Assembly (NCBI RefSeq): GCF_013410565.1
Contig: NZ_JACCFO010000001.1
Span: forward strand, 4,836,001-4,900,000
Reading direction: 5' to 3'
DNA: 64,000 nucleotides
Source: Streptomonospora nanhaiensis
GTDB taxonomy: Bacteria; Actinomycetota; Actinomycetes; Streptosporangiales; Streptosporangiaceae
Part shown: positions 1-64,000 of the stretch, piece after piece
Position numbering within the stretch: the stretch's first letter is position 1
Layout: each line of letters opens with the position of its first letter
The notes under the pieces: model-generated
Seen by the model: only the letters and a program-made list of their open reading frames with translations
Told to the model about the DNA's origin: nothing
Database searches by the model: none
Program-made: the position numbers and the translations under genes

Positions 1-1
1 A

Positions 2-190
2 GGCGAGGTCGTCATGCACGTCACCCGCATGAAGGCCAGCATCCTCGGCATCCCTCTGACCTTCACCCCCGACTTCCCCCCGCCCCTGCTCCTGCCCACC
101 ATGACCGTCACCGACCTGGAGGTCGACCAGCCCTTGGCCCAGGCCCAGGAAATCTCGATCGGCGACCTGTCGGAAACCATCGAGGCATAG
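2..190 (+). CDS. C-terminal fragment, DUF6230-like protein
   Basis: An open frame enters from the window edge and stops at a TAG at 188-190, so only the last 62 codons are visible. The fragment contains MHVTRMKAS, then GIPLTFTPDFPPP and a VTDLEV stretch. This combination recalls the C-terminus of actinobacterial DUF6230 proteins, which are secreted or membrane-associated and of unknown role. That family call is from memory of the pattern only. The gene is transcribed toward the XRE regulator that follows, which has its own promoter. The N-terminus, which would settle the family and any signal peptide, lies outside the window. Confidence 0.4.
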   Translation, partial: GEVVMHVTRMKASILGIPLTFTPDFPPPLLLPTMTVTDLEVDQPLAQAQEISIGDLSETIEA

Positions 191-215
191 GCGGCTCGCG
201 GCGATCCCGGCCTTT

Positions 216-221
216 TATGCT
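216..221 (+). promoter_or_regulatory. -10 element of the XRE regulator
   Basis: TATGCT lies in a short AT-richer stretch about 40 bases before the ATG at 261. It matches the actinobacterial TANNNT -10 pattern. No good -35 hexamer is visible. A transcript from here would carry a short leader with the GGGACGGGAG Shine-Dalgarno region. Confidence 0.4.
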
Positions 222-260
222 GAGCCCAATGAGACGGCCACGGCGGGACGGGAGTCTTTG

Positions 261-1499
261 ATGAACAACGGTTTGCCCGACCCCGGTGAGGCGGGTTTGA
301 GTTTCGGGCAGCGGCTCAAATTCACGCGGACTCGCCGGGGAATGACACGGGAAGTGCTGGCGGGACTCGTGGGGAAATCCGCTTCCTGGGTGAAAGCCGT
401 CGAGAACGGGCGGTTGGGTACGCCGAAACTGTCTGTTCTGCTGCGGCTGGCCGAGGTTCTGCGGGTGCGGGACCTCGCGGAGCTGACCGGGGACCAGCGG
501 ATGCCGGTGGACCTGTTCACCGGGCCGGGGCACGCGCGGCTGGCGGCGGTGCGCGCGGCCGTCAACTCCGTTCCTCTGGCTGATCCGCGCACCGCTCCGC
601 CGCCAGCCCATATCCGGGCGCGGCTGGACAGCGCGTGGCGCGCCCGGCACGCGGCGCCGAACCACCGCGAGGTGATCGGCGCGCTGCTCCCGGACCTCAT
701 CGCCGACGCCCAGGCGGCGGCGCGGCAGGAGCAGAGCCGGGAGCAATGGAGGTCGGCGCAGGCGCTCCTCGCCGAGGTCTACGCGCTCGCCCAGTTCTTT
801 CTCGCCTACCAGCCCGCCCAGGACCTGCTGTGGCGGGTCGCCGAGCGCGGCATGGTCGCCGCGCAGGACTCGGGCGACCCGCACGCGATCGGGGTGGCGG
901 CCTGGCTGATGGCCCAGGCGCACCGCGACTCCGGCGACTGGGACGCCGCCGATCAGGTCACGGCGCGCACAGCCGATGAGCTGGCCCGGCGGCTGCCCGA
1001 CGCCGACCACGACGTCCTGGCCGTATGGGGCGCTCTCACCTTCGAGGCCGGGTACACGGCCGCACGGCGGGGCGAGGCCGGCACGGCGTGGGGCCGCTGG
1101 GACACCGCCGCCGCCGTGGCCGGGCGCCTGCCCGCCGACTACTACCACCCGGTGACCTCGTTCTCGCGGGTGATCATGGGAGCCCACGCCGTCACGGTCG
1201 CCGTGGAGTTGCGTGCCGGAGGAGAGTCCGTCCGCCAGGCCACCCGGGCCGCAGGCGACGCCATCCCCTCACGCCCGCGCCGCGCCCGGCACGCCATCGA
1301 ACAGGCGCGCGCGTTCCACCTCGACAACCAGCCCGAAACCGCCATGTCGGTCCTCCAATCCGCCCACGACGCGGCCCCGGAGACCATTCGCTACAACGGC
1401 TACGCCCGCCGCATCATCCTCGAAGAACTCGACGCCGCATCTCCCCAGCGCCGCAACCGCGCCGCCGAACTCGCCGAAAAGTCCGGCGTGCTTGTCTAG
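261..1499 (+). CDS. XRE-family regulator with C-terminal TPR-like region
   Basis: The protein has 412 residues. Residues about 15-70 form a helix-turn-helix of the XRE (Cro/C1) type, with GQRLKFTRTRRGMTREVLA and the recognition segment SASWVKAVENGR. The rest is Ala/Arg-rich helical sequence with paired helices such as AWLMAQAHRDSGDWDAADQ, typical of tetratricopeptide-like regulatory domains in actinobacterial XRE proteins. It probably binds DNA and responds to a peptide, small molecule or protein partner through the C-terminal half; the ligand is unknown. ATG at 261 is preferred over TTG at 258 because the GGGACGGGAG motif sits 6 bases upstream. It converges on a second regulator of the same architecture, with 38 bases between the two stops. 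Confidence 0.85.
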   Translation: MNNGLPDPGEAGLSFGQRLKFTRTRRGMTREVLAGLVGKSASWVKAVENGRLGTPKLSVLLRLAEVLRVRDLAELTGDQRMPVDLFTGPGHARLAAVRAAVNSVPLADPRTAPPPAHIRARLDSAWRARHAAPNHREVIGALLPDLIADAQAAARQEQSREQWRSAQALLAEVYALAQFFLAYQPAQDLLWRVAERGMVAAQDSGDPHAIGVAAWLMAQAHRDSGDWDAADQVTARTADELARRLPDADHDVLAVWGALTFEAGYTAARRGEAGTAWGRWDTAAAVAGRLPADYYHPVTSFSRVIMGAHAVTVAVELRAGGESVRQATRAAGDAIPSRPRRARHAIEQARAFHLDNQPETAMSVLQSAHDAAPETIRYNGYARRIILEELDAASPQRRNRAAELAEKSGVLV

Positions 1500-1537
1500 G
1501 CCCCTGGTCAGCAATTCCCGCAGGGCGCGGATTTCGC

Positions 1538-2764
1538 TCAATGCGCTCCCTTGGCCGTATTCCGATATTCGGCGTGGACGGTTTCCAGTACTTCGGCGAC
1601 CTCGGGGACGTCGTGGAAGGGGTGGAGGGCGGTGAGGACGGCGCGGCCGCGTCGGGACGTGCGGTGGCTGCCGAGGTTCGCCGACATCGCGAGCATCCGG
1701 CGGGCCACGGCGGCGGCCTCCTCGGGTTCGTTGGCGTCGGCGTAGGCCACGGCCAGCCAGGACAGGTACAGGGCGTGCTCGCGGGTGTGGGTGGTGTCGT
1801 AGCGGGCCAGCACCTCGGTGAGTAGCGGCACCGCCCGCAGGGGGCGGCGGAGTTCGGTGTGGACGCGGGCCGCCATGATCTGGAGTTCGCCCTCGTCCAC
1901 CCAGTACAGCCAGGCGGGTTCGGCCTCGTCGCGGTGCCGGGCCAGGGCTGACTCGGCCTCGCCGAGCGCGCGCATGGCGCCCTGGGCGTCGCCGGTCATG
2001 GTCCGCGCCCAGGCGACGCGGTCCCAGAAGAGCGCCCGCGCCCGGGGCGGCGCCGCCGGTCCGGCCTCGGCGAGTGCGGCTTCGGCGAGCGCCACGCCCT
2101 CGGACTCGCGTCCGTTGTTGCTCCACTGGTAGGCGAGGCACCCGGCGATCTGCGCGGCCAGAGCCGCGTCACCGGCCTGGCGCGCGGCCGCGATCCCCAG
2201 CCGGTAGACGCGTTCGGCCACCCCCTGCCGCCCCGCGTCCGAGGCGATCCACCCGGCAATCTGCGCGAGTTCGCCCAACGGAACGAGAAAAGACCTTTCG
2301 GCCGTTTCGCTCGAAAAGCCGTTCTCGGTGCGCCGCACCGCAGTTTTCAACTCCCGCAGCGCGGGCCGTATCAGGTCCTTTCCAGGAAGCACGTCATCGG
2401 CCAACCGCAGCGCGTGCACCCTGCTGCTGAGGTCATCGGCGTCACCGCCGCCAAGGCGACCGCGCGGAGGGCACAGTTGCCGTTGCCGCGCCTTGCCACG
2501 CGGAAAGAAGTCGTCGAGTGCGGCCGACTTCTCCTTGGCAGAGGCGATGGACCGTTCGAGTTCGGTCCGGGGGATCTGCAAGACGGTGGCCAGGTGCGGT
2601 AGCCAGAACTTGGGGATCCGGCGTCCGGACTCCCACCGGTACACCTCCTGGCGCGTGACTGTCGGTCGTCCGGACGCGGCACACAGTTCCTGCGCCAGCC
2701 GTGCCTGCGTCCACCCGAACCCGGCCCTCTGGCGCTTCAGCAGCGCGGGCAACGTCTCCGCCAT
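1538..2764 (-). CDS. XRE-family regulator with C-terminal TPR-like region
   Basis: The protein has 408 residues from an ATG at 2764. Residues 1-70 are an XRE helix-turn-helix (LLKRQRAGFGWTQARLAQEL, then TRQEVYRWESGRRIPK). From about residue 100 the chain is helical with TPR-like repeats (GDAALAAQIAGCLAYQWSNN and AVAYADANEPEEAAAVAR). The frame stays open upstream to 3013, but the alignable HTH begins at MAETLPALL, and a tandem repeat that looks like an operator lies in the bases just upstream. It is divergent from two small genes at 2906-3387, an arrangement common for actinobacterial XRE regulators and their small partner proteins. Autoregulation through the repeat is inferred. Confidence 0.85.
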   Translation of the reverse strand: MAETLPALLKRQRAGFGWTQARLAQELCAASGRPTVTRQEVYRWESGRRIPKFWLPHLATVLQIPRTELERSIASAKEKSAALDDFFPRGKARQRQLCPPRGRLGGGDADDLSSRVHALRLADDVLPGKDLIRPALRELKTAVRRTENGFSSETAERSFLVPLGELAQIAGWIASDAGRQGVAERVYRLGIAAARQAGDAALAAQIAGCLAYQWSNNGRESEGVALAEAALAEAGPAAPPRARALFWDRVAWARTMTGDAQGAMRALGEAESALARHRDEAEPAWLYWVDEGELQIMAARVHTELRRPLRAVPLLTEVLARYDTTHTREHALYLSWLAVAYADANEPEEAAAVARRMLAMSANLGSHRTSRRGRAVLTALHPFHDVPEVAEVLETVHAEYRNTAKGAH

Positions 2765-2773
2765 AAACCAATG

Positions 2774-2796
2774 GTGGCCTACAGAGTGGCCTACAG
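2774..2796. promoter_or_regulatory. 12-bp-period tandem repeat, likely operator
   Basis: GTGGCCTACAG occurs twice, at 2774-2784 and 2786-2796, separated by a single A. The pair ends 10 bases upstream of the minus-strand regulator's ATG. CCATAAAC also occurs twice nearby, at 2761-2768 and 2807-2814. Short direct repeats directly before an XRE gene usually mark its own binding site. This is positional inference. Confidence 0.45.
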
Positions 2797-2905
2797 GAAG
2801 GCAGCTCCATAAACACGCGGGGAAAAGGACAGTGGACGTCGAAGACCCCGGCGAGTGCGCGAACACCCCCGGGGCGTGGCCACCAGCTAAACAGGAGCTG
2901 ATGAC

Positions 2906-3058
2906 GTGAACGACATTATCCGCCCGCCGCGTCGGCGGGCGAATCGGGTACGAGGTTACATTTCTCCGATCGCGCCGCGTATGGCCGTAACGGACGTCGA
3001 CCGGTTGGTGCATCTGGTGCGGCTGGTCCTCCGGATGGCGGCGGTGATCGGGCGATGA
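2906..3058 (+). CDS. Small basic protein (50 aa) divergent from the XRE gene
   Basis: A GTG start at 2906 has AGGAG 8 bases upstream, and the frame ends in a TGA that overlaps the ATG of the next gene by four bases (ATGA). That overlap and the Shine-Dalgarno support a real gene although it is short. The product begins VNDIIRPPRRRANRVRGY, is rich in Arg and Val, and has a hydrophobic helical C-terminus (HLVRLVLRMAAVIG). I do not recognise the family. By context it may be a partner or target of the neighbouring XRE regulator. Confidence 0.5.
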   Translation: MNDIIRPPRRRANRVRGYISPIAPRMAVTDVDRLVHLVRLVLRMAAVIGR

Positions 3059-3387
3059 CCGCCGCGCACGGCTCCGCCGACCGTCCGGGCCGTGGTGCGG
3101 GTGAAGACCCGCTGCTGGTTCTCCTGCGGCGGCGCTACGGGCAGACCTGGTCGATCCGGCGGACGGCGCACCTGTGGATCGCCACGGCCCTGGATCCCGA
3201 CTGCGACCACGCTCCGACGCTGGTGCAGCCCGACGTGGAGACCTTCGTGCGCGAACTGGAGGAGCCGCCCGCGCGGGCGTGCCGGCCCGGTCGGGCGTCG
3301 CTGCTGAGCGCCGGGTGGTTCGCCGACAACGTCGAGCGGGTCGGTGGCGACGGGGCCTGTGTGGACCTTCGGCCGCCGATGACGTGA
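3055..3387 (+). CDS. Small hypothetical protein linked to XRE regulator
   Basis: This 110-residue protein is translationally coupled to the preceding 50-residue gene. Its core reads LLRRRYGQTWSIRRTAHLWIATA, followed by a segment ending ETFVRELEEPP. I associate the W-x-I-x-R-x4-LW-x-A pattern with small proteins next to XRE regulators in Streptomyces-type genomes; their function is unknown. No signal peptide or membrane segment is visible. It could act as a co-regulator of the divergent gene, as in whiJ-like loci, but that is only an analogy. Confidence 0.65.
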   Translation: MTAAHGSADRPGRGAGEDPLLVLLRRRYGQTWSIRRTAHLWIATALDPDCDHAPTLVQPDVETFVRELEEPPARACRPGRASLLSAGWFADNVERVGGDGACVDLRPPMT

Positions 3388-3455
3388 CCGGGGGCGGGAG
3401 CGGCCCGGGGGTCGCTCCCGCCCTGATGGCGTTTATGGGGTTTATGGCATTTCGG

Positions 3456-5306
3456 TCAGGCGGAGTGGGCCGGTTCGGGGAGGGCGGCGGGCTCGGGGGC
3501 GGCCGAGTGCTCGGGGTCGGCGATGTGGGGGAGGAGGCGGCTGGGGGTGCCGACGTAGGAGATGTACAGGGCGTCGCGGGCGCGGGTGCAGGCCACGAAG
3601 AGGAGGTTGCGCTCCTGCTGGTAGATCTGCTCCAGGGCCACCGGGTCGCCCTCGGCGGAGTCGATCGCGGCCTTGGGCGGCAGCAGGGGCTCGCTCATGC
3701 CCACGATGCCCACGCAGCGGAACTCCTGGCCCTTGAGCTTGTGCATGGTGCCCACCCGCACCGCCTGGACGTCGTCGGTGGAGTCCAGCGGGGCGGTGGG
3801 GATCCCGCGCGCCTGGAGTTCCTTGGTGATGTGGCGGACGATCCACTGGTTGCGCCCGGCCACCGCGATCGAGGAGGGCGCGGCGCCCGCCTCCAGCCAC
3901 ACCCGCACCCAGTCGCCCAGCGCGGTGCGCTCCTCCAGCCGCGAGGAGCAGCCGCGCACCACCGGCTCGGGTCCGTGCAGCAGCGAGCGGTAGCCGGCGA
4001 GGGTGTCGGCGTTGTCGTCCATGCCGATCGCGGAGTGGCGGCCCAGCACCGGCATGGCCCAGCTCAGGATCTCCTGGGTGACGCGGTAGCTGACGCGCAG
4101 CCGGTGGCTGCGGCCCCGGACGTTGACGCCCAGGGACGCCAGCGACACCCGGTTCTCGTAGATGCGCTGGTGGGGGTCGCCCACGATGAACAGGTCGTCG
4201 GGACCGTGCGGAACGGCGGCCCGCAGCATCCGCCAGTGCGCCGGGTGGAGGTCCTGGGCCTCGTCCACGACGATGTGGCGGTAGCGGGTGCCGGTGCGCG
4301 CGAGGATCCGTGCGGCCTCCAGCGCCACCTGCGGGTAGGACCACTCCCCGGCGACCTCCATGGCGCCGGTGTAGCGCTGGATCGCCTCCCACACGTGCGC
4401 CCGGTGCTCGGGCGCCAGGTGCAGCACCCGGCCGCTGCGCTCGCAGCGGATGTAGTCGGGCAGCCGGGTGATGTTCTGGGCCAGGATCACCTGCTCCCAC
4501 TCGTCGGCGAGGAACCGCCCGGAGTAGGGCAGGCCGTCGGCGCGGGCGGACTCCCGCCAGCGCTCGGCGATGGTGTCGCTGCCCAGGGTCTCGGGGCTGC
4601 GCCCGGTGTGCTCGTGCACCACCGAGCGCGCCAGGCTGTCGATGGTCGTGACCTCGACCCGGCTGCGCGGCTCCTCGTCGGGCAGCAGACGGTCGAGCTG
4701 CTGGGACAGCGTGTGCGCCAGCAGCCGGTTGAAGGTGGTGAGCAGGACGGTGCGCCGGTGCTCGCCGGGGTGGCGCGCGGCGTCGCGGTTGGCGAGGTGG
4801 GCGGCGCGGTGCAGCGCGAGCACGGTCTTGCCGGTGCCCGGGCCGCCGGTGATCTGGGCGGATCCGGCGAAGCGGGCGTCGACGATGCGGTGCTGGCGCG
4901 GGTGGAGCGTGATCTGCCAGTCGGCGAAGGACTTGCCGAGGTCGGCCGCGAGTTCGTCGGGGCCGGTGACCTCGGGCAGCCGGGGCAGGGGGTCGGTCTC
5001 GACCAGTTCGACCGCCGGGGCGGGCGCGGGCGCCGGGAGCTCGTGCGCGAAGGCCACCGCCTCGTCGTGCGGGCGGATGGCCACCAGCCAGTCGGAGTCC
5101 TGGTCGCCGGGCGCGACGACCCCCGCCCACTCGGGCGCGACGGGCAGGAGGCGGATGCGGGGGTCGGACGCGTCGGCGACGGGTTCGAGACGGTCGTGTT
5201 CGCCGGCCGTGTACGCCTGCACGGCCGAGAGCGCTGCGGCCTGGATGCCGTGGTCGAGACGGGAGAACTCGGTGAGGAAGGTCGGGGAGATCGCGAGCTT
5301 GGGCAC
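3456..5306 (-). CDS. UvrD/Rep-type helicase with RelE-like N-terminus
   Basis: The protein has 616 residues from a GTG at 5306, preceded by GGAGG 10 bases upstream. Residues about 130-616 carry superfamily 1 helicase motifs: Walker A GGPGTGKTVLALHRA (about 154), motif Ia TTFNRLLAHTL, Walker B VDEAQDLHP, motif III GDPHQRIYENR, motif V GTMHKLKGQEF and motif VI ERNLLFVACTRARDAL. Residues 1-95 do not belong to the helicase. They contain DPRIRLLPV and, about 25 residues on, a PHDEAVAFA segment, the pattern of RelE/ParE-like domains at the front of some stand-alone UvrD-like helicases. The protein should unwind DNA 3' to 5' using ATP. The substrate and the role of the N-terminal domain are unknown. 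The gene stands alone. Confidence 0.88.
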   Translation of the reverse strand: MPKLAISPTFLTEFSRLDHGIQAAALSAVQAYTAGEHDRLEPVADASDPRIRLLPVAPEWAGVVAPGDQDSDWLVAIRPHDEAVAFAHELPAPAPAPAVELVETDPLPRLPEVTGPDELAADLGKSFADWQITLHPRQHRIVDARFAGSAQITGGPGTGKTVLALHRAAHLANRDAARHPGEHRRTVLLTTFNRLLAHTLSQQLDRLLPDEEPRSRVEVTTIDSLARSVVHEHTGRSPETLGSDTIAERWRESARADGLPYSGRFLADEWEQVILAQNITRLPDYIRCERSGRVLHLAPEHRAHVWEAIQRYTGAMEVAGEWSYPQVALEAARILARTGTRYRHIVVDEAQDLHPAHWRMLRAAVPHGPDDLFIVGDPHQRIYENRVSLASLGVNVRGRSHRLRVSYRVTQEILSWAMPVLGRHSAIGMDDNADTLAGYRSLLHGPEPVVRGCSSRLEERTALGDWVRVWLEAGAAPSSIAVAGRNQWIVRHITKELQARGIPTAPLDSTDDVQAVRVGTMHKLKGQEFRCVGIVGMSEPLLPPKAAIDSAEGDPVALEQIYQQERNLLFVACTRARDALYISYVGTPSRLLPHIADPEHSAAPEPAALPEPAHSA

Positions 5307-5930
5307 GTCCTGTGTTCCTCCGATTCGCGTTCCTGGCCGGGGGTCGAGAGGGGCGGCGGCTGGTCCCACCAGCACGTTCACTCCTAGTCATGCTCGCGGC
5401 GGAATTTGGGCAAACGCCGCGCACAACCCGATTCCGGTCGGGTTGCGGTGGTGTTTTCCGGGGTGTGTTCGCGCTGGTCAGAGCGATTTTTCGACGGTGT
5501 TTTCGAGCGCGGGGGCCGCCGCCGCCGATATCGGTGCGGCGGGGCCGCCCCAGAGGCGAGAGTCCGGTGGCCGGAAGTTCGGTTAGGGGGTGACCGAAAA
5601 GGAGGCCCATGGGGCGGGTTCGCCTCTGGTCAGCGCGAGAGCCGCGACGGACACCAGAGGCCCGAACGCGCGAGCGGGATGACCGTTATCGGCCGAATGT
5701 TCGCATGGCGCCGGGCGCGGGGGCACCGTCGGGCCGGGCGGCCGTCACGCGCCGTGTCCGGGGGCGGCGCGCCGGGAAGGCTTGCGGGGGCAGGGGCCGG
5801 CCGGTGGCGGCCGTTTGTGCGGTCTCGGAGCCCGCGTGGTGGGGTCATCCGATGACGGTGGCCCCCGGAGCGCGGAATCCACCGCTTCACCCGGAGGCCG
5901 CCCCGGCGGCCGAGTCAGGCGGGGAATCGG
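5307..5930. other. Long intergenic region without a supported gene
   Basis: These 624 bases separate the helicase start from the stop of the next minus-strand gene. Open frames exist on both strands but have no recognisable motifs and poor start contexts. Positions about 5,440-5,510 are richer in T (several GTTTTC runs) and could hold the helicase promoter. No repeat or RNA gene was recognised. Confidence 0.5.
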
Positions 5931-6353
5931 CTAGGCGGACTCGGGCGCCACACCGCCGGTGTGGACGCGGACCGAGCCGGTGCCGCCCATGACGCACCAC
6001 GTGGACTCCAGCACCTGGGACAGCGGCAGGAACTCCCGCTGGGCGGGGGTGCTGATCTCGTTGGGGCAGTCCAGGGCGGCGAACACGCACCAGCCCTTGC
6101 CGGCCACGCGGCAGGCCCAGGCGCGCAGTTCGCCGGGAAGTTCGGCTGGGGGTTCGGCGTCGGCTTCGAGGGTGACGCCGCGCCGGTCGGCCTCGCGCTG
6201 CATCACGCGGGCCGCGTGCTCGGCCAGGGTCAGGTGTCCCACCGTCTGCTCCCACTCCTCAACCGCGCCGGCGCCGATGCGCGCGGCGGTCGGCCGTAGC
6301 TTCTCAAGGATGCGCCGCATGCGCGAACGCACCTGCGGGCGAGCCCCTTGCAT
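5931..6353 (-). CDS. Hypothetical protein (140 aa)
   Basis: The frame runs from an ATG at 6353; an internal ATG at 6320 is possible and neither has a clear Shine-Dalgarno. The N-terminus is basic and helical (RMRRILEKLRPTAARIGAG), followed by EEWEQTVGHLTLAEHAARVMQ. The C-terminal half has a more strand-like character, with WACRVAGKGWCVFAALDCPNE and STWCVMGG. Codon choice with G/C in third positions supports coding. No signal peptide or membrane segment is visible. I do not recognise the family, and the neighbours do not suggest a role. Confidence 0.5.
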   Translation of the reverse strand: MQGARPQVRSRMRRILEKLRPTAARIGAGAVEEWEQTVGHLTLAEHAARVMQREADRRGVTLEADAEPPAELPGELRAWACRVAGKGWCVFAALDCPNEISTPAQREFLPLSQVLESTWCVMGGTGSVRVHTGGVAPESA

Positions 6354-6955
6354 GGTGGCATGTGCGCGCGGCCGGGGGCGCCGGATCGGCGGGATGGCCG
6401 CCGTCGCGGCGCGCCCGGCGGGACCGGGCGGCCGCGTGCGGAGCGAGGAGGGTCCTCGGGCGGCCCGGAGGCGCCCGCCGGTTCACGAGCGCACACGGGT
6501 GGTTCTCGGACGCTCGGGGGGGCGGGGGCCGGAAAAGGCGCCGCGACGCCGGAGGCGGCGCGGTGCGGCGGGGGAGGCCGAGGTTCCTACCGGGGTCCGT
6601 CCCACCCCGGCAGGGGCCTCGGCCGTCCCCCTGCCGGGCGCCGGGCCGTGCCCGGCCTCCCGGTTCCTCCGCGGGTGCCGCGCGGGGGCGGCAGGGGGAC
6701 CCCGATCCGGAGGAATCGGCTCCGAGTGCGGAATTGCTTTCGCCGCGGCGGTGGCACCGTGCCAATTGGCGACCAATCATCGCATGCGCAACGGAAAGAG
6801 GTGGAGCGTTCCGATGGTCTTGTTTTGCTTACCCGGCACCGCTTTCCATGGTGCTGGGCGCCTGTGGGGTGGTGTTCCGGGTCGGCGGGGTCCGGCGTCC
6901 GGCACGGGCCGCCCGCGGCACGCCGGACCTACCATGAGATCGGAGCGGAGGTCGC
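6354..6955. other. Intergenic region with two inverted repeats
   Basis: This region of about 600 bases has no convincing gene. An inverted repeat with 11-bp arms (CCCGGCAGGGG, 6606-6616, with its complement at 6628-6638) could form a hairpin. GTCCGGCGT at 6890-6898 and ACGCCGGAC at 6920-6928 form another, directly before TACCAT at 6930-6935, a plausible -10 for the DUF1707 gene. The second repeat is therefore a candidate operator for that gene. Confidence 0.4.
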
Positions 6956-7606
6956 ATGGAAGCCAACGGCAACGGCACGAGCCCTGACCACCCCGCCCGC
7001 GGCATGCGGGCGTCCGACCGCGACCGCGACGCCGTGGCCAGGATCCTCCAGGACGCCGCCGGCGAGGGCCGGATCACCCTGGAGGAGCTGGAGGAGCGGC
7101 TGGACCGCACCTACCGCGCGCGCACCTACGCCGACCTGGAGCCCATCACCGCCGACCTGCCGGGCGACCGCGTGGTGCCGCCCCCGGTCGGGCTCGCACC
7201 GCGGCCCCGCGCCAACCGACCCCAGGCCGACGCCCCGCTGGTCATGCGGGCCAAGGCCGGCACCATCGCCCGCCGGGGCAACTGGTACGTGCCGCGCCGG
7301 GTGGAGGTCAGCAACCCCTACGGCGACATCCGCCTGGACTTCCGCCAGGCCACCCTGCTCAGCGACGTGATCCACATCGAGGTGCACGGCCCGTGGGGCC
7401 AGACCAAGATCATCCTGCCCGAGAGCGCCACCGCGCGGGCAAAGGTCGACACCTCGTGGTTCGGCAGCCTTGACAGCGAGGTGCCCGAGGTCCCGGCCCC
7501 GCCCGCGCCGCACTTCCGGATCACCGGCAGTGTCAAGGGCGGCTCGCTCAAGGTGCGGTACCGGCGGCGGCTGGACGACTGGACGGCCTGGAGCGACTGG
7601 GGGTAG
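6956..7606 (+). CDS. DUF1707 / LiaF-like C-terminal domain protein
   Basis: The 216-residue product starts at an ATG with GGAGGTC just upstream. Residues about 17-70 are a DUF1707 domain: MRASDRDRDAVARILQDAA, then ITLEELEERLDRTYRARTY. After a Pro-rich linker the C-terminal half (from about 95) reads as a beta-rich LiaF-type domain, with VSNPYGDIRLDF and GPWGQTKIILPE. Proteins of this type are common in Actinobacteria and are thought to take part in envelope-stress sensing, but this one has no membrane segment. The gene stands alone between an operator-like inverted repeat and a convergent secreted-protein gene. Confidence 0.85.
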   Translation: MEANGNGTSPDHPARGMRASDRDRDAVARILQDAAGEGRITLEELEERLDRTYRARTYADLEPITADLPGDRVVPPPVGLAPRPRANRPQADAPLVMRAKAGTIARRGNWYVPRRVEVSNPYGDIRLDFRQATLLSDVIHIEVHGPWGQTKIILPESATARAKVDTSWFGSLDSEVPEVPAPPAPHFRITGSVKGGSLKVRYRRRLDDWTAWSDWG

Positions 7607-7763
7607 CGGGCGGCCGGAGGCGCGGCAGGCCGGGGCCGCGGGCGCGGAGGCGGCCGGAGGGGCGCGAAGGACTCGGCCCGCCGAAGCGGGCGATGCGCCC
7701 CGGCGGGGCTTGCGGCCGGACGGGCCGGGCATCCCGTGGCGCGGGCGCGGCGCGGACTCCGGA

Positions 7764-8258
7764 TCAGTCGGTGCGCTGGATGCCCAGGGCGGTGGCCATC
7801 AGTTCGGATTCGGGGAACCGGTGCGGATCCAGCCGGACCTCGACCGCCACCCCGGGCTCGTCGGACCAGAAGGCCAGCCCGCCCCCGTGGAAGCCGGGAT
7901 CGCCGCCGTGCTGGAAGCTGGTGAGCCGCCATTCGGCGGGATCGCGTTCGTGGTACTCGGTCAGGAACGCCCGCACCGCCGCGAGGTCGGTCAGCCGCTC
8001 CCCGCGCATGACGTTGACCTTGAGGTCGACGCTGTAGCCGCCCTCGGGCAGCGGGCGCTCCCACACCCGCGAGGCGAACGCGACGTCCTCCCACTCGGTG
8101 TGGAAGTCGGTGACCTGTTCACCCGTGCCCTCGGGCAGATGGCCAACGGCGAAGCCTGACAGGTCCTGCATGGCGGCCTCCGGAGCGGGATCGGCGGACG
8201 GCGGCGGAGCGAGAACGGCGAGCAGCGCGGCGGACAGTACCAGGGTGGGCACACCCAT
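7764..8258 (-). CDS. Secreted hypothetical protein
   Basis: The product has 164 residues, starting at MGVPTLVLSAALLAVLAPPP, a typical signal peptide cut near ADPAPEA. The ATG at 8258 is chosen because GGAGGTGCGCC precedes it; the frame is open further upstream without a better start. The mature part contains VDLKVNVMRG and AVRAFLTEYHERDPAEWRLTSF, and ends with VEVRLDPHRFPESELMATA. The composition fits a small extracellular alpha/beta domain. I do not recognise the family. It lies just downstream of cydC on the same strand, with its own Shine-Dalgarno. Confidence 0.65.
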   Translation of the reverse strand: MGVPTLVLSAALLAVLAPPPSADPAPEAAMQDLSGFAVGHLPEGTGEQVTDFHTEWEDVAFASRVWERPLPEGGYSVDLKVNVMRGERLTDLAAVRAFLTEYHERDPAEWRLTSFQHGGDPGFHGGGLAFWSDEPGVAVEVRLDPHRFPESELMATALGIQRTD

Positions 8259-8375
8259 GGCGCACCTCCAGGGCGAAGGGTGCCGGCCGCCCCGGACGGA
8301 CGACCGGTCTGCTTCCATGCTGGAAGCGGCGCACCCGCCGCGCCACACGCATCACTTCCCTGTGGACAGCCCGCC

Positions 8376-10160
8376 TCACACCTTCAGCGCGGCCGCGTAC
8401 CACCCGCCCTGCTCGGCGGCCAGTTCCGCGTGCGTGCCATGCTGGACGACCCGCCCCCCGGCCACCACGTAGATGTCGTCCACCCGGTCCAGGCCCGCCA
8501 TGTCGTGGGTGATGAGGAGCGTGGAGTACCCCTCCGCCGCCGCCAGGAGGTCGGCCACCACCGCGTCGCGGGTGTCGGGATCGAGGTGGGCCGTGGGCTC
8601 GTCCAGCACCAGCACGCGCGGCGCCGCGAGCAGCGCCCGCGCGAGCGCCAGCCGCTGGCGCATGCCGCCGCTCAGCCGCAGCCCGTGCGAGCCGACCTCG
8701 GTGTCCAGCCCCTGGGGCATCGCCCGCACCTCGCCGGCCAGCCGCGCCCGCTCCAGCGCCTCCCACAGCCGGCCGTCGTCGGCGCCCGGCGCCGCCAGCC
8801 GCAGGTTCTCCCGCACCGTGCTGGCGAAGATGTGGGGGTCCTGCGGCACCCCGGTGACCACCGCCCGCACCGCGTCGGCGGGATGGCCGGTGATGTCGGC
8901 CCCGCCCAGCTCCACGGTCCCGGAGTCGGGATCGCGGAAGCGCAGCAGGACGGCGGCCAGCGTGCTCTTGCCCGCGCCGCTGGGGCCCACCACCGCCACC
9001 GTGCGCCCGGCGGGGATGTCGATGTCCACCCCGTCCAGCGCCCAAGGCTCCTCGGGGCCGTAGCGCACCCGCAGCGACCGCACCCGCAGCCCGGTGTCGG
9101 CCCCGACGGGCAGCGCCGCGCCGTCCGCGCCGTCCGGCCCGCCGTGGGCGGCGGCGCTCCGGGGCGGTGCGATCGAGGGCGGGGTGTCCAGGACGTCGAA
9201 CAGCCGCTCGCCGCCCGCCCGGATCGCGCCCAGCCGAGCCGCCACCGCCGGCAGCGGCGCCACGACCTCGAACGCCGCCAGCGCGGTCAGGACCAGCACC
9301 GCCAGGGAGATCGAGCTGAGGGACCCGCCCTCCACGGCCGCCACGCCCAGCACCAGCGTGCCCCACACCGTCAGCCCCGTGATGAGGGCCGTGGCCCCGG
9401 CCCCGAACCCCAGCAGGGCCGCGTCGCGCCGCGCGATGCGGGTCAGCTCGGCGTCGGCGTCGGTGACCCGCCGCACCGCGCGGTCCATCGCGCCGTAGGC
9501 CACCAGGTCCGGCGCGCCGTAGAGCGTGTCCACCAGCGCCGTGGACAGCTCCCCGCGCGCCGCCGCCTGGCGCCGCCCGGGCCGCCGCCCCAGCGCCGCC
9601 GCGACCAGCGGGACCGCCAGCCCGGCCAGCACCAGGCCCAGGCCCAGCAGCAGCCCGCCGGGCACCAGCAGCACCGTGCAGAACACCACGGTGGCCCCGC
9701 CGGTGACCACGGCCACCAGCGGCGGTGTCAGCCCGCGCACGAGCAGATCCTGGGTGGCGTCGGTGTCGCTGACCAGCCGCGACACCAGGTCACCCGAGCG
9801 GAACCGGCGCACCGGCTCGGTGCGCGCCAACCGCTCGTAGACCCGCACCCGCACGTCGGCCAGGGTGCGGAACGCGGCGTCGTGGGTGACCAGGCGCTCA
9901 AGGTAGCGGGTGACGCCGCGCGAGACGCCGAGGGCGCGGGTGGCCACGACGGCGACGCTGAGGGCCGTGATGGGCGGGTGCTCGGCCGCGCGGGCGATGA
10001 GCCAGGCGGCCACGCTGAGCAGGGCCACCCCGGACCCGGCGGCCAGCGCCCCCAGCAGGACGCCGAGGGCGAACCGGGTGGTGCGCGGGCGCGCGAGCGC
10101 GATCATCCGCCACAGCGGGTCGCGGCCGGGAGCGGGCGGGTGGGTGGACGGGGCGGTCAC
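8376..10160 (-). CDS. cydC: Thiol exporter ABC subunit CydC
   Basis: CydC (594 residues) pairs with CydD to export glutathione/cysteine-type thiols to the outside of the membrane, which is needed to assemble cytochrome bd. It is a fused half-transporter: about six membrane helices in residues 20-300 (for example FALGVLLGALAAGSGVALLS), then a nucleotide-binding domain with Walker A GPSGAGKSTLAAVLLRF (about 388), signature LSGGMRQRLALARALL and Walker B VLVLDEPTAHLD. The GTG at 10160 overlaps the cydD stop as GTGA, so translation is coupled. It is the last gene of the cyd operon. Confidence 0.93.
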   Translation of the reverse strand: MTAPSTHPPAPGRDPLWRMIALARPRTTRFALGVLLGALAAGSGVALLSVAAWLIARAAEHPPITALSVAVVATRALGVSRGVTRYLERLVTHDAAFRTLADVRVRVYERLARTEPVRRFRSGDLVSRLVSDTDATQDLLVRGLTPPLVAVVTGGATVVFCTVLLVPGGLLLGLGLVLAGLAVPLVAAALGRRPGRRQAAARGELSTALVDTLYGAPDLVAYGAMDRAVRRVTDADAELTRIARRDAALLGFGAGATALITGLTVWGTLVLGVAAVEGGSLSSISLAVLVLTALAAFEVVAPLPAVAARLGAIRAGGERLFDVLDTPPSIAPPRSAAAHGGPDGADGAALPVGADTGLRVRSLRVRYGPEEPWALDGVDIDIPAGRTVAVVGPSGAGKSTLAAVLLRFRDPDSGTVELGGADITGHPADAVRAVVTGVPQDPHIFASTVRENLRLAAPGADDGRLWEALERARLAGEVRAMPQGLDTEVGSHGLRLSGGMRQRLALARALLAAPRVLVLDEPTAHLDPDTRDAVVADLLAAAEGYSTLLITHDMAGLDRVDDIYVVAGGRVVQHGTHAELAAEQGGWYAAALKV

Positions 10161-12226
10161 GACAGCACCCCCGTTTCGACGTGCCCGGCGTGCACGGCCA
10201 CGACCTCGTCCACGGCGTCGGCCCAGTGGGCGTCGTGGGCGACGACCACCCCCGTGCGCTCGGCCAGCAGCCGCCGCACGGCGACGCGGACGGCGGCGGC
10301 GTTGTCGGGGTCGAGGTGGGCGGTGGGTTCGTCCAGGAGGACGACGGGGGCGTCGCGCAGGAACGCGCGGGCGACGGCGATGCGCTGCCGCTGGCCGGCG
10401 GACAGGCGGGCGCCGCGCTCGCCGAGGCGGGTGTCGTAGCCCTGGGGCAGCGCCCGGATGAACGCGTCGGCCTCGGCGAGTTCGGCGGCCCGGCGCACGG
10501 CGTCCATGCCGGCGTCGGGGTCGCCGAGGCGGATGTTGCCGGCGACGGTGTCGTCGAAGAGGTAGGGCGACTGCGGCACCCACGCGATGCGCCGGCGCCA
10601 CTGATCGGGCGGCACGTCGTCCAGAGGGGTCCAGCCCTCCGGCGTGTCCGGAGCGCCGGGCTCGCGGATCAGGACGCGGCCCGAGGTCGGCTCCAGGAAC
10701 CGCAGCAGCAGGGACAGCAGCGTGCTCTTGCCCGAGCCGCTGGGGCCCATCAGCAGGACGGACCGTCCGGGCGCGATCACCAGGTCGGCGCGGTCGAGGG
10801 CCGGGATGTCACGGCCGGGATAGGTCAGTGTCACCTGATCGAGGCGAATCCAGGGAGCGGTGGAGGTGCCCTCGGGGGAGCGGGAAGGCGCCGGGGGAGG
10901 GGCGGCCGGGTGGGGGGCTTCGCCGTCGCCCACTCCGCTCGCTCGTCGCCTCTCCAGCGTTGTGTTTTCTTGGAGCGATCGGCTTCTCGCTCCGCTTTGC
11001 GGGCGCTGCTGGTCGGCTTCGCTTTCGACAGCGCCCACTCCGCTCGCTCGTCGCCTCTCCAGCGTTGTGTTTTCTTGGAGCGATCGGCTTCTCGCTCCGC
11101 TTTGCGGGCGCTGCTGGTCGGCTTCGCTTTCGACAGCGCCCACTCCGCTCGCTCGTCGCCTCTCCAGCTCCGTGAACACCTGCTCCGCGGCCGCCACCCC
11201 CTCCATGCTCGCGTGGAAGCGGGCGCCGACCTCGCGGAGCGGCAGGTAGGCCTCCGGAGCCAGGATGAGCACCAGCAGGGCCGTCTGGAAGTCCAGCATC
11301 CCGTACATCAGCCGGATGCCGATCTCCACCGCCACCAGCGCCACCGCCAGCGTCGACAGGAGTTCCAGCACGAACGCCGACAGGAACGCCACCCGCAGCG
11401 TCGACATGGTGGTGCGCCGGTGCTCGTCGGTGATCCGCCGGATGATGGCCGCCTGCGCCTTGGCCCGGCGGAAGATCGCCAGCGTGGGCAGACCCTCCAC
11501 CACGTCCAGGAAGTGGCCGCCGAGCCGGTTGAGCAGCTGCCACTGCCGCTGCGTGCGCGCCTGGGTGTGCCAGCCCACCAGCGCCATGAAGATCGGGATC
11601 AGCGGGAGCGTGACCGCGATGACGATGGCCGAGATCCAGTCCGCCCCCGCCACGACCACCAGGACGGCGACGGGGACGAGCACCGCCAGCACCAGCTGCG
11701 GGAGATACCGGGCGAAGTAATCATCCAGCGCATCGAGGCCACGGGTGGCGAGTGTGACCAGTTCTCCGGCGCGTGGGGTGCTCGTCCCCTCTTCGGAACC
11801 GGCCTGCCCTGACAACCAGACCGCTTCCGCCCCCGAGGACCCCCTGGGCCTCCGGGCGTCTGTTGAATCCTGTGGTGCGCCCCCGCCATGAGTGCCAACG
11901 TCCGCACCGCCCGATTCCGTTCCCGTGACGTGCGCGACAAGCCTGCGCCGCAGCTCCGACTTCGCCTTGGCCGCCGACCGCAGGGCCGCCGTCTCCGCCG
12001 CGTAGGCCACCGCCGCACGCCCCACGGCCACCGCCGCCACCGCCGAGACGGCCCACGACAGCTCGGCGGCCCCCGCGCCCTCGGCCGCGCCGGAGATCAC
12101 GTGCGACAGCAGCCACGCCTGCGCCAGCACGAACCCGGTGACCGCCACTCCGCTGACCACGGTTACGGCGAGGTACACCCGGACGGATCGCGCCGTCCGT
12201 ATCAGCCGGGGATCGAGGGGCTTCAT
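10157..12226 (-). CDS. cydD: Thiol exporter ABC subunit CydD with two insertions
   Basis: CydD (689 residues) is the partner of CydC. The membrane domain fills residues about 10-330 (DYFARYLPQLVLAVLVPVAV), and the nucleotide-binding domain has Walker A GPSGSGKSTLLSLLLRF (about 490), LSAGQRQRIAVARAFL and VVLLDEPTAHLD. It is about 100 residues longer than usual. One insertion of roughly 40 Gly/Ser/Thr-rich residues (about 100-150) sits in a cytoplasmic loop. The other (about 353-433) is made of 2.3 tandem copies of a 35-residue unit, encoded by a 105-bp DNA repeat, in the linker between the domains. Both keep the frame, so the protein is probably functional. The start is the ATG at 12226; the Shine-Dalgarno is weak. 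Confidence 0.9.
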   Translation of the reverse strand: MKPLDPRLIRTARSVRVYLAVTVVSGVAVTGFVLAQAWLLSHVISGAAEGAGAAELSWAVSAVAAVAVGRAAVAYAAETAALRSAAKAKSELRRRLVAHVTGTESGGADVGTHGGGAPQDSTDARRPRGSSGAEAVWLSGQAGSEEGTSTPRAGELVTLATRGLDALDDYFARYLPQLVLAVLVPVAVLVVVAGADWISAIVIAVTLPLIPIFMALVGWHTQARTQRQWQLLNRLGGHFLDVVEGLPTLAIFRRAKAQAAIIRRITDEHRRTTMSTLRVAFLSAFVLELLSTLAVALVAVEIGIRLMYGMLDFQTALLVLILAPEAYLPLREVGARFHASMEGVAAAEQVFTELERRRASGVGAVESEADQQRPQSGARSRSLQENTTLERRRASGVGAVESEADQQRPQSGARSRSLQENTTLERRRASGVGDGEAPHPAAPPPAPSRSPEGTSTAPWIRLDQVTLTYPGRDIPALDRADLVIAPGRSVLLMGPSGSGKSTLLSLLLRFLEPTSGRVLIREPGAPDTPEGWTPLDDVPPDQWRRRIAWVPQSPYLFDDTVAGNIRLGDPDAGMDAVRRAAELAEADAFIRALPQGYDTRLGERGARLSAGQRQRIAVARAFLRDAPVVLLDEPTAHLDPDNAAAVRVAVRRLLAERTGVVVAHDAHWADAVDEVVAVHAGHVETGVLS
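10928..11168. repeat. 105-bp tandem palindromic repeat inside cydD
   Basis: Two identical 105-bp units (10928-11032 and 11033-11137) are followed by the first 31 bases of a third (11138-11168). The unit is poorer in GC than its surroundings. Each period contains two stem-loops: GGAGCGA with TCGCTCC around 8 bases (10972-10993), and GGGCGCTG with CAGCGCCC (11001-11036, crossing the unit border). This resembles REP/BIME-type repeats. Because 105 is a multiple of three, the gene remains open and each unit adds 35 residues with the motif ERRRASGVG. Confidence 0.9.
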
Positions 12227-12282
12227 GGGCTGGTCCGTTTCTCGTCGGGGTGGGGAGGGCCGCCGCGCGGCGGCGCCGGGCC

Positions 12283-13350
12283 TCAGCCGGCGGCGCCGGC
12301 GCCCGCGTCGGCCGCCGTCCCCGGGGCCGTGTGAGAGCCACCATAGGCGGGGGCCGGTTCGATGTGCTCCCGGCTCACCCGCTTGCGGAACACCCAGTAG
12401 CTCCACGCCTGGTAGGCGATGACCAGCGGCAGGAAGACCACCGCCACCCACGTCATCACCGTCAGCGCGTAGTCGGCCGACGAGGCGTTGGCGATCGTGA
12501 GGCTGTGGGCGGGGTCGGTCGTGGACGGCAGCACGTCGGGGAACAGCGAGCCGAACAGGACCACCGCCGTGGCGCCGATGGTCAGCGCCGTCGCGGTGAA
12601 CGACCAGCCCTCGCGCCCGCCCGCGACCAGCGGCACCGCCGCCACCAGCGCGGCGGCGGCCACGGCCGCCACCGGCCAGGTCCAGGCGGCGCCGTAGGCC
12701 AGTTGGGTCCAGGCCAGGAACGCCACCGCCGCGGGCACGGCCACCACGGCCGAGCGCAGCGCCGCGGCCCGGGCCCGCGCCCGCACCGGTCCCGCCGTCT
12801 TGAGGGTGAGGAACACGGCGCCGTGCAGGGCGAACAGCGTCAGCGTCGTCAGGCCGCCCAGCACCGCGTAGGGGCTGAGGAGGTCGGCGGGTCCGGCCGA
12901 GACGATCCCGTCAGCGTCCATCGGCACCCCGCGCACGATGTTGGCGAGGATGAGGCCCCAGAGCACGGCCGGCGCGGCGCTGCCGAAGACGATGGCGCGG
13001 TCCCACCACGCCCGCCAGCGCGCGGTGTCGCCCTTGCCGCGGTACTCGAAGGCCACCCCGCGCACGATGAGCGCGACCAGGATGACCAGCACCGGCAGGT
13101 AGAAGCCGCTGAAGACCGAGGCGTACCAGGCGGGGAACGCGGCGAACATCGCGCCCACCGCCGTGATCAGCCAGACCTCGTTGCCGTCCCAGACCGGGCC
13201 GATGGCGTTGATCATGACCCGCCGGTCGGTGTTGTCCTTGCCGATGACCGGCAGCAGCATCCCGACGCCGAAGTCGAACCCCTCGAGGACGAGGTAGCCG
13301 ACCCACAGCACCGCGATGGCGATGAACCAGACGAGGGGAAGCAGTTCCAT
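12283..13350 (-). CDS. cydB: Cytochrome bd oxidase subunit II
   Basis: CydB (355 residues) is the second core subunit of cytochrome bd quinol oxidase, a membrane complex that reduces oxygen to water with high affinity. The N-terminus MELLPLVWFIAIAVLWVGYL and the signature LEGFDFGVGMLLP are diagnostic, and AIGPVWDGNEVWL follows. Eight or so membrane helices are evident along the chain. The gene begins 9 bases after cydA and is followed by cydD after 56 bases, giving one operon cydA-cydB-cydD-cydC. The C-terminus carries an Ala/Gly-rich tail of about 25 residues. The length is normal for the family. Confidence 0.97.
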   Translation of the reverse strand: MELLPLVWFIAIAVLWVGYLVLEGFDFGVGMLLPVIGKDNTDRRVMINAIGPVWDGNEVWLITAVGAMFAAFPAWYASVFSGFYLPVLVILVALIVRGVAFEYRGKGDTARWRAWWDRAIVFGSAAPAVLWGLILANIVRGVPMDADGIVSAGPADLLSPYAVLGGLTTLTLFALHGAVFLTLKTAGPVRARARAAALRSAVVAVPAAVAFLAWTQLAYGAAWTWPVAAVAAAALVAAVPLVAGGREGWSFTATALTIGATAVVLFGSLFPDVLPSTTDPAHSLTIANASSADYALTVMTWVAVVFLPLVIAYQAWSYWVFRKRVSREHIEPAPAYGGSHTAPGTAADAGAGAAG

Positions 13351-13359
13351 GCTCGGCTC

Positions 13360-14799
13360 CTAGTAGACGAAGGCCGGAACGGGGGCGTCGGCGGCGGGGC
13401 CCTCCTCGTCGTCGTCCCGGTCGGGGACCACATGGGAGGGGCCGGCCTTGATGTAGCGCCACAGCAGCCCGGCCTCCACGACCGCCAGCACGCCGTAGAT
13501 CGCGGTGAAGGTGGCCAGGGAGAACGCCACCGTGCCCAGGCTGACCCCGGGGGAGACGCTGGCGGCGGTGAGCAGTTCGCCGTGGACGGTCCAGGGCTGG
13601 CGGCCCATCTCGGTGAGGATCCAGCCCAGGATGTTGGCGGCCAGGGCGGCGGGCAGCGACAGCACGGCCGCGTAGTAGAACCAGCGCGTGCGGGGCAGCT
13701 CCCGGCGCCGGGTGAGCCACAGGCCCAGCGCCGACACCGCCACGCTGAACAGCCCCAGCCCGATCATCAGCCGGAAGGACCAGTACAGGACGAAGACGTT
13801 GGGGATGTAGTCGCCCTCGCCGTAGAGGCGCTCGTACTCGGCCTGGAGGTCGTTCATGCCGTGCACGGTGCCGTCGATGTCGCCGGTGGCCAGGAAGCTG
13901 AGCACGTGGGGCACGGTGACGTCGATGACGTTGAGCCGCTCCTCGGTGTCGCCGACGGCGAACGTCGAGAACGGCGCGCCCTCCTCGGTCTCCCAGTGGG
14001 CCTCGGCCGCGGCCAGCTTCATCGGCTCGTAGGCGGCGGCGAGCTTGGCCTGGTGGTCACCGGAGTAGACGGCCAGCACGCCGGCGAGCAGGGTGACGAC
14101 CATGCCGGTGCGCAGCGTGGCGCGGAACAGCTCCCGCTCACGTCCCGCCTTGCCTTCGGCGGCCGCGGCGCGGGTGCGCCAGATCTTGTAGGCGCTCACC
14201 GCGGCGACGAACATCCCCGCCGTGATGAAGGCGGCCGAGACGACGTGCAGGTAGGTGGACCACGCCTGGTTGTTGCTGAGCACCGCCCAGATGTCGGTGA
14301 GCTGCGCGCGCCCGGTCTCGGGGTCGCGAGTGTAGCCGACCGGGTGGCGCATCCAGGCGTTGGCCGCCAGGATGAAGTAGGCCGACAGGTTGGTGCCGAT
14401 GGCCGCCGCCCAGATGCAGGCCAGGTGGACCTTGCGGGGCAGCTTGTCCCAGCCGAAGATCCACAGTCCGATGAAGGTCGACTCCAGGAAGAACGCGAGC
14501 AGCGCCTCCATGGCCAGCGGCGCGCCGAACACGTCGCCGACGAACCGCGAGTACTCGCTCCAGTTCATGCCGAACTGGAACTCCTGCACGATCCCGGTCA
14601 CCACGCCCATGGCGAAGTTGATGAGGAACAGCTTGCCGAAGAACTTGGTGGCCTGGAGGTACTGGTGCTTCCCGGTGCGGTACCACGCCGTCTGCAGCGA
14701 CGCGACGATGACGGACAGGCCGATCGTCAGTGGCACGAATAGGAAGTGGTAGATCGTCGTGATACCGAACTGCCACCGTGCGAGATCCAGAGCGTCCAT
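13360..14799 (-). CDS. cydA: Cytochrome bd oxidase subunit I
   Basis: CydA (479 residues) binds heme b558, b595 and d and oxidises quinol. The N-terminus LARWQFGITTIYHFLFVPLT holds the conserved heme-ligand His, and GMNWSEYSRFVGDVFGAPLA and the GRQPW motif (TEMGRQPWTVHGELLTA) are typical. The quinol-binding loop looks short, as in most bacteria outside Proteobacteria. Nine or so membrane helices are visible. It is the first gene of the operon, and a cluster of palindromes lies 30-80 bases upstream, so transcription is probably controlled there. The tail after the last helix is acidic (DRDDDEEGP). Confidence 0.97.
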   Translation of the reverse strand: MDALDLARWQFGITTIYHFLFVPLTIGLSVIVASLQTAWYRTGKHQYLQATKFFGKLFLINFAMGVVTGIVQEFQFGMNWSEYSRFVGDVFGAPLAMEALLAFFLESTFIGLWIFGWDKLPRKVHLACIWAAAIGTNLSAYFILAANAWMRHPVGYTRDPETGRAQLTDIWAVLSNNQAWSTYLHVVSAAFITAGMFVAAVSAYKIWRTRAAAAEGKAGRERELFRATLRTGMVVTLLAGVLAVYSGDHQAKLAAAYEPMKLAAAEAHWETEEGAPFSTFAVGDTEERLNVIDVTVPHVLSFLATGDIDGTVHGMNDLQAEYERLYGEGDYIPNVFVLYWSFRLMIGLGLFSVAVSALGLWLTRRRELPRTRWFYYAAVLSLPAALAANILGWILTEMGRQPWTVHGELLTAASVSPGVSLGTVAFSLATFTAIYGVLAVVEAGLLWRYIKAGPSHVVPDRDDDEEGPAADAPVPAFVY

Positions 14800-14835
14800 G
14801 CCCGCCTCTCCAACCGCCTAAGAGTCATCGACGAC

Positions 14836-14877
14836 TCGTAGTACTACGAATCGTAGAACTACGACGTGTAGTACGTC
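14836..14877. promoter_or_regulatory. Palindrome cluster upstream of cydA, likely operators
   Basis: A perfect palindrome TCGTAGTACTACGA (14836-14849) is followed 15 bases centre-to-centre by the near-palindrome TCGTAGAACTACGA (14851-14864), and then by GACGT-N5-ACGTC (14863-14877). GTAGTAC recurs exactly 30 bases apart (14838 and 14868). GAGTC-N6-GACTC lies next to them at 14822-14837. Half-sites of the type TAC/GTA resemble BlaI/MecI/CopY operators, but no such regulator is in the window, so the identity of the binder is a guess. They do not match the Rex site. Confidence 0.6.
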
Positions 14878-15026
14878 GACCGGGGGCAGGGAGGCCCGCG
14901 TCACCGCGCGGACCCGGCTCCGGGAGGGGAGCCGGCGGCCGGCCGCGGGTCCGCGCCGGGGTCCGGGCCGGTGAACTGGGCTGACACGCGGGATCGGGAG
15001 AGGGCGGGGGTGCGGGGGGTGCCGCC

Positions 15027-15057
15027 GCGCGCCGCCGCGGGCGCCGCGGCGGCGCGC
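15027..15057. terminator. Strong GC hairpin downstream of the tautomerase gene
   Basis: Arms of 14 bases (15027-15040 and 15044-15057) are perfectly complementary with a GCG loop. It lies 91 bases past the stop of the minus-strand tautomerase gene and before cydA. No T-run follows, so intrinsic termination is not certain. The rest of 14,880-15,147 shows no gene. Confidence 0.45.
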
Positions 15058-15147
15058 GGATGTGACCGAGTTCATGGCCTCGTGGCGCCGTCACCATGAG
15101 GGGCGTGATGGCCGCGCCGGGGGTGATCCGCTCGCCGAGACCGGGTT

Positions 15148-15546
15148 TCAGCCGCCCGCCGGACCGGGGGCGTACTGCGCCACGCCCTCGCCCAGCGACC
15201 AGTCGGCCGAGGTGTTCTCGGTGAGGCAGACGAACACGTTGCGCGGTTCGGTTCCCGCGTAGGCGTGGGCGAGTTCGGCGATCCGGCGGTAGAGCGCACG
15301 CTTGCGCCCGGCCGGACGCCCCGCGCGCAGGGTGATGGCCACGTAGACGATCCCCTCGCCGCGGTGCACGCCGAGGTGGTCGTCGAAGCGCAGGTCGCTG
15401 GTGGTCCCTTCGTGGCTGGTCAGGATCTGGAACCGGTCGTCGGGCGGGAAGCCCATGGTCTCGACCAGAGCCTCGTGCACGGCGCGGTCGAGGGCGTCGA
15501 GGCGGGCGGGGTCGGCGCGCAGCGCGTCGATCCGGACGAGCGGCAT
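15148..15546 (-). CDS. Tautomerase family protein
   Basis: The 132-residue product starts MPLVRIDAL, so after removal of Met a Pro-1 would be the catalytic base, as in the 4-oxalocrotonate tautomerase superfamily. The start at 15546 is favoured because GGAAAGG lies upstream and Pro-1 would be exposed. Further family-like segments are FPPDDRFQILTSHEG, YVAITLRAGR and RNVFVCLTEN. At 132 residues it matches the longer two-unit members rather than the 60-residue ones. The substrate is unknown. The gene stands alone, transcribed toward the cyd operon. Confidence 0.8.
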   Translation of the reverse strand: MPLVRIDALRADPARLDALDRAVHEALVETMGFPPDDRFQILTSHEGTTSDLRFDDHLGVHRGEGIVYVAITLRAGRPAGRKRALYRRIAELAHAYAGTEPRNVFVCLTENTSADWSLGEGVAQYAPGPAGG

Positions 15547-15957
15547 GGCAGGGCCTTTCCGGGGTGGTGGCGGTGGAGGTGGCCGGGGCGACGTCGGAGA
15601 CGGCGGAGGGGGATGGGCGGGGCGGCGGAGAGGGAGGGGAGGGGCGCGGCGAGCGGGCGAGCGGCGCCCGCGACGGGCGTGGTTGCGGGCAGGTGCAGGC
15701 AGGTACAGGCACTGCGGCGGTGCTGGGTGGGGCGCCGGGGTGTTAGTGCGGCCGGGCGGTCGATCGGGTGCGGGCGAGCGGTCATCGGCCGCCCGGGCGG
15801 GTGGCGGAGGTGGCGTCGGGGTGGCGAGGGCGGCGGGTGGTGGGGGGTGTCGGGGCGGGGCCACGCGGGTTGGGGCGCGGTCGGTGTCCGCGATCCGGCG
15901 ACGATTCTCGCCTCAGTGTCGGCCGACTCCCGAAACGGGGAGGGAAAGCGTTTGCGC

Positions 15958-15994
15958 ACCCCGCTTTGTCTCACAATGTGAGACGAAGTGGGGT
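15958..15994. repeat. 17-bp-arm inverted repeat with GTCTCAC core
   Basis: GTCTCAC-AAT-GTGAGAC (15968-15984) is a perfect palindrome with a 3-base centre. It extends outward to 17 pairs if two G-T wobbles are allowed (15958-15974 with 15978-15994). An alternative pairing GAGAC with GTCTC (15980-15997) would exclude part of it. A related element with CTCAC and GTGAG occurs about 130 bases downstream (16104-16128). It could be an operator or an RNA switch. Confidence 0.5.
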
Positions 15995-16100
15995 CTCTTG
16001 CGACGATCCAGCCTCCACGGTCGTCCGGTGGCCCGAAACCGCTAACTCGTCGCTTTTAAAAAAGGGGCGAAAGGTGCAAATGCATCCCGAGGAGGGTCTG

Positions 16101-16268
16101 GTGTCTCACATCGTGGACATTGTGGTGAGGTTGCGGGCGGAGAGGGCGCCATTCAGGCGTGCAATGGTGAGTAAAAACCGTCAAAACGCAACAAAAGGTC
16201 GCCCAGTGCGCCGACGATATGCGGATTCTTGCGAGTCCGACCGACAGCGATCCGACGCGGCGCGCTGA
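16101..16268 (+). CDS. Possible small basic protein (55 aa)
   Basis: A GTG at 16101 has a very good Shine-Dalgarno (AGGAGGG, 16090-16096), and the frame runs to TGA at 16268. An in-frame ATG at 16080 is an alternative. The product begins VSHIVDIVVRLRAERAPFRR and is strongly basic, with a lower-GC middle (MVSKNRQNATKG). I do not recognise it. Its start codon lies inside the second GTCTCAC element, so translation could be affected by RNA structure. It may equally be chance. Confidence 0.25.
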   Translation: MSHIVDIVVRLRAERAPFRRAMVSKNRQNATKGRPVRRRYADSCESDRQRSDAAR

Positions 16269-16791
16269 CCCGCCTCCCCGCGCCACTGCCTTCGGCGTCT
16301 CGTCGCGGCCCTGATCCTCCGCCGGCTGAGCCGGTGGCCGCCGGGCCCGGCCACCCGGTGCTGTTGCCGCTCCCGTCGGGGCCGTGGCCGCCGCTCCCGG
16401 TTTCGGTCACAGCCGAGCCGGGTGTCCGCCGCCGTCGCCGCCGCGTCTCGGCCTGCACCCGAGTCCGCCGTACCGGTGACCGCCCGGCCTTGCCCCCGCC
16501 GCCTTCGGTGCCCCGTCGCGGCCTCGACCAGCCGCCATGGGTGCCGATCACCGCTGAGCCGGGTGTCCGCCGCCGTTGCCGCCCCGTCGCTACCCCGGCC
16601 GTCCACGACGAGAACCGATGATCCATCGGCCTACGAAGCACAGGCCCACGGACCCATTGGTCCGCCGACCCCGGCCCCGGTCGCTGCTCCCCGGCCCAGC
16701 CCGCCAACCCACGGTCCCGCCAACCCGTCGGCCCGTCGGTCGGCCATGAAGGCCCCGGAGGCCACCAAGGCCACCAAGGCCACTCCTCCGG
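16269..16791. other. Non-coding region with degenerate GC-rich repeats
   Basis: No gene is supported here. A segment GCCTTCGG-N8-TCGCGGCC occurs near 16,290 and again near 16,500, and GAGCCGGGTGTCCGCC occurs near 16,410 and 16,557, suggesting an old duplication of about 150 bases. Further short repeats (CCCGCCAACCC) lie near 16,700. The region ends at the convergent-side stop of the DUF305 gene. Confidence 0.4.
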
Positions 16792-17445
16792 CTACGCCCC
16801 CCGCTCGCGGAGCATGTCCTCCATCAGGTCGATCTCGCTCTGCTGCGCCTCGGCCATGCCCGCCGCGAAGTCGGCGACCATCTGCTCCCCGGCGAGGTCG
16901 GCCCCGGCCTCGGCCATCTCGATGCCGCCCTCGTGGTGCTCGATCATCAACTGGAGGTACAGGATCTCGGCGTCCTCGCCCTCGGCCGCGCGCAGGTCCT
17001 CCAGGTCCGCCTCGGTGGCCATGCCGGGCATGCGGTCGGGCATGTCCTCGGCCGAGCCGTGGTGCCCGTGCCCGGCCATCCACTCCATGGCCGGGCGCGC
17101 GCCGCGCGCCGGGAGGTCCCACTGCACGAGCCAGCCCTGCATGCGCCCGATCTGCTCCTGCTGGGTGCGCAGGATGTCGGTGGCCACGGTGCGCATCACC
17201 TGGTCGTCGGCCTCTTCGAGCACGATGAGTGACATGTCCACGGCCTGGGAGTGGTGCACGCTCATGTCCCGCAGGAAACCGGCGTCGGCGGAGCTGTCGA
17301 TCGGCTGCACCGGCCGCCCCAGGAGGTAGCCCGCCACCAGGGCCGCCGCCACCAGCGGAAGCGCGATGACCAGCGGAACCGCCGCGCGCCGCCGGGGGGC
17401 GGAGGGGGTGGGGCGCGGGGTGTCTTCGTCGACCGACTCTGTCAT
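16792..17445 (-). CDS. DUF305 membrane-anchored protein
   Basis: The product has 217 residues. A cytoplasmic N-terminus (MTESVDEDTPRPTPSAPRRR) is followed by one membrane segment (VPLVIALPLVAAALVAGYLLG) and an extracytoplasmic DUF305 domain, with the conserved FLRDMSVHHSQAVDMS and MIEHHEGGIEMA. The paired His and Met residues of DUF305 have led to proposals of metal (copper) binding, but the function is not established. The ATG at 17445 has GGGAAGAGC upstream. It is divergent from a DUF3105 gene, an arrangement seen repeatedly in Actinobacteria, so the two probably act together. Confidence 0.9.
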   Translation of the reverse strand: MTESVDEDTPRPTPSAPRRRAAVPLVIALPLVAAALVAGYLLGRPVQPIDSSADAGFLRDMSVHHSQAVDMSLIVLEEADDQVMRTVATDILRTQQEQIGRMQGWLVQWDLPARGARPAMEWMAGHGHHGSAEDMPDRMPGMATEADLEDLRAAEGEDAEILYLQLMIEHHEGGIEMAEAGADLAGEQMVADFAAGMAEAQQSEIDLMEDMLRERGA

Positions 17446-17569
17446 ATGCTCTTCCCCACTTATGGGAACCAATCTGGCTAATCGGGCGTTCCGGACGGAG
17501 ACCTGCGCTTCCAGAGCGTAACGGGACCTTGCTCCAGTACCCCAGTCGAACCACCCCGGGAGAACCGCA

Positions 17570-18247
17570 GTGGCAAAGAACGCAGCCGAACGCCGCCGGA
17601 AAGCCGAGGAACGGCGCATCCAGCGGGAGCGCGAGGAGCGGCGCCGGCGCTTCCTCCGGATCTCCGCGTTCTCCGTCACCGGCGTGGTGCTCGCCGGGCT
17701 CGTCGGATTCGGCGTCTGGGTGGCCTACGACCGCGGGCAGCAGAGGGACCCCGCCACCATCGAGGGCCTGCGCACCTTCGACGACCTGACCAACAACCAC
17801 GTCACCGAGCCCGTCGACTACGAGCAGACCCCGCCCGCGGGCGGCGACCACCACGCGGTCTGGCAGAACTGCGGCGTCTACGACGCCCCGGTCTCCACCA
17901 TGAACGCCGTGCACTCCCTGGAGCACGGCGCGGTGTGGATCACCTACGAGCCCGACCTTCCCGAGGACCAGGTCGAGCAGCTCGCCTCGCTGTACTCCCA
18001 GGGCAGCTACGTCCTGGTCAGCCCCTACGAGGACGGCGACATGCCCTCGCCCATCGTGGCCAGCGCGTGGGGCAACCAGATCCGGCTCGACTCGCCCGAG
18101 GACGAGCGGCTGTCCCGGTTCCTGCGCGCCTTCGAGCGCAGCCCCAACGTCCCCGAGCCCGGCGCGGCCTGCTCGGGCGGCCTGAACATGAACGCCCAGG
18201 AACTGGAGGAGGCCGGCGGCCTCGAAGCCCTCAACGGCGGCATGTAG
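17570..18247 (+). CDS. DUF3105 membrane-anchored protein
   Basis: This 225-residue protein has a charged N-terminal helix (ERRRKAEERRIQREREERRRR), one membrane segment (ISAFSVTGVVLAGLVGFGVWVA) and a DUF3105 domain with PVDYEQTPPAGGDHHAVWQN and VHSLEHGAVWITYEP. The conserved His and Cys residues suggest metal binding, but no activity is known. It uses a GTG start after CGGGAGAAC. Divergent transcription with the DUF305 gene leaves 124 bases for a shared control region. A strong hairpin follows the gene. Confidence 0.9.
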   Translation: MAKNAAERRRKAEERRIQREREERRRRFLRISAFSVTGVVLAGLVGFGVWVAYDRGQQRDPATIEGLRTFDDLTNNHVTEPVDYEQTPPAGGDHHAVWQNCGVYDAPVSTMNAVHSLEHGAVWITYEPDLPEDQVEQLASLYSQGSYVLVSPYEDGDMPSPIVASAWGNQIRLDSPEDERLSRFLRAFERSPNVPEPGAACSGGLNMNAQELEEAGGLEALNGGM

Positions 18248-18271
18248 GCATCCGGCCCGGTTACCGACACC

Positions 18272-18307
18272 GCGCCCCGGCCGCTCCTACCCGAGCGGCC
18301 GGGGCGC
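18272..18307. terminator. Hairpin between convergent genes
   Basis: Perfect 15-bp arms (18272-18286 and 18293-18307) flank a CTACCC loop. It sits between the DUF3105 stop and the convergent DUF3515 gene, so it could end transcription from both sides. There is no long T-run. Confidence 0.7.
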
Positions 18308-18340
18308 GGGCGTTTCCGCGTTGCCGATGGGGTCCCCTGG

Positions 18341-18805
18341 CTACAGCTCGCCCGAGGGCAGCGCCGGGATCTCCTCGGCGATCAGTTCGCTGACGCGCAC
18401 CAGCCCCTGGGCCGGCGGCCCGTAGGACGGCGGCAGCGTCAGCTCGACGTAGACCTCGCGGCCCACGGCGGTGTACAGGTTGGGCTCGGCCGGGGGCTCC
18501 GCCAGCCAGGCGACCTCCTCGACCACCATCAGCTCGGAGTCGGGCGCCAGCGCCGGCGGGCGCGCCACGCCGCAGCGCAGCGCGATCGGCGGATCCCCCC
18601 AGGCCGCGGCGTAGGGGGTGTCCGGCTCGACCTCGGCGCGCGGCTGGTCCACCAGGGTGTCGGGCAGCCGCTCCACCAGATCGCGGCAGACGTCGCGCGC
18701 CTCGGGGGCGGGGCTGGGCGCGGGCAGCCGCACGGTGCCCGAGGCGCAGCCCGCGGCCGCCGCAACGGTCGTGAGGGCGGCCAGCGCCGCCGCCGCGCGT
18801 CGCAT
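18341..18805 (-). CDS. DUF3515 family lipoprotein
   Basis: The 154-residue product has a lipoprotein signal peptide, LAALTTVAAAAGC, with Cys about residue 19 as the acylation site. The mature domain contains DVCRDLVERLPDTL, YAAAWGDPPIALRCGV and EPNLYTAVGREVYVELTLPPSYG, as in the actinobacterial DUF3515 family, whose role is unknown. It follows the small Lrp-type gene at 18 bases and is probably cotranscribed with it. The pair next to thiL is conserved in Streptomyces-type genomes. Confidence 0.85.
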   Translation of the reverse strand: MRRAAAALAALTTVAAAAGCASGTVRLPAPSPAPEARDVCRDLVERLPDTLVDQPRAEVEPDTPYAAAWGDPPIALRCGVARPPALAPDSELMVVEEVAWLAEPPAEPNLYTAVGREVYVELTLPPSYGPPAQGLVRVSELIAEEIPALPSGEL

Positions 18806-18823
18806 GGGAGGTCGCCGGTCCCC

Positions 18824-19057
18824 TCAGATGTTCACGATCGGACAGGTGAGCGTGCGGGTGATCCCGTCGAGGCGCTGGATGCGCGCCACGACCAGGCGCC
18901 CGAGCGCGTCGACGTCGTCGGCCTGCGCGCGCACGATCACATCGTAGGGACCGGTGACGTCCTCGGCCTGCGTGACCCCCTCGATGTCGCTGATGTCGCG
19001 CGCGACCTCGGCGGCCCGCCCCACATCCGTCTGGATCAACACATATGCCTGCACCAT
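18824..19057 (-). CDS. Stand-alone Lrp/AsnC ligand-binding domain protein
   Basis: This 77-residue protein consists only of the RAM (AsnC C-terminal) fold: AYVLIQTDVGRAAEVARDIS, then VTGPYDVIVRAQADDVDALG and a C-terminal LTCPIV. It lacks the helix-turn-helix of full Lrp proteins, so it should not bind DNA directly. Stand-alone RAM proteins bind amino acids or modulate Lrp partners. It is divergent from thiL and upstream of the DUF3515 lipoprotein gene. The ATG has a good GGAGG-like motif 8-10 bases upstream (minus-strand GAGGCTTCC). Confidence 0.9.
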   Translation of the reverse strand: MVQAYVLIQTDVGRAAEVARDISDIEGVTQAEDVTGPYDVIVRAQADDVDALGRLVVARIQRLDGITRTLTCPIVNI

Positions 19058-19228
19058 GGAAGCCTCCTGCTGGATCGTCGCGCGCCCGGGTGCGCCGCCG
19101 CGCCGCCCGGACCCGTTGTGCCTGAACTCCGCCCTGCCCGTCGCGCCCGTGCTCCGTCGCCGTCGCGGCCGAGCCGAGGCGTCGGGCCGGTCCGCGCGGG
19201 TCTAGACCACTGCGCCGAGGCGTCACCG

Positions 19229-19234
19229 TACCCT
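19229..19234 (+). promoter_or_regulatory. -10 element of leaderless thiL
   Basis: TACCCT ends 7 bases before the thiL GTG at 19242, so the transcript would begin at or next to the start codon. Leaderless mRNAs are frequent in Actinobacteria. No convincing Shine-Dalgarno at proper spacing is present, which fits. Confidence 0.45.
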
Positions 19235-19241
19235 GAGGGCT

Positions 19242-20270
19242 GTGTGGAGCACCATTGGGGAGGCCGGCGAATTCGGCCTGATAGCGCGCGTGACCGCCCA
19301 ATTCCCCGGAACCGGCGACGTAATCCTCGGTCCTGGCGATGATGCCGCAATCGTGACCGCACCCGACAACCGGGTCGTCGCCACGATGGATCTGCTGGTC
19401 GAGGACCGGCACTTCCGCCGCGCGTGGTCCTCGCCCGAGGACGTCGGGCGCAAGGCCGTCGCGCAGAACTTCGCCGACATCGCGGCCATGGGCGCCCGCC
19501 CCACGGCGCTCCTTGTGGGATTTGCCGCACCCCGCGACCTCCCGTTGAGCTGGGCCGACGGCCTCACCGAGGGCCTGCGCGCCGAATGCGCCCACGCCGG
19601 CGGCGCCGTCGTGGGCGGCGACACCGTGGCGGCCGACACCATCACCGTGGCCATCACCGCGCTGGGCGACCTCGGCGGCCGCCCGGCGGTGCGCCGCGAC
19701 GGCGCCCGGCCCGGCGACGTCATCGCCGTCACCGGCCCCCTCGGCCTGTCCAGCGCCGGCTACGACCTGCTGGAGGCGGGCGTGCTCGGCCCCGAGGACG
19801 CCCGGCGCGCCCTCGGCGGCGCGGCCGCCGGCGGCGCCGACCCCGCGTGGGCGGCCTGCCTGCGCGAGCACCGCCGCCCGCGCCCGCCCTACGCCGAGGG
19901 ACCGCACGCGGCGCGCCTGGGCGCCCGCGCCATGCTCGACGTCAGCGACGGCCTCGTGCAGGACCTCGGCCACGTCGCCCGCGCCAGCGGGGTGGCGATC
20001 GACCTCGACACCGCCGCGCTGGTGCCCGACCCCGCCCTGGAGGAGGCCGCGGCGCTGCTGGAGCGGCTGGGCGCCGCCCGGCGCGGCCCCGTCGAGCGCA
20101 TGCTGTTCGGCGGCGAGGACCACGCGCTGGCCGCGGCGTTCCCGCCCGGTACCGAGCTGCCGCCGCAGTGGCGCCGCATCGGGTCGGCCGCCGCGCCCGG
20201 CGCCGACGGCGCGGTGGTGACCGTGGACGGCCGGCCCGCCCGGGCGCGCGGCTGGGACCACTTCCGCTGA
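19242..20270 (+). CDS. thiL: Thiamine-monophosphate kinase
   Basis: ThiL (342 residues) phosphorylates thiamine monophosphate to thiamine diphosphate with ATP, the last step of vitamin B1 synthesis. The N-terminus has GEAGEFGLIARV, the Mg/ATP motif LGPGDDAAIV, and then DLLVEDRHFRR, KAVAQNFADIAAMGARPTAL and GGDTVAADTITVAITALG, all typical of the PurM-like ThiL fold. The second domain carries MLDVSDGLVQDLGHVA. The length is normal. The GTG at 19242 is likely leaderless. It is divergent from the Lrp-DUF3515 pair, in the conserved actinobacterial order. Confidence 0.95.
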   Translation: MWSTIGEAGEFGLIARVTAQFPGTGDVILGPGDDAAIVTAPDNRVVATMDLLVEDRHFRRAWSSPEDVGRKAVAQNFADIAAMGARPTALLVGFAAPRDLPLSWADGLTEGLRAECAHAGGAVVGGDTVAADTITVAITALGDLGGRPAVRRDGARPGDVIAVTGPLGLSSAGYDLLEAGVLGPEDARRALGGAAAGGADPAWAACLREHRRPRPPYAEGPHAARLGARAMLDVSDGLVQDLGHVARASGVAIDLDTAALVPDPALEEAAALLERLGAARRGPVERMLFGGEDHALAAAFPPGTELPPQWRRIGSAAAPGADGAVVTVDGRPARARGWDHFR

Positions 20271-20490
20271 ACCCGGTCCCCCGACCGCCCCGTCCGCCCC
20301 CGCCGCGGCACCCCGCTCCCGACCCGCTCCCCGGACCCGCACCGGCCGCTGCCGGCGCCCCCGGGGCCCGCGAACCCCGCCCGGACGCTATGTCAGGTTT
20401 CACGGACGCGGGGTTAGGGTGTCGGTTTCGAAGGCCGAATCGCGCTAAGCTCGGCCTGCTTCTTGGAGTCAGCACCGGATCGGGGTCACC

Positions 20491-21258
20491 GTGCGGCCAC
20501 GTGGAACGGATCACCGGCCTGCCGGCTCGCAAACGCCGGAACCGCCCGAGGACATCTCCGAGCGGATGCGCGCCGGACGCCGCGATCCCCTGGCCGAGCG
20601 CCCGCGGCGCGGCGGCTCCCGCACCCGCGAGTCCCGCGGCGCGCACCGGGCCGAACCCGCCAACCCCGGCGGACTCGCCGCCGTGGGCTACTTCCTGGGC
20701 TCCACCGTTCCCAAGCGCGTGCAGCCGCCCCGGCTGATCAACGTGCTCCTGGTCTCGGGCGTCACCCTCGCCCTGACCCTCTTCGGCTACAGCACCACGC
20801 AGATCTACCTGCGGTTCTCCGACCCCCCTGACTCCGGCAGCCCGGCACCCGGCGCCGGCGAGCGCGTGCCGCCCACCGCCGAGGCCGACGCCGCCCAGCC
20901 CGGCACCGGGCCCGGCGGCAGCGCCGACAGCGCCTCCTCCACCGTCAGCGTGGTCTCCTACGAGACCGTGGAGTCCTCGGCCACCGGGTTCACCGGCGCC
21001 GTCACCGTCACCAACACCGGCACCGCCGTGCTGGCCGACTGGGAGTTGGCGCTGGAGTTCGCCGACGCCACCGTCACCTCGGTGCGCGACGTCGACTGGC
21101 GGGCCACCGAGCACGGGGTGGTGGCCCGGGCGCCCGACTCCTCCGACGGCCTGGGGCCGGGGGAGTCGGTCACCCTCAGCTTCACCGCGGCCGGAACCGC
21201 CCAGGCGCCGGTCACCTGCGCGCTCAACGGCCGCCCCTGCGACCTCGCCGGGGAGTGA
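20491..21258 (+). CDS. Membrane-anchored protein with CBM2-like domain
   Basis: The 255-residue product starts at GTG 20491. Residues 1-75 are charged and probably cytoplasmic, about 83-107 form one membrane helix (INVLLVSGVTLALTLFGYS), then comes a Gly/Ala/Pro linker. The C-terminal 100 residues form a beta-sandwich like a family 2 carbohydrate-binding module: FTGAVTVTNTGTAVLADWEL and LGPGESVTLSFTAAGT. The two Cys near the end (TCALNGRPC) could form a disulphide. It may bind a cell-surface or environmental polysaccharide; no catalytic domain is present. It lies between thiL and rpmB, an insertion relative to the usual order. The 220 bases before it show nothing definite. Confidence 0.65.
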   Translation: MRPRGTDHRPAGSQTPEPPEDISERMRAGRRDPLAERPRRGGSRTRESRGAHRAEPANPGGLAAVGYFLGSTVPKRVQPPRLINVLLVSGVTLALTLFGYSTTQIYLRFSDPPDSGSPAPGAGERVPPTAEADAAQPGTGPGGSADSASSTVSVVSYETVESSATGFTGAVTVTNTGTAVLADWELALEFADATVTSVRDVDWRATEHGVVARAPDSSDGLGPGESVTLSFTAAGTAQAPVTCALNGRPCDLAGE

Positions 21259-21315
21259 CCCCCCGGCGACCGCCCCGCCGCCCCACTCTCCTGCACGCGG
21301 CCGGGAACGCCGAAA

Positions 21316-21340
21316 AGCGCCACGGCGAAGCCGTGGCGCT
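21316..21340 (-). terminator. Intrinsic terminator of rpmB
   Basis: AGCGCCACGGC and its complement (21316-21326, 21330-21340) pair around GAA. On the minus strand the hairpin is followed by TTTTC, as expected for a rho-independent terminator downstream of rpmB. Confidence 0.8.
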
Positions 21341-21400
21341 CAGGGGCGCCGTGGAGAGCGGACTCCTACGACAGCGGCAGGGCGCGAAGGGCGTCCGCGG

Positions 21401-21586
21401 TCAGCGGTCGACCTTGCCGGCCTTGATGCAGGACGTGCACACGCTCAGGCGCTTGGGCGTGCCGCCCACGCGGGTGCGCACGGTCTGGATGTTGGGGTTC
21501 CAGCGGCGGCGGGTGCGGCGGTGCGAGTGGGAAACACTGTTACCGAACCCTGGTCCCTTGCCGCAGACGTCGCAGACGGAAGCCAC
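21401..21586 (-). CDS. rpmB: 50S ribosomal protein L28
   Basis: L28 (61 residues) is a small protein of the large ribosomal subunit. The GTG at 21586 is preceded by GGAG at proper spacing and gives VASVCDVCGKGPGFGNSVSH, then the basic RRTRRRWNPNIQTVR. The two CxxC pairs (CDVC and CTSC) show the zinc-binding (C+) form, the one retained under zinc sufficiency when a C- paralogue exists elsewhere. The frame is open upstream but that part is not L28-like. It is divergent from recG and has a good terminator downstream. Confidence 0.96.
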   Translation of the reverse strand: MASVCDVCGKGPGFGNSVSHSHRRTRRRWNPNIQTVRTRVGGTPKRLSVCTSCIKAGKVDR

Positions 21587-22012
21587 GGTAACTCCATTCA
21601 GGCGCTCGGATCCGCATCCGACAGCGGTGCGGGCCCCGAGAGAGGTCTGGTGAGCAGGCTGGCGCGGCGCGCCAACCGTGGGAGCGTACACGAGGACCCG
21701 CACCGGTCTCCAACCAGCGGAGCAGCCGGCCTGCGGGCGGGAACGCGCACGCGGGATCGGGGCCGGAAAGCCGGTCCCGGGATATCAGGCCGCCAGCGGC
21801 GCGGCCGGCGGACCGGGCGCGGGCACTGCACGTCCAAACCCCAACTATACCGCCCCCGCCCACCCGCGCCGCCCGCGCCGCCGGCGCCCGCCCCGGTCAC
21901 CGCCCCGCGCCGACGCCGCCGCGCGGCCGCCCGGGTTGTCGGCCCGAGCGTGTACAAACGGTCTAGCGTGTCAGCAGCACACGTCCGCAGCCGTGTCCAG
22001 GGGAGGGGTCGC
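21587..22012. other. rpmB-recG divergent intergenic region
   Basis: This region contains TATAGT on the minus strand (21844-21849), a good -10 for rpmB, which would give a leader of about 250 bases. On the plus side GTCTAGCGT near 21,960-21,968 may be part of the recG promoter. In Streptomyces a DAK2-type gene (fakA-like) lies here; none is present. Confidence 0.45.
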
Positions 22013-24241
22013 GTGATCAGTTGGGACGAACCGCTGCGCACCACCCTCGGCGCCACCGCCGCCAAGAAGCTCGCCGCCGAACTCGACCTCCACACCGCCG
22101 GCGACCTCCTGCGCTACTACCCGCGCCGCTACGCCACCCGCGGGGAGCTGACCGACCTCGCCGCCCTGGCCGAGGGCGAGCAGGTCACGGTGGTCGCCCA
22201 GGTGCACTCCGCGCACAAGCGCGAACTCCGGCGCGGCCCGGGCGGGCGCCCGCGCAGCCTGCTGGAGGTCGTCATCACCGACGGCACCGGCCGCCTCACG
22301 CTCGCGTTCTTCGCCAAGGTCGGGTTCCACCAGCGCGAACTCCTGCCCGGCCGGCGCGGCATGTTCGCGGGCAGGATCTCCACCTACCGGGGCAAGAAGC
22401 AGCTGGCCCACCCGGTCTACGAGATGCTGCCCGACGACGGCACCGCCGACTCCCGCGCCCGCGAGTTCGCCGAACGCCCCATCCCCATCTACCCCGCCAC
22501 CAAGGACCTGTCCTCCATGGACATCGCCCGGTGCGTGGGCGTGCTCCTCGACCAGACCACCGCCGACCTCCCCGACCCCCTCCCGCCCGACCTCCGCGCC
22601 CGCCGCCGGCTGCTCCCGCTGCACGAGGCCCTGGAGCGCATCCACCGCCCGGCCGACCTCGACCAGATCGGCCGCGCCCGGGTGCGGCTGAAGTGGGACG
22701 AGGCGTTCGTGCTGCAGCTCGCGCTGGCCCGCCGCCGCCGCGAGGCCGCCGCGCTCTCGGCCCGCCCGCGCCCCCGCGTCGCCGGCGGCCTGCTCGACGC
22801 CTTCGACTCCGCCCTGCCCTTCACGCTCACCGAGGGCCAGGCCGAGGTCGGCGCCGCCATCTCCGCCGGCCTCGACTCCGCCCACCCCATGCACCGGCTG
22901 CTCCAGGGCGACGTCGGCGCGGGCAAGACCCTGGTCGCGCTGCGCGCCATGCTCCAGGTCGTCGACTCCGGCGGCCAGGCCGTGCTGCTGGCCCCCACCG
23001 AGGTCCTGGCCCAGCAGCACCACCGCTCCATCAGCGCGATGCTGGGTCCGCTGGGCCGCGCCGGGCAGATCGACGGCGCCGAGCACGCCACCCGCGTCGC
23101 CCTGCTCACCGGATCCCAGGGCGCGGCCGCCCGGCGCGAGGCCCTGCTCGACGCCGCCTCCGGCGCCGCCGGGATCGTGGTGGGCACCCACGCGCTCCTC
23201 CAGGAGCACGTCTCCTTCGCCGACCTCGGCCTGGTGGTCGTCGACGAACAGCACCGGTTCGGCGTCGAGCAGCGCGACGCCCTGCGCGAGAAGGCCGCCG
23301 AGGGCCGCCCGCACGTGCTGGTCATGACCGCCACACCCATCCCGCGCACCGTCGCCATGACCGTCTACGGCGACCTCGACGTCGTCGCCCTCACCCAGCT
23401 CCCGGCCGGGCGCGCGCCCGTGGCCACCCACGTGGTGCCCGCCGTCGACAAGCCGCACTTCGTCGAACGCGCCTGGCAGCGCGTCCGCGAGGAGGTCGAG
23501 CAGGGCCGGCAGGTCTACGTGGTGTGCCCCCGCATCGGCGGCGACACCCCCGGCGGCGAGGACACCGACGACCCCGGCCTCGCCCCGCCCGCCGAGCCCG
23601 CCGCCCCCGGCGACGAACCCGCGCGCCGCCCGCCGCTGGCCGTGGCCGAGCTGACCGCCGAACTCACCGCCGGCCCGCTGGCCGGGCTGCGCGTGGAGCA
23701 GTTGCACGGCCGCCTGGCCCCCGACGACAAGGACGCCGTCATGCGCCGCTTCGCCGCCGGCCAGACCGACGTCCTGGTCGCCACCACCGTGATCGAGGTC
23801 GGCGTGGACGTCCCCAACGCCACCGCCATGGTCATCATGGACGCCGACCGCTTCGGGGTCTCCCAGCTGCACCAGCTGCGCGGGCGCGTGGGCCGCGGCG
23901 GCCTGCCCGGCCTGTGCCTGCTGGTCACCGAGGCCCCCGAGAACACACCGGCCCGCCAGCGCCTGGACGCCGTGGCCGCCACCACCGACGGCTTCGAGCT
24001 GTCCCGGGTCGACCTCGAACAGCGCCGAGAGGGCGACGTCCTGGGCGACGCCCAGTCGGGGCGGCGCTCCTCGCTGCGCATGCTGACCCTGCTGCGTGAC
24101 GAAGACCTCATCGGCGAGGCCCGCGAGGAGGCCACCGCGCTGATCGGCGCCGACCCCGGCCTCACCGGCCACCCGCCGCTGGCCCGCGCCCTTGAGGACC
24201 TGCTGCCCGAGGAGCGGGCGGAGTTCCTGGAGAAGGCCTGA
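22013..24241 (+). CDS. recG: ATP-dependent DNA helicase RecG
   Basis: RecG (742 residues) remodels stalled replication forks and Holliday junctions. The GTG at 22013 follows GGGGAGGGG; the much longer upstream open frame is non-coding. The N-terminal wedge/OB region (EGEQVTVVAQVHSAHKRELR, about 60-160) precedes the SF2 helicase core: Walker A LLQGDVGAGKTLVAL (about 297), DEQHRFGVEQRD (about 409), MTATPIPRTVAMTVYGDLD and motif VI QLRGRVGRGGLPG (about 622). An acidic, Pro-rich insertion (residues about 507-540) lies between the helicase lobes, longer than usual. It is first in the series recG, rsmD, coaD. Confidence 0.96.
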   Translation: MISWDEPLRTTLGATAAKKLAAELDLHTAGDLLRYYPRRYATRGELTDLAALAEGEQVTVVAQVHSAHKRELRRGPGGRPRSLLEVVITDGTGRLTLAFFAKVGFHQRELLPGRRGMFAGRISTYRGKKQLAHPVYEMLPDDGTADSRAREFAERPIPIYPATKDLSSMDIARCVGVLLDQTTADLPDPLPPDLRARRRLLPLHEALERIHRPADLDQIGRARVRLKWDEAFVLQLALARRRREAAALSARPRPRVAGGLLDAFDSALPFTLTEGQAEVGAAISAGLDSAHPMHRLLQGDVGAGKTLVALRAMLQVVDSGGQAVLLAPTEVLAQQHHRSISAMLGPLGRAGQIDGAEHATRVALLTGSQGAAARREALLDAASGAAGIVVGTHALLQEHVSFADLGLVVVDEQHRFGVEQRDALREKAAEGRPHVLVMTATPIPRTVAMTVYGDLDVVALTQLPAGRAPVATHVVPAVDKPHFVERAWQRVREEVEQGRQVYVVCPRIGGDTPGGEDTDDPGLAPPAEPAAPGDEPARRPPLAVAELTAELTAGPLAGLRVEQLHGRLAPDDKDAVMRRFAAGQTDVLVATTVIEVGVDVPNATAMVIMDADRFGVSQLHQLRGRVGRGGLPGLCLLVTEAPENTPARQRLDAVAATTDGFELSRVDLEQRREGDVLGDAQSGRRSSLRMLTLLRDEDLIGEAREEATALIGADPGLTGHPPLARALEDLLPEERAEFLEKA

Positions 24242-24352
24242 CCACCGCCCCGCGCGCGGGCCGGGCACCGGCGCGGCGGCGCGCCCGCCGCGCCCGGGCG
24301 CTCACCGGTGCCGCGCGGCGCCCCCGGGTGCCGCCGCGCTAACGTGACGCAT

Positions 24353-24934
24353 ATGACCCGCATCATCGCCGGTACCGCGCGGGGCCGCCGGATCGCCGTG
24401 CCGGACGGCCGCACCACCCGTCCCACCAGCGACCGCGCCCGCGAGGCGCTGTTCGCCTCGGCGCTGTCGGACCTCGGCACGTTCGAAGGGCTGCGGGTGC
24501 TCGACCTCTACGCCGGATCCGGGGCGATCGGGCTGGAGGCCCTGTCGCGCGGCGCCGCGCACGCGCTGCTGGTGGAGTCCGACCGCCGGGTGGTGGCCAC
24601 GCTGAAGGCCAACATCGCCGCGCTGGGCCTGCCCGGCGCGCGCGTGGCGGCGGCGCGGGTCCTGCGGGTCCTGGCGGGGGAGCCGCCCGGCGGCCCCTTC
24701 GACGTGGTCGTGGCCGACCCGCCCTACGCGGTCGCGGCGGCGGAGGTCGAGGAGGTCCTGGTGGCCCTGCGCGACGGCGGCTGGCTCGCGCCGGGCGCGC
24801 TGGTGGTCGTGGAGCGCTCCGGCCGCGACCCCGACCTGGTCTGGCCCGAGGGCTACGAACCCGACCGGGTCCGCCGATACGGAGAGGCGGCGCTTTGGTA
24901 CGGTCGCGCCGCGAGCCTTTCGGGACCGTCGTGA
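24353..24934 (+). CDS. rsmD: 16S rRNA (guanine966-N2)-methyltransferase
   Basis: RsmD (193 residues) methylates G966 of 16S rRNA with S-adenosylmethionine. The start MTRIIAGTARGRRIAVPDG is typical. The SAM motif I is VLDLYAGSGAIGLEALSRGA, and the catalytic motif is VVADPPY. TAACGT (24340-24345) ends 7 bases before the ATG at 24353, so the mRNA may be leaderless. A possible upstream start would add 15 residues without support. It lies between recG and coaD as usual in Actinobacteria. Confidence 0.93.
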   Translation: MTRIIAGTARGRRIAVPDGRTTRPTSDRAREALFASALSDLGTFEGLRVLDLYAGSGAIGLEALSRGAAHALLVESDRRVVATLKANIAALGLPGARVAAARVLRVLAGEPPGGPFDVVVADPPYAVAAAEVEEVLVALRDGGWLAPGALVVVERSGRDPDLVWPEGYEPDRVRRYGEAALWYGRAASLSGPS

Positions 24935-25006
24935 AACTCCGGGCAGAATCTGGCGGTGGAGCCCTCGCGCCGGAAGCGTCCGATCGTCAAGGAGGATCGA
25001 TCCACC

Positions 25007-25480
25007 GTGCGTCGTGTCGTCTGCCCCGGGTCGTTCGACCCGGTCACCAACGGCCACATCGACATCATCGGGCGTACCGCGCGGCAGTATGACGAGGTGG
25101 TCGCCGCGGTGCTGACCAACGTCCACAAGAAGGGCCTTTTCACCGTCGAGGAAAAGGTCGAGATGCTGCAGGAGTGCACCGCCGACCTCGCCAACGTGCG
25201 GGTGGCCCAGTTCAACGGGCTGCTGGTGGACTTCTGCCGCGAGAACGGCATCAGCGCCATCATCCGCAGCCTGCGCTCGGTCAGCGACTTCGACTACGAA
25301 CTCCAGATCGCGCAGATGAACTACCGCCTGTCCGGGGTGGAGACCCTGTTCATGACGGCCAACCCGAAGTACTCGTTCCTCAGCTCCAGCCTGGTCCGCG
25401 AGATCGCCCAGTACGGCGGCGACGTCAGCAGCCTGGTCACGCCCAACGTCGAGCAGCGGCTGCGCGACAAGTACAAGTAG
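25007..25480 (+). CDS. coaD: Phosphopantetheine adenylyltransferase
   Basis: CoaD (157 residues) transfers AMP from ATP to 4'-phosphopantetheine, the penultimate step in coenzyme A synthesis. The nucleotidyltransferase motif CPGSFDPVTNGHIDIIGR lies at the N-terminus and YSFLSSSLVREIAQYGGDV near the C-terminus. The GTG at 25007 is chosen because AAGGAGGA lies 9 bases upstream; a start at 24956 would add 17 non-conserved residues. The length is normal for the family. Confidence 0.96.
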   Translation: MRRVVCPGSFDPVTNGHIDIIGRTARQYDEVVAAVLTNVHKKGLFTVEEKVEMLQECTADLANVRVAQFNGLLVDFCRENGISAIIRSLRSVSDFDYELQIAQMNYRLSGVETLFMTANPKYSFLSSSLVREIAQYGGDVSSLVTPNVEQRLRDKYK

Positions 25481-25524
25481 GGCGGGCGTTGCGCGGCGGG
25501 CCGCCCACCGGGGCGAACGCGGAT

Positions 25525-25554
25525 TTGGGCGCGGTCCGGGCCGGTCGGTATACT
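25525..25554 (+). promoter_or_regulatory. Promoter of the DUF177-rpmF operon
   Basis: TTGGGC (25525-25530) and TATACT (25549-25554) are separated by 18 bases, a good match to the vegetative promoter. It lies between coaD and the DUF177 gene, giving a leader of about 115 bases. Confidence 0.55.
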
Positions 25555-25674
25555 CGCCAACCGGCTACGCCTTCGTTCCGGGCGCGGCCGCGTGTCCGAC
25601 GCGTCGTTGCGACGACCACCCGCCCACCGCCCCGCGTTCCGCGGCCGGCGGCACTCCTTGAAAGCGCGATCACC

Positions 25675-26250
25675 CTGTCTCGTCTTGACGCACGCGCCCC
25701 GTTCGTGGTCGACACCCGGCCGCTGGGGCGCCAGCCCGGCTCCATGCGCACCGTGGAGCGCGCCGTGCCCGCGCCCGGCTCGCTCGCCACGGGCATGTCC
25801 GCCGTGCCCGAGGGCACGCCGATCGAGCTGGAGCTGCGGCTTGAGGCCGTGATGGAGGGCGTGCTCGTCACCGGCGAGGCGCGCGCCGAGGTCACGGGCG
25901 AGTGCTCCCGCTGCCTGGACCCCATCACCGACACCGTCGAGGTCGGGTTCCAGGAGCTGTTCCGCTACCCCGGCGAGGACGACCTCGGGGCGGCCGGTGA
26001 CACGGACGCGGAGGACGACGAAGAGGACTACTATCTAGAAGGCGAACTCCTCGACCTCGAACCGGTGGTCCGCGACGCCGTCGTGCTCGCGCTGCCGCTC
26101 GCGCCGCTGTGCCGGGACGACTGCCCCGGCCTGTGCGCCGAGTGCGGGGCGAGGCTCGCCGACGTCGGCCCCGACCACAACCACGGCGAGGCCATCGACC
26201 CCCGCTGGGCGTCGCTGCGCGACCTCGGCGAGGAGTTCGGCGAACGATGA
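25675..26250 (+). CDS. DUF177 (YceD-like) protein with unclear start
   Basis: This protein of about 191 residues belongs to the DUF177 family, found next to rpmF and linked to 23S rRNA or large-subunit maturation. Conserved parts are RAPFVVDTRPLGRQPGSMRT, ELELRLEAVMEGVLVTGEAR and the metal-binding-type Cys clusters ECSRC and CRDDCPGLCAECG. The conserved sequence begins upstream of the first in-frame ATG (25744), and no in-frame ATG, GTG or TTG exists between the promoter and it. CTG at 25675 (or ATC at 25669) is the likely start. It precedes rpmF by 141 bases. Confidence 0.82.
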   Translation: MSRLDARAPFVVDTRPLGRQPGSMRTVERAVPAPGSLATGMSAVPEGTPIELELRLEAVMEGVLVTGEARAEVTGECSRCLDPITDTVEVGFQELFRYPGEDDLGAAGDTDAEDDEEDYYLEGELLDLEPVVRDAVVLALPLAPLCRDDCPGLCAECGARLADVGPDHNHGEAIDPRWASLRDLGEEFGER

Positions 26251-26315
26251 GCCCCCGCTCCGTCCGGCACCGCGACCGCCGCCCGCGGCCGCGAACCCCC
26301 GGGCGGGGCACAGCG

Positions 26316-26344
26316 GTGCTCCCCGCCTCGGCGGGGTGCGCCCG
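26316..26344. repeat. CRISPR-repeat-like palindrome, weak
   Basis: GTGCTCCCCGC-CTCG-GCGGGG lies between the DUF177 gene and rpmF. The first 11 and the GCGGGG bases match the outline of type I-E repeats and of the stronger element at 48,729. The last seven bases do not match. In so GC-rich a genome it may be an ordinary hairpin. Confidence 0.25.
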
Positions 26345-26391
26345 TGCAAGTACCGCTCCCGCGACCGCGCGGGTGACCCAGGAGGATTGAA

Positions 26392-26568
26392 GTGGCTGTC
26401 CCGAAGCGGAAGATGTCGCGGAGCAACACCCGCAAGCGCCGTTCGCAGTGGAAGGCGTCGCGCCCCGAGCTGGTGACCTGCCCGCGCTGCCGCGACTACA
26501 AGCTCCCGCACACCGCCTGCGCCACGTGCGGCACCTACAACAACCGCCAGGTGCTGAACCCGTCCTAA
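26392..26568 (+). CDS. rpmF: 50S ribosomal protein L32
   Basis: L32 has 58 residues here: [20 protein letters not shown] at the N-terminus, and a zinc-ribbon with CPRC and CATCG. It is too short for most gene finders. The GTG at 26392 is preceded by AGGAGGA with 5 bases between. The zinc-type Cys pairs match the zinc-binding form, as for L28 in this window. It is cotranscribed with the upstream DUF177 gene, as in many bacteria. Confidence 0.96.
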
Positions 26569-26850
26569 GGGCCGCGAACCGCGGCGGGTCCGGTGCGCGG
26601 CGCGCGAGCGGGGGGCAGCCCCGCACCGCGCCGCCCACCGGGCCCGCCTTTCGGCTCTTGGGGTCCGCACGTACCACGGCAACACAACACGACGACCGCG
26701 CCGGTTCGGGCCTATCCCGAGGCCGTGGTGGCCGCCGGGGAGCACCCGCCTCCGCGACGCCCACCTCGCTTTCGAGCGTCCCTGATCGGCTTAGTTGAGC
26801 GCAGCCGCGCGCACGCGCCGCGCGCTGGAGATCAGGAGTGTGAACGTCGA

Positions 26851-27582
26851 GTGGCCACTCAACTCAACGCGGCCGAGGCCCGCGAGTTCTACCGCGCCAT
26901 CGGTGTCGAACTCGACCCCAAGGTGCTCGCGCGGGCGCTGACCCACCGGTCCTACGCCTATGAGAAGGGCGGTCTGCCCACCAACGAGCGCCTGGAGTTC
27001 CTGGGCGACTCCGTGCTGGGGCTGATCGTCACCGACACCCTCTTCCGCGAGCACCCCGACCTTCCCGAGGGCCAGCTCGCCAAGCTGCGCGCCGCCGTGG
27101 TGAACATGCGGGCGCTGGCCGACGTCGCCCGCGAGCTGGGCATCGGCGGCTACATCCGGCTGGGCCGCGGCGAGGAGGGCACCGGCGGGCGCGACAAGTC
27201 CTCCATCCTGGCCGACACCCTGGAGGCCATCATCGGCGCGGTCTACCTCGACCGCGGCCTGGACGTCGCCTCCGACCTCGTGCACCGGCTGTTCGACCCG
27301 CTGATCGCCACCGCCTCGGGCCTGGGCGCGGGCCTGGACTGGAAGACCTCCCTGCAGGAGCTGACCGCCTCGGAGATGCTCGGCGTGCCCGAGTACCACG
27401 TCGACGAGAGCGGTCCCGACCACCAGAAGACCTTCCGCGCCACCGTCCGCGTGGCCGGCGAGGACTACGGCACGGGCGAGGGCCGCAGCAAGAAGGAGGC
27501 CGAGCAGCAGGCCGCGGAGTCGGCCTGGAAGGCCATCCGCGCCAAGTCCGCCGCTGCGGTCGCCGACGAGGACGGAGCCTGA
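26851..27582 (+). CDS. rnc: Ribonuclease III
   Basis: RNase III (243 residues) cuts double-stranded RNA, including rRNA precursors. The endonuclease domain has THRSYAYE, the signature [14 protein letters not shown] and the metal site [15 protein letters not shown]; the double-stranded RNA binding domain occupies about 168-235 ([19 protein letters not shown]). GTG 26851 is chosen; AGGAG lies 12 bases upstream, somewhat far. It leads the rnc-mutM-acylphosphatase group. Confidence 0.95.
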
Positions 27583-27589
27583 CCCCCCG

Positions 27590-28474
27590 ATGCCCGAACT
27601 GCCCGAGGTCGAGGTCGTCCGCACCGGCCTGGAGCACTGGGTGCGCGGCCGGACCGTCCACGAGGCCCTGGTGCTGCACCCGCGCGCCGTCCGGCGGCAC
27701 GCGGCGGGGGCCGAGGACTTCGCCGCGCGGCTGAAGGACCGCGCCGTCACCGAGGTCCGGCGCCGCGGCAAGTACCTGTGGCTCAACCTCGACTCCGGCG
27801 ACGCCTTGCTGGCCCACCTGGGCATGAGCGGCCAGCTGCTGGTCCAGCCGCGCGGCCGCCCCGACGAGCGGCATTTGCGGGTGCGCCTGGGGCTGGGCGC
27901 CGACAACGAGCGCGAGCTGCGGTTCGTGGACCAGCGCACCTTCGGCCACCTCATGGTCGAGCCGCTGGCGCCCGACGTGGTGGGCCGTTCGGCCGGGGTG
28001 CCCGCGGTCATCTCCCACATCGCGCTGGACCCCCTCGACCCCGACTTCGACGACGCGGTGTTCACGGCGGCGCTGCGGCGCCGGCGCACCGAGATCAAGC
28101 GCGCGCTGCTGGACCAGTCGCTGATCAGCGGGGTGGGCAACATCTACGCCGACGAGGCGCTGTGGCGCGCGCGGCTGCACTGGGCGCGCCCCACCGCCAC
28201 GCTGCGCCCCGCCCAGGTGGCCGAGCTGCTGGCGCGGCTGCGCGACGTGCTGCGCGAGGCGCTGGCCGAGGGCGGCACCTCCTTCGACAGCCTCTACGTC
28301 AACGTCAACGGCGAGAGCGGCTACTTCGAGCGCGGCCTGAACGCCTACGGCCGCCGCGACCTGCCCTGCCGCCGCTGCGGCACGCCCATCCGCCGCGACC
28401 CCTTCATGAACCGGTCGTCGTTCAGCTGCCCGCGCTGCCAGCCGGCGCCGCGCCGGCGGGTAGGCGGCGGGTAG
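27590..28474 (+). CDS. mutM: Formamidopyrimidine-DNA glycosylase
   Basis: MutM/Fpg (294 residues) removes oxidised purines such as 8-oxoguanine and nicks the DNA. The catalytic Pro of PELPEVEVV follows the initiator Met. The helix-two-turn-helix segment [20 protein letters not shown] and the C-terminal zinc finger ([17 protein letters not shown] and CPRC) are complete. It starts 7 bases after rnc, so the two are cotranscribed. Confidence 0.96.
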
Positions 28475-28525
28475 GCGGGTCCGTGGACCGCACGTGACAC
28501 GAGCCGAGACGGGAGGCGGCAGCGC

Positions 28526-28852
28526 ATGGCAGGCACCGGGAGCACAGAGGGCACGCACGGCGCCGGGGGCGGCGCCGACGAGGGGGCGCGCCTGACCGCG
28601 TGGGTGCGCGGACGCGTGCAGGGCGTGGGTTTCCGCTGGTGGGTGCGCTCGCGCGCGCTGGAACTGGGGCTCACCGGCGCCGCGACCAACCTGGCCGACG
28701 GCCGGGTGGAGGTGGTCGCCGAGGGCCCGCGCGAGCGGTGTGCGCAGCTTCTCGCGCATCTGCGCGGCGGTGAAACCCCTGGTGAGGTCACCGGCGTGGT
28801 TGAACGATGGGAGAATCCCCGGGGCGCGTACTCCGGATTCGCCGAGCGGTGA
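28526..28852 (+). CDS. Acylphosphatase
   Basis: This small enzyme (108 residues) hydrolyses acyl phosphates. It has the active-site loop [18 protein letters not shown] with the catalytic Arg, and the conserved Asn in [17 protein letters not shown]. About 25 N-terminal residues are Gly-rich and not conserved. GGAGGCGGC lies upstream of the ATG at 28526. It follows mutM by 51 bases, the usual place before smc. Confidence 0.92.
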
Positions 28853-29140
28853 GTATCCTGGGAAGGTAGCGCGGTTCGCGAGCGCCCGCCTGCAGTCGGC
28901 TTCACGCCGCGGCAGCCCTACGCGCGGGGTGCTCAACGCCGGATCGCGCCCTTGTGACCTGTCCGGTTACAGTTTGTTACGTACGGTTTCGTTCAATCTT
29001 GACCAGTAGCGCCCATGGTGAGACGCTGGAAGGCAGACCGCGCGCCCTTCCTCAGGAGACAGCCGGGGATGCTCGGCGGCGCTCCTCTTGCTCATGTGTG
29101 CGTGCATCGAACTGGTCACTCAGTGTGGAGGACCCACATC

Positions 29141-29332
29141 ATGGCGAAGGCTCTGTTTGGCCACGTCGGCGGTCCTGACCCTCAGATGGTTCAGGAAATG
29201 CGGCGACTGCAGAAGCGAGTACGTGACCTCGAGGACGAGATCGGTCGTCTTCAGGCACGCAACGACCAACTGTCGGCGGCCGTCGCCGACGTCTCTGTCA
29301 CCGCGGCGGACCGCGAGCCCGCGCTCGCCTAA
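29141..29332 (+). CDS. Conserved small coiled-coil protein upstream of smc
   Basis: This 63-residue protein starts MAKALFGHVGGPDPQMVQEM and continues as a leucine-heptad coiled coil (LQKRVRDLEDEIGRLQARN). An almost identical small protein lies in this place in Streptomyces and other Actinobacteria; its function is unknown. GGAGGA lies 9 bases before the ATG. A less GC-rich stretch around 28,955-29,010 (TTGTTACGTACGG) upstream is the likely promoter region. The gene may assist SMC or chromosome organisation, but only location suggests it. Confidence 0.85.
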   Translation: MAKALFGHVGGPDPQMVQEMRRLQKRVRDLEDEIGRLQARNDQLSAAVADVSVTAADREPALA

Positions 29333-29361
29333 CGCCCCCGCTACGATTCCGTACCGCAGCA

Positions 29362-29392
29362 AGGGACGCCGCTTCTTCGGCCAGGCGTCCCT
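29362..29392 (+). terminator. Hairpin after the small coiled-coil gene
   Basis: AGGGACGCC (29362-29370) and GGCGTCCCT (29384-29392) pair around 13 bases. It lies 30 bases past the stop codon. No T-run follows. The remaining bases to smc (29,393-29,721) show no gene; ATGGCAC occurs twice near 29,651-29,671. Confidence 0.55.
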
Positions 29393-29721
29393 GAGCGGGG
29401 CATCCGGGCCCGGCCGTACCGGCCCCGACCACCCGGTCCGCGGCGGCGGCGCACGCCGACCGCCCCTCCGCCCCGCAGGCGACGACGACTCCACCCCCCG
29501 CGAACGGCGCACCGCTCCGGTGCGCCCCGCCGTGTCCGCACAGCACCGCCCCGCCCGACCGCCGCGCTCCCCACGCGGCGCCGGAGACGGGGCGGGTGGC
29601 CGCGGCCACCGGTGACACCGCGCGGTTCCCCCACCCGAAACCCCTGGTTCATGGCACTCTTGATGGCACCCTGGAATGCCGAGGACCGGCGAGTGGCGAG
29701 TGAAGCAGGAGGACCCGCGGC

Positions 29722-32700
29722 GTGTACCTGAAGACCCTCACGCTGCGCGGTTTCAAGTCGTTCGCCTCAGCCACCACCCTGCGGTTCGAACCCGGCATCA
29801 CCACCGTCGTCGGCCCCAACGGGTCGGGCAAGTCCAACGTGGTCGACGCACTGGCCTGGGTGATGGGCGAGCAGGGCGCCAAGTCCCTGCGCGGCGGAAA
29901 GATGGAGGACGTCATCTTCGCGGGGACGTCCTCCCGCGCCCCCCTGGGCCGCGCCGAGGTCAGCCTCACCATCGACAACTCCGACGGCGCGCTGCCCATC
30001 GACTACACCGAGGTCACCATCAAGCGGACCATGTTCCGCAACGGCGGCTCGGAGTACGCCATCAACGGCGACACCTGCCGGCTGCTGGACATCCAGGACC
30101 TCCTCAGCGACTCCGGTATCGGCCGCGAGATGCACGTCATCGTCGGGCAGGGCCAGCTCGACACCGTGCTGCACGCCGGCCCCGAAGAGCGCCGGGCCCT
30201 GGTCGAGGAGGCCGCCGGCATCCTCAAGCACCGCAAGCGCAAGGAGAAGGCGCTGCGCAAGCTGGACGCGATGCAGGGCAACCTCGACCGCGTCACCGAC
30301 CTCACCGCCGAGCTGCGCCGCCAGCTCAAGCCGCTGGGCCGCCAGGCCGAACTCGCCCGCCGCGCCGCCGTCATCCAGGCCGACCTGCGCGACGCCCGGC
30401 TGCGGCTGCTCGCCGACGACATCGTCACCCTGCGCGAGGCTTTGGAGAAGGAGGAGGCCGACGAGGCCGCCGTGCGCACCCGCCGCGAGGCCGCCGAGCG
30501 CTCCCTTGCCGACGCCCAGGCGCGCGAGGCCACCCTGGAGGCCGCCGCCACCGAGGCCGCCCCGCTGCTGGCCGCCGCCCAGGACGCCTACCACGGGCTG
30601 TCCCGGCTCAAGGAGCGCCTCAGCGCCGTGGCCGGCCTGGCGGCCGAGCGCCACCGCCACCTGGCCGCCGACCCCGGCGAGGAGCGCTTCGGCCGCGACC
30701 CCGACGACCTGGAGCGCGAGGCCGAGGAGGCGCGCGCCCAGGAGGAGGAGCTGCAGTACCGGCTGGACGACTCCCGCGAGGTCCTGGAGCGGTCCGTGGC
30801 CGAGCGCGCCGCAGCGGAGGAGGCGCTGAAGGAGGAGGAGCGGCGGGTGGCCGCCGCCGCGCGCGCCGCCGCCGACCGCCGCGAGGGCCTGGCCAAGCTG
30901 CGGGGCCGCGTCGACGCCCTGCGCAGCCGGCTCGCCGCCTCCGAGGCCGAGGTCGAGCGGCTGGACGCCGCCGCCGTCGAGGCCCGCGAGCGCGCCGAGG
31001 CCGCCCAGGCCGAGTACGAGTTCGCCGAGGCCGACGCCGCCGGCCTGGACGAGGGCGACGCCGAACTCGACGCCGCCTACGAGCGCGCCAAGGAGCGGCT
31101 GGCCGCCGTCGAGGCCCGGCTCAACGAGCTGCGCGACGCCGAGCGCACCGCCGAGCGCGAACGCGCCGCACTGGCCGCCCGCAAGGAGGCCCTGGAGATG
31201 GGCCTGGCCCGCAAGGACGGCGCCGGCGCCCTGATGGCCGCCGGCGACCGCCTGCCGGGCCTGCTGGGCTCCGTCGCCGCGCTGGTCGAGGTCGAGCCCG
31301 GCCACGAGACCGCCGTCGCCGCCGCCCTGGGCGCCGCCTCCGACGCCGTGGCGGTGGAGTCCCTGGCCGACGCCCTGGCGGCGCTGGACCTGCTCAAGGG
31401 CGACGACGCCGGGCGCGCCGGGATCGTGGTGGGCGCCGGTGCCGCCGCCACCGTCCCCCGCGCCGAATGGCCGCGGCCGCCCGCGGGCCTGCGCTACGCC
31501 CTCGACGCCGTCACCGCCCCCGCGCCGCTGCACGGGGCGCTGACCGCGCTGCTGGAGCGCGTGGTGCTGGTCGCCGACGCGCCGGCGGCCCGCGACCTGC
31601 TCGACTCCCACCCCGACCTGCGCGCCGTCACCGCCGAGGGCGACGTGTTCGGCCCCGGGCTCGTGCAGGGCGGGTCGTCCTCGGCGCCCAGCCTGCTGGA
31701 GGTGCAGGCCGCCGTCGACGAGGCCGCCCAGCTTCTCGCGCGGGCAACCGAAACCGCCCGGCGCGCCGCCGCCGACCTCGCCGAGGCCAAGGAGGAGCGG
31801 GCCGACCTCGCCACCGAGCTGGACGAGGTCACCGCCCGCCGCCGCGCCGCCGACAAGCGCCGCAACGACGCCGCCCAGCATCTGGGCAAGCTCGGCGGGC
31901 AGGCGCGCGCCGCCGCCGCCGAGGTCGAGCGCTACACGGCCGCCGCCGCCAAGGCCGCCGCCGGCCGGCAGAGCGACCTCGACGCGCTCGCCGACCTGGA
32001 AACACGGCTGGCCGAGGCCGAGGCCGAGCCGCTGGACGACGGCGAACCCGACACCGAGCGCCGCGACGCCCTGGCCGATGCGGCGAGCGCCGCGCGCGCC
32101 GCCGAGACCGAGGCCCGGCTGTCGGTGCGCACCGCCGAGGAGCGGGTGCGCTCCATCGCCGGGCGCGCCGACTCCCTGCTGCGCGCCGCCGAGGCCGAGC
32201 GCCAGGCCCGCCGCCGCGCCGCCGAGCGGCGCGCCCGCCGCCGCCGGCAGTCCCGGGTCGCCGAGGCGGTCGCCGACGCCGCCGCCCAGGCCCTGGAGCG
32301 CATCGCCGTCTCGCTGGCCCACGCCGACACCGAGCGACGAACCGCCGAGGAGGAGCGCGCCGCCCGCGACGCCGAACTCAAGACCGTGCGCGCCCGCGTC
32401 CGCGAGCTGTCGGTGGAGCTGGAGAAGCTGGTCAACGTCGTCCACGGCAGCGAGGTCGCCCGCGCCGAGCGCAGGCTGCGCCTGGAGCAGCTGGAGACCC
32501 GGGCCGTGGAGGAGATGGGCGTGGACGTCGACACCCTCATCGCCGAGTACGGCCCGCGCGTGCCCGTGCCGCCGCCCGCCGACGCCCCCGAGGACGAGGC
32601 CGTGCCCGTCCCCTACGTGCGCGAGGTCCAGGAGAAGCGGGCGCGCGCCGCAGAGCGGCAGCTCAACCAGCTCGGCAAGATCAACCCCCTGGCGCTGGAG

Positions 32701-33282
32701 GAGTTCGCCGCCCTGGAGGAGCGGCACGCCTTCCTCAACGCCCAACTGGAGGACCTCAAGAAGACCCGCCGCGACCTGCTGTCGGTGGTCGAGCAGGTCG
32801 ACGCCCGGGTGCAGGAGGTGTTCTCCGCCGCCTACACCGACGTCGAGCGGGAGTTCACCCAGATCTTCGGCCGGCTGTTCCCCGGCGGCGAGGGCCGCCT
32901 GGTGCTCACCGACCCCGACAACATGCTCACCACCGGCATCGAGGTCGAGGCGCGGCCGCCCGGCAAGAAGGTCAAGCGGCTGTCGCTGCTGTCGGGCGGC
33001 GAGCGCTCGCTGACCGCCGTGGCCTTCCTCGCGGCCATCTTCAAGGCCCGGCCCTCGCCGTTCTACGTCATGGACGAGGTCGAGGCCGCGCTGGACGACA
33101 CCAACCTCCAGCGGCTGCTGGTGATCTTCGAGGAGCTGCGGGCCTCCTCCCAGCTCATCGTGATCACCCACCAGAAGCGCACCATGGAGGCCGCCGACGC
33201 CCTCTACGGCGTCACCATGCAGAACGACGGCATCTCCCAGGTCATCAGCCAGAAGCTGGACCGCGACCGGCCAGGCCCCTGA
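29722..33282 (+). CDS. smc: Chromosome segregation ATPase SMC
   Basis: SMC (1186 residues) is the core of the bacterial condensin that organises and segregates chromosomes. The N-terminal ATPase half has TTVVGPNGSGKSNVVDALAW (Walker A); long Glu/Arg/Ala coiled coils flank a hinge at about 503-655 (DRLPGLLGSVAALVEVEPGH); the C-terminal half has LSLLSGGERSLTAVAF and Walker B FYVMDEVEAALDD. The GTG at 29722 follows GGAGGA. It is of full length. No scpA or scpB lies nearby, as is usual in Actinobacteria. Confidence 0.97.
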   Translation: MYLKTLTLRGFKSFASATTLRFEPGITTVVGPNGSGKSNVVDALAWVMGEQGAKSLRGGKMEDVIFAGTSSRAPLGRAEVSLTIDNSDGALPIDYTEVTIKRTMFRNGGSEYAINGDTCRLLDIQDLLSDSGIGREMHVIVGQGQLDTVLHAGPEERRALVEEAAGILKHRKRKEKALRKLDAMQGNLDRVTDLTAELRRQLKPLGRQAELARRAAVIQADLRDARLRLLADDIVTLREALEKEEADEAAVRTRREAAERSLADAQAREATLEAAATEAAPLLAAAQDAYHGLSRLKERLSAVAGLAAERHRHLAADPGEERFGRDPDDLEREAEEARAQEEELQYRLDDSREVLERSVAERAAAEEALKEEERRVAAAARAAADRREGLAKLRGRVDALRSRLAASEAEVERLDAAAVEARERAEAAQAEYEFAEADAAGLDEGDAELDAAYERAKERLAAVEARLNELRDAERTAERERAALAARKEALEMGLARKDGAGALMAAGDRLPGLLGSVAALVEVEPGHETAVAAALGAASDAVAVESLADALAALDLLKGDDAGRAGIVVGAGAAATVPRAEWPRPPAGLRYALDAVTAPAPLHGALTALLERVVLVADAPAARDLLDSHPDLRAVTAEGDVFGPGLVQGGSSSAPSLLEVQAAVDEAAQLLARATETARRAAADLAEAKEERADLATELDEVTARRRAADKRRNDAAQHLGKLGGQARAAAAEVERYTAAAAKAAAGRQSDLDALADLETRLAEAEAEPLDDGEPDTERRDALADAASAARAAETEARLSVRTAEERVRSIAGRADSLLRAAEAERQARRRAAERRARRRRQSRVAEAVADAAAQALERIAVSLAHADTERRTAEEERAARDAELKTVRARVRELSVELEKLVNVVHGSEVARAERRLRLEQLETRAVEEMGVDVDTLIAEYGPRVPVPPPADAPEDEAVPVPYVREVQEKRARAAERQLNQLGKINPLALEEFAALEERHAFLNAQLEDLKKTRRDLLSVVEQVDARVQEVFSAAYTDVEREFTQIFGRLFPGGEGRLVLTDPDNMLTTGIEVEARPPGKKVKRLSLLSGGERSLTAVAFLAAIFKARPSPFYVMDEVEAALDDTNLQRLLVIFEELRASSQLIVITHQKRTMEAADALYGVTMQNDGISQVISQKLDRDRPGP

Positions 33283-33339
33283 CCGGCCGCGCCGCGCCAC
33301 CCGCCCGCGCCCGGCCCCCGGCCGCCGGTTAGAGTGGGG

Positions 33340-33540
33340 GAGTCGCCCGTGCCCTGACCGGCCGGGCGACGGCACCGAGCGAGCGAAGTCCGGTGCGGGC
33401 GCCCTTTCGGGCGCACCGCGCAACCCGGCGCTGTCCCGCAACTGTGACGCCCGCCCCCGCACGGCCCCTGGGCCGCGCGCGAGGCGGGACGAGCCAGGCC
33501 GCCTCACCGGTGCCGCGGTGTTCCCAGTCCTCGCAGGAAG
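33340..33540 (+). ncRNA. Cobalamin riboswitch
   Basis: The region before btuF contains the conserved core CCGGTG, GCGCTGTCCCGCAACTGTGA (33428-33447) and a B12-box-like GAGCCAGGCCGCC (33491-33503), in the order of adenosylcobalamin riboswitches. It should turn off btuF-btuC when B12 is plentiful. Borders are approximate. The stem near 33,398-33,416 with a TTTC loop fits a peripheral helix. Confidence 0.85.
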
Positions 33541-33599
33541 GACGGACCGCTCCGCGCCCGCGGGCTGCCCGTTCCCTGCCCAGCCCGTGAAGGAGTCCC

Positions 33600-34544
33600 G
33601 TGCGCAGCGCCCGTCGCCTGCCGGCCGTCCTGCTGCTGGCCGCACTCACCCTCTCCGCCTGCGGCGGCGGCCAGGAGCCCGCCGATCAGGACCAGGGAGC
33701 CGCCTCCCCCGGCGAGGGCTTCCCCGTCACCGTCGAGGACGGCACCGGCGAGGTCACCATCGAGGCCCGCCCCGAGCGCATCGTCTCGCTGTCGCCCAGC
33801 AGCACCGAGATGCTGTTCGAGATCGGCGCGGGCGACCAGGTGGTCGCCGCCGACGAGTTCTCCAACTACCCCGAGGACGCGCCCACCACCGACCTGTCGG
33901 GGTTCACCCCCAGTGTGGAGGCCGTCAGCGAGTACAACCCCGACCTGGTCATCATGGCCCGCGACGCCGAGGACGCCGCCGCCCAGCTGCGCGAGGTGGA
34001 CGTCCCCGTGCTGCTGATCCCGGCCGCCGAGACCCTGGACGACACCTACTCCCAGATGCGCATGCTCGGCGAGGCCACCGGGCACGCCCAGGAGGCCGAC
34101 GAGGCCGCCGACCGGGTGGAGTCCGAACTCGACGCGGTGGTCCAGGAGACCACCGAGGAGGTCGGCGAGGTCGACCTGACCTACTACCACGAGCTGGACG
34201 ACGGCATGTACTCGGCGACCTCCCAGACCTTCATCGGGCAGGTCTACGAGCGGTTCGGCCTGGAGAACATCGCCGACGAGGCCGAGGACACCGCCGGAGG
34301 CTACCCCCAGCTCTCGGCGGAGTTCATCGTCGACCAGAACCCCGACCTCGTGTTCCTCGCCTACGAGGGCGAGGACGCCGTGGCCGACCTGCGCGGCCGC
34401 CCCGCCTTCGACTCCGTCACGGCGGTGAAGAACGACGACATCGTCCAGCTCGACCCCGACATCGCGTCCCGCTGGGGCCCGCGCGTGGTCGACCTCGCCG
34501 AGAGCGTCTCCGAGGCCGTCACGGCCGCCGCGCGGGAGCGGTAG
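33600..34544 (+). CDS. btuF: Cobalamin ABC transporter substrate-binding lipoprotein
   Basis: The 314-residue product has a lipoprotein signal ending LTLSAC, and a helical-backbone periplasmic-binding fold: RPERIVSLSPSSTEMLFEIG, VVAADEFSNYPEDAP and NPDLVIMARDA, then DVPVLLIPAAETLDDTY. These proteins bind vitamin B12 or siderophores; the riboswitch immediately upstream argues strongly for cobalamin. The GTG at 33600 follows GAAGGAGTCCC. btuC begins 10 bases downstream. Confidence 0.88.
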   Translation: MRSARRLPAVLLLAALTLSACGGGQEPADQDQGAASPGEGFPVTVEDGTGEVTIEARPERIVSLSPSSTEMLFEIGAGDQVVAADEFSNYPEDAPTTDLSGFTPSVEAVSEYNPDLVIMARDAEDAAAQLREVDVPVLLIPAAETLDDTYSQMRMLGEATGHAQEADEAADRVESELDAVVQETTEEVGEVDLTYYHELDDGMYSATSQTFIGQVYERFGLENIADEAEDTAGGYPQLSAEFIVDQNPDLVFLAYEGEDAVADLRGRPAFDSVTAVKNDDIVQLDPDIASRWGPRVVDLAESVSEAVTAAARER

Positions 34545-34554
34545 GCGGCGGCCC

Positions 34555-35589
34555 TTGCGCGCTCCCCGCCCGGCCTGGATCTGGGTACCGGTCTCGGCCG
34601 GCGTGCTGGCCGCCGCCATGGTGGTCGGCGCCGCCGCCGGCTCCGCCGGATTCGGTCCGCTCGACGCCGCCGCCGCCCTGCTGAGCCGGCTGCCGTTCTC
34701 GCCGGTGGCCTCGCCGCTGAACGACCTCCAGTTCGCGGTGCTGGTGGAGCTGCGGCTGCCGCGCGTGGTGCTGGGTGCCATGGTTGGCGGGCTGCTGGCC
34801 GCGGCCGGTGCCGCCTACCAGGGCGTCTTCCGCAACCCGCTGGCCGACCCCTACCTGCTGGGGGCGGCCGGCGGCGCCGGGCTGGGCGCCACCCTGGTGC
34901 TGGCCTACGGCTCCGACCTCCTGGACTCCCCGCGCGCCCTGGTGCCGGTGGCCGCGTTCGTCGGCGCGCTGGCCGGTGTCGCGGCGGCCTACCTGCTGGG
35001 CGCGGTCGCCGGGACCGGCGGCACCGCCACCCTGGTCCTGGCGGGGGTGGCGGTGTCGTCGTTCCTGTCGGCGGGCCAGACCCTGGTGCAGATGCTGCGC
35101 ACCCAGGAGCTGCGGCGCATCTACACCTGGCTGCTGGGCGGCCTGGGGCGCGGCGGCTGGGACGACGTCGGCATGGTCGCGCCCTACGCCGCCGTCGGCC
35201 TGGCCGTGCTCATGGTCTCCGGCCGGCTGCTGGACCTGCTGGCGCTGGGCGACGAGAAGGCGGTCAGCCTCGGCCTCAACGCCACCGCCGTGCGGGTGGC
35301 CGTGATCGCCGCCGCCTCGCTGTGCACCGCCGCCGCGGTCGCCGTCAGCGGGCTGATCGGGTTCGTGGGCATCGTCGTGCCCCACATCGTCCGCCGCCTG
35401 GTGGGTACCGGCTACCGCATGATCCTGCCGGTGTCCCTGCTCACCGGCGCGGCCTTCCTCGTCCTCGTGGACATCGCCGCGCGCACCGCGATCGCCCCCG
35501 CCGAACTGCCGCTGGGCGTGGTCACAGCCTTCCTCGGCGCCCCGTTCTTCGTGTTCGTCCTCAGAACGACACGCAACAGAGCCGGGTGA
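34555..35589 (+). CDS. btuC: Cobalamin ABC transporter permease
   Basis: This 344-residue FecCD-type permease has about nine or ten membrane helices. Typical segments are LRLPRVVLGAMVGGLLAAAG, AYQGVFRNPLADPYLLG and the cytoplasmic coupling loop GFVGIVVPHIVRRLVG. TTG at 34555 is used for the start; the Shine-Dalgarno (GGAGCGG) overlaps the end of btuF. No ATPase subunit (BtuD) follows; the next gene is ftsY, so the ATPase must be supplied from elsewhere or the set is incomplete. Confidence 0.9.
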   Translation: MRAPRPAWIWVPVSAGVLAAAMVVGAAAGSAGFGPLDAAAALLSRLPFSPVASPLNDLQFAVLVELRLPRVVLGAMVGGLLAAAGAAYQGVFRNPLADPYLLGAAGGAGLGATLVLAYGSDLLDSPRALVPVAAFVGALAGVAAAYLLGAVAGTGGTATLVLAGVAVSSFLSAGQTLVQMLRTQELRRIYTWLLGGLGRGGWDDVGMVAPYAAVGLAVLMVSGRLLDLLALGDEKAVSLGLNATAVRVAVIAAASLCTAAAVAVSGLIGFVGIVVPHIVRRLVGTGYRMILPVSLLTGAAFLVLVDIAARTAIAPAELPLGVVTAFLGAPFFVFVLRTTRNRAG

Positions 35590-35717
35590 GTCACCGGTGC
35601 GTGACCTGATCGAGAGCGCTGATCTGGGAGACTGGAGCGGTTGCGGCTCGTTCCCGGTCCGATGCGCGCGAGCGGTGGTCAGCCCTTACCCGGCCGCAGG
35701 CACACGCTAGGAGACTG

Positions 35718-36890
35718 ATGGACTACACGATCTTCGCCGTGATCATCTTCGTCGTCGCCCTGCTGGTGTTCGGCGGAGTCTTCCTGATCCGGCCCCGGCG
35801 GCCCGAGGCACCGCCCAAGGCGCCGCCGCAGGAGCGCGAGGACGGCGCCGGCACCACCACGGCCGAGCCCGAGGCCGCCGAGGAGCAGGGCGCCGGCCCG
35901 GTGGTGGTGGCGCCCGAGCCCGTGCCCGAGGCGCCGCCCGCTCCCGAGATCGAGATGCCCCCGCCCTCGGCGGGGCGGCTGGTGCGGCTGCGCGCCCGGC
36001 TGGCGCGCTCGCAGAACGCCCTGGGCAAGGGCCTGCTCAGCCTGCTGTCGGCCGACCGGCTGGACGACTCCACCTGGGAGGAGATCGAGGACACCCTCAT
36101 CACCTCCGACGTCGGTGTCACCGCCGCCACCCAGATCGTGGAGAGCCTGCGCACCAAGGTGAAGGTGCTGGGCAGCCGCACGCCCGAGGAGGTGCGCGGC
36201 CTGCTGCGGGCCGAACTGCTGGCCCAGATCGAGACCGACCAGGACCGCGCCGTGCGCACCGAGCCGCACGCCGGGGGCCCGGCGGTGGTGATGGTCGTGG
36301 GCGTCAACGGCACCGGCAAGACCACCACCACCGGCAAGCTCGCCCGCGTGCTGGTGGGCGACGGCCGCAGCGTGGTGCTGGGCGCCGCCGACACCTTCCG
36401 CGCCGCCGCCGCCGAGCAGCTGGCCACGTGGGGCTCGCGGGTGGGCGCGCCGGTCGTGCGCAAGGACGAGGGCGCCGACCCCGCCAGCGTGGCCTTCGAC
36501 GCGGTCTCGCGCGGGACCGCCGACGGCGCCGACACCGTCATCGTCGACACCGCCGGGCGGCTGCACACCAAGACCGGCCTGATGGACGAACTGGGCAAGG
36601 TCAAGCGCGTCATCGAGAAGAAGACCCCGGTGAACGAGGTCCTGCTGGTGCTGGACGCCACCACCGGCCAGAACGGGCTGCGCCAGGCGCGCGTCTTCGC
36701 CGAGGTCGTCAACATCACCGGCATCGTGCTCACCAAGCTCGACGGCACCGCCAAGGGCGGCATCATCGTCCAGGTCCAGCGCGAGCTGGGCGTGCCGGTC
36801 AAGCTGGTGGGCCTGGGCGAAGGGCCCGACGACCTCGCGCCCTTCGACCCCGAGGCGTTCGTCGACGCCATCCTCGGCGACGCGGAGTAG
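35718..36890 (+). CDS. ftsY: Signal recognition particle receptor FtsY
   Basis: FtsY (390 residues) is the membrane receptor for SRP. It starts with one membrane helix (YTIFAVIIFVVALLVFGGVFL), as in Actinobacteria, followed by an acidic Pro/Glu linker. The NG domain starts near 90 and has the GTPase motifs VNGTGKTTTTGKLARV, DTFRAAAAEQL, DTAGRLHTK and TKLDGTAKGG. AGGAGA lies before the ATG. It pairs with Ffh at 42,048. Confidence 0.96.
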   Translation: MDYTIFAVIIFVVALLVFGGVFLIRPRRPEAPPKAPPQEREDGAGTTTAEPEAAEEQGAGPVVVAPEPVPEAPPAPEIEMPPPSAGRLVRLRARLARSQNALGKGLLSLLSADRLDDSTWEEIEDTLITSDVGVTAATQIVESLRTKVKVLGSRTPEEVRGLLRAELLAQIETDQDRAVRTEPHAGGPAVVMVVGVNGTGKTTTTGKLARVLVGDGRSVVLGAADTFRAAAAEQLATWGSRVGAPVVRKDEGADPASVAFDAVSRGTADGADTVIVDTAGRLHTKTGLMDELGKVKRVIEKKTPVNEVLLVLDATTGQNGLRQARVFAEVVNITGIVLTKLDGTAKGGIIVQVQRELGVPVKLVGLGEGPDDLAPFDPEAFVDAILGDAE

Positions 36891-36898
36891 CGCCGACC

Positions 36899-36920
36899 GG
36901 GCCGGGCGCCCGCCCGGCCC
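36899..36920. terminator. Hairpin between convergent ftsY and ABC permease genes
   Basis: Ten-base arms GGGCCGGGCG and CGCCCGGCCC pair around CC. It sits 8 bases past the ftsY stop and 22 before the convergent gene's stop. There is no T-run. Confidence 0.55.
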
Positions 36921-36942
36921 GCCCCGGCCGCCCCGGCGGGGC

Positions 36943-37740
36943 CTACACCAGCACGTCGCGGCGGTCGAACCGCAGCCCGGCCAGCGCGACCAGCGCCACG
37001 GGCGCCGCCACGAGCACGGCGGTGAAGCCGGGGTCCAACCCGTTGGTGAGCGGGTCGGGGCCCAGCGCGTAGTAGAACGCCGAGCCGAACCGCAGCCACT
37101 CCAGCTCCTCGACCTGCAAGGCCAGGGTGTTGCCGAGGTAGCCCACCGCGGCCAGCACCGCGGCCCCGCCGATGGCGTACGCCCGGCGCCCGGTGGCGGC
37201 GCCCAGCGCCAGGGCCGCAGCGCCGTGGCACAACCCCGCCAGCGCCACCGCCGCCGCGGCCGCCGCCAGCTCCGCCAGGCCGATCCCCAGCTCCAGCGGG
37301 GAGTCCAGCACCGCCGGCACCGCGAACACGGCCGCGCCCAGCAGCGCGTCGAAGGCCGCCAGCGCGGCGAAGCGCTGCCACAGCACCCGGGCCCGGCTGA
37401 CCGGGTGGGCCAGCACCAGCTCCAGCCCGCCCTCCTCCTCGTCGCCGGCGATGGCGCGGGCGCCCACCGCGATCGAGGCCACCGTGACCAGGATCGGGGT
37501 CAGCAGGGAGAACACGGTGCCGCGCAGGTAGCCCTCGGGGGTGGACAGGTCGCTCCAGCCCATGGCCTCGGCGATCTCGGGCATCTGCCGGGTGAGCGCC
37601 GCCATGGCCGCGCCGGACTCCCGCATCGACGGCCAGAACGCGGTGTAGAGCGCGGTCACCGCCGCCACACCGGCCGACCAGCCGAGCACGCCGCGCCGGT
37701 TGTCGCGCAGGAACGCGCCGAAGACGTCAGGCCCCCGCAT
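36943..37740 (-). CDS. ABC-2 type transporter permease
   Basis: The 265-residue membrane protein has about six helices (GVLGWSAGVAAVTALYTAFW and VTVASIAVGARAIAGDE, for example) and the segment EEGGLELVLAHPVSRARVL typical of ABC-2 export permeases. It begins inside the last 14 bases of the ATPase gene, so the two are coupled. The substrate is unknown; drugs or lipids are common for this family. It converges on ftsY. Confidence 0.85.
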   Translation of the reverse strand: MRGPDVFGAFLRDNRRGVLGWSAGVAAVTALYTAFWPSMRESGAAMAALTRQMPEIAEAMGWSDLSTPEGYLRGTVFSLLTPILVTVASIAVGARAIAGDEEEGGLELVLAHPVSRARVLWQRFAALAAFDALLGAAVFAVPAVLDSPLELGIGLAELAAAAAAVALAGLCHGAAALALGAATGRRAYAIGGAAVLAAVGYLGNTLALQVEELEWLRFGSAFYYALGPDPLTNGLDPGFTAVLVAAPVALVALAGLRFDRRDVLV

Positions 37741-38662
37741 CGCCGGCCTCCGCTCCGCGGGCGGCCCCGCCCTCGGTGTAGTGGGTGAAGAACAGCTCCT
37801 CCAGGTCGGGCTCCTCGCTGGTGAGGCCGAGCACCGTGTGGCGGGCGGCCTGCTTGACCAGCGCGTCAGGGCTCCCCTCGACCGTGCAGGTCAGGGTCGC
37901 GCCGTCGACCGCCGCGTCGCGCACGTGCTCCAGGGCGGCGAACTCGGCCGCGCCGACCGGCTCGGCGAAGGTCAGGGTGACCCGGCGCAGCGCGCGCTCG
38001 CGCAGGTCGTCCATGTCCTCCAGCGCCGCGATCCGGCCCGCGCGGATGACGGCCGCCCGGTCGGCGACGTCCTGCACCTCGCTGAGGACGTGGGACGACA
38101 TGAACACGGTGCGGCCCTCGGCGCGGACCTCGCGCACCATGTCCAGGAACTCCTGCCGCAGCAGCGGGTCCAGGCCGCTGGTGGGCTCGTCCAGGACGAG
38201 CAGGCGCGGCCGGTGCATGAACGCCTGCACCAGGCCCACCTTCTGCCTGTCGCCCTTGGACAGGCCGCGCAGCGGGCGGTCCAGGTCCAGGTGCAGGCGC
38301 TCGGCCAGCCGCTCGACCTCGCCGCGGGGCACCCCGCCGCGCAGCCGGCCCAGGAAGGCCAGCAGGTCGCGGGCCGGGCGGCGGGCCGCCAGGGGCAGCT
38401 CGCCGGGCAGGTAGCCCACGTCGCGGCGCAGCCGGACCCCGCCGGAGCGGGGGTCGGCGCCCAGGACGGCGACCTCGCCGGAGTCGCGCCGGACCAAGTC
38501 GAGCAGGATCCGGATGGCCGTGGTCTTCCCGGCGCCGTTGGGTCCCAGGAAGCCGAAGACGGTGCCCTCGGGGACGTCGAGGTCGACGCCGGCCAGGGCG
38601 CGGCGGCGGCCGTAGCTCTTGGCCAGCGCACGGCAGGTGATGACGGGGGGATGGGCGTTCAT
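37727..38662 (-). CDS. ABC transporter ATPase
   Basis: The 311-residue ATPase has Walker A LGPNGAGKTTAIRILLDL, a signature GLSKGDRQKVGLVQAFMHRP, Walker B LLVLDEPTSGLDPL and the switch His in MSSHVLSEV. The C-terminal quarter (VTLTFAEPVGAAEFAALE) matches the extension of exporter ATPases of the antibiotic-resistance (CcmA/DrrA) type. It works with the permease encoded directly downstream. No regulator lies nearby; 346 bases separate it from amtB on the opposite strand. Confidence 0.9.
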   Translation of the reverse strand: MNAHPPVITCRALAKSYGRRRALAGVDLDVPEGTVFGFLGPNGAGKTTAIRILLDLVRRDSGEVAVLGADPRSGGVRLRRDVGYLPGELPLAARRPARDLLAFLGRLRGGVPRGEVERLAERLHLDLDRPLRGLSKGDRQKVGLVQAFMHRPRLLVLDEPTSGLDPLLRQEFLDMVREVRAEGRTVFMSSHVLSEVQDVADRAAVIRAGRIAALEDMDDLRERALRRVTLTFAEPVGAAEFAALEHVRDAAVDGATLTCTVEGSPDALVKQAARHTVLGLTSEEPDLEELFFTHYTEGGAARGAEAGDAGA

Positions 38663-38840
38663 GGGCGGTCATCTCGATTCCGCGTCGGCGAGGCAGAGCC
38701 TTCCCCGTGCCGCCGGGGGCCAGCCGCCGCCTAGCGGGTTCTTAACGCCGCCGGGGGGCTGACCGATTCGCGCCGGGTGGGGCGCGGGCCCTCTCGGGCG
38801 CTTCCCGCGGCCGGTCTGAGCGGTTGCTTCACTGCGGCGT

Positions 38841-38921
38841 AACAGGTGCGGACATCTCTTTACGCCGGTGCAACAAAGGTGCCGACGTGCAGAAACACGG
38901 CAATACGAAGGTTGCGGACGT
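38841..38921. promoter_or_regulatory. Triple direct repeat upstream of amtB
   Basis: Three related copies are AACAGGTGCGGACAT (38841-38855), ACAAAGGTGCCGACGT (38873-38888) and ACGAAGGTTGCGGACGT (38905-38921), about 32 bases apart, that is, about three helical turns. An inverted repeat GGCGTAA/TTACGCC (38836-38842, 38860-38866) overlaps the first. They end 87 bases before the amtB ATG. They do not fit the GlnR consensus (gTnAc-n6-GaAAc) well. Apart from this, the bases 38,663-39,008 hold nothing definite. Confidence 0.5.
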
Positions 38922-39008
38922 GGTGATCTTCGCCGAGCCCGACGACGTGCTCGCCGACCCATCCTCGGACGAACCGCGATCCCCCGCCCGATCTATGGAG
39001 GCGACTGA

Positions 39009-40328
39009 ATGGACGGCATCGACAGCGGCACGACCGCGTGGCTGCTCATATCCTCGGCGCTGGTAATGCTGATGACGCCGGGCCTGGCGTTCTTCTACGG
39101 CGGCATGTCCCGCGCCAAGAGCGTGCTGAACATGATGCTGATGAGCTTCGCGAGCATCGCGATCGTCAGCGTCCTGTGGGTGCTCATCGGCTACTCGCTG
39201 GCCTACGACACCGCCGGGCCCTTCATCGGCGGCTTCGGCCTCGCCGGTGTCACCGGCCTCATCAGCTCCGTCGACGGCGGCATTCCGGTCCTCCTCGACG
39301 TCGCCTTCCAGATGATGTTCGCGGTCATCACCGTCGCCCTGATCAGCGGCGCCATCGCCGACCGCGCCAAGTTCGGGGCCTGGCTGCTGTTCGTCCCCGT
39401 CTGGTCGATCCTGGTCTACTCGCCCGTGGCCTACTGGGTGTGGGGTGACGGCTGGATCGGCAGCCTGGAGATCGGCGGCTACGGTGTCATCGACTTCGCC
39501 GGCGGCACCGCCGTCCACATCAACGCCGGCGCCGCCGCGCTCGCGCTGACCTTCGTCCTGGGCCGGCGCAAGGGCTTCGGCTCGGAGTCCATGCGCCCGC
39601 ACAACCTGCCCTTCGTCCTGCTCGGCGCGGCCCTGCTGTGGTTCGGCTGGTTCGGCTTCAACGCCGGGTCCGCCTACGCCGCCGACGGCGCCGCCGCGCT
39701 CGCCTTCCTCAACACCCAGGTCGCCACCGCCGCCGCCACCGGCGCCTGGATGCTGGTGGAGCGCATCCGCTACGGCAAGGCCACCGCGCTGGGCTTCGCC
39801 TCCGGCGCCGTCGCCGGCCTCGTGGCCATCACCCCGGCCGCCGCGGACCTCACCCCGCTGGGCGCCATCGCGCTCGGCCTGGTCGCCGGCGCCGTCTGCG
39901 CCTACGCCATCAGCTGGAAGTACAAGTTCAAGTACGACGACGCCCTCGACGTGGTCGGCGTCCACCTGGTCGGCGGCATCCTCGGCTCGCTGCTGATCGG
40001 GCTCCTGGCGGCGTCCTCGGCCAACGGCTCGGCCGGCCTGTTCTACGGCGGTTCGCCGGCGCTGCTGGCGGTGCAGGCGATCGCGGTGGCCGGCGTCCTC
40101 GTCTACTCGTTCGTGGTCACCTTCGTCATCGCCAAGATCATCGACCTGGTGATGGGCTTCCGGATCCCCGAGCACGTCGAGACCAACGGGCTCGACGCCG
40201 AACTGCACTCCGAGACCGCCTACGCCTTCGACGAGCTGGACGAGATCGAAGGCGGAGAGCTCTCCTCGCCGACGCCTCCGGGCGAGGAGGTGGCCTCACC
40301 GCAGGCCCGGCCGACCGCCTCAGCGTAG
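39009..40328 (+). CDS. amtB: Ammonium transporter
   Basis: AmtB (439 residues) conducts ammonium across the membrane as a trimer. Eleven or so membrane helices are evident; family motifs include TPGLAFFYGGMSRAKSVLNM, DFAGGTAVHINAGAAALAL (first pore His) and DVVGVHLVGGILGSLLIG (second pore His). The C-terminal tail after the last helix is acidic and longer than usual. In Streptomyces, glnB-like (PII) and glnD genes follow directly; here they are absent. A hairpin follows the gene. Confidence 0.96.
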   Translation: MDGIDSGTTAWLLISSALVMLMTPGLAFFYGGMSRAKSVLNMMLMSFASIAIVSVLWVLIGYSLAYDTAGPFIGGFGLAGVTGLISSVDGGIPVLLDVAFQMMFAVITVALISGAIADRAKFGAWLLFVPVWSILVYSPVAYWVWGDGWIGSLEIGGYGVIDFAGGTAVHINAGAAALALTFVLGRRKGFGSESMRPHNLPFVLLGAALLWFGWFGFNAGSAYAADGAAALAFLNTQVATAAATGAWMLVERIRYGKATALGFASGAVAGLVAITPAAADLTPLGAIALGLVAGAVCAYAISWKYKFKYDDALDVVGVHLVGGILGSLLIGLLAASSANGSAGLFYGGSPALLAVQAIAVAGVLVYSFVVTFVIAKIIDLVMGFRIPEHVETNGLDAELHSETAYAFDELDEIEGGELSSPTPPGEEVASPQARPTASA

Positions 40329-40371
40329 AGGCGGGCACGGCCGCGGCACGCGCTGCGATGAGGTGACGAAC

Positions 40372-40402
40372 GAGCCGGCGGGGACGCGGTCCCCGCCGGC
40401 TC
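40372..40402 (+). terminator. Hairpin after amtB
   Basis: GAGCCGGCGGGGA and its complement (40372-40384, 40390-40402) pair around CGCGG. It lies 44 bases after the amtB stop. No T-run. The rest to 40,741 contains no supported gene. Confidence 0.6.
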
Positions 40403-40741
40403 AACCGCGTGCGGGACATGCGCGCGTGGCCGGAGTCACGCCCCGGGGCGCGCGGGGCGCGCAAGGCCCGGCGGTGCCGGGCACCCGGCCACGTGCGGCC
40501 AGCGCCTTGACGCGCCGGGACCGGTCCGACGCCTCCGCCGGTTCGGTACGCTTGTGCGGCAACGGAGGGGCGCAGCGCACACCGCGGCCTCCGCACGGTG
40601 TCCCAACCCGCCCGCGTGCCCTCGTCCCGGCGCCTGGCGCCGCTTCAGCGGCCCGGCGCCCCCTTGGCGCACCGTGCCAAGTCGATCCAGCCGACTCCGC
40701 TCAAGACACGCGCACCCCGTGGCAGGGGGCCAGGAGGCAAG

Positions 40742-41947
40742 ATGTCGCCGGTTCATTCCACCTCGCGCCGATCGCGCGGACCGCTGGGGCTCGCCGCGGT
40801 GGCCGCGGCGGCCGTCCTCGGCGTGTCCGGCTGCTCCATCGACCTCAGCCACCTGCGGCCGGGCGGCGGCGACGAGCCCTCGCCCTCGCCCACCCCCGTC
40901 GACGCCGCGCCGCTGCTGGAGTCGGCGCTGGAGTCGCTGCGCGGCCAGCCCGCCGTCACCGTGCAGGGGCAGGTCTCGGCCACCGAGAACAGCATCGTCA
41001 GCGACATCGCGCTGACCACCACCGCGGCCGGCGCCTCCTACGGCACGCTCCAGGAGAGCGAGAACGAGGCCGAGGTCATGGCGGCCGACAGCCGGATCTT
41101 CGTGAACGCGCCCGAGGAGTACTGGCTGGACCAGAACGTCATCAACCCCGACACCGACTCCTACGCCGACAACTGGGTGCGGGTCTCGGCCCGCCAGCTC
41201 GGCTTCGACCCCGGTGCGGTGCTGGCGCCCGCCCAGCTCGCCGACATCATCGGCGCCATGGCCCCCGACGGCGGCCGGGCCACGCTGGAGAACCTGGACG
41301 GCACCACCGCCCACCGCGTGGACCTGCGCGGCGGCGAGCAGAACCGGGTGTGGATCGGTGAGGAGTCCGGCGAGCTGCTGCGCGCCGAGATCGAGCAGCT
41401 GGCGCCCGAGGGCGCCGAGGACGGCCCGCGCAGCCGCCTCAACTTCACCCCGGCCGAGCCCGCCGACGTGGAGTCGGTCTACACCGACGTCCTGGCCGTG
41501 GCCAACGACGGCCTCAAGGGCGCGCCCGACTCCCGGCTTCCGGTCAACTGGAGCGGCCAGCTCGAACTCAACTGCGAGACCGGCGGCGCCTGCACGGTCA
41601 GCGGCACGGTCAAGGACGACTCCGAGGGCGACAGCGGCGACAGCGTCGTGGTGCGCATGGACGCCACCGTCTCCAACGACGAGCTGGGCTCCAAGGAGTG
41701 CGACGACACCGGCACCCTCAAGGCGGGCGGCACGGTCGACCTCTCCTGCGGCGTCGACTTCAACCTCGCGCCCAGCGCGTCGCCGCAGAGCTACGAGGTC
41801 AGCGGCGACGCCCAGCTGTCCACGCGGGCGCTGACCGGCGAGGCGCGCGAGGAGTTCGTGACCACCATCGAGGAGCAGCGCGACGCCGCCCTGGAGAACC
41901 CCTCGGGCTCGCCGTCGGCCTCGCCCTCGGAGTCGGCCGGCGACTGA
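40742..41947 (+). CDS. LppX/LprG-like lipoprotein
   Basis: The 401-residue product has a lipoprotein signal AAAAVLGVSGC with Cys as the anchor, then a Pro/Ser linker. The main domain (about 55-290) begins APLLESALESLRGQPAVTVQ and looks like the LppX_LprAFG lipid-carrier fold of Actinobacteria; the Thr/Ala-rich strands (GTTAHRVDLRGGEQNRVWIG) fit. The C-terminal part (from about 270) has two Cys-containing strands (NCETGGACTVSGTV and SCGVDFNLAP). The ATG at 40742 has AGGAGG 4 bases upstream. It lies between amtB and ffh, where Streptomyces has glnB and glnD. The function is unknown. Confidence 0.75.
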   Translation: MSPVHSTSRRSRGPLGLAAVAAAAVLGVSGCSIDLSHLRPGGGDEPSPSPTPVDAAPLLESALESLRGQPAVTVQGQVSATENSIVSDIALTTTAAGASYGTLQESENEAEVMAADSRIFVNAPEEYWLDQNVINPDTDSYADNWVRVSARQLGFDPGAVLAPAQLADIIGAMAPDGGRATLENLDGTTAHRVDLRGGEQNRVWIGEESGELLRAEIEQLAPEGAEDGPRSRLNFTPAEPADVESVYTDVLAVANDGLKGAPDSRLPVNWSGQLELNCETGGACTVSGTVKDDSEGDSGDSVVVRMDATVSNDELGSKECDDTGTLKAGGTVDLSCGVDFNLAPSASPQSYEVSGDAQLSTRALTGEAREEFVTTIEEQRDAALENPSGSPSASPSESAGD

Positions 41948-41974
41948 CCGGGCGCCCCCGCCGACCGGGTGACG

Positions 41975-42001
41975 GCCGGGGCGCGCGGGCGGCGCCCCGG
42001 C
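41975..42001 (+). terminator. Hairpin before ffh
   Basis: GCCGGGGCGC and its complement (41975-41984, 41992-42001) pair around 7 bases, 28 bases after the lipoprotein stop. TAACCT at 42005-42010 just after may be the -10 of ffh. Confidence 0.45.
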
Positions 42002-42047
42002 GGGTAACCTAGGAAGCCAATCCCGAGACGAAGGACTGGCCACACTC

Positions 42048-43646
42048 GTGTTCGAGACGCTATCCGACCGGCTGACATCGGTCTTCTCCTCGCTGCGCGG
42101 CAAGGGGCGGTTGTCCGAGGAGGACATCAACGCGACCGCGCGGGAGATCCGTCTCGCGCTGCTGGAGGCCGACGTCGCGCTTCCGGTCGTCCGCTCCTTC
42201 ATCGCCCAGGTCAAGGAGCGCGCGCAGGGCGCCGAGGTCTCCAAGGCGCTCAACCCCGCTCAGCAGGTCATCAAGATCGTCAACGAGGAGCTTGTCGAGA
42301 TCCTCGGCGGCGAGACCCGCGAGATCCGGTTCGCCAAGACCCCTCCGACGGTCATCATGCTCGCCGGCCTCCAGGGCGCCGGCAAGACCACCCTGGCGGG
42401 CAAGCTGGGCCGGTGGCTGGCCGCCGAGCGCAACACCCCGCTGCTGGTGGCCGCCGACCTCCAGCGCCCCAACGCCGTCACCCAGTTGCAGGTGGTGGGC
42501 GAGCGCGCCGGGGTCCCGGTGTTCGCGCCCGAGCCCGGCAACGGCGTGGGCGACCCCGTGGCGGTGGCGCGCGCCTCGATCGAGCAGGCCCGCCGCAACA
42601 ACCACAACGTCGTCGTCATCGACACCGCCGGCCGCCTCGGCGTCGACAGCGAGATGATGCGGCAGGCGGCCGACATCCGCGACGCCGTCCAGCCCGACGA
42701 GATCCTGTTCGTCGTCGACGCCATGATCGGCCAGGACGCGGTCAACACCGCCCAGGCGTTCCTCGACGGCGTCGGCTACGACGCGGTGGCGCTGACCAAG
42801 CTCGACGGCGACGCCCGCGGCGGTGCGGCGCTGTCGATCCGGCACATCACCGGCCGGCCGATCATGTTCGCCTCCACCGGCGAGAAGCTGGAGGACTTCG
42901 ACCTCTTCCACCCCGACCGGATGGCCTCGCGCATCCTGGACATGGGCGACGTGCTCACGCTCATCGAGCAGGCGCAGCGCACGTTCGAGGAGGAAGAGGT
43001 CGCCAAGATGGCCAGCACGCTGGCCTCCGACGACGACTTCACCCTCGACGACTTCCTCCAGCAGATGGCGATGGTCCGCCGGCTGGGGCCCATCAGCAAC
43101 CTGCTCGGCATGATGCCCGGCATGGGGCAGATGCGCGACCAGATCGGCAACGTGGACGAGAAGGACCTCGACCGCATCGCCGCGATCATCCAGTCCATGA
43201 CTCCCGAGGAGCGCCGCACCCCCAAGATCATCAACGGGTCGCGCCGGCTGCGCATCGCCAACGGCTCGGGCACCCAGGTCAGCGACGTCAACGGCCTGGT
43301 CACCCGCTTCTTCGAGGCGCAGAAGATGATGCGCCAGATGAAGAACGGCGGCGGCATGCCGGGAATGCCCGGGATGCCGGGCATGCCGGGGGCGCTGCCC
43401 GGCGGCCGCAAGAAGGGCAAGGCCCAGGCCAAGAAGGGCAAGAAGGGCAAGCAGCGCAGCGGCAACCCGCTCAAGGCCAAGCAACAGGAGGCCGAGCGCG
43501 CGGCCGAGCGGCAGCGCCGCCGCGAGGAGGGCGGCGACCAGCCGCAGATGCCGCAGCTCCCGCCGGGTCTCGGCGGCGGCCAGCTCCCGCCCGGCCTGGG
43601 CGGCGGCATGCCCGACCTCTCCAACTTCAAGCTGCCGCGCAAGTAG
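42048..43646 (+). CDS. ffh: Signal recognition particle protein Ffh
   Basis: Ffh (532 residues) binds signal sequences and 4.5S RNA. The N-domain begins FETLSDRLTSVFSSLRGKGR; GTPase motifs are LAGLQGAGKTTLAGKLGRW, DTAGRLGVDSEM and TKLDGDARGGAALS. The Met-rich M domain starts near 330 (QMAMVRRLGPISNLLGMMPG). The tail is unusual: MPG repeats (GMPGMPGMPGMPGALPGG), a Lys-rich stretch, and a second Gly/Pro-rich part. The GTG start at 42048 fits the conserved N-terminus. A strong terminator follows. Confidence 0.96.
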   Translation: MFETLSDRLTSVFSSLRGKGRLSEEDINATAREIRLALLEADVALPVVRSFIAQVKERAQGAEVSKALNPAQQVIKIVNEELVEILGGETREIRFAKTPPTVIMLAGLQGAGKTTLAGKLGRWLAAERNTPLLVAADLQRPNAVTQLQVVGERAGVPVFAPEPGNGVGDPVAVARASIEQARRNNHNVVVIDTAGRLGVDSEMMRQAADIRDAVQPDEILFVVDAMIGQDAVNTAQAFLDGVGYDAVALTKLDGDARGGAALSIRHITGRPIMFASTGEKLEDFDLFHPDRMASRILDMGDVLTLIEQAQRTFEEEEVAKMASTLASDDDFTLDDFLQQMAMVRRLGPISNLLGMMPGMGQMRDQIGNVDEKDLDRIAAIIQSMTPEERRTPKIINGSRRLRIANGSGTQVSDVNGLVTRFFEAQKMMRQMKNGGGMPGMPGMPGMPGALPGGRKKGKAQAKKGKKGKQRSGNPLKAKQQEAERAAERQRRREEGGDQPQMPQLPPGLGGGQLPPGLGGGMPDLSNFKLPRK

Positions 43647-43683
43647 CTCCGAACGGCCGCCGCGCGCGGCCCACAGCACGGTC

Positions 43684-43728
43684 AGCGCGGCGGGCCGGGC
43701 ACCCCAAGTGCCCGGCCCGCCGCGCTTT
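43684..43728 (+). terminator. Intrinsic terminator of ffh
   Basis: A 19-bp perfect stem (43684-43702 with 43708-43726) around CCCAA is followed by TTTC. It is one of the strongest hairpins in the window. The bases from here to rpsP hold CAGAAT (43854-43859), a possible -10 for the rpsP operon, and no gene. Confidence 0.9.
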
Positions 43729-43996
43729 CGCGTTCCCGCGGGCGGGCGCCCGGCCGTGCCGCGCGCCCGTTGCGCGGGCCTGTGACCGGAACCTCATCGC
43801 CCGCGCCGCCGGACCGATGCCGCCGAACGGGTGTTGCGTTGCGCCGCGTCTGGCAGAATGGGTGGTTGACTAACGGTGTGATGGGCCGGCCCTCTAACTA
43901 GCCTGGACACCTACGTCCCCGCCCGCTGACCCCGCCGCATCCCCACGCGGGGCGGTCGTGGGCACAGAGCATCGCAACTGGGAGAAGACCACACTC

Positions 43997-44521
43997 GTGG
44001 CTGTCAAAATCAAGCTGAAGCGTATGGGCAAGATCCGTACGCCGCAGTACCGCATTGTCGTCGCCGACGCCCGCACCAAGCGCGATGGCAAGGCCATCGA
44101 GGAGATCGGCAAGTACCACCCGAAGGAAGAGCCGAGCTTCATCGAGGTGAACTCCGAGCGGGTGCAGCACTGGCTGTCTGTGGGGGCACAGCCCACCGGC
44201 CCGGTCAAGACCATCCTCAAGCGCACCGGCGACTGGCAGAAGTTCAAGGGCCTGACCGAGCCGGCGCCGCTGAAGGTCGCCGAGCCGCGCGACAAGGAGG
44301 CCGAGGAGGCCGCCTTCCAGGCCGTGCTCAAGGAGCTCGTCCTGCCCGAGAACGACACCAAGGGCGGCGAGTCCAAGGGTCGCGGCCGGAAGTCCTCCGG
44401 GGCGTCCGAGAAGAAGGCCGACAAGGCTGAGAAGGCCGAGAAGGCGGAGAAGTCCGACGCCGCTCCGGCCACCGAGAACACCGGCGAATCGACGACCACG
44501 GAGCCCGAGGGCGAGGTCTGA
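43997..44521 (+). CDS. rpsP: 30S ribosomal protein S16
   Basis: S16 (174 residues) stabilises the small ribosomal subunit. The core is [20 protein letters not shown] and [20 protein letters not shown] (residues 1-80). The rest is a long extension; its end is rich in Lys, Ala and Glu ([17 protein letters not shown]), as in other Actinobacteria though rather long. GTG 43997 is preferred to a start at 43958 because GGAGAAG lies 9 bases upstream and the family N-terminus begins there. It leads rpsP, khpA, rimM, trmD. Confidence 0.95.
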
Positions 44522-44522
44522 C

Positions 44523-44765
44523 GTGCTGGAAGAGGCGCTTGAGCACCTGGTTCGAGGCATCGTCGTGAACTCCGACGATGTCCAGGTGAGAGCCCGCAGG
44601 CTCCGCAAGGGCAAGGTGCTCGAAGTCCGGGTCCATCCCGACGACCTCGGGAAGGTGATCGGCCGCAACGGCCGCACCGCCAAGGCGCTGCGGACGGTCG
44701 TCGGCTCGCTGGCCGGCGGCCGCTACGTCCGCGTCGACCTGCTGGACCTGAACGAAGTGCGCTGA
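44523..44765 (+). CDS. khpA: KH-domain RNA-binding protein KhpA
   Basis: KhpA (80 residues) is a single KH domain that binds RNA. The GxxG loop is in DLGKVIGRNGRTAKALRTVV, and the N-terminus VLEEALEHLVRGIV is typical. It starts one base after the rpsP stop, so translation is coupled. The position between rpsP and rimM is conserved in Gram-positives. Confidence 0.94.
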   Translation: MLEEALEHLVRGIVVNSDDVQVRARRLRKGKVLEVRVHPDDLGKVIGRNGRTAKALRTVVGSLAGGRYVRVDLLDLNEVR

Positions 44766-44889
44766 TCTGCGCTTGGCCCGGCGCCCGTGCGGCGCCGGGC
44801 CGGGGCGCCGCTGGGAACACGAGCGGCGCCCCGTCGGCATGTGCGGAGACCGCTTCGGTGCCCGCACGCCCCTGCTCCCCGGGAGGACC

Positions 44890-45402
44890 ATGCGTCTCGT
44901 TGTCGGCCGGATCGGCCGCGCCCACGGCGTCCGCGGCGACGTCGCCGTCGATGTGCGCACCGACGACCCCGCCGCCCGCTTCGCGCCCGGCTCCCGGCTC
45001 GCCACCGACCCCGCCGACGCGGGGCCGCTGACCGTCTCCTCGGCCCGCACCCACTCGGGGCGGCTGCTGGTGCGCTTCGCCGGCGTCTCCGACCGCACGG
45101 CCGCCGAGGGGCTGCGCGGGGTGACCCTGTGGGTCGACTCCGCCGACGTGCCACCCGTGGACGACCCCGACGAGTTCCACGACCACGAGCTGATCGGCCT
45201 GCGGGTGCGCACCACCGCCGGCGAGGAGGTCGGCGAGGTGGCCGACGTCCTGCACAACGCCCAGGACGTGCTGGTGGTCGCCGACCCCCAGGGCGCCGAG
45301 TTCCTGGTGCCCTTCATCCGCGACCTCGTGCCCGAGGTCGACCCCGCGGCCGGGGTGCTGGTGGTCGATCCGCCGCCCGGACTGCTCGACCTGGGCCGCT
45401 GA
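44890..45402 (+). CDS. rimM: 16S rRNA processing protein RimM
   Basis: RimM (170 residues) helps assemble the head of the 30S subunit and binds S19. The N-terminal domain starts MRLVVGRIGRAHGVRGDVAV; the PRC-barrel half has LIGLRVRTTAGEEVGEVADV and FLVPFIRDLVPEVD. The ATG at 44890 with GGGAGGA upstream gives the exact family start. It follows khpA by 124 bases and precedes trmD by 63. Confidence 0.95.
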   Translation: MRLVVGRIGRAHGVRGDVAVDVRTDDPAARFAPGSRLATDPADAGPLTVSSARTHSGRLLVRFAGVSDRTAAEGLRGVTLWVDSADVPPVDDPDEFHDHELIGLRVRTTAGEEVGEVADVLHNAQDVLVVADPQGAEFLVPFIRDLVPEVDPAAGVLVVDPPPGLLDLGR

Positions 45403-45465
45403 CCGCCCGCCCGTTCGCGGCGCGCACGCCGCGCGCCGCCCTTCCCTCGCGGACCCCGCACCCCT

Positions 45466-46368
45466 ATGCGCATCGACATCATCACCATCTTCCCCGACTA
45501 CTTCGCGCCGCTGGAGCTGTCGCTCATCGGCAAGGCGCGGGCGGCCGGCATCCTCGACATCCGCCTCCACGACCTGCGGAGCTGGACCCACGACCGGCAC
45601 AACACCGTCGACGACACCCCCTACGGGGGCGGCCCCGGCATGGTCATGAAGCCCGAGCCGTGGGGCGAGGCGCTGGACGCGGTCATCGGGGCGGGGCGGG
45701 CCACCCCCGACCAGGGCTCCTCCCCCGACACCCCTGACGGCACGCCCGGTCCCGGCGCGGTGCCGCGGCTGGTGGTGCCCACCCCCAGCGGCACCCCGTT
45801 CACCCAGGAGCGCGCCCGGCGGCTGTCCGAGGAGCCGTGGCTGGTGTTCGCCTGCGGCCGCTACGAGGGCATCGACTCCCGGGTGGCGGCCGACGCGGCG
45901 CGGCGCATGCCGGTCGAGGAGGTCAGCATCGGCGACTACGTGCTCGCCGGCGGGGAGTCGGCGACGCTGGTCATCGTGGAGACGGTCTCGCGGCTGCTGC
46001 CGGGGGTGCTGGGCAACGCCGAGTCGGCGGTGCAGGACTCCTTCGCCACCGGCGCCATGGAGAACCTCCTGGAGGGGCCGGTCTACACCAAGCCGGCGCA
46101 CTGGCGCGGTCTGGAGGTCCCGCCGGTGCTGCTGTCGGGCGACCACGGCGCGGTGGACCGGTGGCGGCGGCACGAGGCGCTGCGCAAGACCGCGCGCAAC
46201 CGGCCCGAGCTGCTGCGCGCGCTGGCCGAGGCCGGGATGGCCGGCCTGGACCGCCGGGACCGGGAGCTGGTGCGGGAACTTCTGGCCCAGACCGCCGCCG
46301 AGCAGGGGCGGGAGGGCGCCGGCCGGGAGGCGACGTTGCAGACCGGTGCCGAACCTATGGCAGACTAG
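45466..46368 (+). CDS. trmD: tRNA (guanine37-N1)-methyltransferase
   Basis: TrmD (300 residues) methylates G37 of tRNA next to the anticodon. Motifs are MRIDIITIFPDYFAPL, DTPYGGGPGMVMKPEPWGEA, FACGRYEGIDSRV and the trefoil-knot SAM site SIGDYVLAGGESATLVI. About 30 residues (ATPDQGSSPDTPDGTPGPGA) are inserted in a loop after AVIGAGR. The C-terminal part has HWRGLEVPPVLLSGDHG. It is followed by rplS after 159 bases. Confidence 0.96.
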   Translation: MRIDIITIFPDYFAPLELSLIGKARAAGILDIRLHDLRSWTHDRHNTVDDTPYGGGPGMVMKPEPWGEALDAVIGAGRATPDQGSSPDTPDGTPGPGAVPRLVVPTPSGTPFTQERARRLSEEPWLVFACGRYEGIDSRVAADAARRMPVEEVSIGDYVLAGGESATLVIVETVSRLLPGVLGNAESAVQDSFATGAMENLLEGPVYTKPAHWRGLEVPPVLLSGDHGAVDRWRRHEALRKTARNRPELLRALAEAGMAGLDRRDRELVRELLAQTAAEQGREGAGREATLQTGAEPMAD

Positions 46369-46527
46369 ACGAGTTGCCCCTGTCGTCGCTCGTGTTGCCC
46401 GCATGCCGGAACTCCGGCGCAGGCCGCCCACACCCGGCAGAGGCACCTACGACCCCAGCAGCAGATCCGCCCGCGCGAACCGCTCCAGTTAGTCGCCGCG
46501 GCGCGCAATCGATGAGGAACCGCTGAG

Positions 46528-46887
46528 ATGCACACCGCTATTCAGGAAATTGAGAAGGCTCAACTGCGCTCGGACATTCCTGATTTCCGCCCGGGCGACA
46601 CGCTGAACGTGCACGTGCGGGTCACCGAGGGCAACCGCTCCCGCGTCCAGGTCTTCAAGGGCGTCGTGATCCGGCGGCAGGGCGGCGCCAGCCGCGAGAC
46701 CTTCACGGTCCGCAAGATCAGCTACGGCGTGGGTGTGGAGCGCACGTTCCCGGTCCACACGCCGGTGATCGAGAAGATCGAGGTCGTCTCCCGCGGCCGC
46801 GTCCGCCGCGCCAAGCTGTACTACCTGCGCAACCTGCGCGGCAAGGCCGCCCGCATCCGCGAGCGCCGCGAGCCCGTCGCGAACTGA
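46528..46887 (+). CDS. rplS: 50S ribosomal protein L19
   Basis: L19 (119 residues) sits at the interface of the two ribosomal subunits. It begins [20 protein letters not shown] and has the conserved [39 protein letters not shown] and the C-terminal [16 protein letters not shown]. Length and sequence are standard. It closes the rpsP-type group. Confidence 0.97.
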
Positions 46888-46961
46888 GCGCACTCGCGCG
46901 ACCGGTGGTGCGGCGGAGGTTTCCGGCTGTGCCTTTTCCGGCGGGAGGGGCCGCGCTCGGA

Positions 46962-46967
46962 TAGGCT
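46962..46967 (+). promoter_or_regulatory. -10 element upstream of the lepB leader
   Basis: TAGGCT ends 9 bases before the ATG at 46977. If used, the transcript would start at about that ATG and be leaderless for the small upstream frame. No clear -35. Confidence 0.35.
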
Positions 46968-46976
46968 TCGGTTCCG

Positions 46977-47165
46977 ATGAGCAAACTGGAATCGGCCTCT
47001 TGCGCGGCCACCGTCACCACCGGGCGCGTCGGCGGGAACCGGTTCGGCGACTCTGGCTCTTCCACGCGCGTGCGTGGAAGGGCCAGAGTCGTGTCGGGCC
47101 GGGGTGCGCGCGACCGGGCGACACCGGTGGGGCCGAGGCAGCCGACAGCGCAGGAGGTTCGATGA
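46977..47165 (+). CDS. Possible leader ORF overlapping lepB start
   Basis: An open frame of 62 codons begins at ATG 46977, and its TGA overlaps the lepB ATG as ATGA. The product (MSKLESASCAATVTTGRVGG at the start) has a composition like translated GC-rich leader sequence and no family. A 42-base inverted repeat lies inside it. It may be a regulatory leader peptide coupled to lepB, or chance; lepB has its own AGGAGG. Confidence 0.3.
   Translation: MSKLESASCAATVTTGRVGGNRFGDSGSSTRVRGRARVVSGRGARDRATPVGPRQPTAQEVR
47049..47090. terminator. 19-bp stem-loop between rplS and lepB
   Basis: GACTCTGGC and CTTCCACGC pair with GCGTGGAAG and GCCAGAGTC, with a single T-G wobble between and a GCGT loop. It is strong enough to terminate or attenuate the rplS transcript before lepB. 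No T-run follows, so it could instead be an RNA-processing site. Confidence 0.6.
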
Positions 47166-48091
47166 GCGCCAAGAGGGAGAGTGCCGGCGAGAGGTCGGAG
47201 AAGTCGGGGTCGTTCTGGAAGGAACTCCCGATCCTGATCGTCATCGCCCTGGTGCTGGCGTTCGTGATCCGCACGTGGATCGCGCAGCCGTACTGGATCC
47301 CCTCGCGGTCGATGGAGGACACCCTGCTGATCGGTGACCGGGTCATCGTGAACAAGTTGGTGTTCCAGGTGCGCGACATCGAGCGCGGCGACATCGTGGT
47401 GTTCAACGGCGACGGCTCCTGGGACGAGGAAGAGGGCGCCCTGCCGGTCGAGGAGCCCACCAACCCGATCTCGCGGCTGTTCAACTGGGTGGGCCAGCAG
47501 TTCGGCGCCGCGCCCACCGGCCGCGAGTACATCAAGCGCGTGATCGGGCTTCCGGGCGACACCGTGGCCTGCTGCGACGCGCAGAACCGGGTCACGGTCA
47601 ACGGCGTCCCCCTGGACGAGCCCTACCTGTACCCGGGCAGCCAGGAGACCCACGTGGAGTTCGGGCCGGTCGAGGTGCCCGAGGGCCGGCTGTGGCTGAT
47701 GGGCGACCACCGCGCCATCTCCAAGGACTCCCGGATGCACCAGAACGAGCCGGGCGGCGGCACCATCGCCATCGACCACGTGGTGGGCCGGGCCTCGGTG
47801 ATCGTGTGGCCGTTCGACCGCATGGACACGCTGCCCACGCCCGACACGTTCGCCGAACTGAACGAGGCCGGGGCCGAGGAGCAGGCCGGCGAGGGCGCGG
47901 CGGGTGAGCCCGCCGGCGCCGAGGCGGTGGAGGCGTCGGCGGCGCTGCCGCTGGTGCTGGGGGCGGCCGCGGCCGTGCCCTTCCACCTCACGGGCCGCCG
48001 CGTGCTGCGGTCGCTGCGCCGGCCGGACTCCGCGGTGGTGGCCGCGGCCGTCCCGCCGGAGGAGCCGGACGGGCGCGCCGACACAAAGTGA
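47162..48091 (+). CDS. lepB: Signal peptidase I
   Basis: LepB (309 residues) cleaves signal peptides outside the membrane. An N-terminal helix (LPILIVIALVLAFVIRTWI) is followed by the catalytic Ser in YWIPSRSMEDTLLIGD and the catalytic Lys in YIKRVIGLPGD; MGDHRAISKDSR is motif E. The C-terminus has a second hydrophobic segment (ALPLVLGAAAAVPFHL), giving a two-anchor form like other Actinobacteria. The ATG at 47162 follows AGGAGG. Streptomyces has up to four tandem copies and rnhB here; this locus has one lepB and no rnhB. Confidence 0.95.
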   Translation: MSAKRESAGERSEKSGSFWKELPILIVIALVLAFVIRTWIAQPYWIPSRSMEDTLLIGDRVIVNKLVFQVRDIERGDIVVFNGDGSWDEEEGALPVEEPTNPISRLFNWVGQQFGAAPTGREYIKRVIGLPGDTVACCDAQNRVTVNGVPLDEPYLYPGSQETHVEFGPVEVPEGRLWLMGDHRAISKDSRMHQNEPGGGTIAIDHVVGRASVIVWPFDRMDTLPTPDTFAELNEAGAEEQAGEGAAGEPAGAEAVEASAALPLVLGAAAAVPFHLTGRRVLRSLRRPDSAVVAAAVPPEEPDGRADTK

Positions 48092-48295
48092 CACGGCGGG
48101 CGTGCTCGCGCGGGCCGGGCGGGTGGTCGGCGGGCAGAGCGGGCGGGCCCGGCGGGCCGGGCGTCGGCAATCCCGCGTAACGCCCCCGGACGGTTGACAC
48201 GTGTCGCATCATGGTTGCTGTAGTGGATAAGTCACCGCTCAGGCGAAGGGGGCCGGGCCGCTCAACCGGGACTGCACGACGAAAGCGAGCACGAG

Positions 48296-48628
48296 ATGAG
48301 TTCTGAGGACCTGGAGAAGTACGAGGCCGAGATGGAGCTGCAGCTCTATCGCGAGTACCGCGACGTCGTCGGCCTCTTCAGCTACGTGGTCGAGACCGAA
48401 CGCCGGTTCTACCTGACCAACCACGTGGACCTTCAGCCGCGCAGCACCGAGAACGGCGAGATGTACTTCGAGGTCACGATGGAGGACGCCTGGGTGTGGG
48501 ACATGTACCGCCCGGCGCGGTTCGTGCGGAACGTGCGCGTGGTGACCTTCAAGGACGTCAACGTCGAAGAGATCACCAAGTCCGACCTTGAGGTCCCCGC
48601 AGCGGGCAAGCCCGGCTCATCCTCCTGA
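48296..48628 (+). CDS. DUF2469 family protein
   Basis: This 110-residue acidic protein starts MSSEDLEKYEAEMELQLYRE and has FSYVVETERRFYLTNHVDL and WDMYRPARFVRNVRVVTFKD. It is almost invariant among Actinobacteria, in the same place between the signal peptidase region and yraN, and its function is unknown. The gene has its own upstream region of 204 bases and a good terminator after it. Confidence 0.94.
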   Translation: MSSEDLEKYEAEMELQLYREYRDVVGLFSYVVETERRFYLTNHVDLQPRSTENGEMYFEVTMEDAWVWDMYRPARFVRNVRVVTFKDVNVEEITKSDLEVPAAGKPGSSS

Positions 48629-48658
48629 CCCCGGCCCGACCGCACCGGCCCCGAACCC

Positions 48659-48700
48659 CGCCGCCGGACCGGCCCTCACGGGTCGATCCGGCGGCGTTTT
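48659..48700 (+). terminator. Intrinsic terminator after the DUF2469 gene
   Basis: CGCCGCCGGA (48659-48668) pairs with TCCGGCGGCG (48687-48696), directly followed by TTTT. An inner GACC/GGTC pair may extend the structure. Confidence 0.85.
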
Positions 48701-48728
48701 GGTAACGGTACGCCTCGGCGCGCGCAGG

Positions 48729-48757
48729 AAGTCCATCCCCGCGTGTGCGGGGAGCAC
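48729..48757 (-). repeat. Solitary type I-E CRISPR-like repeat (29 bases)
   Basis: Read on the minus strand, 48757-48729 begins GTGCTCCCCGC, has the four-base centre ACAC and continues GCGGGGATGGAC. This is the layout of type I-E repeats: 29 bases, a CCCCGC/GCGGGG stem and an ATGGAC-like end. No second copy lies within 32-33 bases on either side, so it is not an array. No cas gene is nearby. Confidence 0.6.
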
Positions 48758-48908
48758 CCCTATCGAACTGGGTTTTCCGGCGGGCGCTACCGGTTCTGGC
48801 GGCTTCTTCGGAAACGGACATATCGGCGGCGGCCCTCGCGTGCTCGTGATTCGGCCCTCGGCGGCGCGACGGGGCCGCCGGACCGGCGAGGTGTCGGCGG
48901 TGCGGCGC

Positions 48909-49280
48909 TCAGGCCACCGTGCGCACCCGGCCGCCGGTCCGCTCCACGATGGCGGCGGCCAGCCGGTCGCGGACGCGGGTCTGGGCGGCGATCCGCTCGT
49001 CGAGCACGGCCAGCCGCTCCAACGCCACCCGCAGGTTCTTCTCCGAGGGCGGCGCGGAGGTGATGTCGCCGTCCAGGCACGGGAGGAAGACCTGGACGTC
49101 CTCCAGAGTGAGGCCGACCTCCAGCAGGTGGCGGATGTTGCGCACCCGGACGGCGGTGGAGGGGTCGAAGACGCGGTAGCCGTTGGGCGCGCGCTCGGAC
49201 GTGATGAGTCCCGCCGCCTTGTAGTGCCGCAGCGCGCGCGTGCTCGCGCCGGTGGCCTTGGCCAGTTCGCCGATCCGCAT
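48909..49280 (-). CDS. MerR-family transcriptional regulator
   Basis: This 123-residue protein has the MerR winged-helix start MRIGELAKATGASTRALRHY and NGYRVFDPSTAVRVRNIRHL, then a coiled coil (VALERLAVLDERIAAQTRV). The ligand domain is minimal, without a metal-binding Cys motif, so it probably responds to organic or redox signals. It follows the SDR gene by 20 bases on the same strand, so the pair is likely an operon in which MerR controls the reductase. Confidence 0.88.
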   Translation of the reverse strand: MRIGELAKATGASTRALRHYKAAGLITSERAPNGYRVFDPSTAVRVRNIRHLLEVGLTLEDVQVFLPCLDGDITSAPPSEKNLRVALERLAVLDERIAAQTRVRDRLAAAIVERTGGRVRTVA

Positions 49281-49300
49281 CCCGCACCTCCGACCCCGGA

Positions 49301-50077
49301 TTATCCCACCATCGCGCCGCCGTCCACGGGCAGTACCGCGCCGGTGACGAAGGACGCGGCCGGGTCGGCGAGCCGGGTGACGGCCCACGCCACCTCCTCG
49401 GGGCGGCCGATCCGGCCCGCCGGGGTGATGGACACCTGCCATTCGCGCACCTCGGCCTGCTGCTCGGGGGTGAGCCCCTGGTGCTCCCCGATGGGCGTGC
49501 CGCCGATCGCGCCGGGGGCGACGGCGGCGACGCGGACGCCGCGCGGGGCGAGTTCCACCGCCCAGCTGCGGGTGAGCACGTCCAGGGCGCCCTTGCTGGC
49601 CGCGTAGGCGGAGTTCCCGGGCCATCCGCGCTGGCCCACGGCGGTGGAGACGTTGACGACCACCCCGCCCGCCGCCTCCAGCAGCGGCAGCAGCGCCTGG
49701 GTGAGGAGGAAGGGCGCGATGAGGTTGGTCTCGATCACCGGGGCCAGGTCCTTGCGGGTGAAGGAGCCCAGGGCGCCGCTGCGCACGATCGCGGCGTTGT
49801 TGACCAGCACGTCGAGGCGTCCGTGGCGCTCCCGGGCCGCCCGGGCGATCTCGTCGGGGGCGTCGTCGGCGGTGATGTCGGCGGGAAGGGGCGTGATGCG
49901 GTCGCTGCCGGCGGCGGTCTCCTCCAAGGGCTCCCGGCGGCGCCCGATGGCAAGCACGTGGGCGCCTTCGGCGGCGAAGGCCCGCGCGACGGCCCGCCCG
50001 ATCCCGGTCCCGGCTCCGGTGACGGCGACGACTCGGTCCTGCTCCGTGGGCCGCTGAGCGGCGGTTTCGATGTCCAT
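49301..50077 (-). CDS. Short-chain dehydrogenase/reductase
   Basis: The 258-residue enzyme has the NAD(P)-binding motif VAVTGAGTGIGRAVARAF, the NNAA-type motif LDVLVNNAAIV, and the catalytic Tyr and Lys in NSAYAASKGALDV. The C-terminus GAVLPVDGGAM is typical of classical SDRs. The ATG at 50077 is the best-fitting start; the open frame upstream is not SDR-like. The substrate is unknown. It forms a pair with the MerR gene downstream and is divergent from the M23 peptidase gene (286-base gap with no other gene). Confidence 0.9.
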   Translation of the reverse strand: MDIETAAQRPTEQDRVVAVTGAGTGIGRAVARAFAAEGAHVLAIGRRREPLEETAAGSDRITPLPADITADDAPDEIARAARERHGRLDVLVNNAAIVRSGALGSFTRKDLAPVIETNLIAPFLLTQALLPLLEAAGGVVVNVSTAVGQRGWPGNSAYAASKGALDVLTRSWAVELAPRGVRVAAVAPGAIGGTPIGEHQGLTPEQQAEVREWQVSITPAGRIGRPEEVAWAVTRLADPAASFVTGAVLPVDGGAMVG

Positions 50078-50363
50078 GGCGCCATCGTGCGACCTTGACA
50101 CCGGCGGCAAGGTCAAGTCGGCGGCGGATCCGGGTCGGGACGGCCTGCGCGGAGGGAGGCCGACGCGGAACCTGATCGGGGGATCGACGGCCGTGTTCCC
50201 GCAGGTCACCGGGAGCGGATCCCGGTGCGGGCGGCCGGGGATATGGCGTGCGGGTGAGCCTCTGCGGCAGGTAGCCGAGGGCGGCGGGGTCTCCGCGCGG
50301 GGGTTGTCCACAGGGGCGCGGTTGGGCTGGCGGGGCGGTGGCGGCCAGGGCGACGCTGGGGGC

Positions 50364-51065
50364 ATGGGGACAACACTCCAGGTCACATTGCGGCGGGTGG
50401 CGCGAGGGCTCGGCGCGCTCGCCGTCGCCGCACTCGCTGTGCTCGTCGGCGCCGGACCCTTTCCGGGTACCGCGACGGCCGACTCGGGGCCGTGGCGGGT
50501 CCCGCTGGACGGCGAGGTCCGCGTGGTGCGGGCGTTCGACCCTCCGGAACGGCGGTGGTCGCCCGGTCACCGCGGCGTCGACCTCGCGGCCTCGGCCGGC
50601 GACCCGGTGCGGGCGGCGGGAGCGGGGCGGGTCGCGTTCGCCGGAACCGTGGCGGGCACCGGTGCGGTCAGCATCGTCCACGGGCACCTGCGCACCAGCT
50701 ACCTGCCGGTGGAGCCCCGCGTCGAGCAAGGGAGCCGCGTCGAGGCGGGACAGGTGATCGCCGTGGTCGCGGCCGAGCCGCCGCACTGCGGCGGCCGCGC
50801 CTGCCTGCACTGGGGGCTGCGCCGCGGCGGCGACTACCTCGACCCCCTCGCGCTGGTGGGGCGGGCGCAGGTCCGGCTGCTGCCGCTGGGCGCGCCGCCG
50901 CCGACCGCCCGCGCATCGTCCGGCCGACGGCTCAGGCGCGCGGGTGGGCCTGGTTGTAGGTGCTGGTCAGCCGCTCGATCGAGACATGGGTGTAGATCTG
51001 GGTGCTGGACAGCGACGCGTGCCCCAGGATCTCCTGCACGCTGCGCAGGTCGGCGCCGCCGTTGA
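50364..51065 (+). CDS. Secreted M23 family metallopeptidase
   Basis: The 233-residue product has a signal peptide (LGALAVAALAVLVGAGPFPG) and an M23 (LytM-type) domain at about 50-175: HRGVDLAAS with the metal His/Asp, VSIVHGHLRTSY and CLHWGLRRGGDYLDP. It should act on peptidoglycan cross-bridges. The domain ends near 50,890; the last 45 residues are read from DNA that overlaps the end of convergent xerC by 134 bases and look non-functional (GGPGCRCWSAARSRHG). A missed frame or natural read-through is possible. Confidence 0.8.
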   Translation: MGTTLQVTLRRVARGLGALAVAALAVLVGAGPFPGTATADSGPWRVPLDGEVRVVRAFDPPERRWSPGHRGVDLAASAGDPVRAAGAGRVAFAGTVAGTGAVSIVHGHLRTSYLPVEPRVEQGSRVEAGQVIAVVAAEPPHCGGRACLHWGLRRGGDYLDPLALVGRAQVRLLPLGAPPPTARASSGRRLRRAGGPGCRCWSAARSRHGCRSGCWTATRAPGSPARCAGRRRR

Positions 51066-51843
51066 GCAGGTGGGTGGCCGCGCTGTGCCGCAGGCCGTGC
51101 GGGGCGATGTCGGTGCCGGCCGCCGCCATGTGGTCGTGGACGTCGCGGCGGGCGGTGCGGGTGCCCAGGCGGCCGCCGCGCACGCCGAGGAACACCGCCG
51201 GGCCGCTGGCGGCCGTGGCCACCCGGGGGCGGCCCTCCGCCAGCCAGCGCTCCACGGCGGCCAGCGCCGGGGCGCCCACGGGCACCACCCGCTCCTTGCC
51301 CCCCTTGCCGAAGACCCGCAGCGTGCGGCGCTCCCGGTCGACGTCGTCCAGGTCCAAAGCGCACAGTTCGGCCACCCGGATCCCGGTCCCGTACAGCACC
51401 TCCACCACGGCGCGCCGGCGCAGGGCGGTCGGCGCGGCGTCCTCCTCGCGGTCGGCCGCCTCGGACGCGAGCGCGGCGGCGGCCTCGTCCTCGGCCAGGA
51501 CCCTGGGCAGCGTGCGGTGGGCGCGCGGCGCGGAGATCCGCGGCCCGGGGTTCTGGGCGAGCACACCGCCGCGGTGCAGGAAGTCGGTGAAGACCCGGGC
51601 GGCGGCCACCCGCCGTGCCATGGTGGCGCGGCCGGCACCCTGGTCGTGCAGCCGGGCGAGCCAGCCGCGCAGCGCGGCGACGTCGAGTTCCGCCACGGCG
51701 CGGCCGGCCTCGGCGAGGTAGGACAGCAGCGACCGGACGTCGCCGAGATAGGCGCGAACCGTGTTCTCCGAGCGGTCCACCGCCAGGTGGCGGCGCAGTT
51801 CGTCGAGAAGCCGCTCGTGCTCGGGCGGAACCCCACCGGTCAC
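50932..51843 (-). CDS. xerC: Tyrosine recombinase XerC
   Basis: XerC (303 residues) resolves chromosome dimers at dif with XerD. The N-terminal SAM-like domain has SENTVRAYLGDVRSLLSYL; the catalytic domain has the Arg of LYGTGIRVAEL, HGLRHSAATHLLNGGAD with the His and second Arg, and the nucleophilic Tyr in STQIYTHVS. The GTG at 51843 overlaps the ridA stop as GTGA. In Streptomyces this place is next to whiG; no whiG is present here. Confidence 0.93.
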   Translation of the reverse strand: MTGGVPPEHERLLDELRRHLAVDRSENTVRAYLGDVRSLLSYLAEAGRAVAELDVAALRGWLARLHDQGAGRATMARRVAAARVFTDFLHRGGVLAQNPGPRISAPRAHRTLPRVLAEDEAAAALASEAADREEDAAPTALRRRAVVEVLYGTGIRVAELCALDLDDVDRERRTLRVFGKGGKERVVPVGAPALAAVERWLAEGRPRVATAASGPAVFLGVRGGRLGTRTARRDVHDHMAAAGTDIAPHGLRHSAATHLLNGGADLRSVQEILGHASLSSTQIYTHVSIERLTSTYNQAHPRA

Positions 51844-52214
51844 GTGCCCGGCTCCGCCCGGGTGCCGCGCGGCATCCGCGCCACGGCGTCGACCTCCAGC
51901 AGGAACCTCGGATCCACGAACCCGCCGACCTCCACAAGCGTGGCCGCCGGGCGGGGCTCGTGCACCAGGTACTCGTCCAGGGCGCTGCGCACGTCGTCCA
52001 GGTCGGCGACGTGGCGCAGGTAGTAGGTGAGTTTCACCAGGTCGGAGGAGTCGGCCCCGTGCCTGGCGAGGACCGCGTCGATGTTGCTCAACACCTGCCG
52101 CGTCTGCGCGAAGGCGTCCCCGGCGACACCGCCATCCGGCCCCACGGGGGTCTGCCCGGAGACGAAGATGAGCGGCCCTTCGGCTACCACCGAATCGCTG
52201 TACCTCTTCGGCAT
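51840..52214 (-). CDS. RidA family protein
   Basis: This 124-residue protein of the YjgF/RidA family probably hydrolyses reactive enamines/imines from amino-acid metabolism. It has MPKRYSDSVVAEGPLIFVSG, FAQTRQVLSNIDAVLARHG and the C-terminal VDPRFLLEVDAVARMPRG; the Arg (R105 type) that binds carboxylates is probably the one in VDPRFLLEV or VARMPRG. The ATG at 52214 follows GGGAGGCGC. It is translationally coupled to xerC by a 4-base overlap, which is unusual. Confidence 0.87.
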   Translation of the reverse strand: MPKRYSDSVVAEGPLIFVSGQTPVGPDGGVAGDAFAQTRQVLSNIDAVLARHGADSSDLVKLTYYLRHVADLDDVRSALDEYLVHEPRPAATLVEVGGFVDPRFLLEVDAVARMPRGTRAEPGT

Positions 52215-52469
52215 CGCGCCTCCCCATCGACGGCACTGGTCCCGGCCGGGCGGAGCGGCACCCGTAGCCGGAGCCCGGATTGCGGAGGCCCCGGTCGGAC
52301 CCCGAACACAGGGCCTACGCGGTGACCGCCCGCCCCTGTGGCCACGGTACTCACCTCGCCCCGGACCGAGCCAGCACGGAGCGCCGCCCAGCCGCGGCGC
52401 GAGGTGGCGATGCCCGGTCGTCGGCGGGCGGCGCGGGGCGTGCGCCGTGGCGGGCACCTGGTTCGTGGG

Positions 52470-54512
52470 TCATCGGCCGGAGGGGGCTGGGCGGCGTGCG
52501 GGGCGGTCGTCGCGGGTGCGCCAGCCCGAGGGGCCGCGTTCGACGAAACCAGCGGCGGCCAGCAGGCCGAGGCGGCTGAGGGCGGAGTCGAGGTCGAGGC
52601 CGCAGGCGGCGGCCACGGCGGCGGTGCCGGTGCCGCCGCGCCGGGGGACCTCGGCGAGCACGCGGCGGGATTCGGGATCGAGGGTGTCGGGGTCGAGCGC
52701 GCTTCCGGGGGCAGGGGCGAGGTCGGTACCGATCCGGCCCACCTGCTCCATGACGTCGTCCGCGCTTGTGACGCAGGTGGCGCCGGAGTCGCGGATGAGC
52801 CTGTGGCAGCCCGCTGACAGGGCAGAGGTGACCGGGCCGGGCACGGCCATGACCGTGCGATTGAGTTCATGGGCGTGCCGGGCGGTGTTGAGCGCGCCGC
52901 TGCGCAGCCCGGCCTCGACCACGACCGCTCCGGGGGTGAGCGCGGCGATGATGCGGTTGCGGATGAGGAAGCCGTGGCGGCTGGGCACGGCGCCGCGCGG
53001 GTGCTCGCTGACCAGGGCGCCGCGCGCGGCGATGTCGGCGAACAGGTTCTCGTTGCCGCGCGGGTAGACCAGGTCCAGTCCGCACGCCAGGACCGCCACG
53101 GAGGGCGCACCCGCGGCCAGGCCCCCGCGATGCGCGGCGGAGTCGATGCCGTAGGCGCCGCCCGAGACGACGGTCCACGACCGCTGCGCCAGGCCCCAGG
53201 CGAGGTCGGCGGCCACGTGCCGGCCGTAGGCGGAGGCGGCCCGGGCGCCCACCACCGCCACCGACCGCAGGCACGCGTGCCGGAGGTCGTGGGCGCCGCG
53301 CACCCACAGCGCGTAGGGGCGGTGCAGGTGGAGGTCGTCGAGTTGGGTGGGCCATCCGGGATCGCCGGGCACGAGCAGGCGGCACCCGAGTTCGGCGGAT
53401 TCGGCGAGCAGGGAGTCGGGATCGACCCGGGCCGCCCGCTCGGCCCAGCGCGCGGCCCGCTGCTCGTATGCCGCCGTCCGCACCCCCGGCGGCGCCGACG
53501 GCGGCCGCCCCGCCGCCAGCGCCTCCCACACCGCCGCCGCCCCGTGCTCGTCCAGCAGCGCGCCCATGACGGGATCGCCCGCATTGGCGACGGCGGTCAG
53601 GCACGCCCGCGCGAGGGCGTCGTCGGACCGGTCGAAGGCGCTCGGCGGGTCACCGGCCGCACCGTCTTGGTCGTCGGCGTCGTCGAGCGCACCGTCGGCG
53701 CCGCCGCCGTCCGTGGACGCCGTGCTTCCCTGACCGGGCGTGGGGTCGGCGCTGTCGGCCCGGAGCCTCACGGAGGCGGCCGGCGCGGGGGACCGCGCGC
53801 CGGCGGAGCCGCCCTTGCCCGGGGGCGCGCCAGCCTCCGGGCCGGGCGGGCGCGGTTCTCCGGCGGATCGGTCGGGGCGGCCCGTCGGGAGGGGTTCGGT
53901 GTCCTCGCCTGCGGACACGCCGACCGCGGGCGTGTCCGCCGCGGGAGGATCGCCGCCGTTCGAGGCGGCGTCCGCCGGGGCGTGGAAGTCGGACCCGGAC
54001 GCGCGTTCGTGTTCACGTGCGCCACCCCCGCGGTCCCCGCCCTGCGCGCGCTCCGCGGGTGCGGACGCGATCGGGGAGGCGACGGCGGATCCGCGTGGTC
54101 GCCCGCACCGGGTGGTGGCGGGCATCGCGCCGGACCCCGCTTGGGGACCGTGCTCCCCGCAAGTGCGGTTGACCGTGGCGGGGGGTTCGGGGGTGGCGCC
54201 TCCGCAGGAGTCGGCGGGCCGGGCGGGCGGGGCAACCGGGTGGTGGCGGCCGCAGTGGGTCCCGCCCTCGGCGCACGCGAGGTTGGGCGCGGGGCCGGGG
54301 CGCGGGGCCGCGGGTGCGCGACGGGGACGGGCGGTGTCCGAAGCGGGCTTCGGCCCGGGACCCGTGGGGGTGCCGCGCGGCTGCGCGGAGAGGGTGGACG
54401 TGCCGTCCGCCGGTGTGCGGCCGGTCGGCGCGGTGGACATGCCCGGCGCGCCGGGGGTGGGCCGGGGTCGCGCGGGCGGGGGCGTGCCAGGGGTGGGGAG
54501 TTCGTGGGTCAT
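52470..54512 (-). CDS. dprA: DNA processing protein DprA with long N-terminal extension
   Basis: DprA loads RecA on incoming single-stranded DNA in transformation. The catalytic-like Rossmann part (about 290-680) has SVAVVGARAASAYGRHVAAD, SGGAYGIDSAAHRGGLAAG, NENLFADIAARGALVSEHPR and FLIRNRIIAALTPGAVVVEA, and a winged-helix end (AAVAAACGLDLDSALSRLGL). The ATG at 54512 overlaps the yifB stop as ATGA and gives 680 residues. About 290 of these are a Pro/Gly/Ala-rich stretch with His and Cys and no visible domain, against about 300-390 residues in total for ordinary DprA. A later start cannot be ruled out. Confidence 0.85.
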   Translation of the reverse strand: MTHELPTPGTPPPARPRPTPGAPGMSTAPTGRTPADGTSTLSAQPRGTPTGPGPKPASDTARPRRAPAAPRPGPAPNLACAEGGTHCGRHHPVAPPARPADSCGGATPEPPATVNRTCGEHGPQAGSGAMPATTRCGRPRGSAVASPIASAPAERAQGGDRGGGAREHERASGSDFHAPADAASNGGDPPAADTPAVGVSAGEDTEPLPTGRPDRSAGEPRPPGPEAGAPPGKGGSAGARSPAPAASVRLRADSADPTPGQGSTASTDGGGADGALDDADDQDGAAGDPPSAFDRSDDALARACLTAVANAGDPVMGALLDEHGAAAVWEALAAGRPPSAPPGVRTAAYEQRAARWAERAARVDPDSLLAESAELGCRLLVPGDPGWPTQLDDLHLHRPYALWVRGAHDLRHACLRSVAVVGARAASAYGRHVAADLAWGLAQRSWTVVSGGAYGIDSAAHRGGLAAGAPSVAVLACGLDLVYPRGNENLFADIAARGALVSEHPRGAVPSRHGFLIRNRIIAALTPGAVVVEAGLRSGALNTARHAHELNRTVMAVPGPVTSALSAGCHRLIRDSGATCVTSADDVMEQVGRIGTDLAPAPGSALDPDTLDPESRRVLAEVPRRGGTGTAAVAAACGLDLDSALSRLGLLAAAGFVERGPSGWRTRDDRPARRPAPSGR

Positions 54513-56044
54513 TGGGCGCGTCCTGACCAGAGGGCGTAGGCGAAGGCGGTGTCCTCGACGGCGGGTTGGGGGCGGCCGGCGAGGTCGGCCAGGGTCCAGG
54601 CCACACGCAGCGTGCGGTCGACCCCCCGGGCGCTGATGTCGCCCCGTTCCAGGGCCGCGGCGAGGATGCCCAGCGCGGGCGGCGCCACGGGGAAGTGGCG
54701 CCGGAGTTCGGCGCCGGGGATCTCGGCGTTGGTGGACCACGGGGTGCCCGCCAGGCGGCGGGCGGCGCGTTGGCGGGCCTGGGTGACGCGGGCGGCGACC
54801 GTGGCCGAGGACTCGGCGTAGGGGCGGTCGGCGAGGAGTTCGGCGTGGGCCACCGGCTGGAGTTCGACCTTGAGGTCGACCCGGTCGACCAGCGGGCCCG
54901 ACAGCCGGGCGAGGTAGCGGCGCCGCTGGGACGACGAGCAGGTGCAGGCCGGGCCGGGCCTGCCGCAGGGGCACGGGTTGGCCGCCAGGACCAGCAGGAA
55001 GCGGGCGGGGAAGCACACCGACGCCGCGGAGCGCGCGATCACGACCTCGCCGGTCTCCAGCGGCTGGCGCAGGGAGTCCAGGACCCCGCGCGCGAACTCC
55101 GGGGCCTCGTCGAGGAACAGCGCACCCCGGTGCGCCAGCGACACGCACCCCGGCCGCAGCCGGGTGCTGCCCCCGCCGACGATCGCGGCCCGGGTGGCGG
55201 TGTGGTGCGGTGCGCAGAACGGCGGGTCCACGATCAGCGGGGAGCCCTTGGGCAGGGTGCCCGCCACCGAGTGCACGGCGGTGACCTCGATGGAGTCCTC
55301 GGGGGTCAGGCGCGGGAGGATCGTGGGCAGGCGTTCGGCCAGCAGGCTCTTTCCGGTGCCGGGAGGGCCCACCATCATCAGGTGGTGCGACCCGGCCGCC
55401 GCGATCTCCAGCGCGCGCCGGGCCACCGGCTGGCCGAGGACGTCGGCGAGGTCGGGCCTGCGGCGGTTGTCCGCCGGGGGTTCGTGCCGCTCGGTGTCGG
55501 CGGGGTCGCCGAACAGGTCCTGGTCGATCGGTTCGCCGCGCAGGTGCGCCAGCAGTTCGCCCAGCGAGGCCACGGCCACGACCGTGATGCCCGGGACGAG
55601 CGCGGCCTCCTTGGCGTTGCCGCGCGCGACCACGAAGGTGGTGTGGCCGGAGCGTACGCCCGCGAGCACGGCGGGCAGCACGCCCTGGACGGCGCGGGTG
55701 CGGCCGTCCAGACCGAGTTCGGCCAGGACCACGGCGGGGTGCAGCGCGCTGGGCGGCACCGCCCCGGCGGCCGCGAGCACGGCGGCGGCGATGGCGAGGT
55801 CGAAGCCGCTGCCGCGCTTGGGCAGGCTCGCGGGGGACAGGCTGACGGTGATGTGGCCCTCGGGCCAGCACTCGCCGGAGTTCACGACGGCGGCGCGGAT
55901 GCGGTCGCGCGCCTCGCGCAGGGCGGTGTCGGGCAGGCCCACGAGGGTCAGCCCGGCCGGGCCCTCGCCCAGGTGGGCCTCGACCTCGATGACATGGCCC
56001 TCGACACCCAGCAGGGCCATGGAGCGGGTGCGTGCCAGCGCCAT
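54509..56044 (-). CDS. YifB/ComM-type Mg-chelatase-like AAA ATPase
   Basis: The 511-residue protein has an N-terminal Lon-protease-like fold (AGLTLVGLPDTALREARDRI) and an MCM-like AAA domain with Walker A GPPGTGKSLLAERLP, Walker B ALFLDEAPEF and LAANPCPCGRPG. ComM homologues drive branch migration of incoming DNA during transformation. It starts where yraN ends (TGATG overlap) and runs into dprA (ATGA overlap). The three genes form one operon, and the set is common in bacteria regardless of competence. Confidence 0.93.
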   Translation of the reverse strand: MALARTRSMALLGVEGHVIEVEAHLGEGPAGLTLVGLPDTALREARDRIRAAVVNSGECWPEGHITVSLSPASLPKRGSGFDLAIAAAVLAAAGAVPPSALHPAVVLAELGLDGRTRAVQGVLPAVLAGVRSGHTTFVVARGNAKEAALVPGITVVAVASLGELLAHLRGEPIDQDLFGDPADTERHEPPADNRRRPDLADVLGQPVARRALEIAAAGSHHLMMVGPPGTGKSLLAERLPTILPRLTPEDSIEVTAVHSVAGTLPKGSPLIVDPPFCAPHHTATRAAIVGGGSTRLRPGCVSLAHRGALFLDEAPEFARGVLDSLRQPLETGEVVIARSAASVCFPARFLLVLAANPCPCGRPGPACTCSSSQRRRYLARLSGPLVDRVDLKVELQPVAHAELLADRPYAESSATVAARVTQARQRAARRLAGTPWSTNAEIPGAELRRHFPVAPPALGILAAALERGDISARGVDRTLRVAWTLADLAGRPQPAVEDTAFAYALWSGRAQ

Positions 56045-56436
56045 CAGGCCACCCCCCGGTGGTGGCGGACGAAGACCCGGCCGCCGGGCAGCACCAGGAC
56101 CGACACGACGTCGATGCGGGTGGGGGCGCCCCAGGCGCGGTGCTCGGCCTGCCAGCGCCGCGCCAGCCGCCGCAGGCGCCGCCGCTTGGGCTCGGTGACG
56201 GCCTCCAGCGGCGACCCGAACCGCAGGCCCGTGCGGGTCTTGACCTCGGCGACGACCAGCGTGCCGCCGTCGCCCGCGACGATGTCGAGCTCGCCCTCGG
56301 GACAGCGCCAGTTGCGGGCCAGGATGCGCATGCCCGCCCGCCGCAGGTAGGCGGACGCGACCTCCTCGCCGCGCGCCCCGAGCACCGCCCGGCGCGCCCC
56401 CGGCCCGCGCACGGGCGGACCGTTCCCAGCGACCAT
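56044..56436 (-). CDS. UPF0102 YraN-like nuclease-fold protein
   Basis: This 130-residue protein has the restriction-endonuclease-like core [20 protein letters not shown], then [20 protein letters not shown] and VKTRTG, giving the E-D-ExK pattern of a PD-(D/E)XK nuclease. The function is unproven. It overlaps yifB by one base. The upstream 228 bases separate it from the divergent GNAT gene. Confidence 0.9.
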
Positions 56437-56650
56437 GGTGGATCACCTCCACCCCCAACCGTGCTCGCGCGCCCCATCCGGCCGCGACCCGAATCCGCCC
56501 CCTGTGGAAAAACCCGCCGCCCAGCGCTCCCGGCGCCCGCGCCAAGGTCCCACCGGGCGCTTCCCGCGGCAGGCCCGAAGGACCGGCCCGCCGCTCGGCC
56601 CGTCGTCTTTCCGGGCGGTGGGGAGGGTGGTGCCCGCGGCGGGGGTGGGG

Positions 56651-56656
56651 CAGAAT
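56651..56656 (+). promoter_or_regulatory. -10 element of the GNAT-LLM operon
   Basis: CAGAAT ends 8 bases before the GTG at 56665, so the mRNA is probably leaderless. There is no Shine-Dalgarno at that start, in agreement. Confidence 0.45.
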
Positions 56657-56664
56657 CGCTGGCT

Positions 56665-57234
56665 GTGTCCAGCAACGCCACGGGGTGGGACGTCGGGGTC
56701 GCCGACGTTGCCGGTCCCGAATCCGCCGCGGTTCTCCGCGACTACTACGTCGACATCGTGTCCCGCTACCACGGGCGTCCGGCGACCCCCGACGAGGTCG
56801 ACGCCGCCCTGCGCGACGAACCCAGTGGTGACCTCGCGCCGCCGACCGGGGTGTTCCTGCTCGGGCGGGTGGGCGGGCGCGTCGGCGGGTGCGTGGGGCT
56901 GCGCTGGGCCGGCGGGGGCGTCGCCGAGTTGACGCGGCTCTTCGTCCGGGCCGAGGCGCGGGGGAGCGGGGGCGGGGGCGCGCTGCTGGCCGCCGCCGAG
57001 CGCGCCGCGCGCGACGCCGGGATGGCCCAGATCCGGCTCGACACCCGCCACGACCTCGTGGAGGCGCGCCGCCTGTACGCGCGGAGCGGCTACGCCGAGG
57101 TGCCCGCCTTCAGCAGCGGCCCCTACAGCGAGCACTGGTTCGCCAAACGCCTGGCCCCCGCCGGGCCCGGCGCGCCGCCCGGCCCCCTTTCCGACTCCGG
57201 GCCCCGACCCGCCGACACCGAGGAGGCGCTGTGA
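56665..57234 (+). CDS. GNAT-family N-acetyltransferase
   Basis: This 189-residue acetyltransferase has GVFLLGRVGGRVGGCVGLRW (beta strands) and the acetyl-CoA motif ELTRLFVRAEARGSGGGGAL, then LDTRHDLVEARRLYARSGY. The substrate is unknown. The longer upstream frame is antisense to yraN and rejected. Its stop overlaps the start of the next gene as GTGA. The tail after residue 165 is Pro/Gly-rich. Confidence 0.85.
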   Translation: MSSNATGWDVGVADVAGPESAAVLRDYYVDIVSRYHGRPATPDEVDAALRDEPSGDLAPPTGVFLLGRVGGRVGGCVGLRWAGGGVAELTRLFVRAEARGSGGGGALLAAAERAARDAGMAQIRLDTRHDLVEARRLYARSGYAEVPAFSSGPYSEHWFAKRLAPAGPGAPPGPLSDSGPRPADTEEAL

Positions 57235-58205
57235 ACCGTCCCCGCCTGGGCTTCCAGATCCCCTGCCGGCTGCCCGCCTCCCGCATCGCCGCGCTGGCCC
57301 GCGGCGCCGAGCGCGCCGGGTTCGACCAGGTGTGGCTGGTCGAGGACTGCTTCTTCGCGGGGGGAATCGCCGCCTCGGCCACCGCCCTGGCCGCCACCGA
57401 GCGCATCGGCGTGGGCATCGGCATCCTGCCCGCCGTCGCGCGCAACGCCGCCTTCACCGCGATGGAGGTCGCCGCCCTCGCCGAGGCGCACCCCGGCCGG
57501 TTCACCGCCGGGCTGGGCCACGGCATGCGCGAGTGGATGCGCCAGATCGGCGCCGCACCCGCCTCGCCGCTGACCGCGCTCGCCGAGCACCTCGACGCCG
57601 TCCGCCGCCTCCTGGCGGGCGAGACCGTGACCGCCGACGGCCGCTACGTCCGCCTCGACGGCGTGCGCCTGGAGTTCCCGCCCGAGGTGCCGCCGCCCGT
57701 GGTCGCCGGGGTGCGCGGCCCGCGCTCGCTGGAGGTCTCCGGCCGCCACGCCGACGGCACCGTGCTGGCCGAGCCCGTCACGCCCGCCTACCTCGCCTCG
57801 GCCCGCGCCTCCATCGCCCGCGGCCGCGTCGGGCTGGACCGGCCGCACACCATCACCGCCTACACCCTCTTCCACGCCGACGACGACCTCGACCGCGCCC
57901 GCGACGCCATGCGCCCCGCCCTGGCGGGCCCCGTCGCCGACCCCGCGTGGGCCGCCCACCTGGCCGACGTCGACCTCGGCCCCCGGAGCGAGGAGATCAC
58001 CGCCCTGCCCGAGGCCGAGCGCGCCGCCGCGCTGCCCGCCGACTGGATCGACCGGCTGTCGGCCTGCGGCCCGCCGGAGCGCTGCCTGGAGCGCGTGCGC
58101 GAGACCCACGCGGCCGGAGCCGACACCGTCGTGCTGTGCCCCGTGGGCGAGCCCGAGGAGCAGTTGGCGCGCGCCGCCGCGCTGCCCGCGCTCCTCACCG
58201 GTTGA
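57231..58205 (+). CDS. LLM-class flavin-dependent oxidoreductase
   Basis: The 324-residue enzyme has the luciferase-like TIM-barrel pattern: RPRLGFQIPCRLPASRIAAL, ERAGFDQVWLVEDCFFAGG, RIGVGIGILPAVARNAAFTA and FTAGLGHGMREWMRQIGAAP. Such enzymes use FMN or, in Actinobacteria, often F420. The C-terminal half has FPPEVPPPVVAGVRGPRSLE and VSGRHADGTVLAEPVTPAYL. It is coupled to the GNAT gene (GTGA overlap). The pair is an insertion between the dprA operon and rpsB. Confidence 0.88.
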   Translation: MNRPRLGFQIPCRLPASRIAALARGAERAGFDQVWLVEDCFFAGGIAASATALAATERIGVGIGILPAVARNAAFTAMEVAALAEAHPGRFTAGLGHGMREWMRQIGAAPASPLTALAEHLDAVRRLLAGETVTADGRYVRLDGVRLEFPPEVPPPVVAGVRGPRSLEVSGRHADGTVLAEPVTPAYLASARASIARGRVGLDRPHTITAYTLFHADDDLDRARDAMRPALAGPVADPAWAAHLADVDLGPRSEEITALPEAERAAALPADWIDRLSACGPPERCLERVRETHAAGADTVVLCPVGEPEEQLARAAALPALLTG

Positions 58206-58248
58206 CGCGCAAAGCCCCCGGCCGCGCCCATGCGGGCGCGCGGGGTCC

Positions 58249-58276
58249 TTGACACCACCGCCCGCCGCTGGCTAGG
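58249..58276 (+). promoter_or_regulatory. Promoter region of rpsB
   Basis: A perfect TTGACA lies at 58249-58254 and a weak -10 (GCTAGG, 58271-58276) follows after 16 bases. TAGAAT at 58300-58305 is another candidate -10. Either gives an rpsB leader of about 165-190 bases. Confidence 0.45.
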
Positions 58277-58471
58277 CGCCGCGACACCGGGAGGGCGGCT
58301 AGAATTCCTAGAGGCTCACTGCGAGCCGACCACTACGCACGCCCACGTGCCTCCTCGCCCGGGAGGGGTCGCTCTTACGGTCCGCGCCGTCACAGGCGGT
58401 GCGGCGGAGCGGCCGGGGCGTCAGGAAACAACCGAGGCGGGGCCTTCCCGCCGCACTAGGAGGACCGAGTC

Positions 58472-59356
58472 ATGGCCACTGTCGTGACCATCCGGCAGCT
58501 GCTCGAAAGCGGTGTGCACTTCGGCCACCAGACGCGCCGCTGGAACCCGAAGATGAAGCGCTTCATCCTCACCGAGCGCAACGGCACCTACATCATCGAC
58601 CTGCAGAAGTCGCTGGCCTACATCGACCGCGCCTACGAGTTCGTCAAGGAGACGGTGGCCCACGGCGGCACCATCCTCTTCGTCGGCACCAAGAAGCAGG
58701 CGCAGGCGGCCATCGACGAGCAGGCGCGCCGCGTGGGGATGCCCTTCGTCAACCAGCGCTGGCTGGGCGGCATGCTGACCAACTTCTCCACCGTGCACAA
58801 GCGGCTGCAGCGCCTCAAGGAGCTGGAGGAGATCGACTTCGACGACGTCGCCGCCTCCGGCCTCACCAAGAAGGAGCTGCTCGGGCTGCGCCGCGAGAAG
58901 GAGAAGCTGGAGCGCACCCTCGGCGGTATCCGCGACATGTCCCGCGTGCCCAGCGCGGTGTGGATCGTGGACACCAAGAAGGAGCACATCGCGATCAGCG
59001 AGGCCCGCAAGCTCAACATCCCGGTCGTGGCCATCCTCGACACCAACTGCGACCCCGACGAGGTCGACTACCCGATCCCGGGCAACGACGACGCCATCCG
59101 CAGCGTCAGCCTGCTGACCCGCGTGATCGCCGACGCCGTCGCCGACGGCCTCCTCGCCCGCTCCGGTGCCTCGGCCTCCGCCGACACCGAGAAGTCCGGC
59201 GACGAGCCGCTGGCCGAGTGGGAGCGGGAGCTGCTGGAGAACACCTCCACCGAGGCCGCTCCGGCGCCCGCCGCCGAGACCGCTGAGGCCCCCGCGGCCG
59301 CCGAGGCTCCGGCCGAGCCGGCCGCCGCCGACACCGAGGGCGGCAAGGAGTCCTGA
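58472..59356 (+). CDS. rpsB: 30S ribosomal protein S2
   Basis: S2 (294 residues) is needed for the mature 30S subunit. It starts [20 protein letters not shown] and has the signatures [40 protein letters not shown] and [21 protein letters not shown] tail of about 50 residues is Ala/Pro/Glu-rich, as in other Actinobacteria. AGGAGG lies upstream of the ATG. It is followed by tsf. Confidence 0.98.
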
Positions 59357-59376
59357 GGCCCCCCAGGCCGACCGCC

Positions 59377-59428
59377 GGCTCCCCGCGCCCACGCGCGGGG
59401 AGCCGCTGCGGGCCGCGCCCGCGGCCCG
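59377..59428 (+). terminator. Two hairpins between rpsB and tsf
   Basis: GGCTCCCCGCG pairs with its complement (59377-59387, 59394-59404) and CGGGCCGCG with its complement (59409-59417, 59420-59428). They stand in the 120-base gap and could attenuate expression of tsf relative to rpsB. There are no T-runs. Confidence 0.55.
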
Positions 59429-59476
59429 CGACCCCGTGAGACCCGCCGACCCACACAAGGGGATTAGAGAACAGCT

Positions 59477-60313
59477 ATGGCGAACTACACCGCCGCTGAC
59501 GTCAAGAAGCTGCGCGACCTGACCGGCGCCGGCATGATGGCCTGCAAGAAAGCCCTGGAGGAGAGCGACGGCGACTTCGACAAGGCCGTCGAGTTCCTGC
59601 GGGTGAAGGGCGCCAAGGACGTCGGCAAGCGCGCCGAGCGCACCACCAGCAACGGCCTCGTCGCCCTCAAGCAGGACTCCGACACCTCGGCCGTGCTCAT
59701 CGAGCTGAGCTGCGAGACCGACTTCGTCGCCAAGAACGAGCAGTTCCAGAGCCTGGCCGCCGACATCGCCGACCTCGTCGCGCGCACCGACGCCGCCGAC
59801 GTCGCGGCCCTGCTCGCCACCGAGTTCACCGACGGCAAGACCGTGCAGGCCGTCATCGAGGAGCGCAGCGCCGTCATCGGCGAGAAGCTGGAGCTGCGCC
59901 GCTTCGCCAAGGTCGAGGGCGGCTACGTCGCCAGCTACCTGCACAAGTCCGACCCCGACCTGCCCCCGACCATGGGCGTGCTGGTCGAGCTGGACAAGCC
60001 CAACGCCGAGGTCGGCAAGGACCTCGCCCAGCAGATCGCCGCGCTCGCGCCGACCTACGTCAGCAAGGACGACGTCCCCGAGGACATCGTCGCCAACGAG
60101 CGCCGCATCGCCGAGGCCACCGCCCGCGAGGAGGGCAAGCCGGAGCAGGCCCTGCCCAAGATCATCGAGGGCCGCGTCAACGGGTTCTTCAAGGACACCA
60201 CCCTGCTCGGGCAGCCGTTCGTGAAGGACAACAAGAAGACCATCCAGAAGGTCGTCGACGAGGCCGGGGTCACCGTCCGCCGCTTCGTCCGCTTCAAGGT
60301 CGGGCAGTCTTAG
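59477..60313 (+). CDS. tsf: Elongation factor Ts
   Basis: EF-Ts (278 residues) recycles EF-Tu by nucleotide exchange. The N-terminal domain starts [20 protein letters not shown] and has [20 protein letters not shown]; the core begins [20 protein letters not shown]. The C-terminal part ([16 protein letters not shown]) is the coiled-coil/subdomain C. It is of normal length and has a hairpin after it. Confidence 0.98.
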
Positions 60314-60330
60314 CCGTTTGACATGATGGA

Positions 60331-60358
60331 GGTGTCGGGGTGAACTCACCCCGGCACC
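60331..60358 (+). terminator. Hairpin after tsf
   Basis: GGTGTCGGGGTG pairs with CACCCCGGCACC (one T-G wobble) around AACT, followed by TTCGG. It lies 17 bases after the tsf stop. Confidence 0.65.
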
Positions 60359-60448
60359 TTCGGTGGATCAGGCGGGGCCCGCCCGGTGCAGCATCGGCCG
60401 CCCCGCGCCGTGTTACCACTCGGGGGAACCAGAAGGAGGCCGAGCGCC

Positions 60449-61219
60449 GTGTCGGAGACCGAAGGCCATGCCAGTGCGCAGGCCGCCCCAGCCATGCACG
60501 ACTCTGGCTGGCGGCGCGTCGTACTGAAGCTGTCGGGCGAGGCGTTCGCCGGCGGCGACGAACTCGGCATCGACGCCGCGGTCGTGGAGTACCTTGCCGA
60601 GTCCATCGCGGCGGTGGTGTCGGAGGGCATCCAGGTCGCCGTGGTCGTCGGCGGGGGCAACATGTTCCGCGGCGCCGACATGTCCGAGCGCGGCATGGAG
60701 CGCGGCCGCGCCGACTACATGGGCATGCTCGGCACCGTCATCAACTGCCTGGCCCTCCAGGACTTCCTGGAGCGCCAGGGCGTCGAGACCCGCGTGCAGA
60801 CCGCCATCCACATGAGCCAGGTCGCCGAGGCCTACATCCCGCGCCGCGCCATCCGGCACCTGGAGAAGGGCCGCGTGGTCATCTTCGGCGCCGGGCTGGG
60901 CGCGCCGTTCTTCTCGACCGACACCGCCGCCGCCCAGCGCGCCCTGGAGATCGAGGCCCAGGCGGTCCTCAAGGGCACCCAGGTCGACGGCGTCTACGAC
61001 TCCGACCCGCACCGCAACTCCGGGGCGGTCAAGTTCGACCGGCTCGACTACAACGAGGTGCTCACCCGCGGCCTGAAGGTCATGGACGCCACCGCGGTGA
61101 GCCTGTGCATGGACAACGGCCTGCCGATCGTGGTGTTCGACCTGATGGGCAAGGGCAACATCGTCCGCGCGGTGCGCGGCGAGAAGATCGGCACCATCGT
61201 CGGCCGGGCCGACGGCTGA
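60449..61219 (+). CDS. pyrH: Uridylate kinase
   Basis: PyrH (256 residues) phosphorylates UMP to UDP. The kinase starts [16 protein letters not shown], then [37 protein letters not shown] and [18 protein letters not shown], all typical of hexameric bacterial UMP kinases. GTG 60449 is chosen since AAGGAGG lies 9 bases upstream; this leaves about 20 poorly conserved residues in front. It precedes frr by 47 bases. Confidence 0.96.
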
Positions 61220-61266
61220 GGCACGCGCAGACCTCCGACAGACCGACGCGACACACGGGAGCCCCA

Positions 61267-61824
61267 ATGATCGAAGAGACCCTCCTCGAAGCCGAGGAGA
61301 AGATGGAGAAGGCCGTGGTGGTCGCCAAGGAGGACTTCGCCGCGATCCGCACGGGGCGTCCCGGTCCCGCCACCTTCAACAAGATCACGGCCGAGTACTA
61401 CGGCGCACCCACCCCGATCAACCAGCTCGCCTCGTTCTCCGTGCCCGAACCCCGCATGGTGGTCGTCTCCCCGTTCGACAAGAACTCCCTGTCGGCCATC
61501 GAGAAGGCCATCCGCGAGAGCGACCTCGGCGTGAACCCGGCCAACGACGGCAACATCATCCGCGTGGTGTTCCCCGACCTGTCCGAGGAGCGCCGCAAGG
61601 AGTACATCAAGGTGGCGCGCGGCAAGGCCGAGGAGGCCCGCGTGTCCGTGCGCAACGTCCGCCGGCACGCCAAGGACGCCTTCGACAAGGCGATCAAGGG
61701 CGGCGACATCGGCGAGGACGAGGGCCACCGCGCCCAGGACGAGCTTGACGAGCTCACCCAGAAGTACGTCGCCGAGATCGACGAACTGCTGAAGCACAAG
61801 GAATCCGAACTGCTTGAGGTCTAG
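61267..61824 (+). CDS. frr: Ribosome recycling factor
   Basis: RRF (185 residues) separates ribosome subunits after termination together with EF-G. Conserved parts are [60 protein letters not shown] and the C-terminal HKESELLEV. The ATG at 61267 is standard. The frame upstream to 60340 is read through pyrH in another phase and rejected. Confidence 0.98.
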
Positions 61825-61972
61825 CGCCAGTGACGTTCATTGAGCCCGGATCCGAGCAGGACGACGACCGCGGCGGGACCGGTCCCGTGCCGCCCGCGGC
61901 CGACTCCGGCGCGGCCGCCGACCCGGCCGGCGCCGCCGGGGCGACCGGGTCCGCCCGCCAGGTGCCCCCTCG

Positions 61973-63025
61973 GTGAACGGCTCCGCGCCCGAGGACGCCG
62001 CCCACGGCCCGGGGCAGGGCGCCGTGCCTCCCGTGCCCGGCGGCGGCCGCGGCCCCAAGGAGCCCGACGCCACGGCCGGCGCGGGCGCCCCGCAGCCCCC
62101 ACCGTCGGGTGAGCCGGCCGAGCCCGGCGCGGACCGGCCCGGGTCCGCCGCGCCGGGCGCCGGTCCCGCGCGTCCGGAGGGCCGGCGCTTCGTGCTGCAC
62201 AAGCCCGACGGCCAGCCGGTGCGCACCGGGCGCAACCTGCCGGTGGCCATCGCCAGCGGCGTCGCGCTCGGCGCCCTCGTGCTGCTGTCGATCTACCCCT
62301 ACTCCGCGGGCTTCGTCGCCATCACCTCGGCGGCCGTGCTGATCGGGCTGCGCGAGATCAACCGCGGCCTGGCCGCCGTCGGCGGCCGGCTGGCGGTGCC
62401 GCCGCTGGCGGTGGGCGGCGTGGCCATGCAGGTGTGCGCCTACTTCGGCGGCGCGCAGTGGCTGGTGGGCGCCACCGCGCTCACCGCGATCGCCGCGCTG
62501 TCCTGGCGGCTGCGCTCGGGGTCGGAGGGCTACGTCCGCGACGCCGGCGCCACCCTGTTCACCCTGGTCTACCTGCCGTTCCTGCTGGGGACCTGGCAGC
62601 TGCTGATCGCCACGCCCGACGACGGCCCCGAGCGGCTGATCGCCTTCATCCTGGTCACCATCTCCAGCGACATCGGCGGCTACTTCGCGGGGATCCTCGT
62701 CGGCCGGCACAAGATGGCGCCGGTCATCAGCCCCAACAAGACCTGGGAGGGGTTCGGCGGCTCGGTCCTGGCCTGCATGCTCGTCGGGGCGCTGACCGTG
62801 GTCCTCATGCTCGACGGCCCGGTGTGGGCCGGCGCGGTGCTGGGCCTGGCCGTGGTGCTGGCCGCCACCGTGGGCGACCTGATCGAGTCCATGTTCAAGC
62901 GCGACCTCGGCCTCAAGGACATGGGCCGCTTCATGCCCGGCCACGGCGGCCTGCTCGACCGGGTCGACTCCCTGCTGATCGCCGGCCCGGTCGCCTGGGT
63001 GGTGCTGTCGCTGCTGGTGGCCTGA
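61973..63025 (+). CDS. cdsA: Phosphatidate cytidylyltransferase
   Basis: CdsA (350 residues) makes CDP-diacylglycerol from phosphatidate and CTP. The first 80 residues are Pro/Gly/Ala-rich and disordered; about seven or eight membrane helices follow. The diagnostic signature is SPNKTWEGFGGSVLACM, then GDLIESMFKRDLGLKDMGRF and MPGHGGLLDRVDSL. The GTG at 61973 overlaps (GTGA) a small open frame 61830-61976, also disordered in character; this may be a leader or a sign that the N-terminus is shifted by a frame change. Confidence 0.92.
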   Translation: MNGSAPEDAAHGPGQGAVPPVPGGGRGPKEPDATAGAGAPQPPPSGEPAEPGADRPGSAAPGAGPARPEGRRFVLHKPDGQPVRTGRNLPVAIASGVALGALVLLSIYPYSAGFVAITSAAVLIGLREINRGLAAVGGRLAVPPLAVGGVAMQVCAYFGGAQWLVGATALTAIAALSWRLRSGSEGYVRDAGATLFTLVYLPFLLGTWQLLIATPDDGPERLIAFILVTISSDIGGYFAGILVGRHKMAPVISPNKTWEGFGGSVLACMLVGALTVVLMLDGPVWAGAVLGLAVVLAATVGDLIESMFKRDLGLKDMGRFMPGHGGLLDRVDSLLIAGPVAWVVLSLLVA

Positions 63026-63031
63026 GCGCGC

Positions 63032-64000
63032 TCACCCGTCGGGGCGCACCTCCAGGGTGCGCACCCCGCGCGAGGCCAGCACGGCCAGCGTGGCCAGCAG
63101 GATGAGCGCGGCGCCGCCCGTCAGGGTGGTGCGGGTGCCCAGCAGGGCCGCCAGCGGCCCGGCCAGCGTCTCGCCGATGGGCAGGGCCACGAACGACCCC
63201 AGCGCGTCGTAGGAGTACACCCGAGCCAGCCGGTCGGGCGGGATGTTCTGCTGCAGCGACACCTCCCAGGCCACGCCGAACTGCTCCAGCGCCACACCGG
63301 TGAGGAACAGGGCCGGCAGCAGGAACGGCACCGAGGGGGCGTAGCCCAGCGTCAGCAGCGGCAGCGCGTCCACGGCGGTGAGCGCGACACCGAACAGCAG
63401 CGCCCGGCGCGGCTGCCGGCGGGCCGCCAGCACCCCGCCGACCAGGGCGCCGGCGGTCTCGGCGCCCAGTACCACACCCCACAGGCCGCGGCCGATCGTC
63501 TCGTCGGCGACACCGGCGCCCAGCACCTTGACCCCGCCGGCGATCACCGCGTTCACCACCATGAACTGGAGCACCACCGACCACACCCAGGGCCGCGACG
63601 CGAACTCGCCCCAGCCTTCGGCGAGGTCGCGCAGGGGATGGGTGCGCGCGGTGCGCGGCGGCACCACCACCCGCACGGTGGCGAACGCCAGCCCGGCGGC
63701 GGCGAAGACGGCGGCGCCCCCGGCCAGGGTCCAGGCGGGGCCGGCCAGCCCCACCGCGCCGCCGCCGACCGACATGCCCACGGCCATGCCGAGCATCATG
63801 CCCATGCGGGCCACCGCGTTGGCCGGGCGCAGCAGGGCGGCCGGCACGGTCCGGGGGATCAGCGACACGGCGGCGGGCAGGCCCACGGCCGACACGGCGC
63901 CGTTGACCAGGCTGAGCCCGGCCAGCAGCGGCACCGAGGCGGCGCCGGAGAGCACCCCGGCGGCGATCGCGGCCTGCGACAGCGCCGCCAGCGCGCACGC
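63032..64000 (-). CDS. MFS transporter, N-terminus beyond the window
   Basis: The open frame comes in from the window edge and ends at 63032, converging on cdsA with 6 bases between the stops. At least 320 residues are visible with about nine to ten membrane helices (for example VPLLAGLSLVNGAVSAVGLP and WVWSVVLQFMVVNAVIAGGV). The RVVVPPRTARTHPLRDLAEG loop lies between the halves, and FGVAWEVSLQQNIPPDRLAR is typical of the DHA3-type MFS family (MefA/TetV-like). The substrate cannot be told from sequence. Confidence 0.85.
   Translation of the reverse strand, partial: ACALAALSQAAIAAGVLSGAASVPLLAGLSLVNGAVSAVGLPAAVSLIPRTVPAALLRPANAVARMGMMLGMAVGMSVGGGAVGLAGPAWTLAGGAAVFAAAGLAFATVRVVVPPRTARTHPLRDLAEGWGEFASRPWVWSVVLQFMVVNAVIAGGVKVLGAGVADETIGRGLWGVVLGAETAGALVGGVLAARRQPRRALLFGVALTAVDALPLLTLGYAPSVPFLLPALFLTGVALEQFGVAWEVSLQQNIPPDRLARVYSYDALGSFVALPIGETLAGPLAALLGTRTTLTGGAALILLATLAVLASRGVRTLEVRPDG

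Follow-up and report, generated by a model that had tools for sequence, protein, structure and literature searches.

A single type I-E CRISPR repeat beside an array leader in Streptomonospora nanhaiensis, probably the remnant of a collapsed array

The window analyzed here, a stretch of 64,000 nucleotides from Streptomonospora nanhaiensis (contig NZ_JACCFO010000001.1, positions 4,836,001 to 4,900,000), contains a solitary CRISPR-like repeat in the intergenic space between a DUF2469 gene and a minus-strand gene for a MerR-family regulator. The contig that carries it is chromosomal and 6.27 Mb long, and the neighbors of the repeat code for DUF2469, MerR and dehydrogenase proteins. The elements of the locus, in positions of the window, are:

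48296..48628, plus strand: DUF2469 gene (PF10611), a neighbor outside the unit
48659..48696, plus strand: inverted repeat forming a hairpin after DUF2469, followed by TTTT, a putative terminator convergent with the CRISPR unit
48710..48728, minus strand: gap of 19 nt separating the repeat from backbone that S. mangrovi also has, in which a 32-nt spacer would not fit
48729..48757, minus strand: single type I-E repeat, GTGCT-CCCCGC-ACAC-GCGGGG-ATGGACTT, with the last four bases ACTT against the genus-typical TCCC
48758..48866, minus strand: CRISPR leader, with a profile match at 48761-48835 and homology to S. mangrovi array leaders at about 48758-48826; the outer limit, 48866, is the point where similarity to S. 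mangrovi resumes
48909..49280, minus strand: MerR-family regulator gene, a neighbor upstream of the CRISPR leader, co-oriented with the unit

On the plus strand 48729-48757 reads AAGTCCATCCCCGCGTGTGCGGGGAGCAC, and its reverse complement, GTGCTCCCCGCACACGCGGGGATGGACTT, is a 29-base type I-E repeat composed of 5 nt, a 6-bp stem, a 4-nt loop and an 8-nt handle. It is not part of an array of two or more repeats with regular spacers: there is one repeat, and from 48709, 19 nt beyond it, the sequence is again the backbone common to S. mangrovi, which leaves no room for a 32-nt spacer. The DUF2469 protein is 100% identical to its S. mangrovi counterpart. Beyond DUF2469, the stretch 48909-50386 contains the MerR gene and one for a short-chain dehydrogenase; the MerR side is common to S. 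mangrovi, and two other genomes differ in the sequence that follows DUF2469.

In this GC-rich window a loose version of the palindromic core, with up to two mismatches, occurs at chance level (26 found against 32 expected), and there is a single instance of the exact core with ATG directly after it. Across the 6.28-Mb genome a 21-base core with up to three mismatches finds 35 places, as against 1 for the same pattern read backwards as a control, and 22 of the 35 lie in arrays. A weaker, leaderless look-alike lies about 26 kb from the repeat (genome position C1:4911237); leads of this kind come from a search that took palindromic matches on one strand only. Rfam has no match to 48600-48950 up to E 1. 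The first-pass annotation, which had read the element as a lone 29-base type I-E repeat after the DUF2469 terminator, is thus borne out as to length, stem, ends and, apart from the putative role of the hairpin, position. It was also right that no neighbor repeat or cas gene is near: the nearest other place of the 21-base core is about 670 kb away, the I-E cas7 about 1.7 Mb and the I-C cas1 about 190 kb. The two observations that it had named as fatal did not materialize, as the repeats of the genome's own arrays are related to this one rather than clearly different, and copies of the palindrome do not run into the hundreds, as those of an ordinary REP would. It overlooked both the leader beside the repeat and the existence of related loci at other places of this genome.

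The leader was recognized with a profile built from the 80 nt directly upstream of the first repeat in 21 multi-repeat arrays, all of them in five other Streptomonospora genomes and none in S. nanhaiensis itself; these were 21 of 27 multi-repeat loci, six having been dropped by eye because their upstream sequence lay inside an array or was not leader-like. Upstream of the repeat at 48729-48757 the profile scores 15.3 bits, a value matched by 0 of 20,000 random 80-mers of the same genome (the window sequence included among them) and by 0 of 200 base shuffles, and a scan of the window gives 48835-48761 as the sole match above the inclusion threshold. Direct comparison agrees with this: 48733-48826 aligns with the first repeat and leader of a true S. 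mangrovi array (C109:114187-114282) at 79% over 94-96 nt (E 1.2e-15), and with a second array start (C109:117664-117759) at 77%. With the repeat bases removed, the leader still matches the two starts at 75% and 74% over 68 nt. Part of the leader and repeat is also matched by four Streptomyces plasmid records, of which the three examined are array starts (20, 14 and 12 units) after cas2e; the match to the plasmid with the 20-unit array is weaker, 81% over 37 nt. These matches set the orientation, with the leader to the right and the array direction to the left. Judged by sequence comparison, then, 48758 to about 48835 is a CRISPR leader and the unit consists of a leader, one repeat and no spacer.

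The unit is not alone in its genome. Six further intact loci with a leader and a single repeat were found, at 1069976, 2009672, 2781983, 4020859, 6068820 and 6199324. The profile gives 12.8 bits at 2009672, 17.3 at 2781983 and 20.5 at 6068820 (each 0 of 20,000 controls), and 9.8 bits at 4020859 (1 of 20,000). At 1069976 it gives 0.3 bits (97 of 20,000), and this leader was accepted through a leader-only BLAST match of 73% over 79 nt to that of 2009672. For 6199324 the leader-only BLAST match is 85% over 149 nt to the array at 1550 kb, the profile being blind to the leader class common to these two. Background-level scores were obtained at 528622, which is a single repeat with no recognized leader, at the damaged locus 3057928 and at one further locus (L192 at 2668), and the profile recognized no leader upstream of five more single copies in G000-G004 (5820 kb minus strand, L185, L186, L188 and L192 at 8097). 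Larger loci persist as arrays of 12 repeats (4124 kb), 8 (4209 kb) and 4 (1550 kb), alongside a two-repeat locus (4048596), two decayed two-repeat loci (3057928 and 5620331), a damaged single repeat with a leader near 4017.3 kb and a decayed cluster at 5820 kb. The list depends on the search patterns and may be incomplete; repeats were counted with a pattern allowing up to four substitutions, and units with indels at 3057928, 5620331, 4017.3 kb and 5820 kb were added separately, partly by eye. The 8-repeat array (4208991-4209418) contains one spacer twice, resembling an intrinsic terminator (a GC-rich hairpin, then a T run), which to judge from its sequence could stop transcription of the array. 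The leader-proximal first spacer of the 12-repeat array (4124894) is a near-perfect palindrome.

In this genome type I-E Cas3, Cse1, Cse2, Cas7, Cas5 and Cas6, the components for interference, are encoded together at about 3.19 Mb. This operon (3188000-3196200) is without cas1-cas2, neither of which was found in 17 scanned frames of its stretch, and the surrounding 20 kb contain no I-E array, apart from one weak single look-alike. The sole Cas1 found in the genome is of type I-C, at 5.07 Mb, with Cas2, Cas4, Cas7, Cas8c and Cas3; Cas5 had no match in the one frame tested at that locus. Two arrays with slightly different repeats flank cas3, cas8c, cas7, cas4, cas1 and cas2 there (5064000-5083000); the repeat of both differs from the I-E repeat, and no I-E repeat was found near the I-C cas1. 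Among the six Streptomonospora genomes Cas1e passes the cut-off in four (G002-G005, that is four of the five congeners), and it does so neither in S. nanhaiensis nor in G001. A scar of a cas1 deletion at the I-E operon was also sought, and the operons of S. nanhaiensis and S. mangrovi proved too distant for one to be read, with Cas7e only 41% identical between them.

Among the stretches compared, seven CRISPR loci occupy the same place in S. nanhaiensis and its sister species S. mangrovi, with the following repeat numbers (S. nanhaiensis first):

2781983: 1 versus 3
2009672: 1 versus 4, with synteny on the leader side only
3057928: 2 (decayed) versus 3
5620331: 2 (decayed) versus 5
4048596: 2 versus 9
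4017.3 kb: 1 (damaged) versus 2
5820 kb: 4 versus 3, decayed in both

The S. nanhaiensis locus is shorter at six of the seven sites and longer at one (one-sided sign test 8/128), which amounts to a trend rather than proof. The repeat left at 4017.3 kb aligns over its 5' half with the first S. mangrovi repeat and over the remainder with the last, as expected of a collapse. No spacer is common to the orthologous arrays of both species, so that no individual deletion is traced, and three short spacer matches connect non-orthologous loci. None of the S. mangrovi loci compared occupies the place of any of the three longest S. nanhaiensis arrays. At the DUF2469-MerR site itself S. mangrovi has no repeat, its sequence there being 142 nt unrelated to the 157 nt of 48710-48866, and the corresponding locus has no match to the leader profile; in the flanks (up to 2 kb) of DUF2469 loci from other genomes the repeat, with up to two substitutions, was found at 0 of 80. 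A former array at 48729-48757 is therefore argued by analogy with other sites, no related genome showing spacers at this one.

The S. mangrovi genome (G003) contains 17 or more dispersed I-E loci, most of them with 1-10 repeats, with two near-identical leaders 3.5 kb apart, and two of its loci consist of a leader and a single repeat despite the presence of Cas1e. In the stretches examined, the longest arrays have about 10 repeats in S. mangrovi and 12 in S. nanhaiensis (G000), against 67 in G002, 35 in G004 and 48 in G005. The congener G001, a fragmented assembly, has arrays of up to 2 repeats and no Cas7e match. Array lengths across the six genomes are consistent with decay in the absence of Cas1e, six genomes with distant operons being too few to demonstrate the cause.

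The 3' ends of the repeats were also compared. Of 317 non-terminal repeats, 262 end in TCCC and 55 have other last four bases; among 32 terminal repeats the end departs from TCCC in 23. That terminal repeats can have degenerate 3' ends is known from earlier work (PMC2886076; PMC8047081). The end also departs from TCCC in eight of the nine repeats that stand alone behind a leader, seven from S. nanhaiensis and two from S. mangrovi. When each array is represented by its majority non-terminal repeat, the end is TCCC in 22 of 32 and different in 10. The single repeats thus depart from the majority non-terminal repeats (Fisher P 0.005) and not from the terminal ones (P 0.41), values that are indicative only, as the arrays are related and some of the 32 are pieces of split arrays. 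The repeat at 48729-48757 ends in ACTT, which departs from TCCC as do the ends of most terminal repeats and may derive from a former terminal repeat of its own site.

Taken together, these observations suggest that the unit on the minus strand at 48729-48757 is probably a collapsed type I-E CRISPR locus, reduced to its leader and one repeat with no spacer. Of the readings in the first-pass annotation, the relic of an array is supported and an off-target integration by Cas1-Cas2 is not; nothing positive emerged for the third, a decoy or regulatory RNA. The case is built on the I-E leader that adjoins the repeat, the lack of room for a spacer, the related stubs elsewhere in the genome, the longer S. 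mangrovi loci at six of seven shared sites, a 3' end that may be of the terminal type and the failure to find Cas1e. An array once present behind this leader would have lost its spacers through recombination between repeats or slippage, and a final event between the first and the terminal repeat would leave a single repeat with the 3' end of the terminal one. Such a repeat could shrink no further by recombination between repeats and could not be refilled without an I-E Cas1, the loss of which may have contributed to the decay, so that stubs of this kind should persist. If transcribed, the repeat could be cut by the Cas6e of the genome, and the product would carry no foreign spacer. A counterweight is the retention of arrays of 12, 8 and 4 repeats in the same genome.

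Alternatively, the locus could be a founder that was never filled, a leader and repeat unit of roughly 130-160 bp copied to a new intergenic site and never given spacers. The leaders of 2009672 and 6068820 are alike over about 104 nt at 83% with no visible similarity downstream, and in S. mangrovi the counterparts of five single-repeat sites, 48729-48757 among them, are free of repeats as far as they were read; the random-looking last four bases would also be compatible with such an origin. Nevertheless, this appears unlikely: arrays grown from founders of this kind should show odd ends throughout, yet TCCC prevails in most arrays, the shared sites hold longer arrays in S. mangrovi, three of the five repeat-free sites are matched on one side only, and neither a target-site duplication nor a mobile gene was noticed in passing. 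A broader form of the idea, in which leader and repeat units spread chromosome-wide in the Streptomonospora lineage by an undescribed copying or transposition process that seeded loci, some to be filled and others to remain empty, with 48729-48757 as an unfilled seed, is decidedly unlikely.

A functional solitary repeat, whose RNA would engage Cas6e or Cascade as a decoy or in the manner of Racr or CreTA, would be in keeping with the intact stem, the Cas6e gene of the genome and the folding of the minus-strand stretch, which is better than that of shuffles (z -2.8), most of it contributed by the DUF2469 hairpin. It is very unlikely, given that the leader is homologous to true array leaders, that the repeat is absent from S. 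mangrovi and hence not conserved, and that it lies on a chromosomal contig, among ordinary neighbor genes, with no adjoining cas gene. The 32-base flank (48697-48728), which the first-pass annotation had proposed to check as a possible spacer, likewise has no match up to E 1 in 50,697 phage records. A chance GC-rich hairpin or REP-like element is highly improbable: the loose core is no more frequent in the window than chance would give and several single look-alikes in the genus are leaderless, but the excess over the reversed control (35 places to 1, with 22 of the 35 in arrays) and the leader match speak against it, and in place of the many dispersed leaderless copies of a REP, leaders were recognized at seven single copies. 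Off-target integration by Cas1-Cas2, which duplicates its target and inserts a spacer, is extremely improbable in spite of the intergenic position far from cas genes, as there is one repeat and no spacer, Cas1e was not found, and a repeat integrated in this way would not come with a homolog of true array leaders.

Leader and repeat units occur at more than a dozen places in the Streptomonospora lineage. Since array finders that require two repeats would miss loci of this type, the CRISPR history of genomes may be undercounted. The seven intact stubs with no matching Cas1 in S. nanhaiensis offer a natural picture of arrays that can shrink and cannot grow, and, set beside S. mangrovi with its Cas1e and its numerous, mostly short dispersed loci, they make collapse and multiplication testable within one genus. 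In the titles and abstract openings of open-licence papers, a partial coverage, no report of many single-repeat loci in one genome was found, and none of the open-licence papers that mention both Streptomonospora and CRISPR has CRISPR in its title.

Array collapse as such has already been published, and the present case is a new natural example, unusual in the number of stubs. Deecker and Ensminger (2020) described the loss of a whole array through recombination between the first and last repeats, with one repeat of the last type left, and the refilling of a laboratory-depleted array when an active system was present (PMC7056967); a solitary leader-adjacent repeat has also been found to support adaptation (PMC8047081). 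The S. nanhaiensis unit resembles such collapsed arrays in its retained leader, its one repeat with an end that may be of the terminal type and the first-last recombination that would explain it. It differs from the Legionella type I-F array, whose collapse was engineered and which another active system refilled (PMC7056967), in belonging to type I-E and to an actinobacterium, and in being one of seven intact dispersed stubs in a genome with no matching Cas1 for refilling. The Escherichia and Salmonella survey likewise accepted single-repeat loci and noted degenerate 3' ends of terminal repeats, but its loci were four and fixed (PMC2886076), whereas those of S. nanhaiensis lie at many dispersed sites. 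Published accounts of solitary repeat units and Racr anti-CRISPRs describe one repeat with no neighbor repeats or cas genes, as here, but in viruses and plasmids (PMC10651486; PMC8616872), whereas the S. nanhaiensis repeat lies on a chromosomal contig and adjoins a true array leader. The ectopic repeats of CreTA, as outlined in PMC9458426, are comparable as extra-array repeats that could engage Cascade, and differ from the S. nanhaiensis repeat in that no cas gene adjoins the latter.
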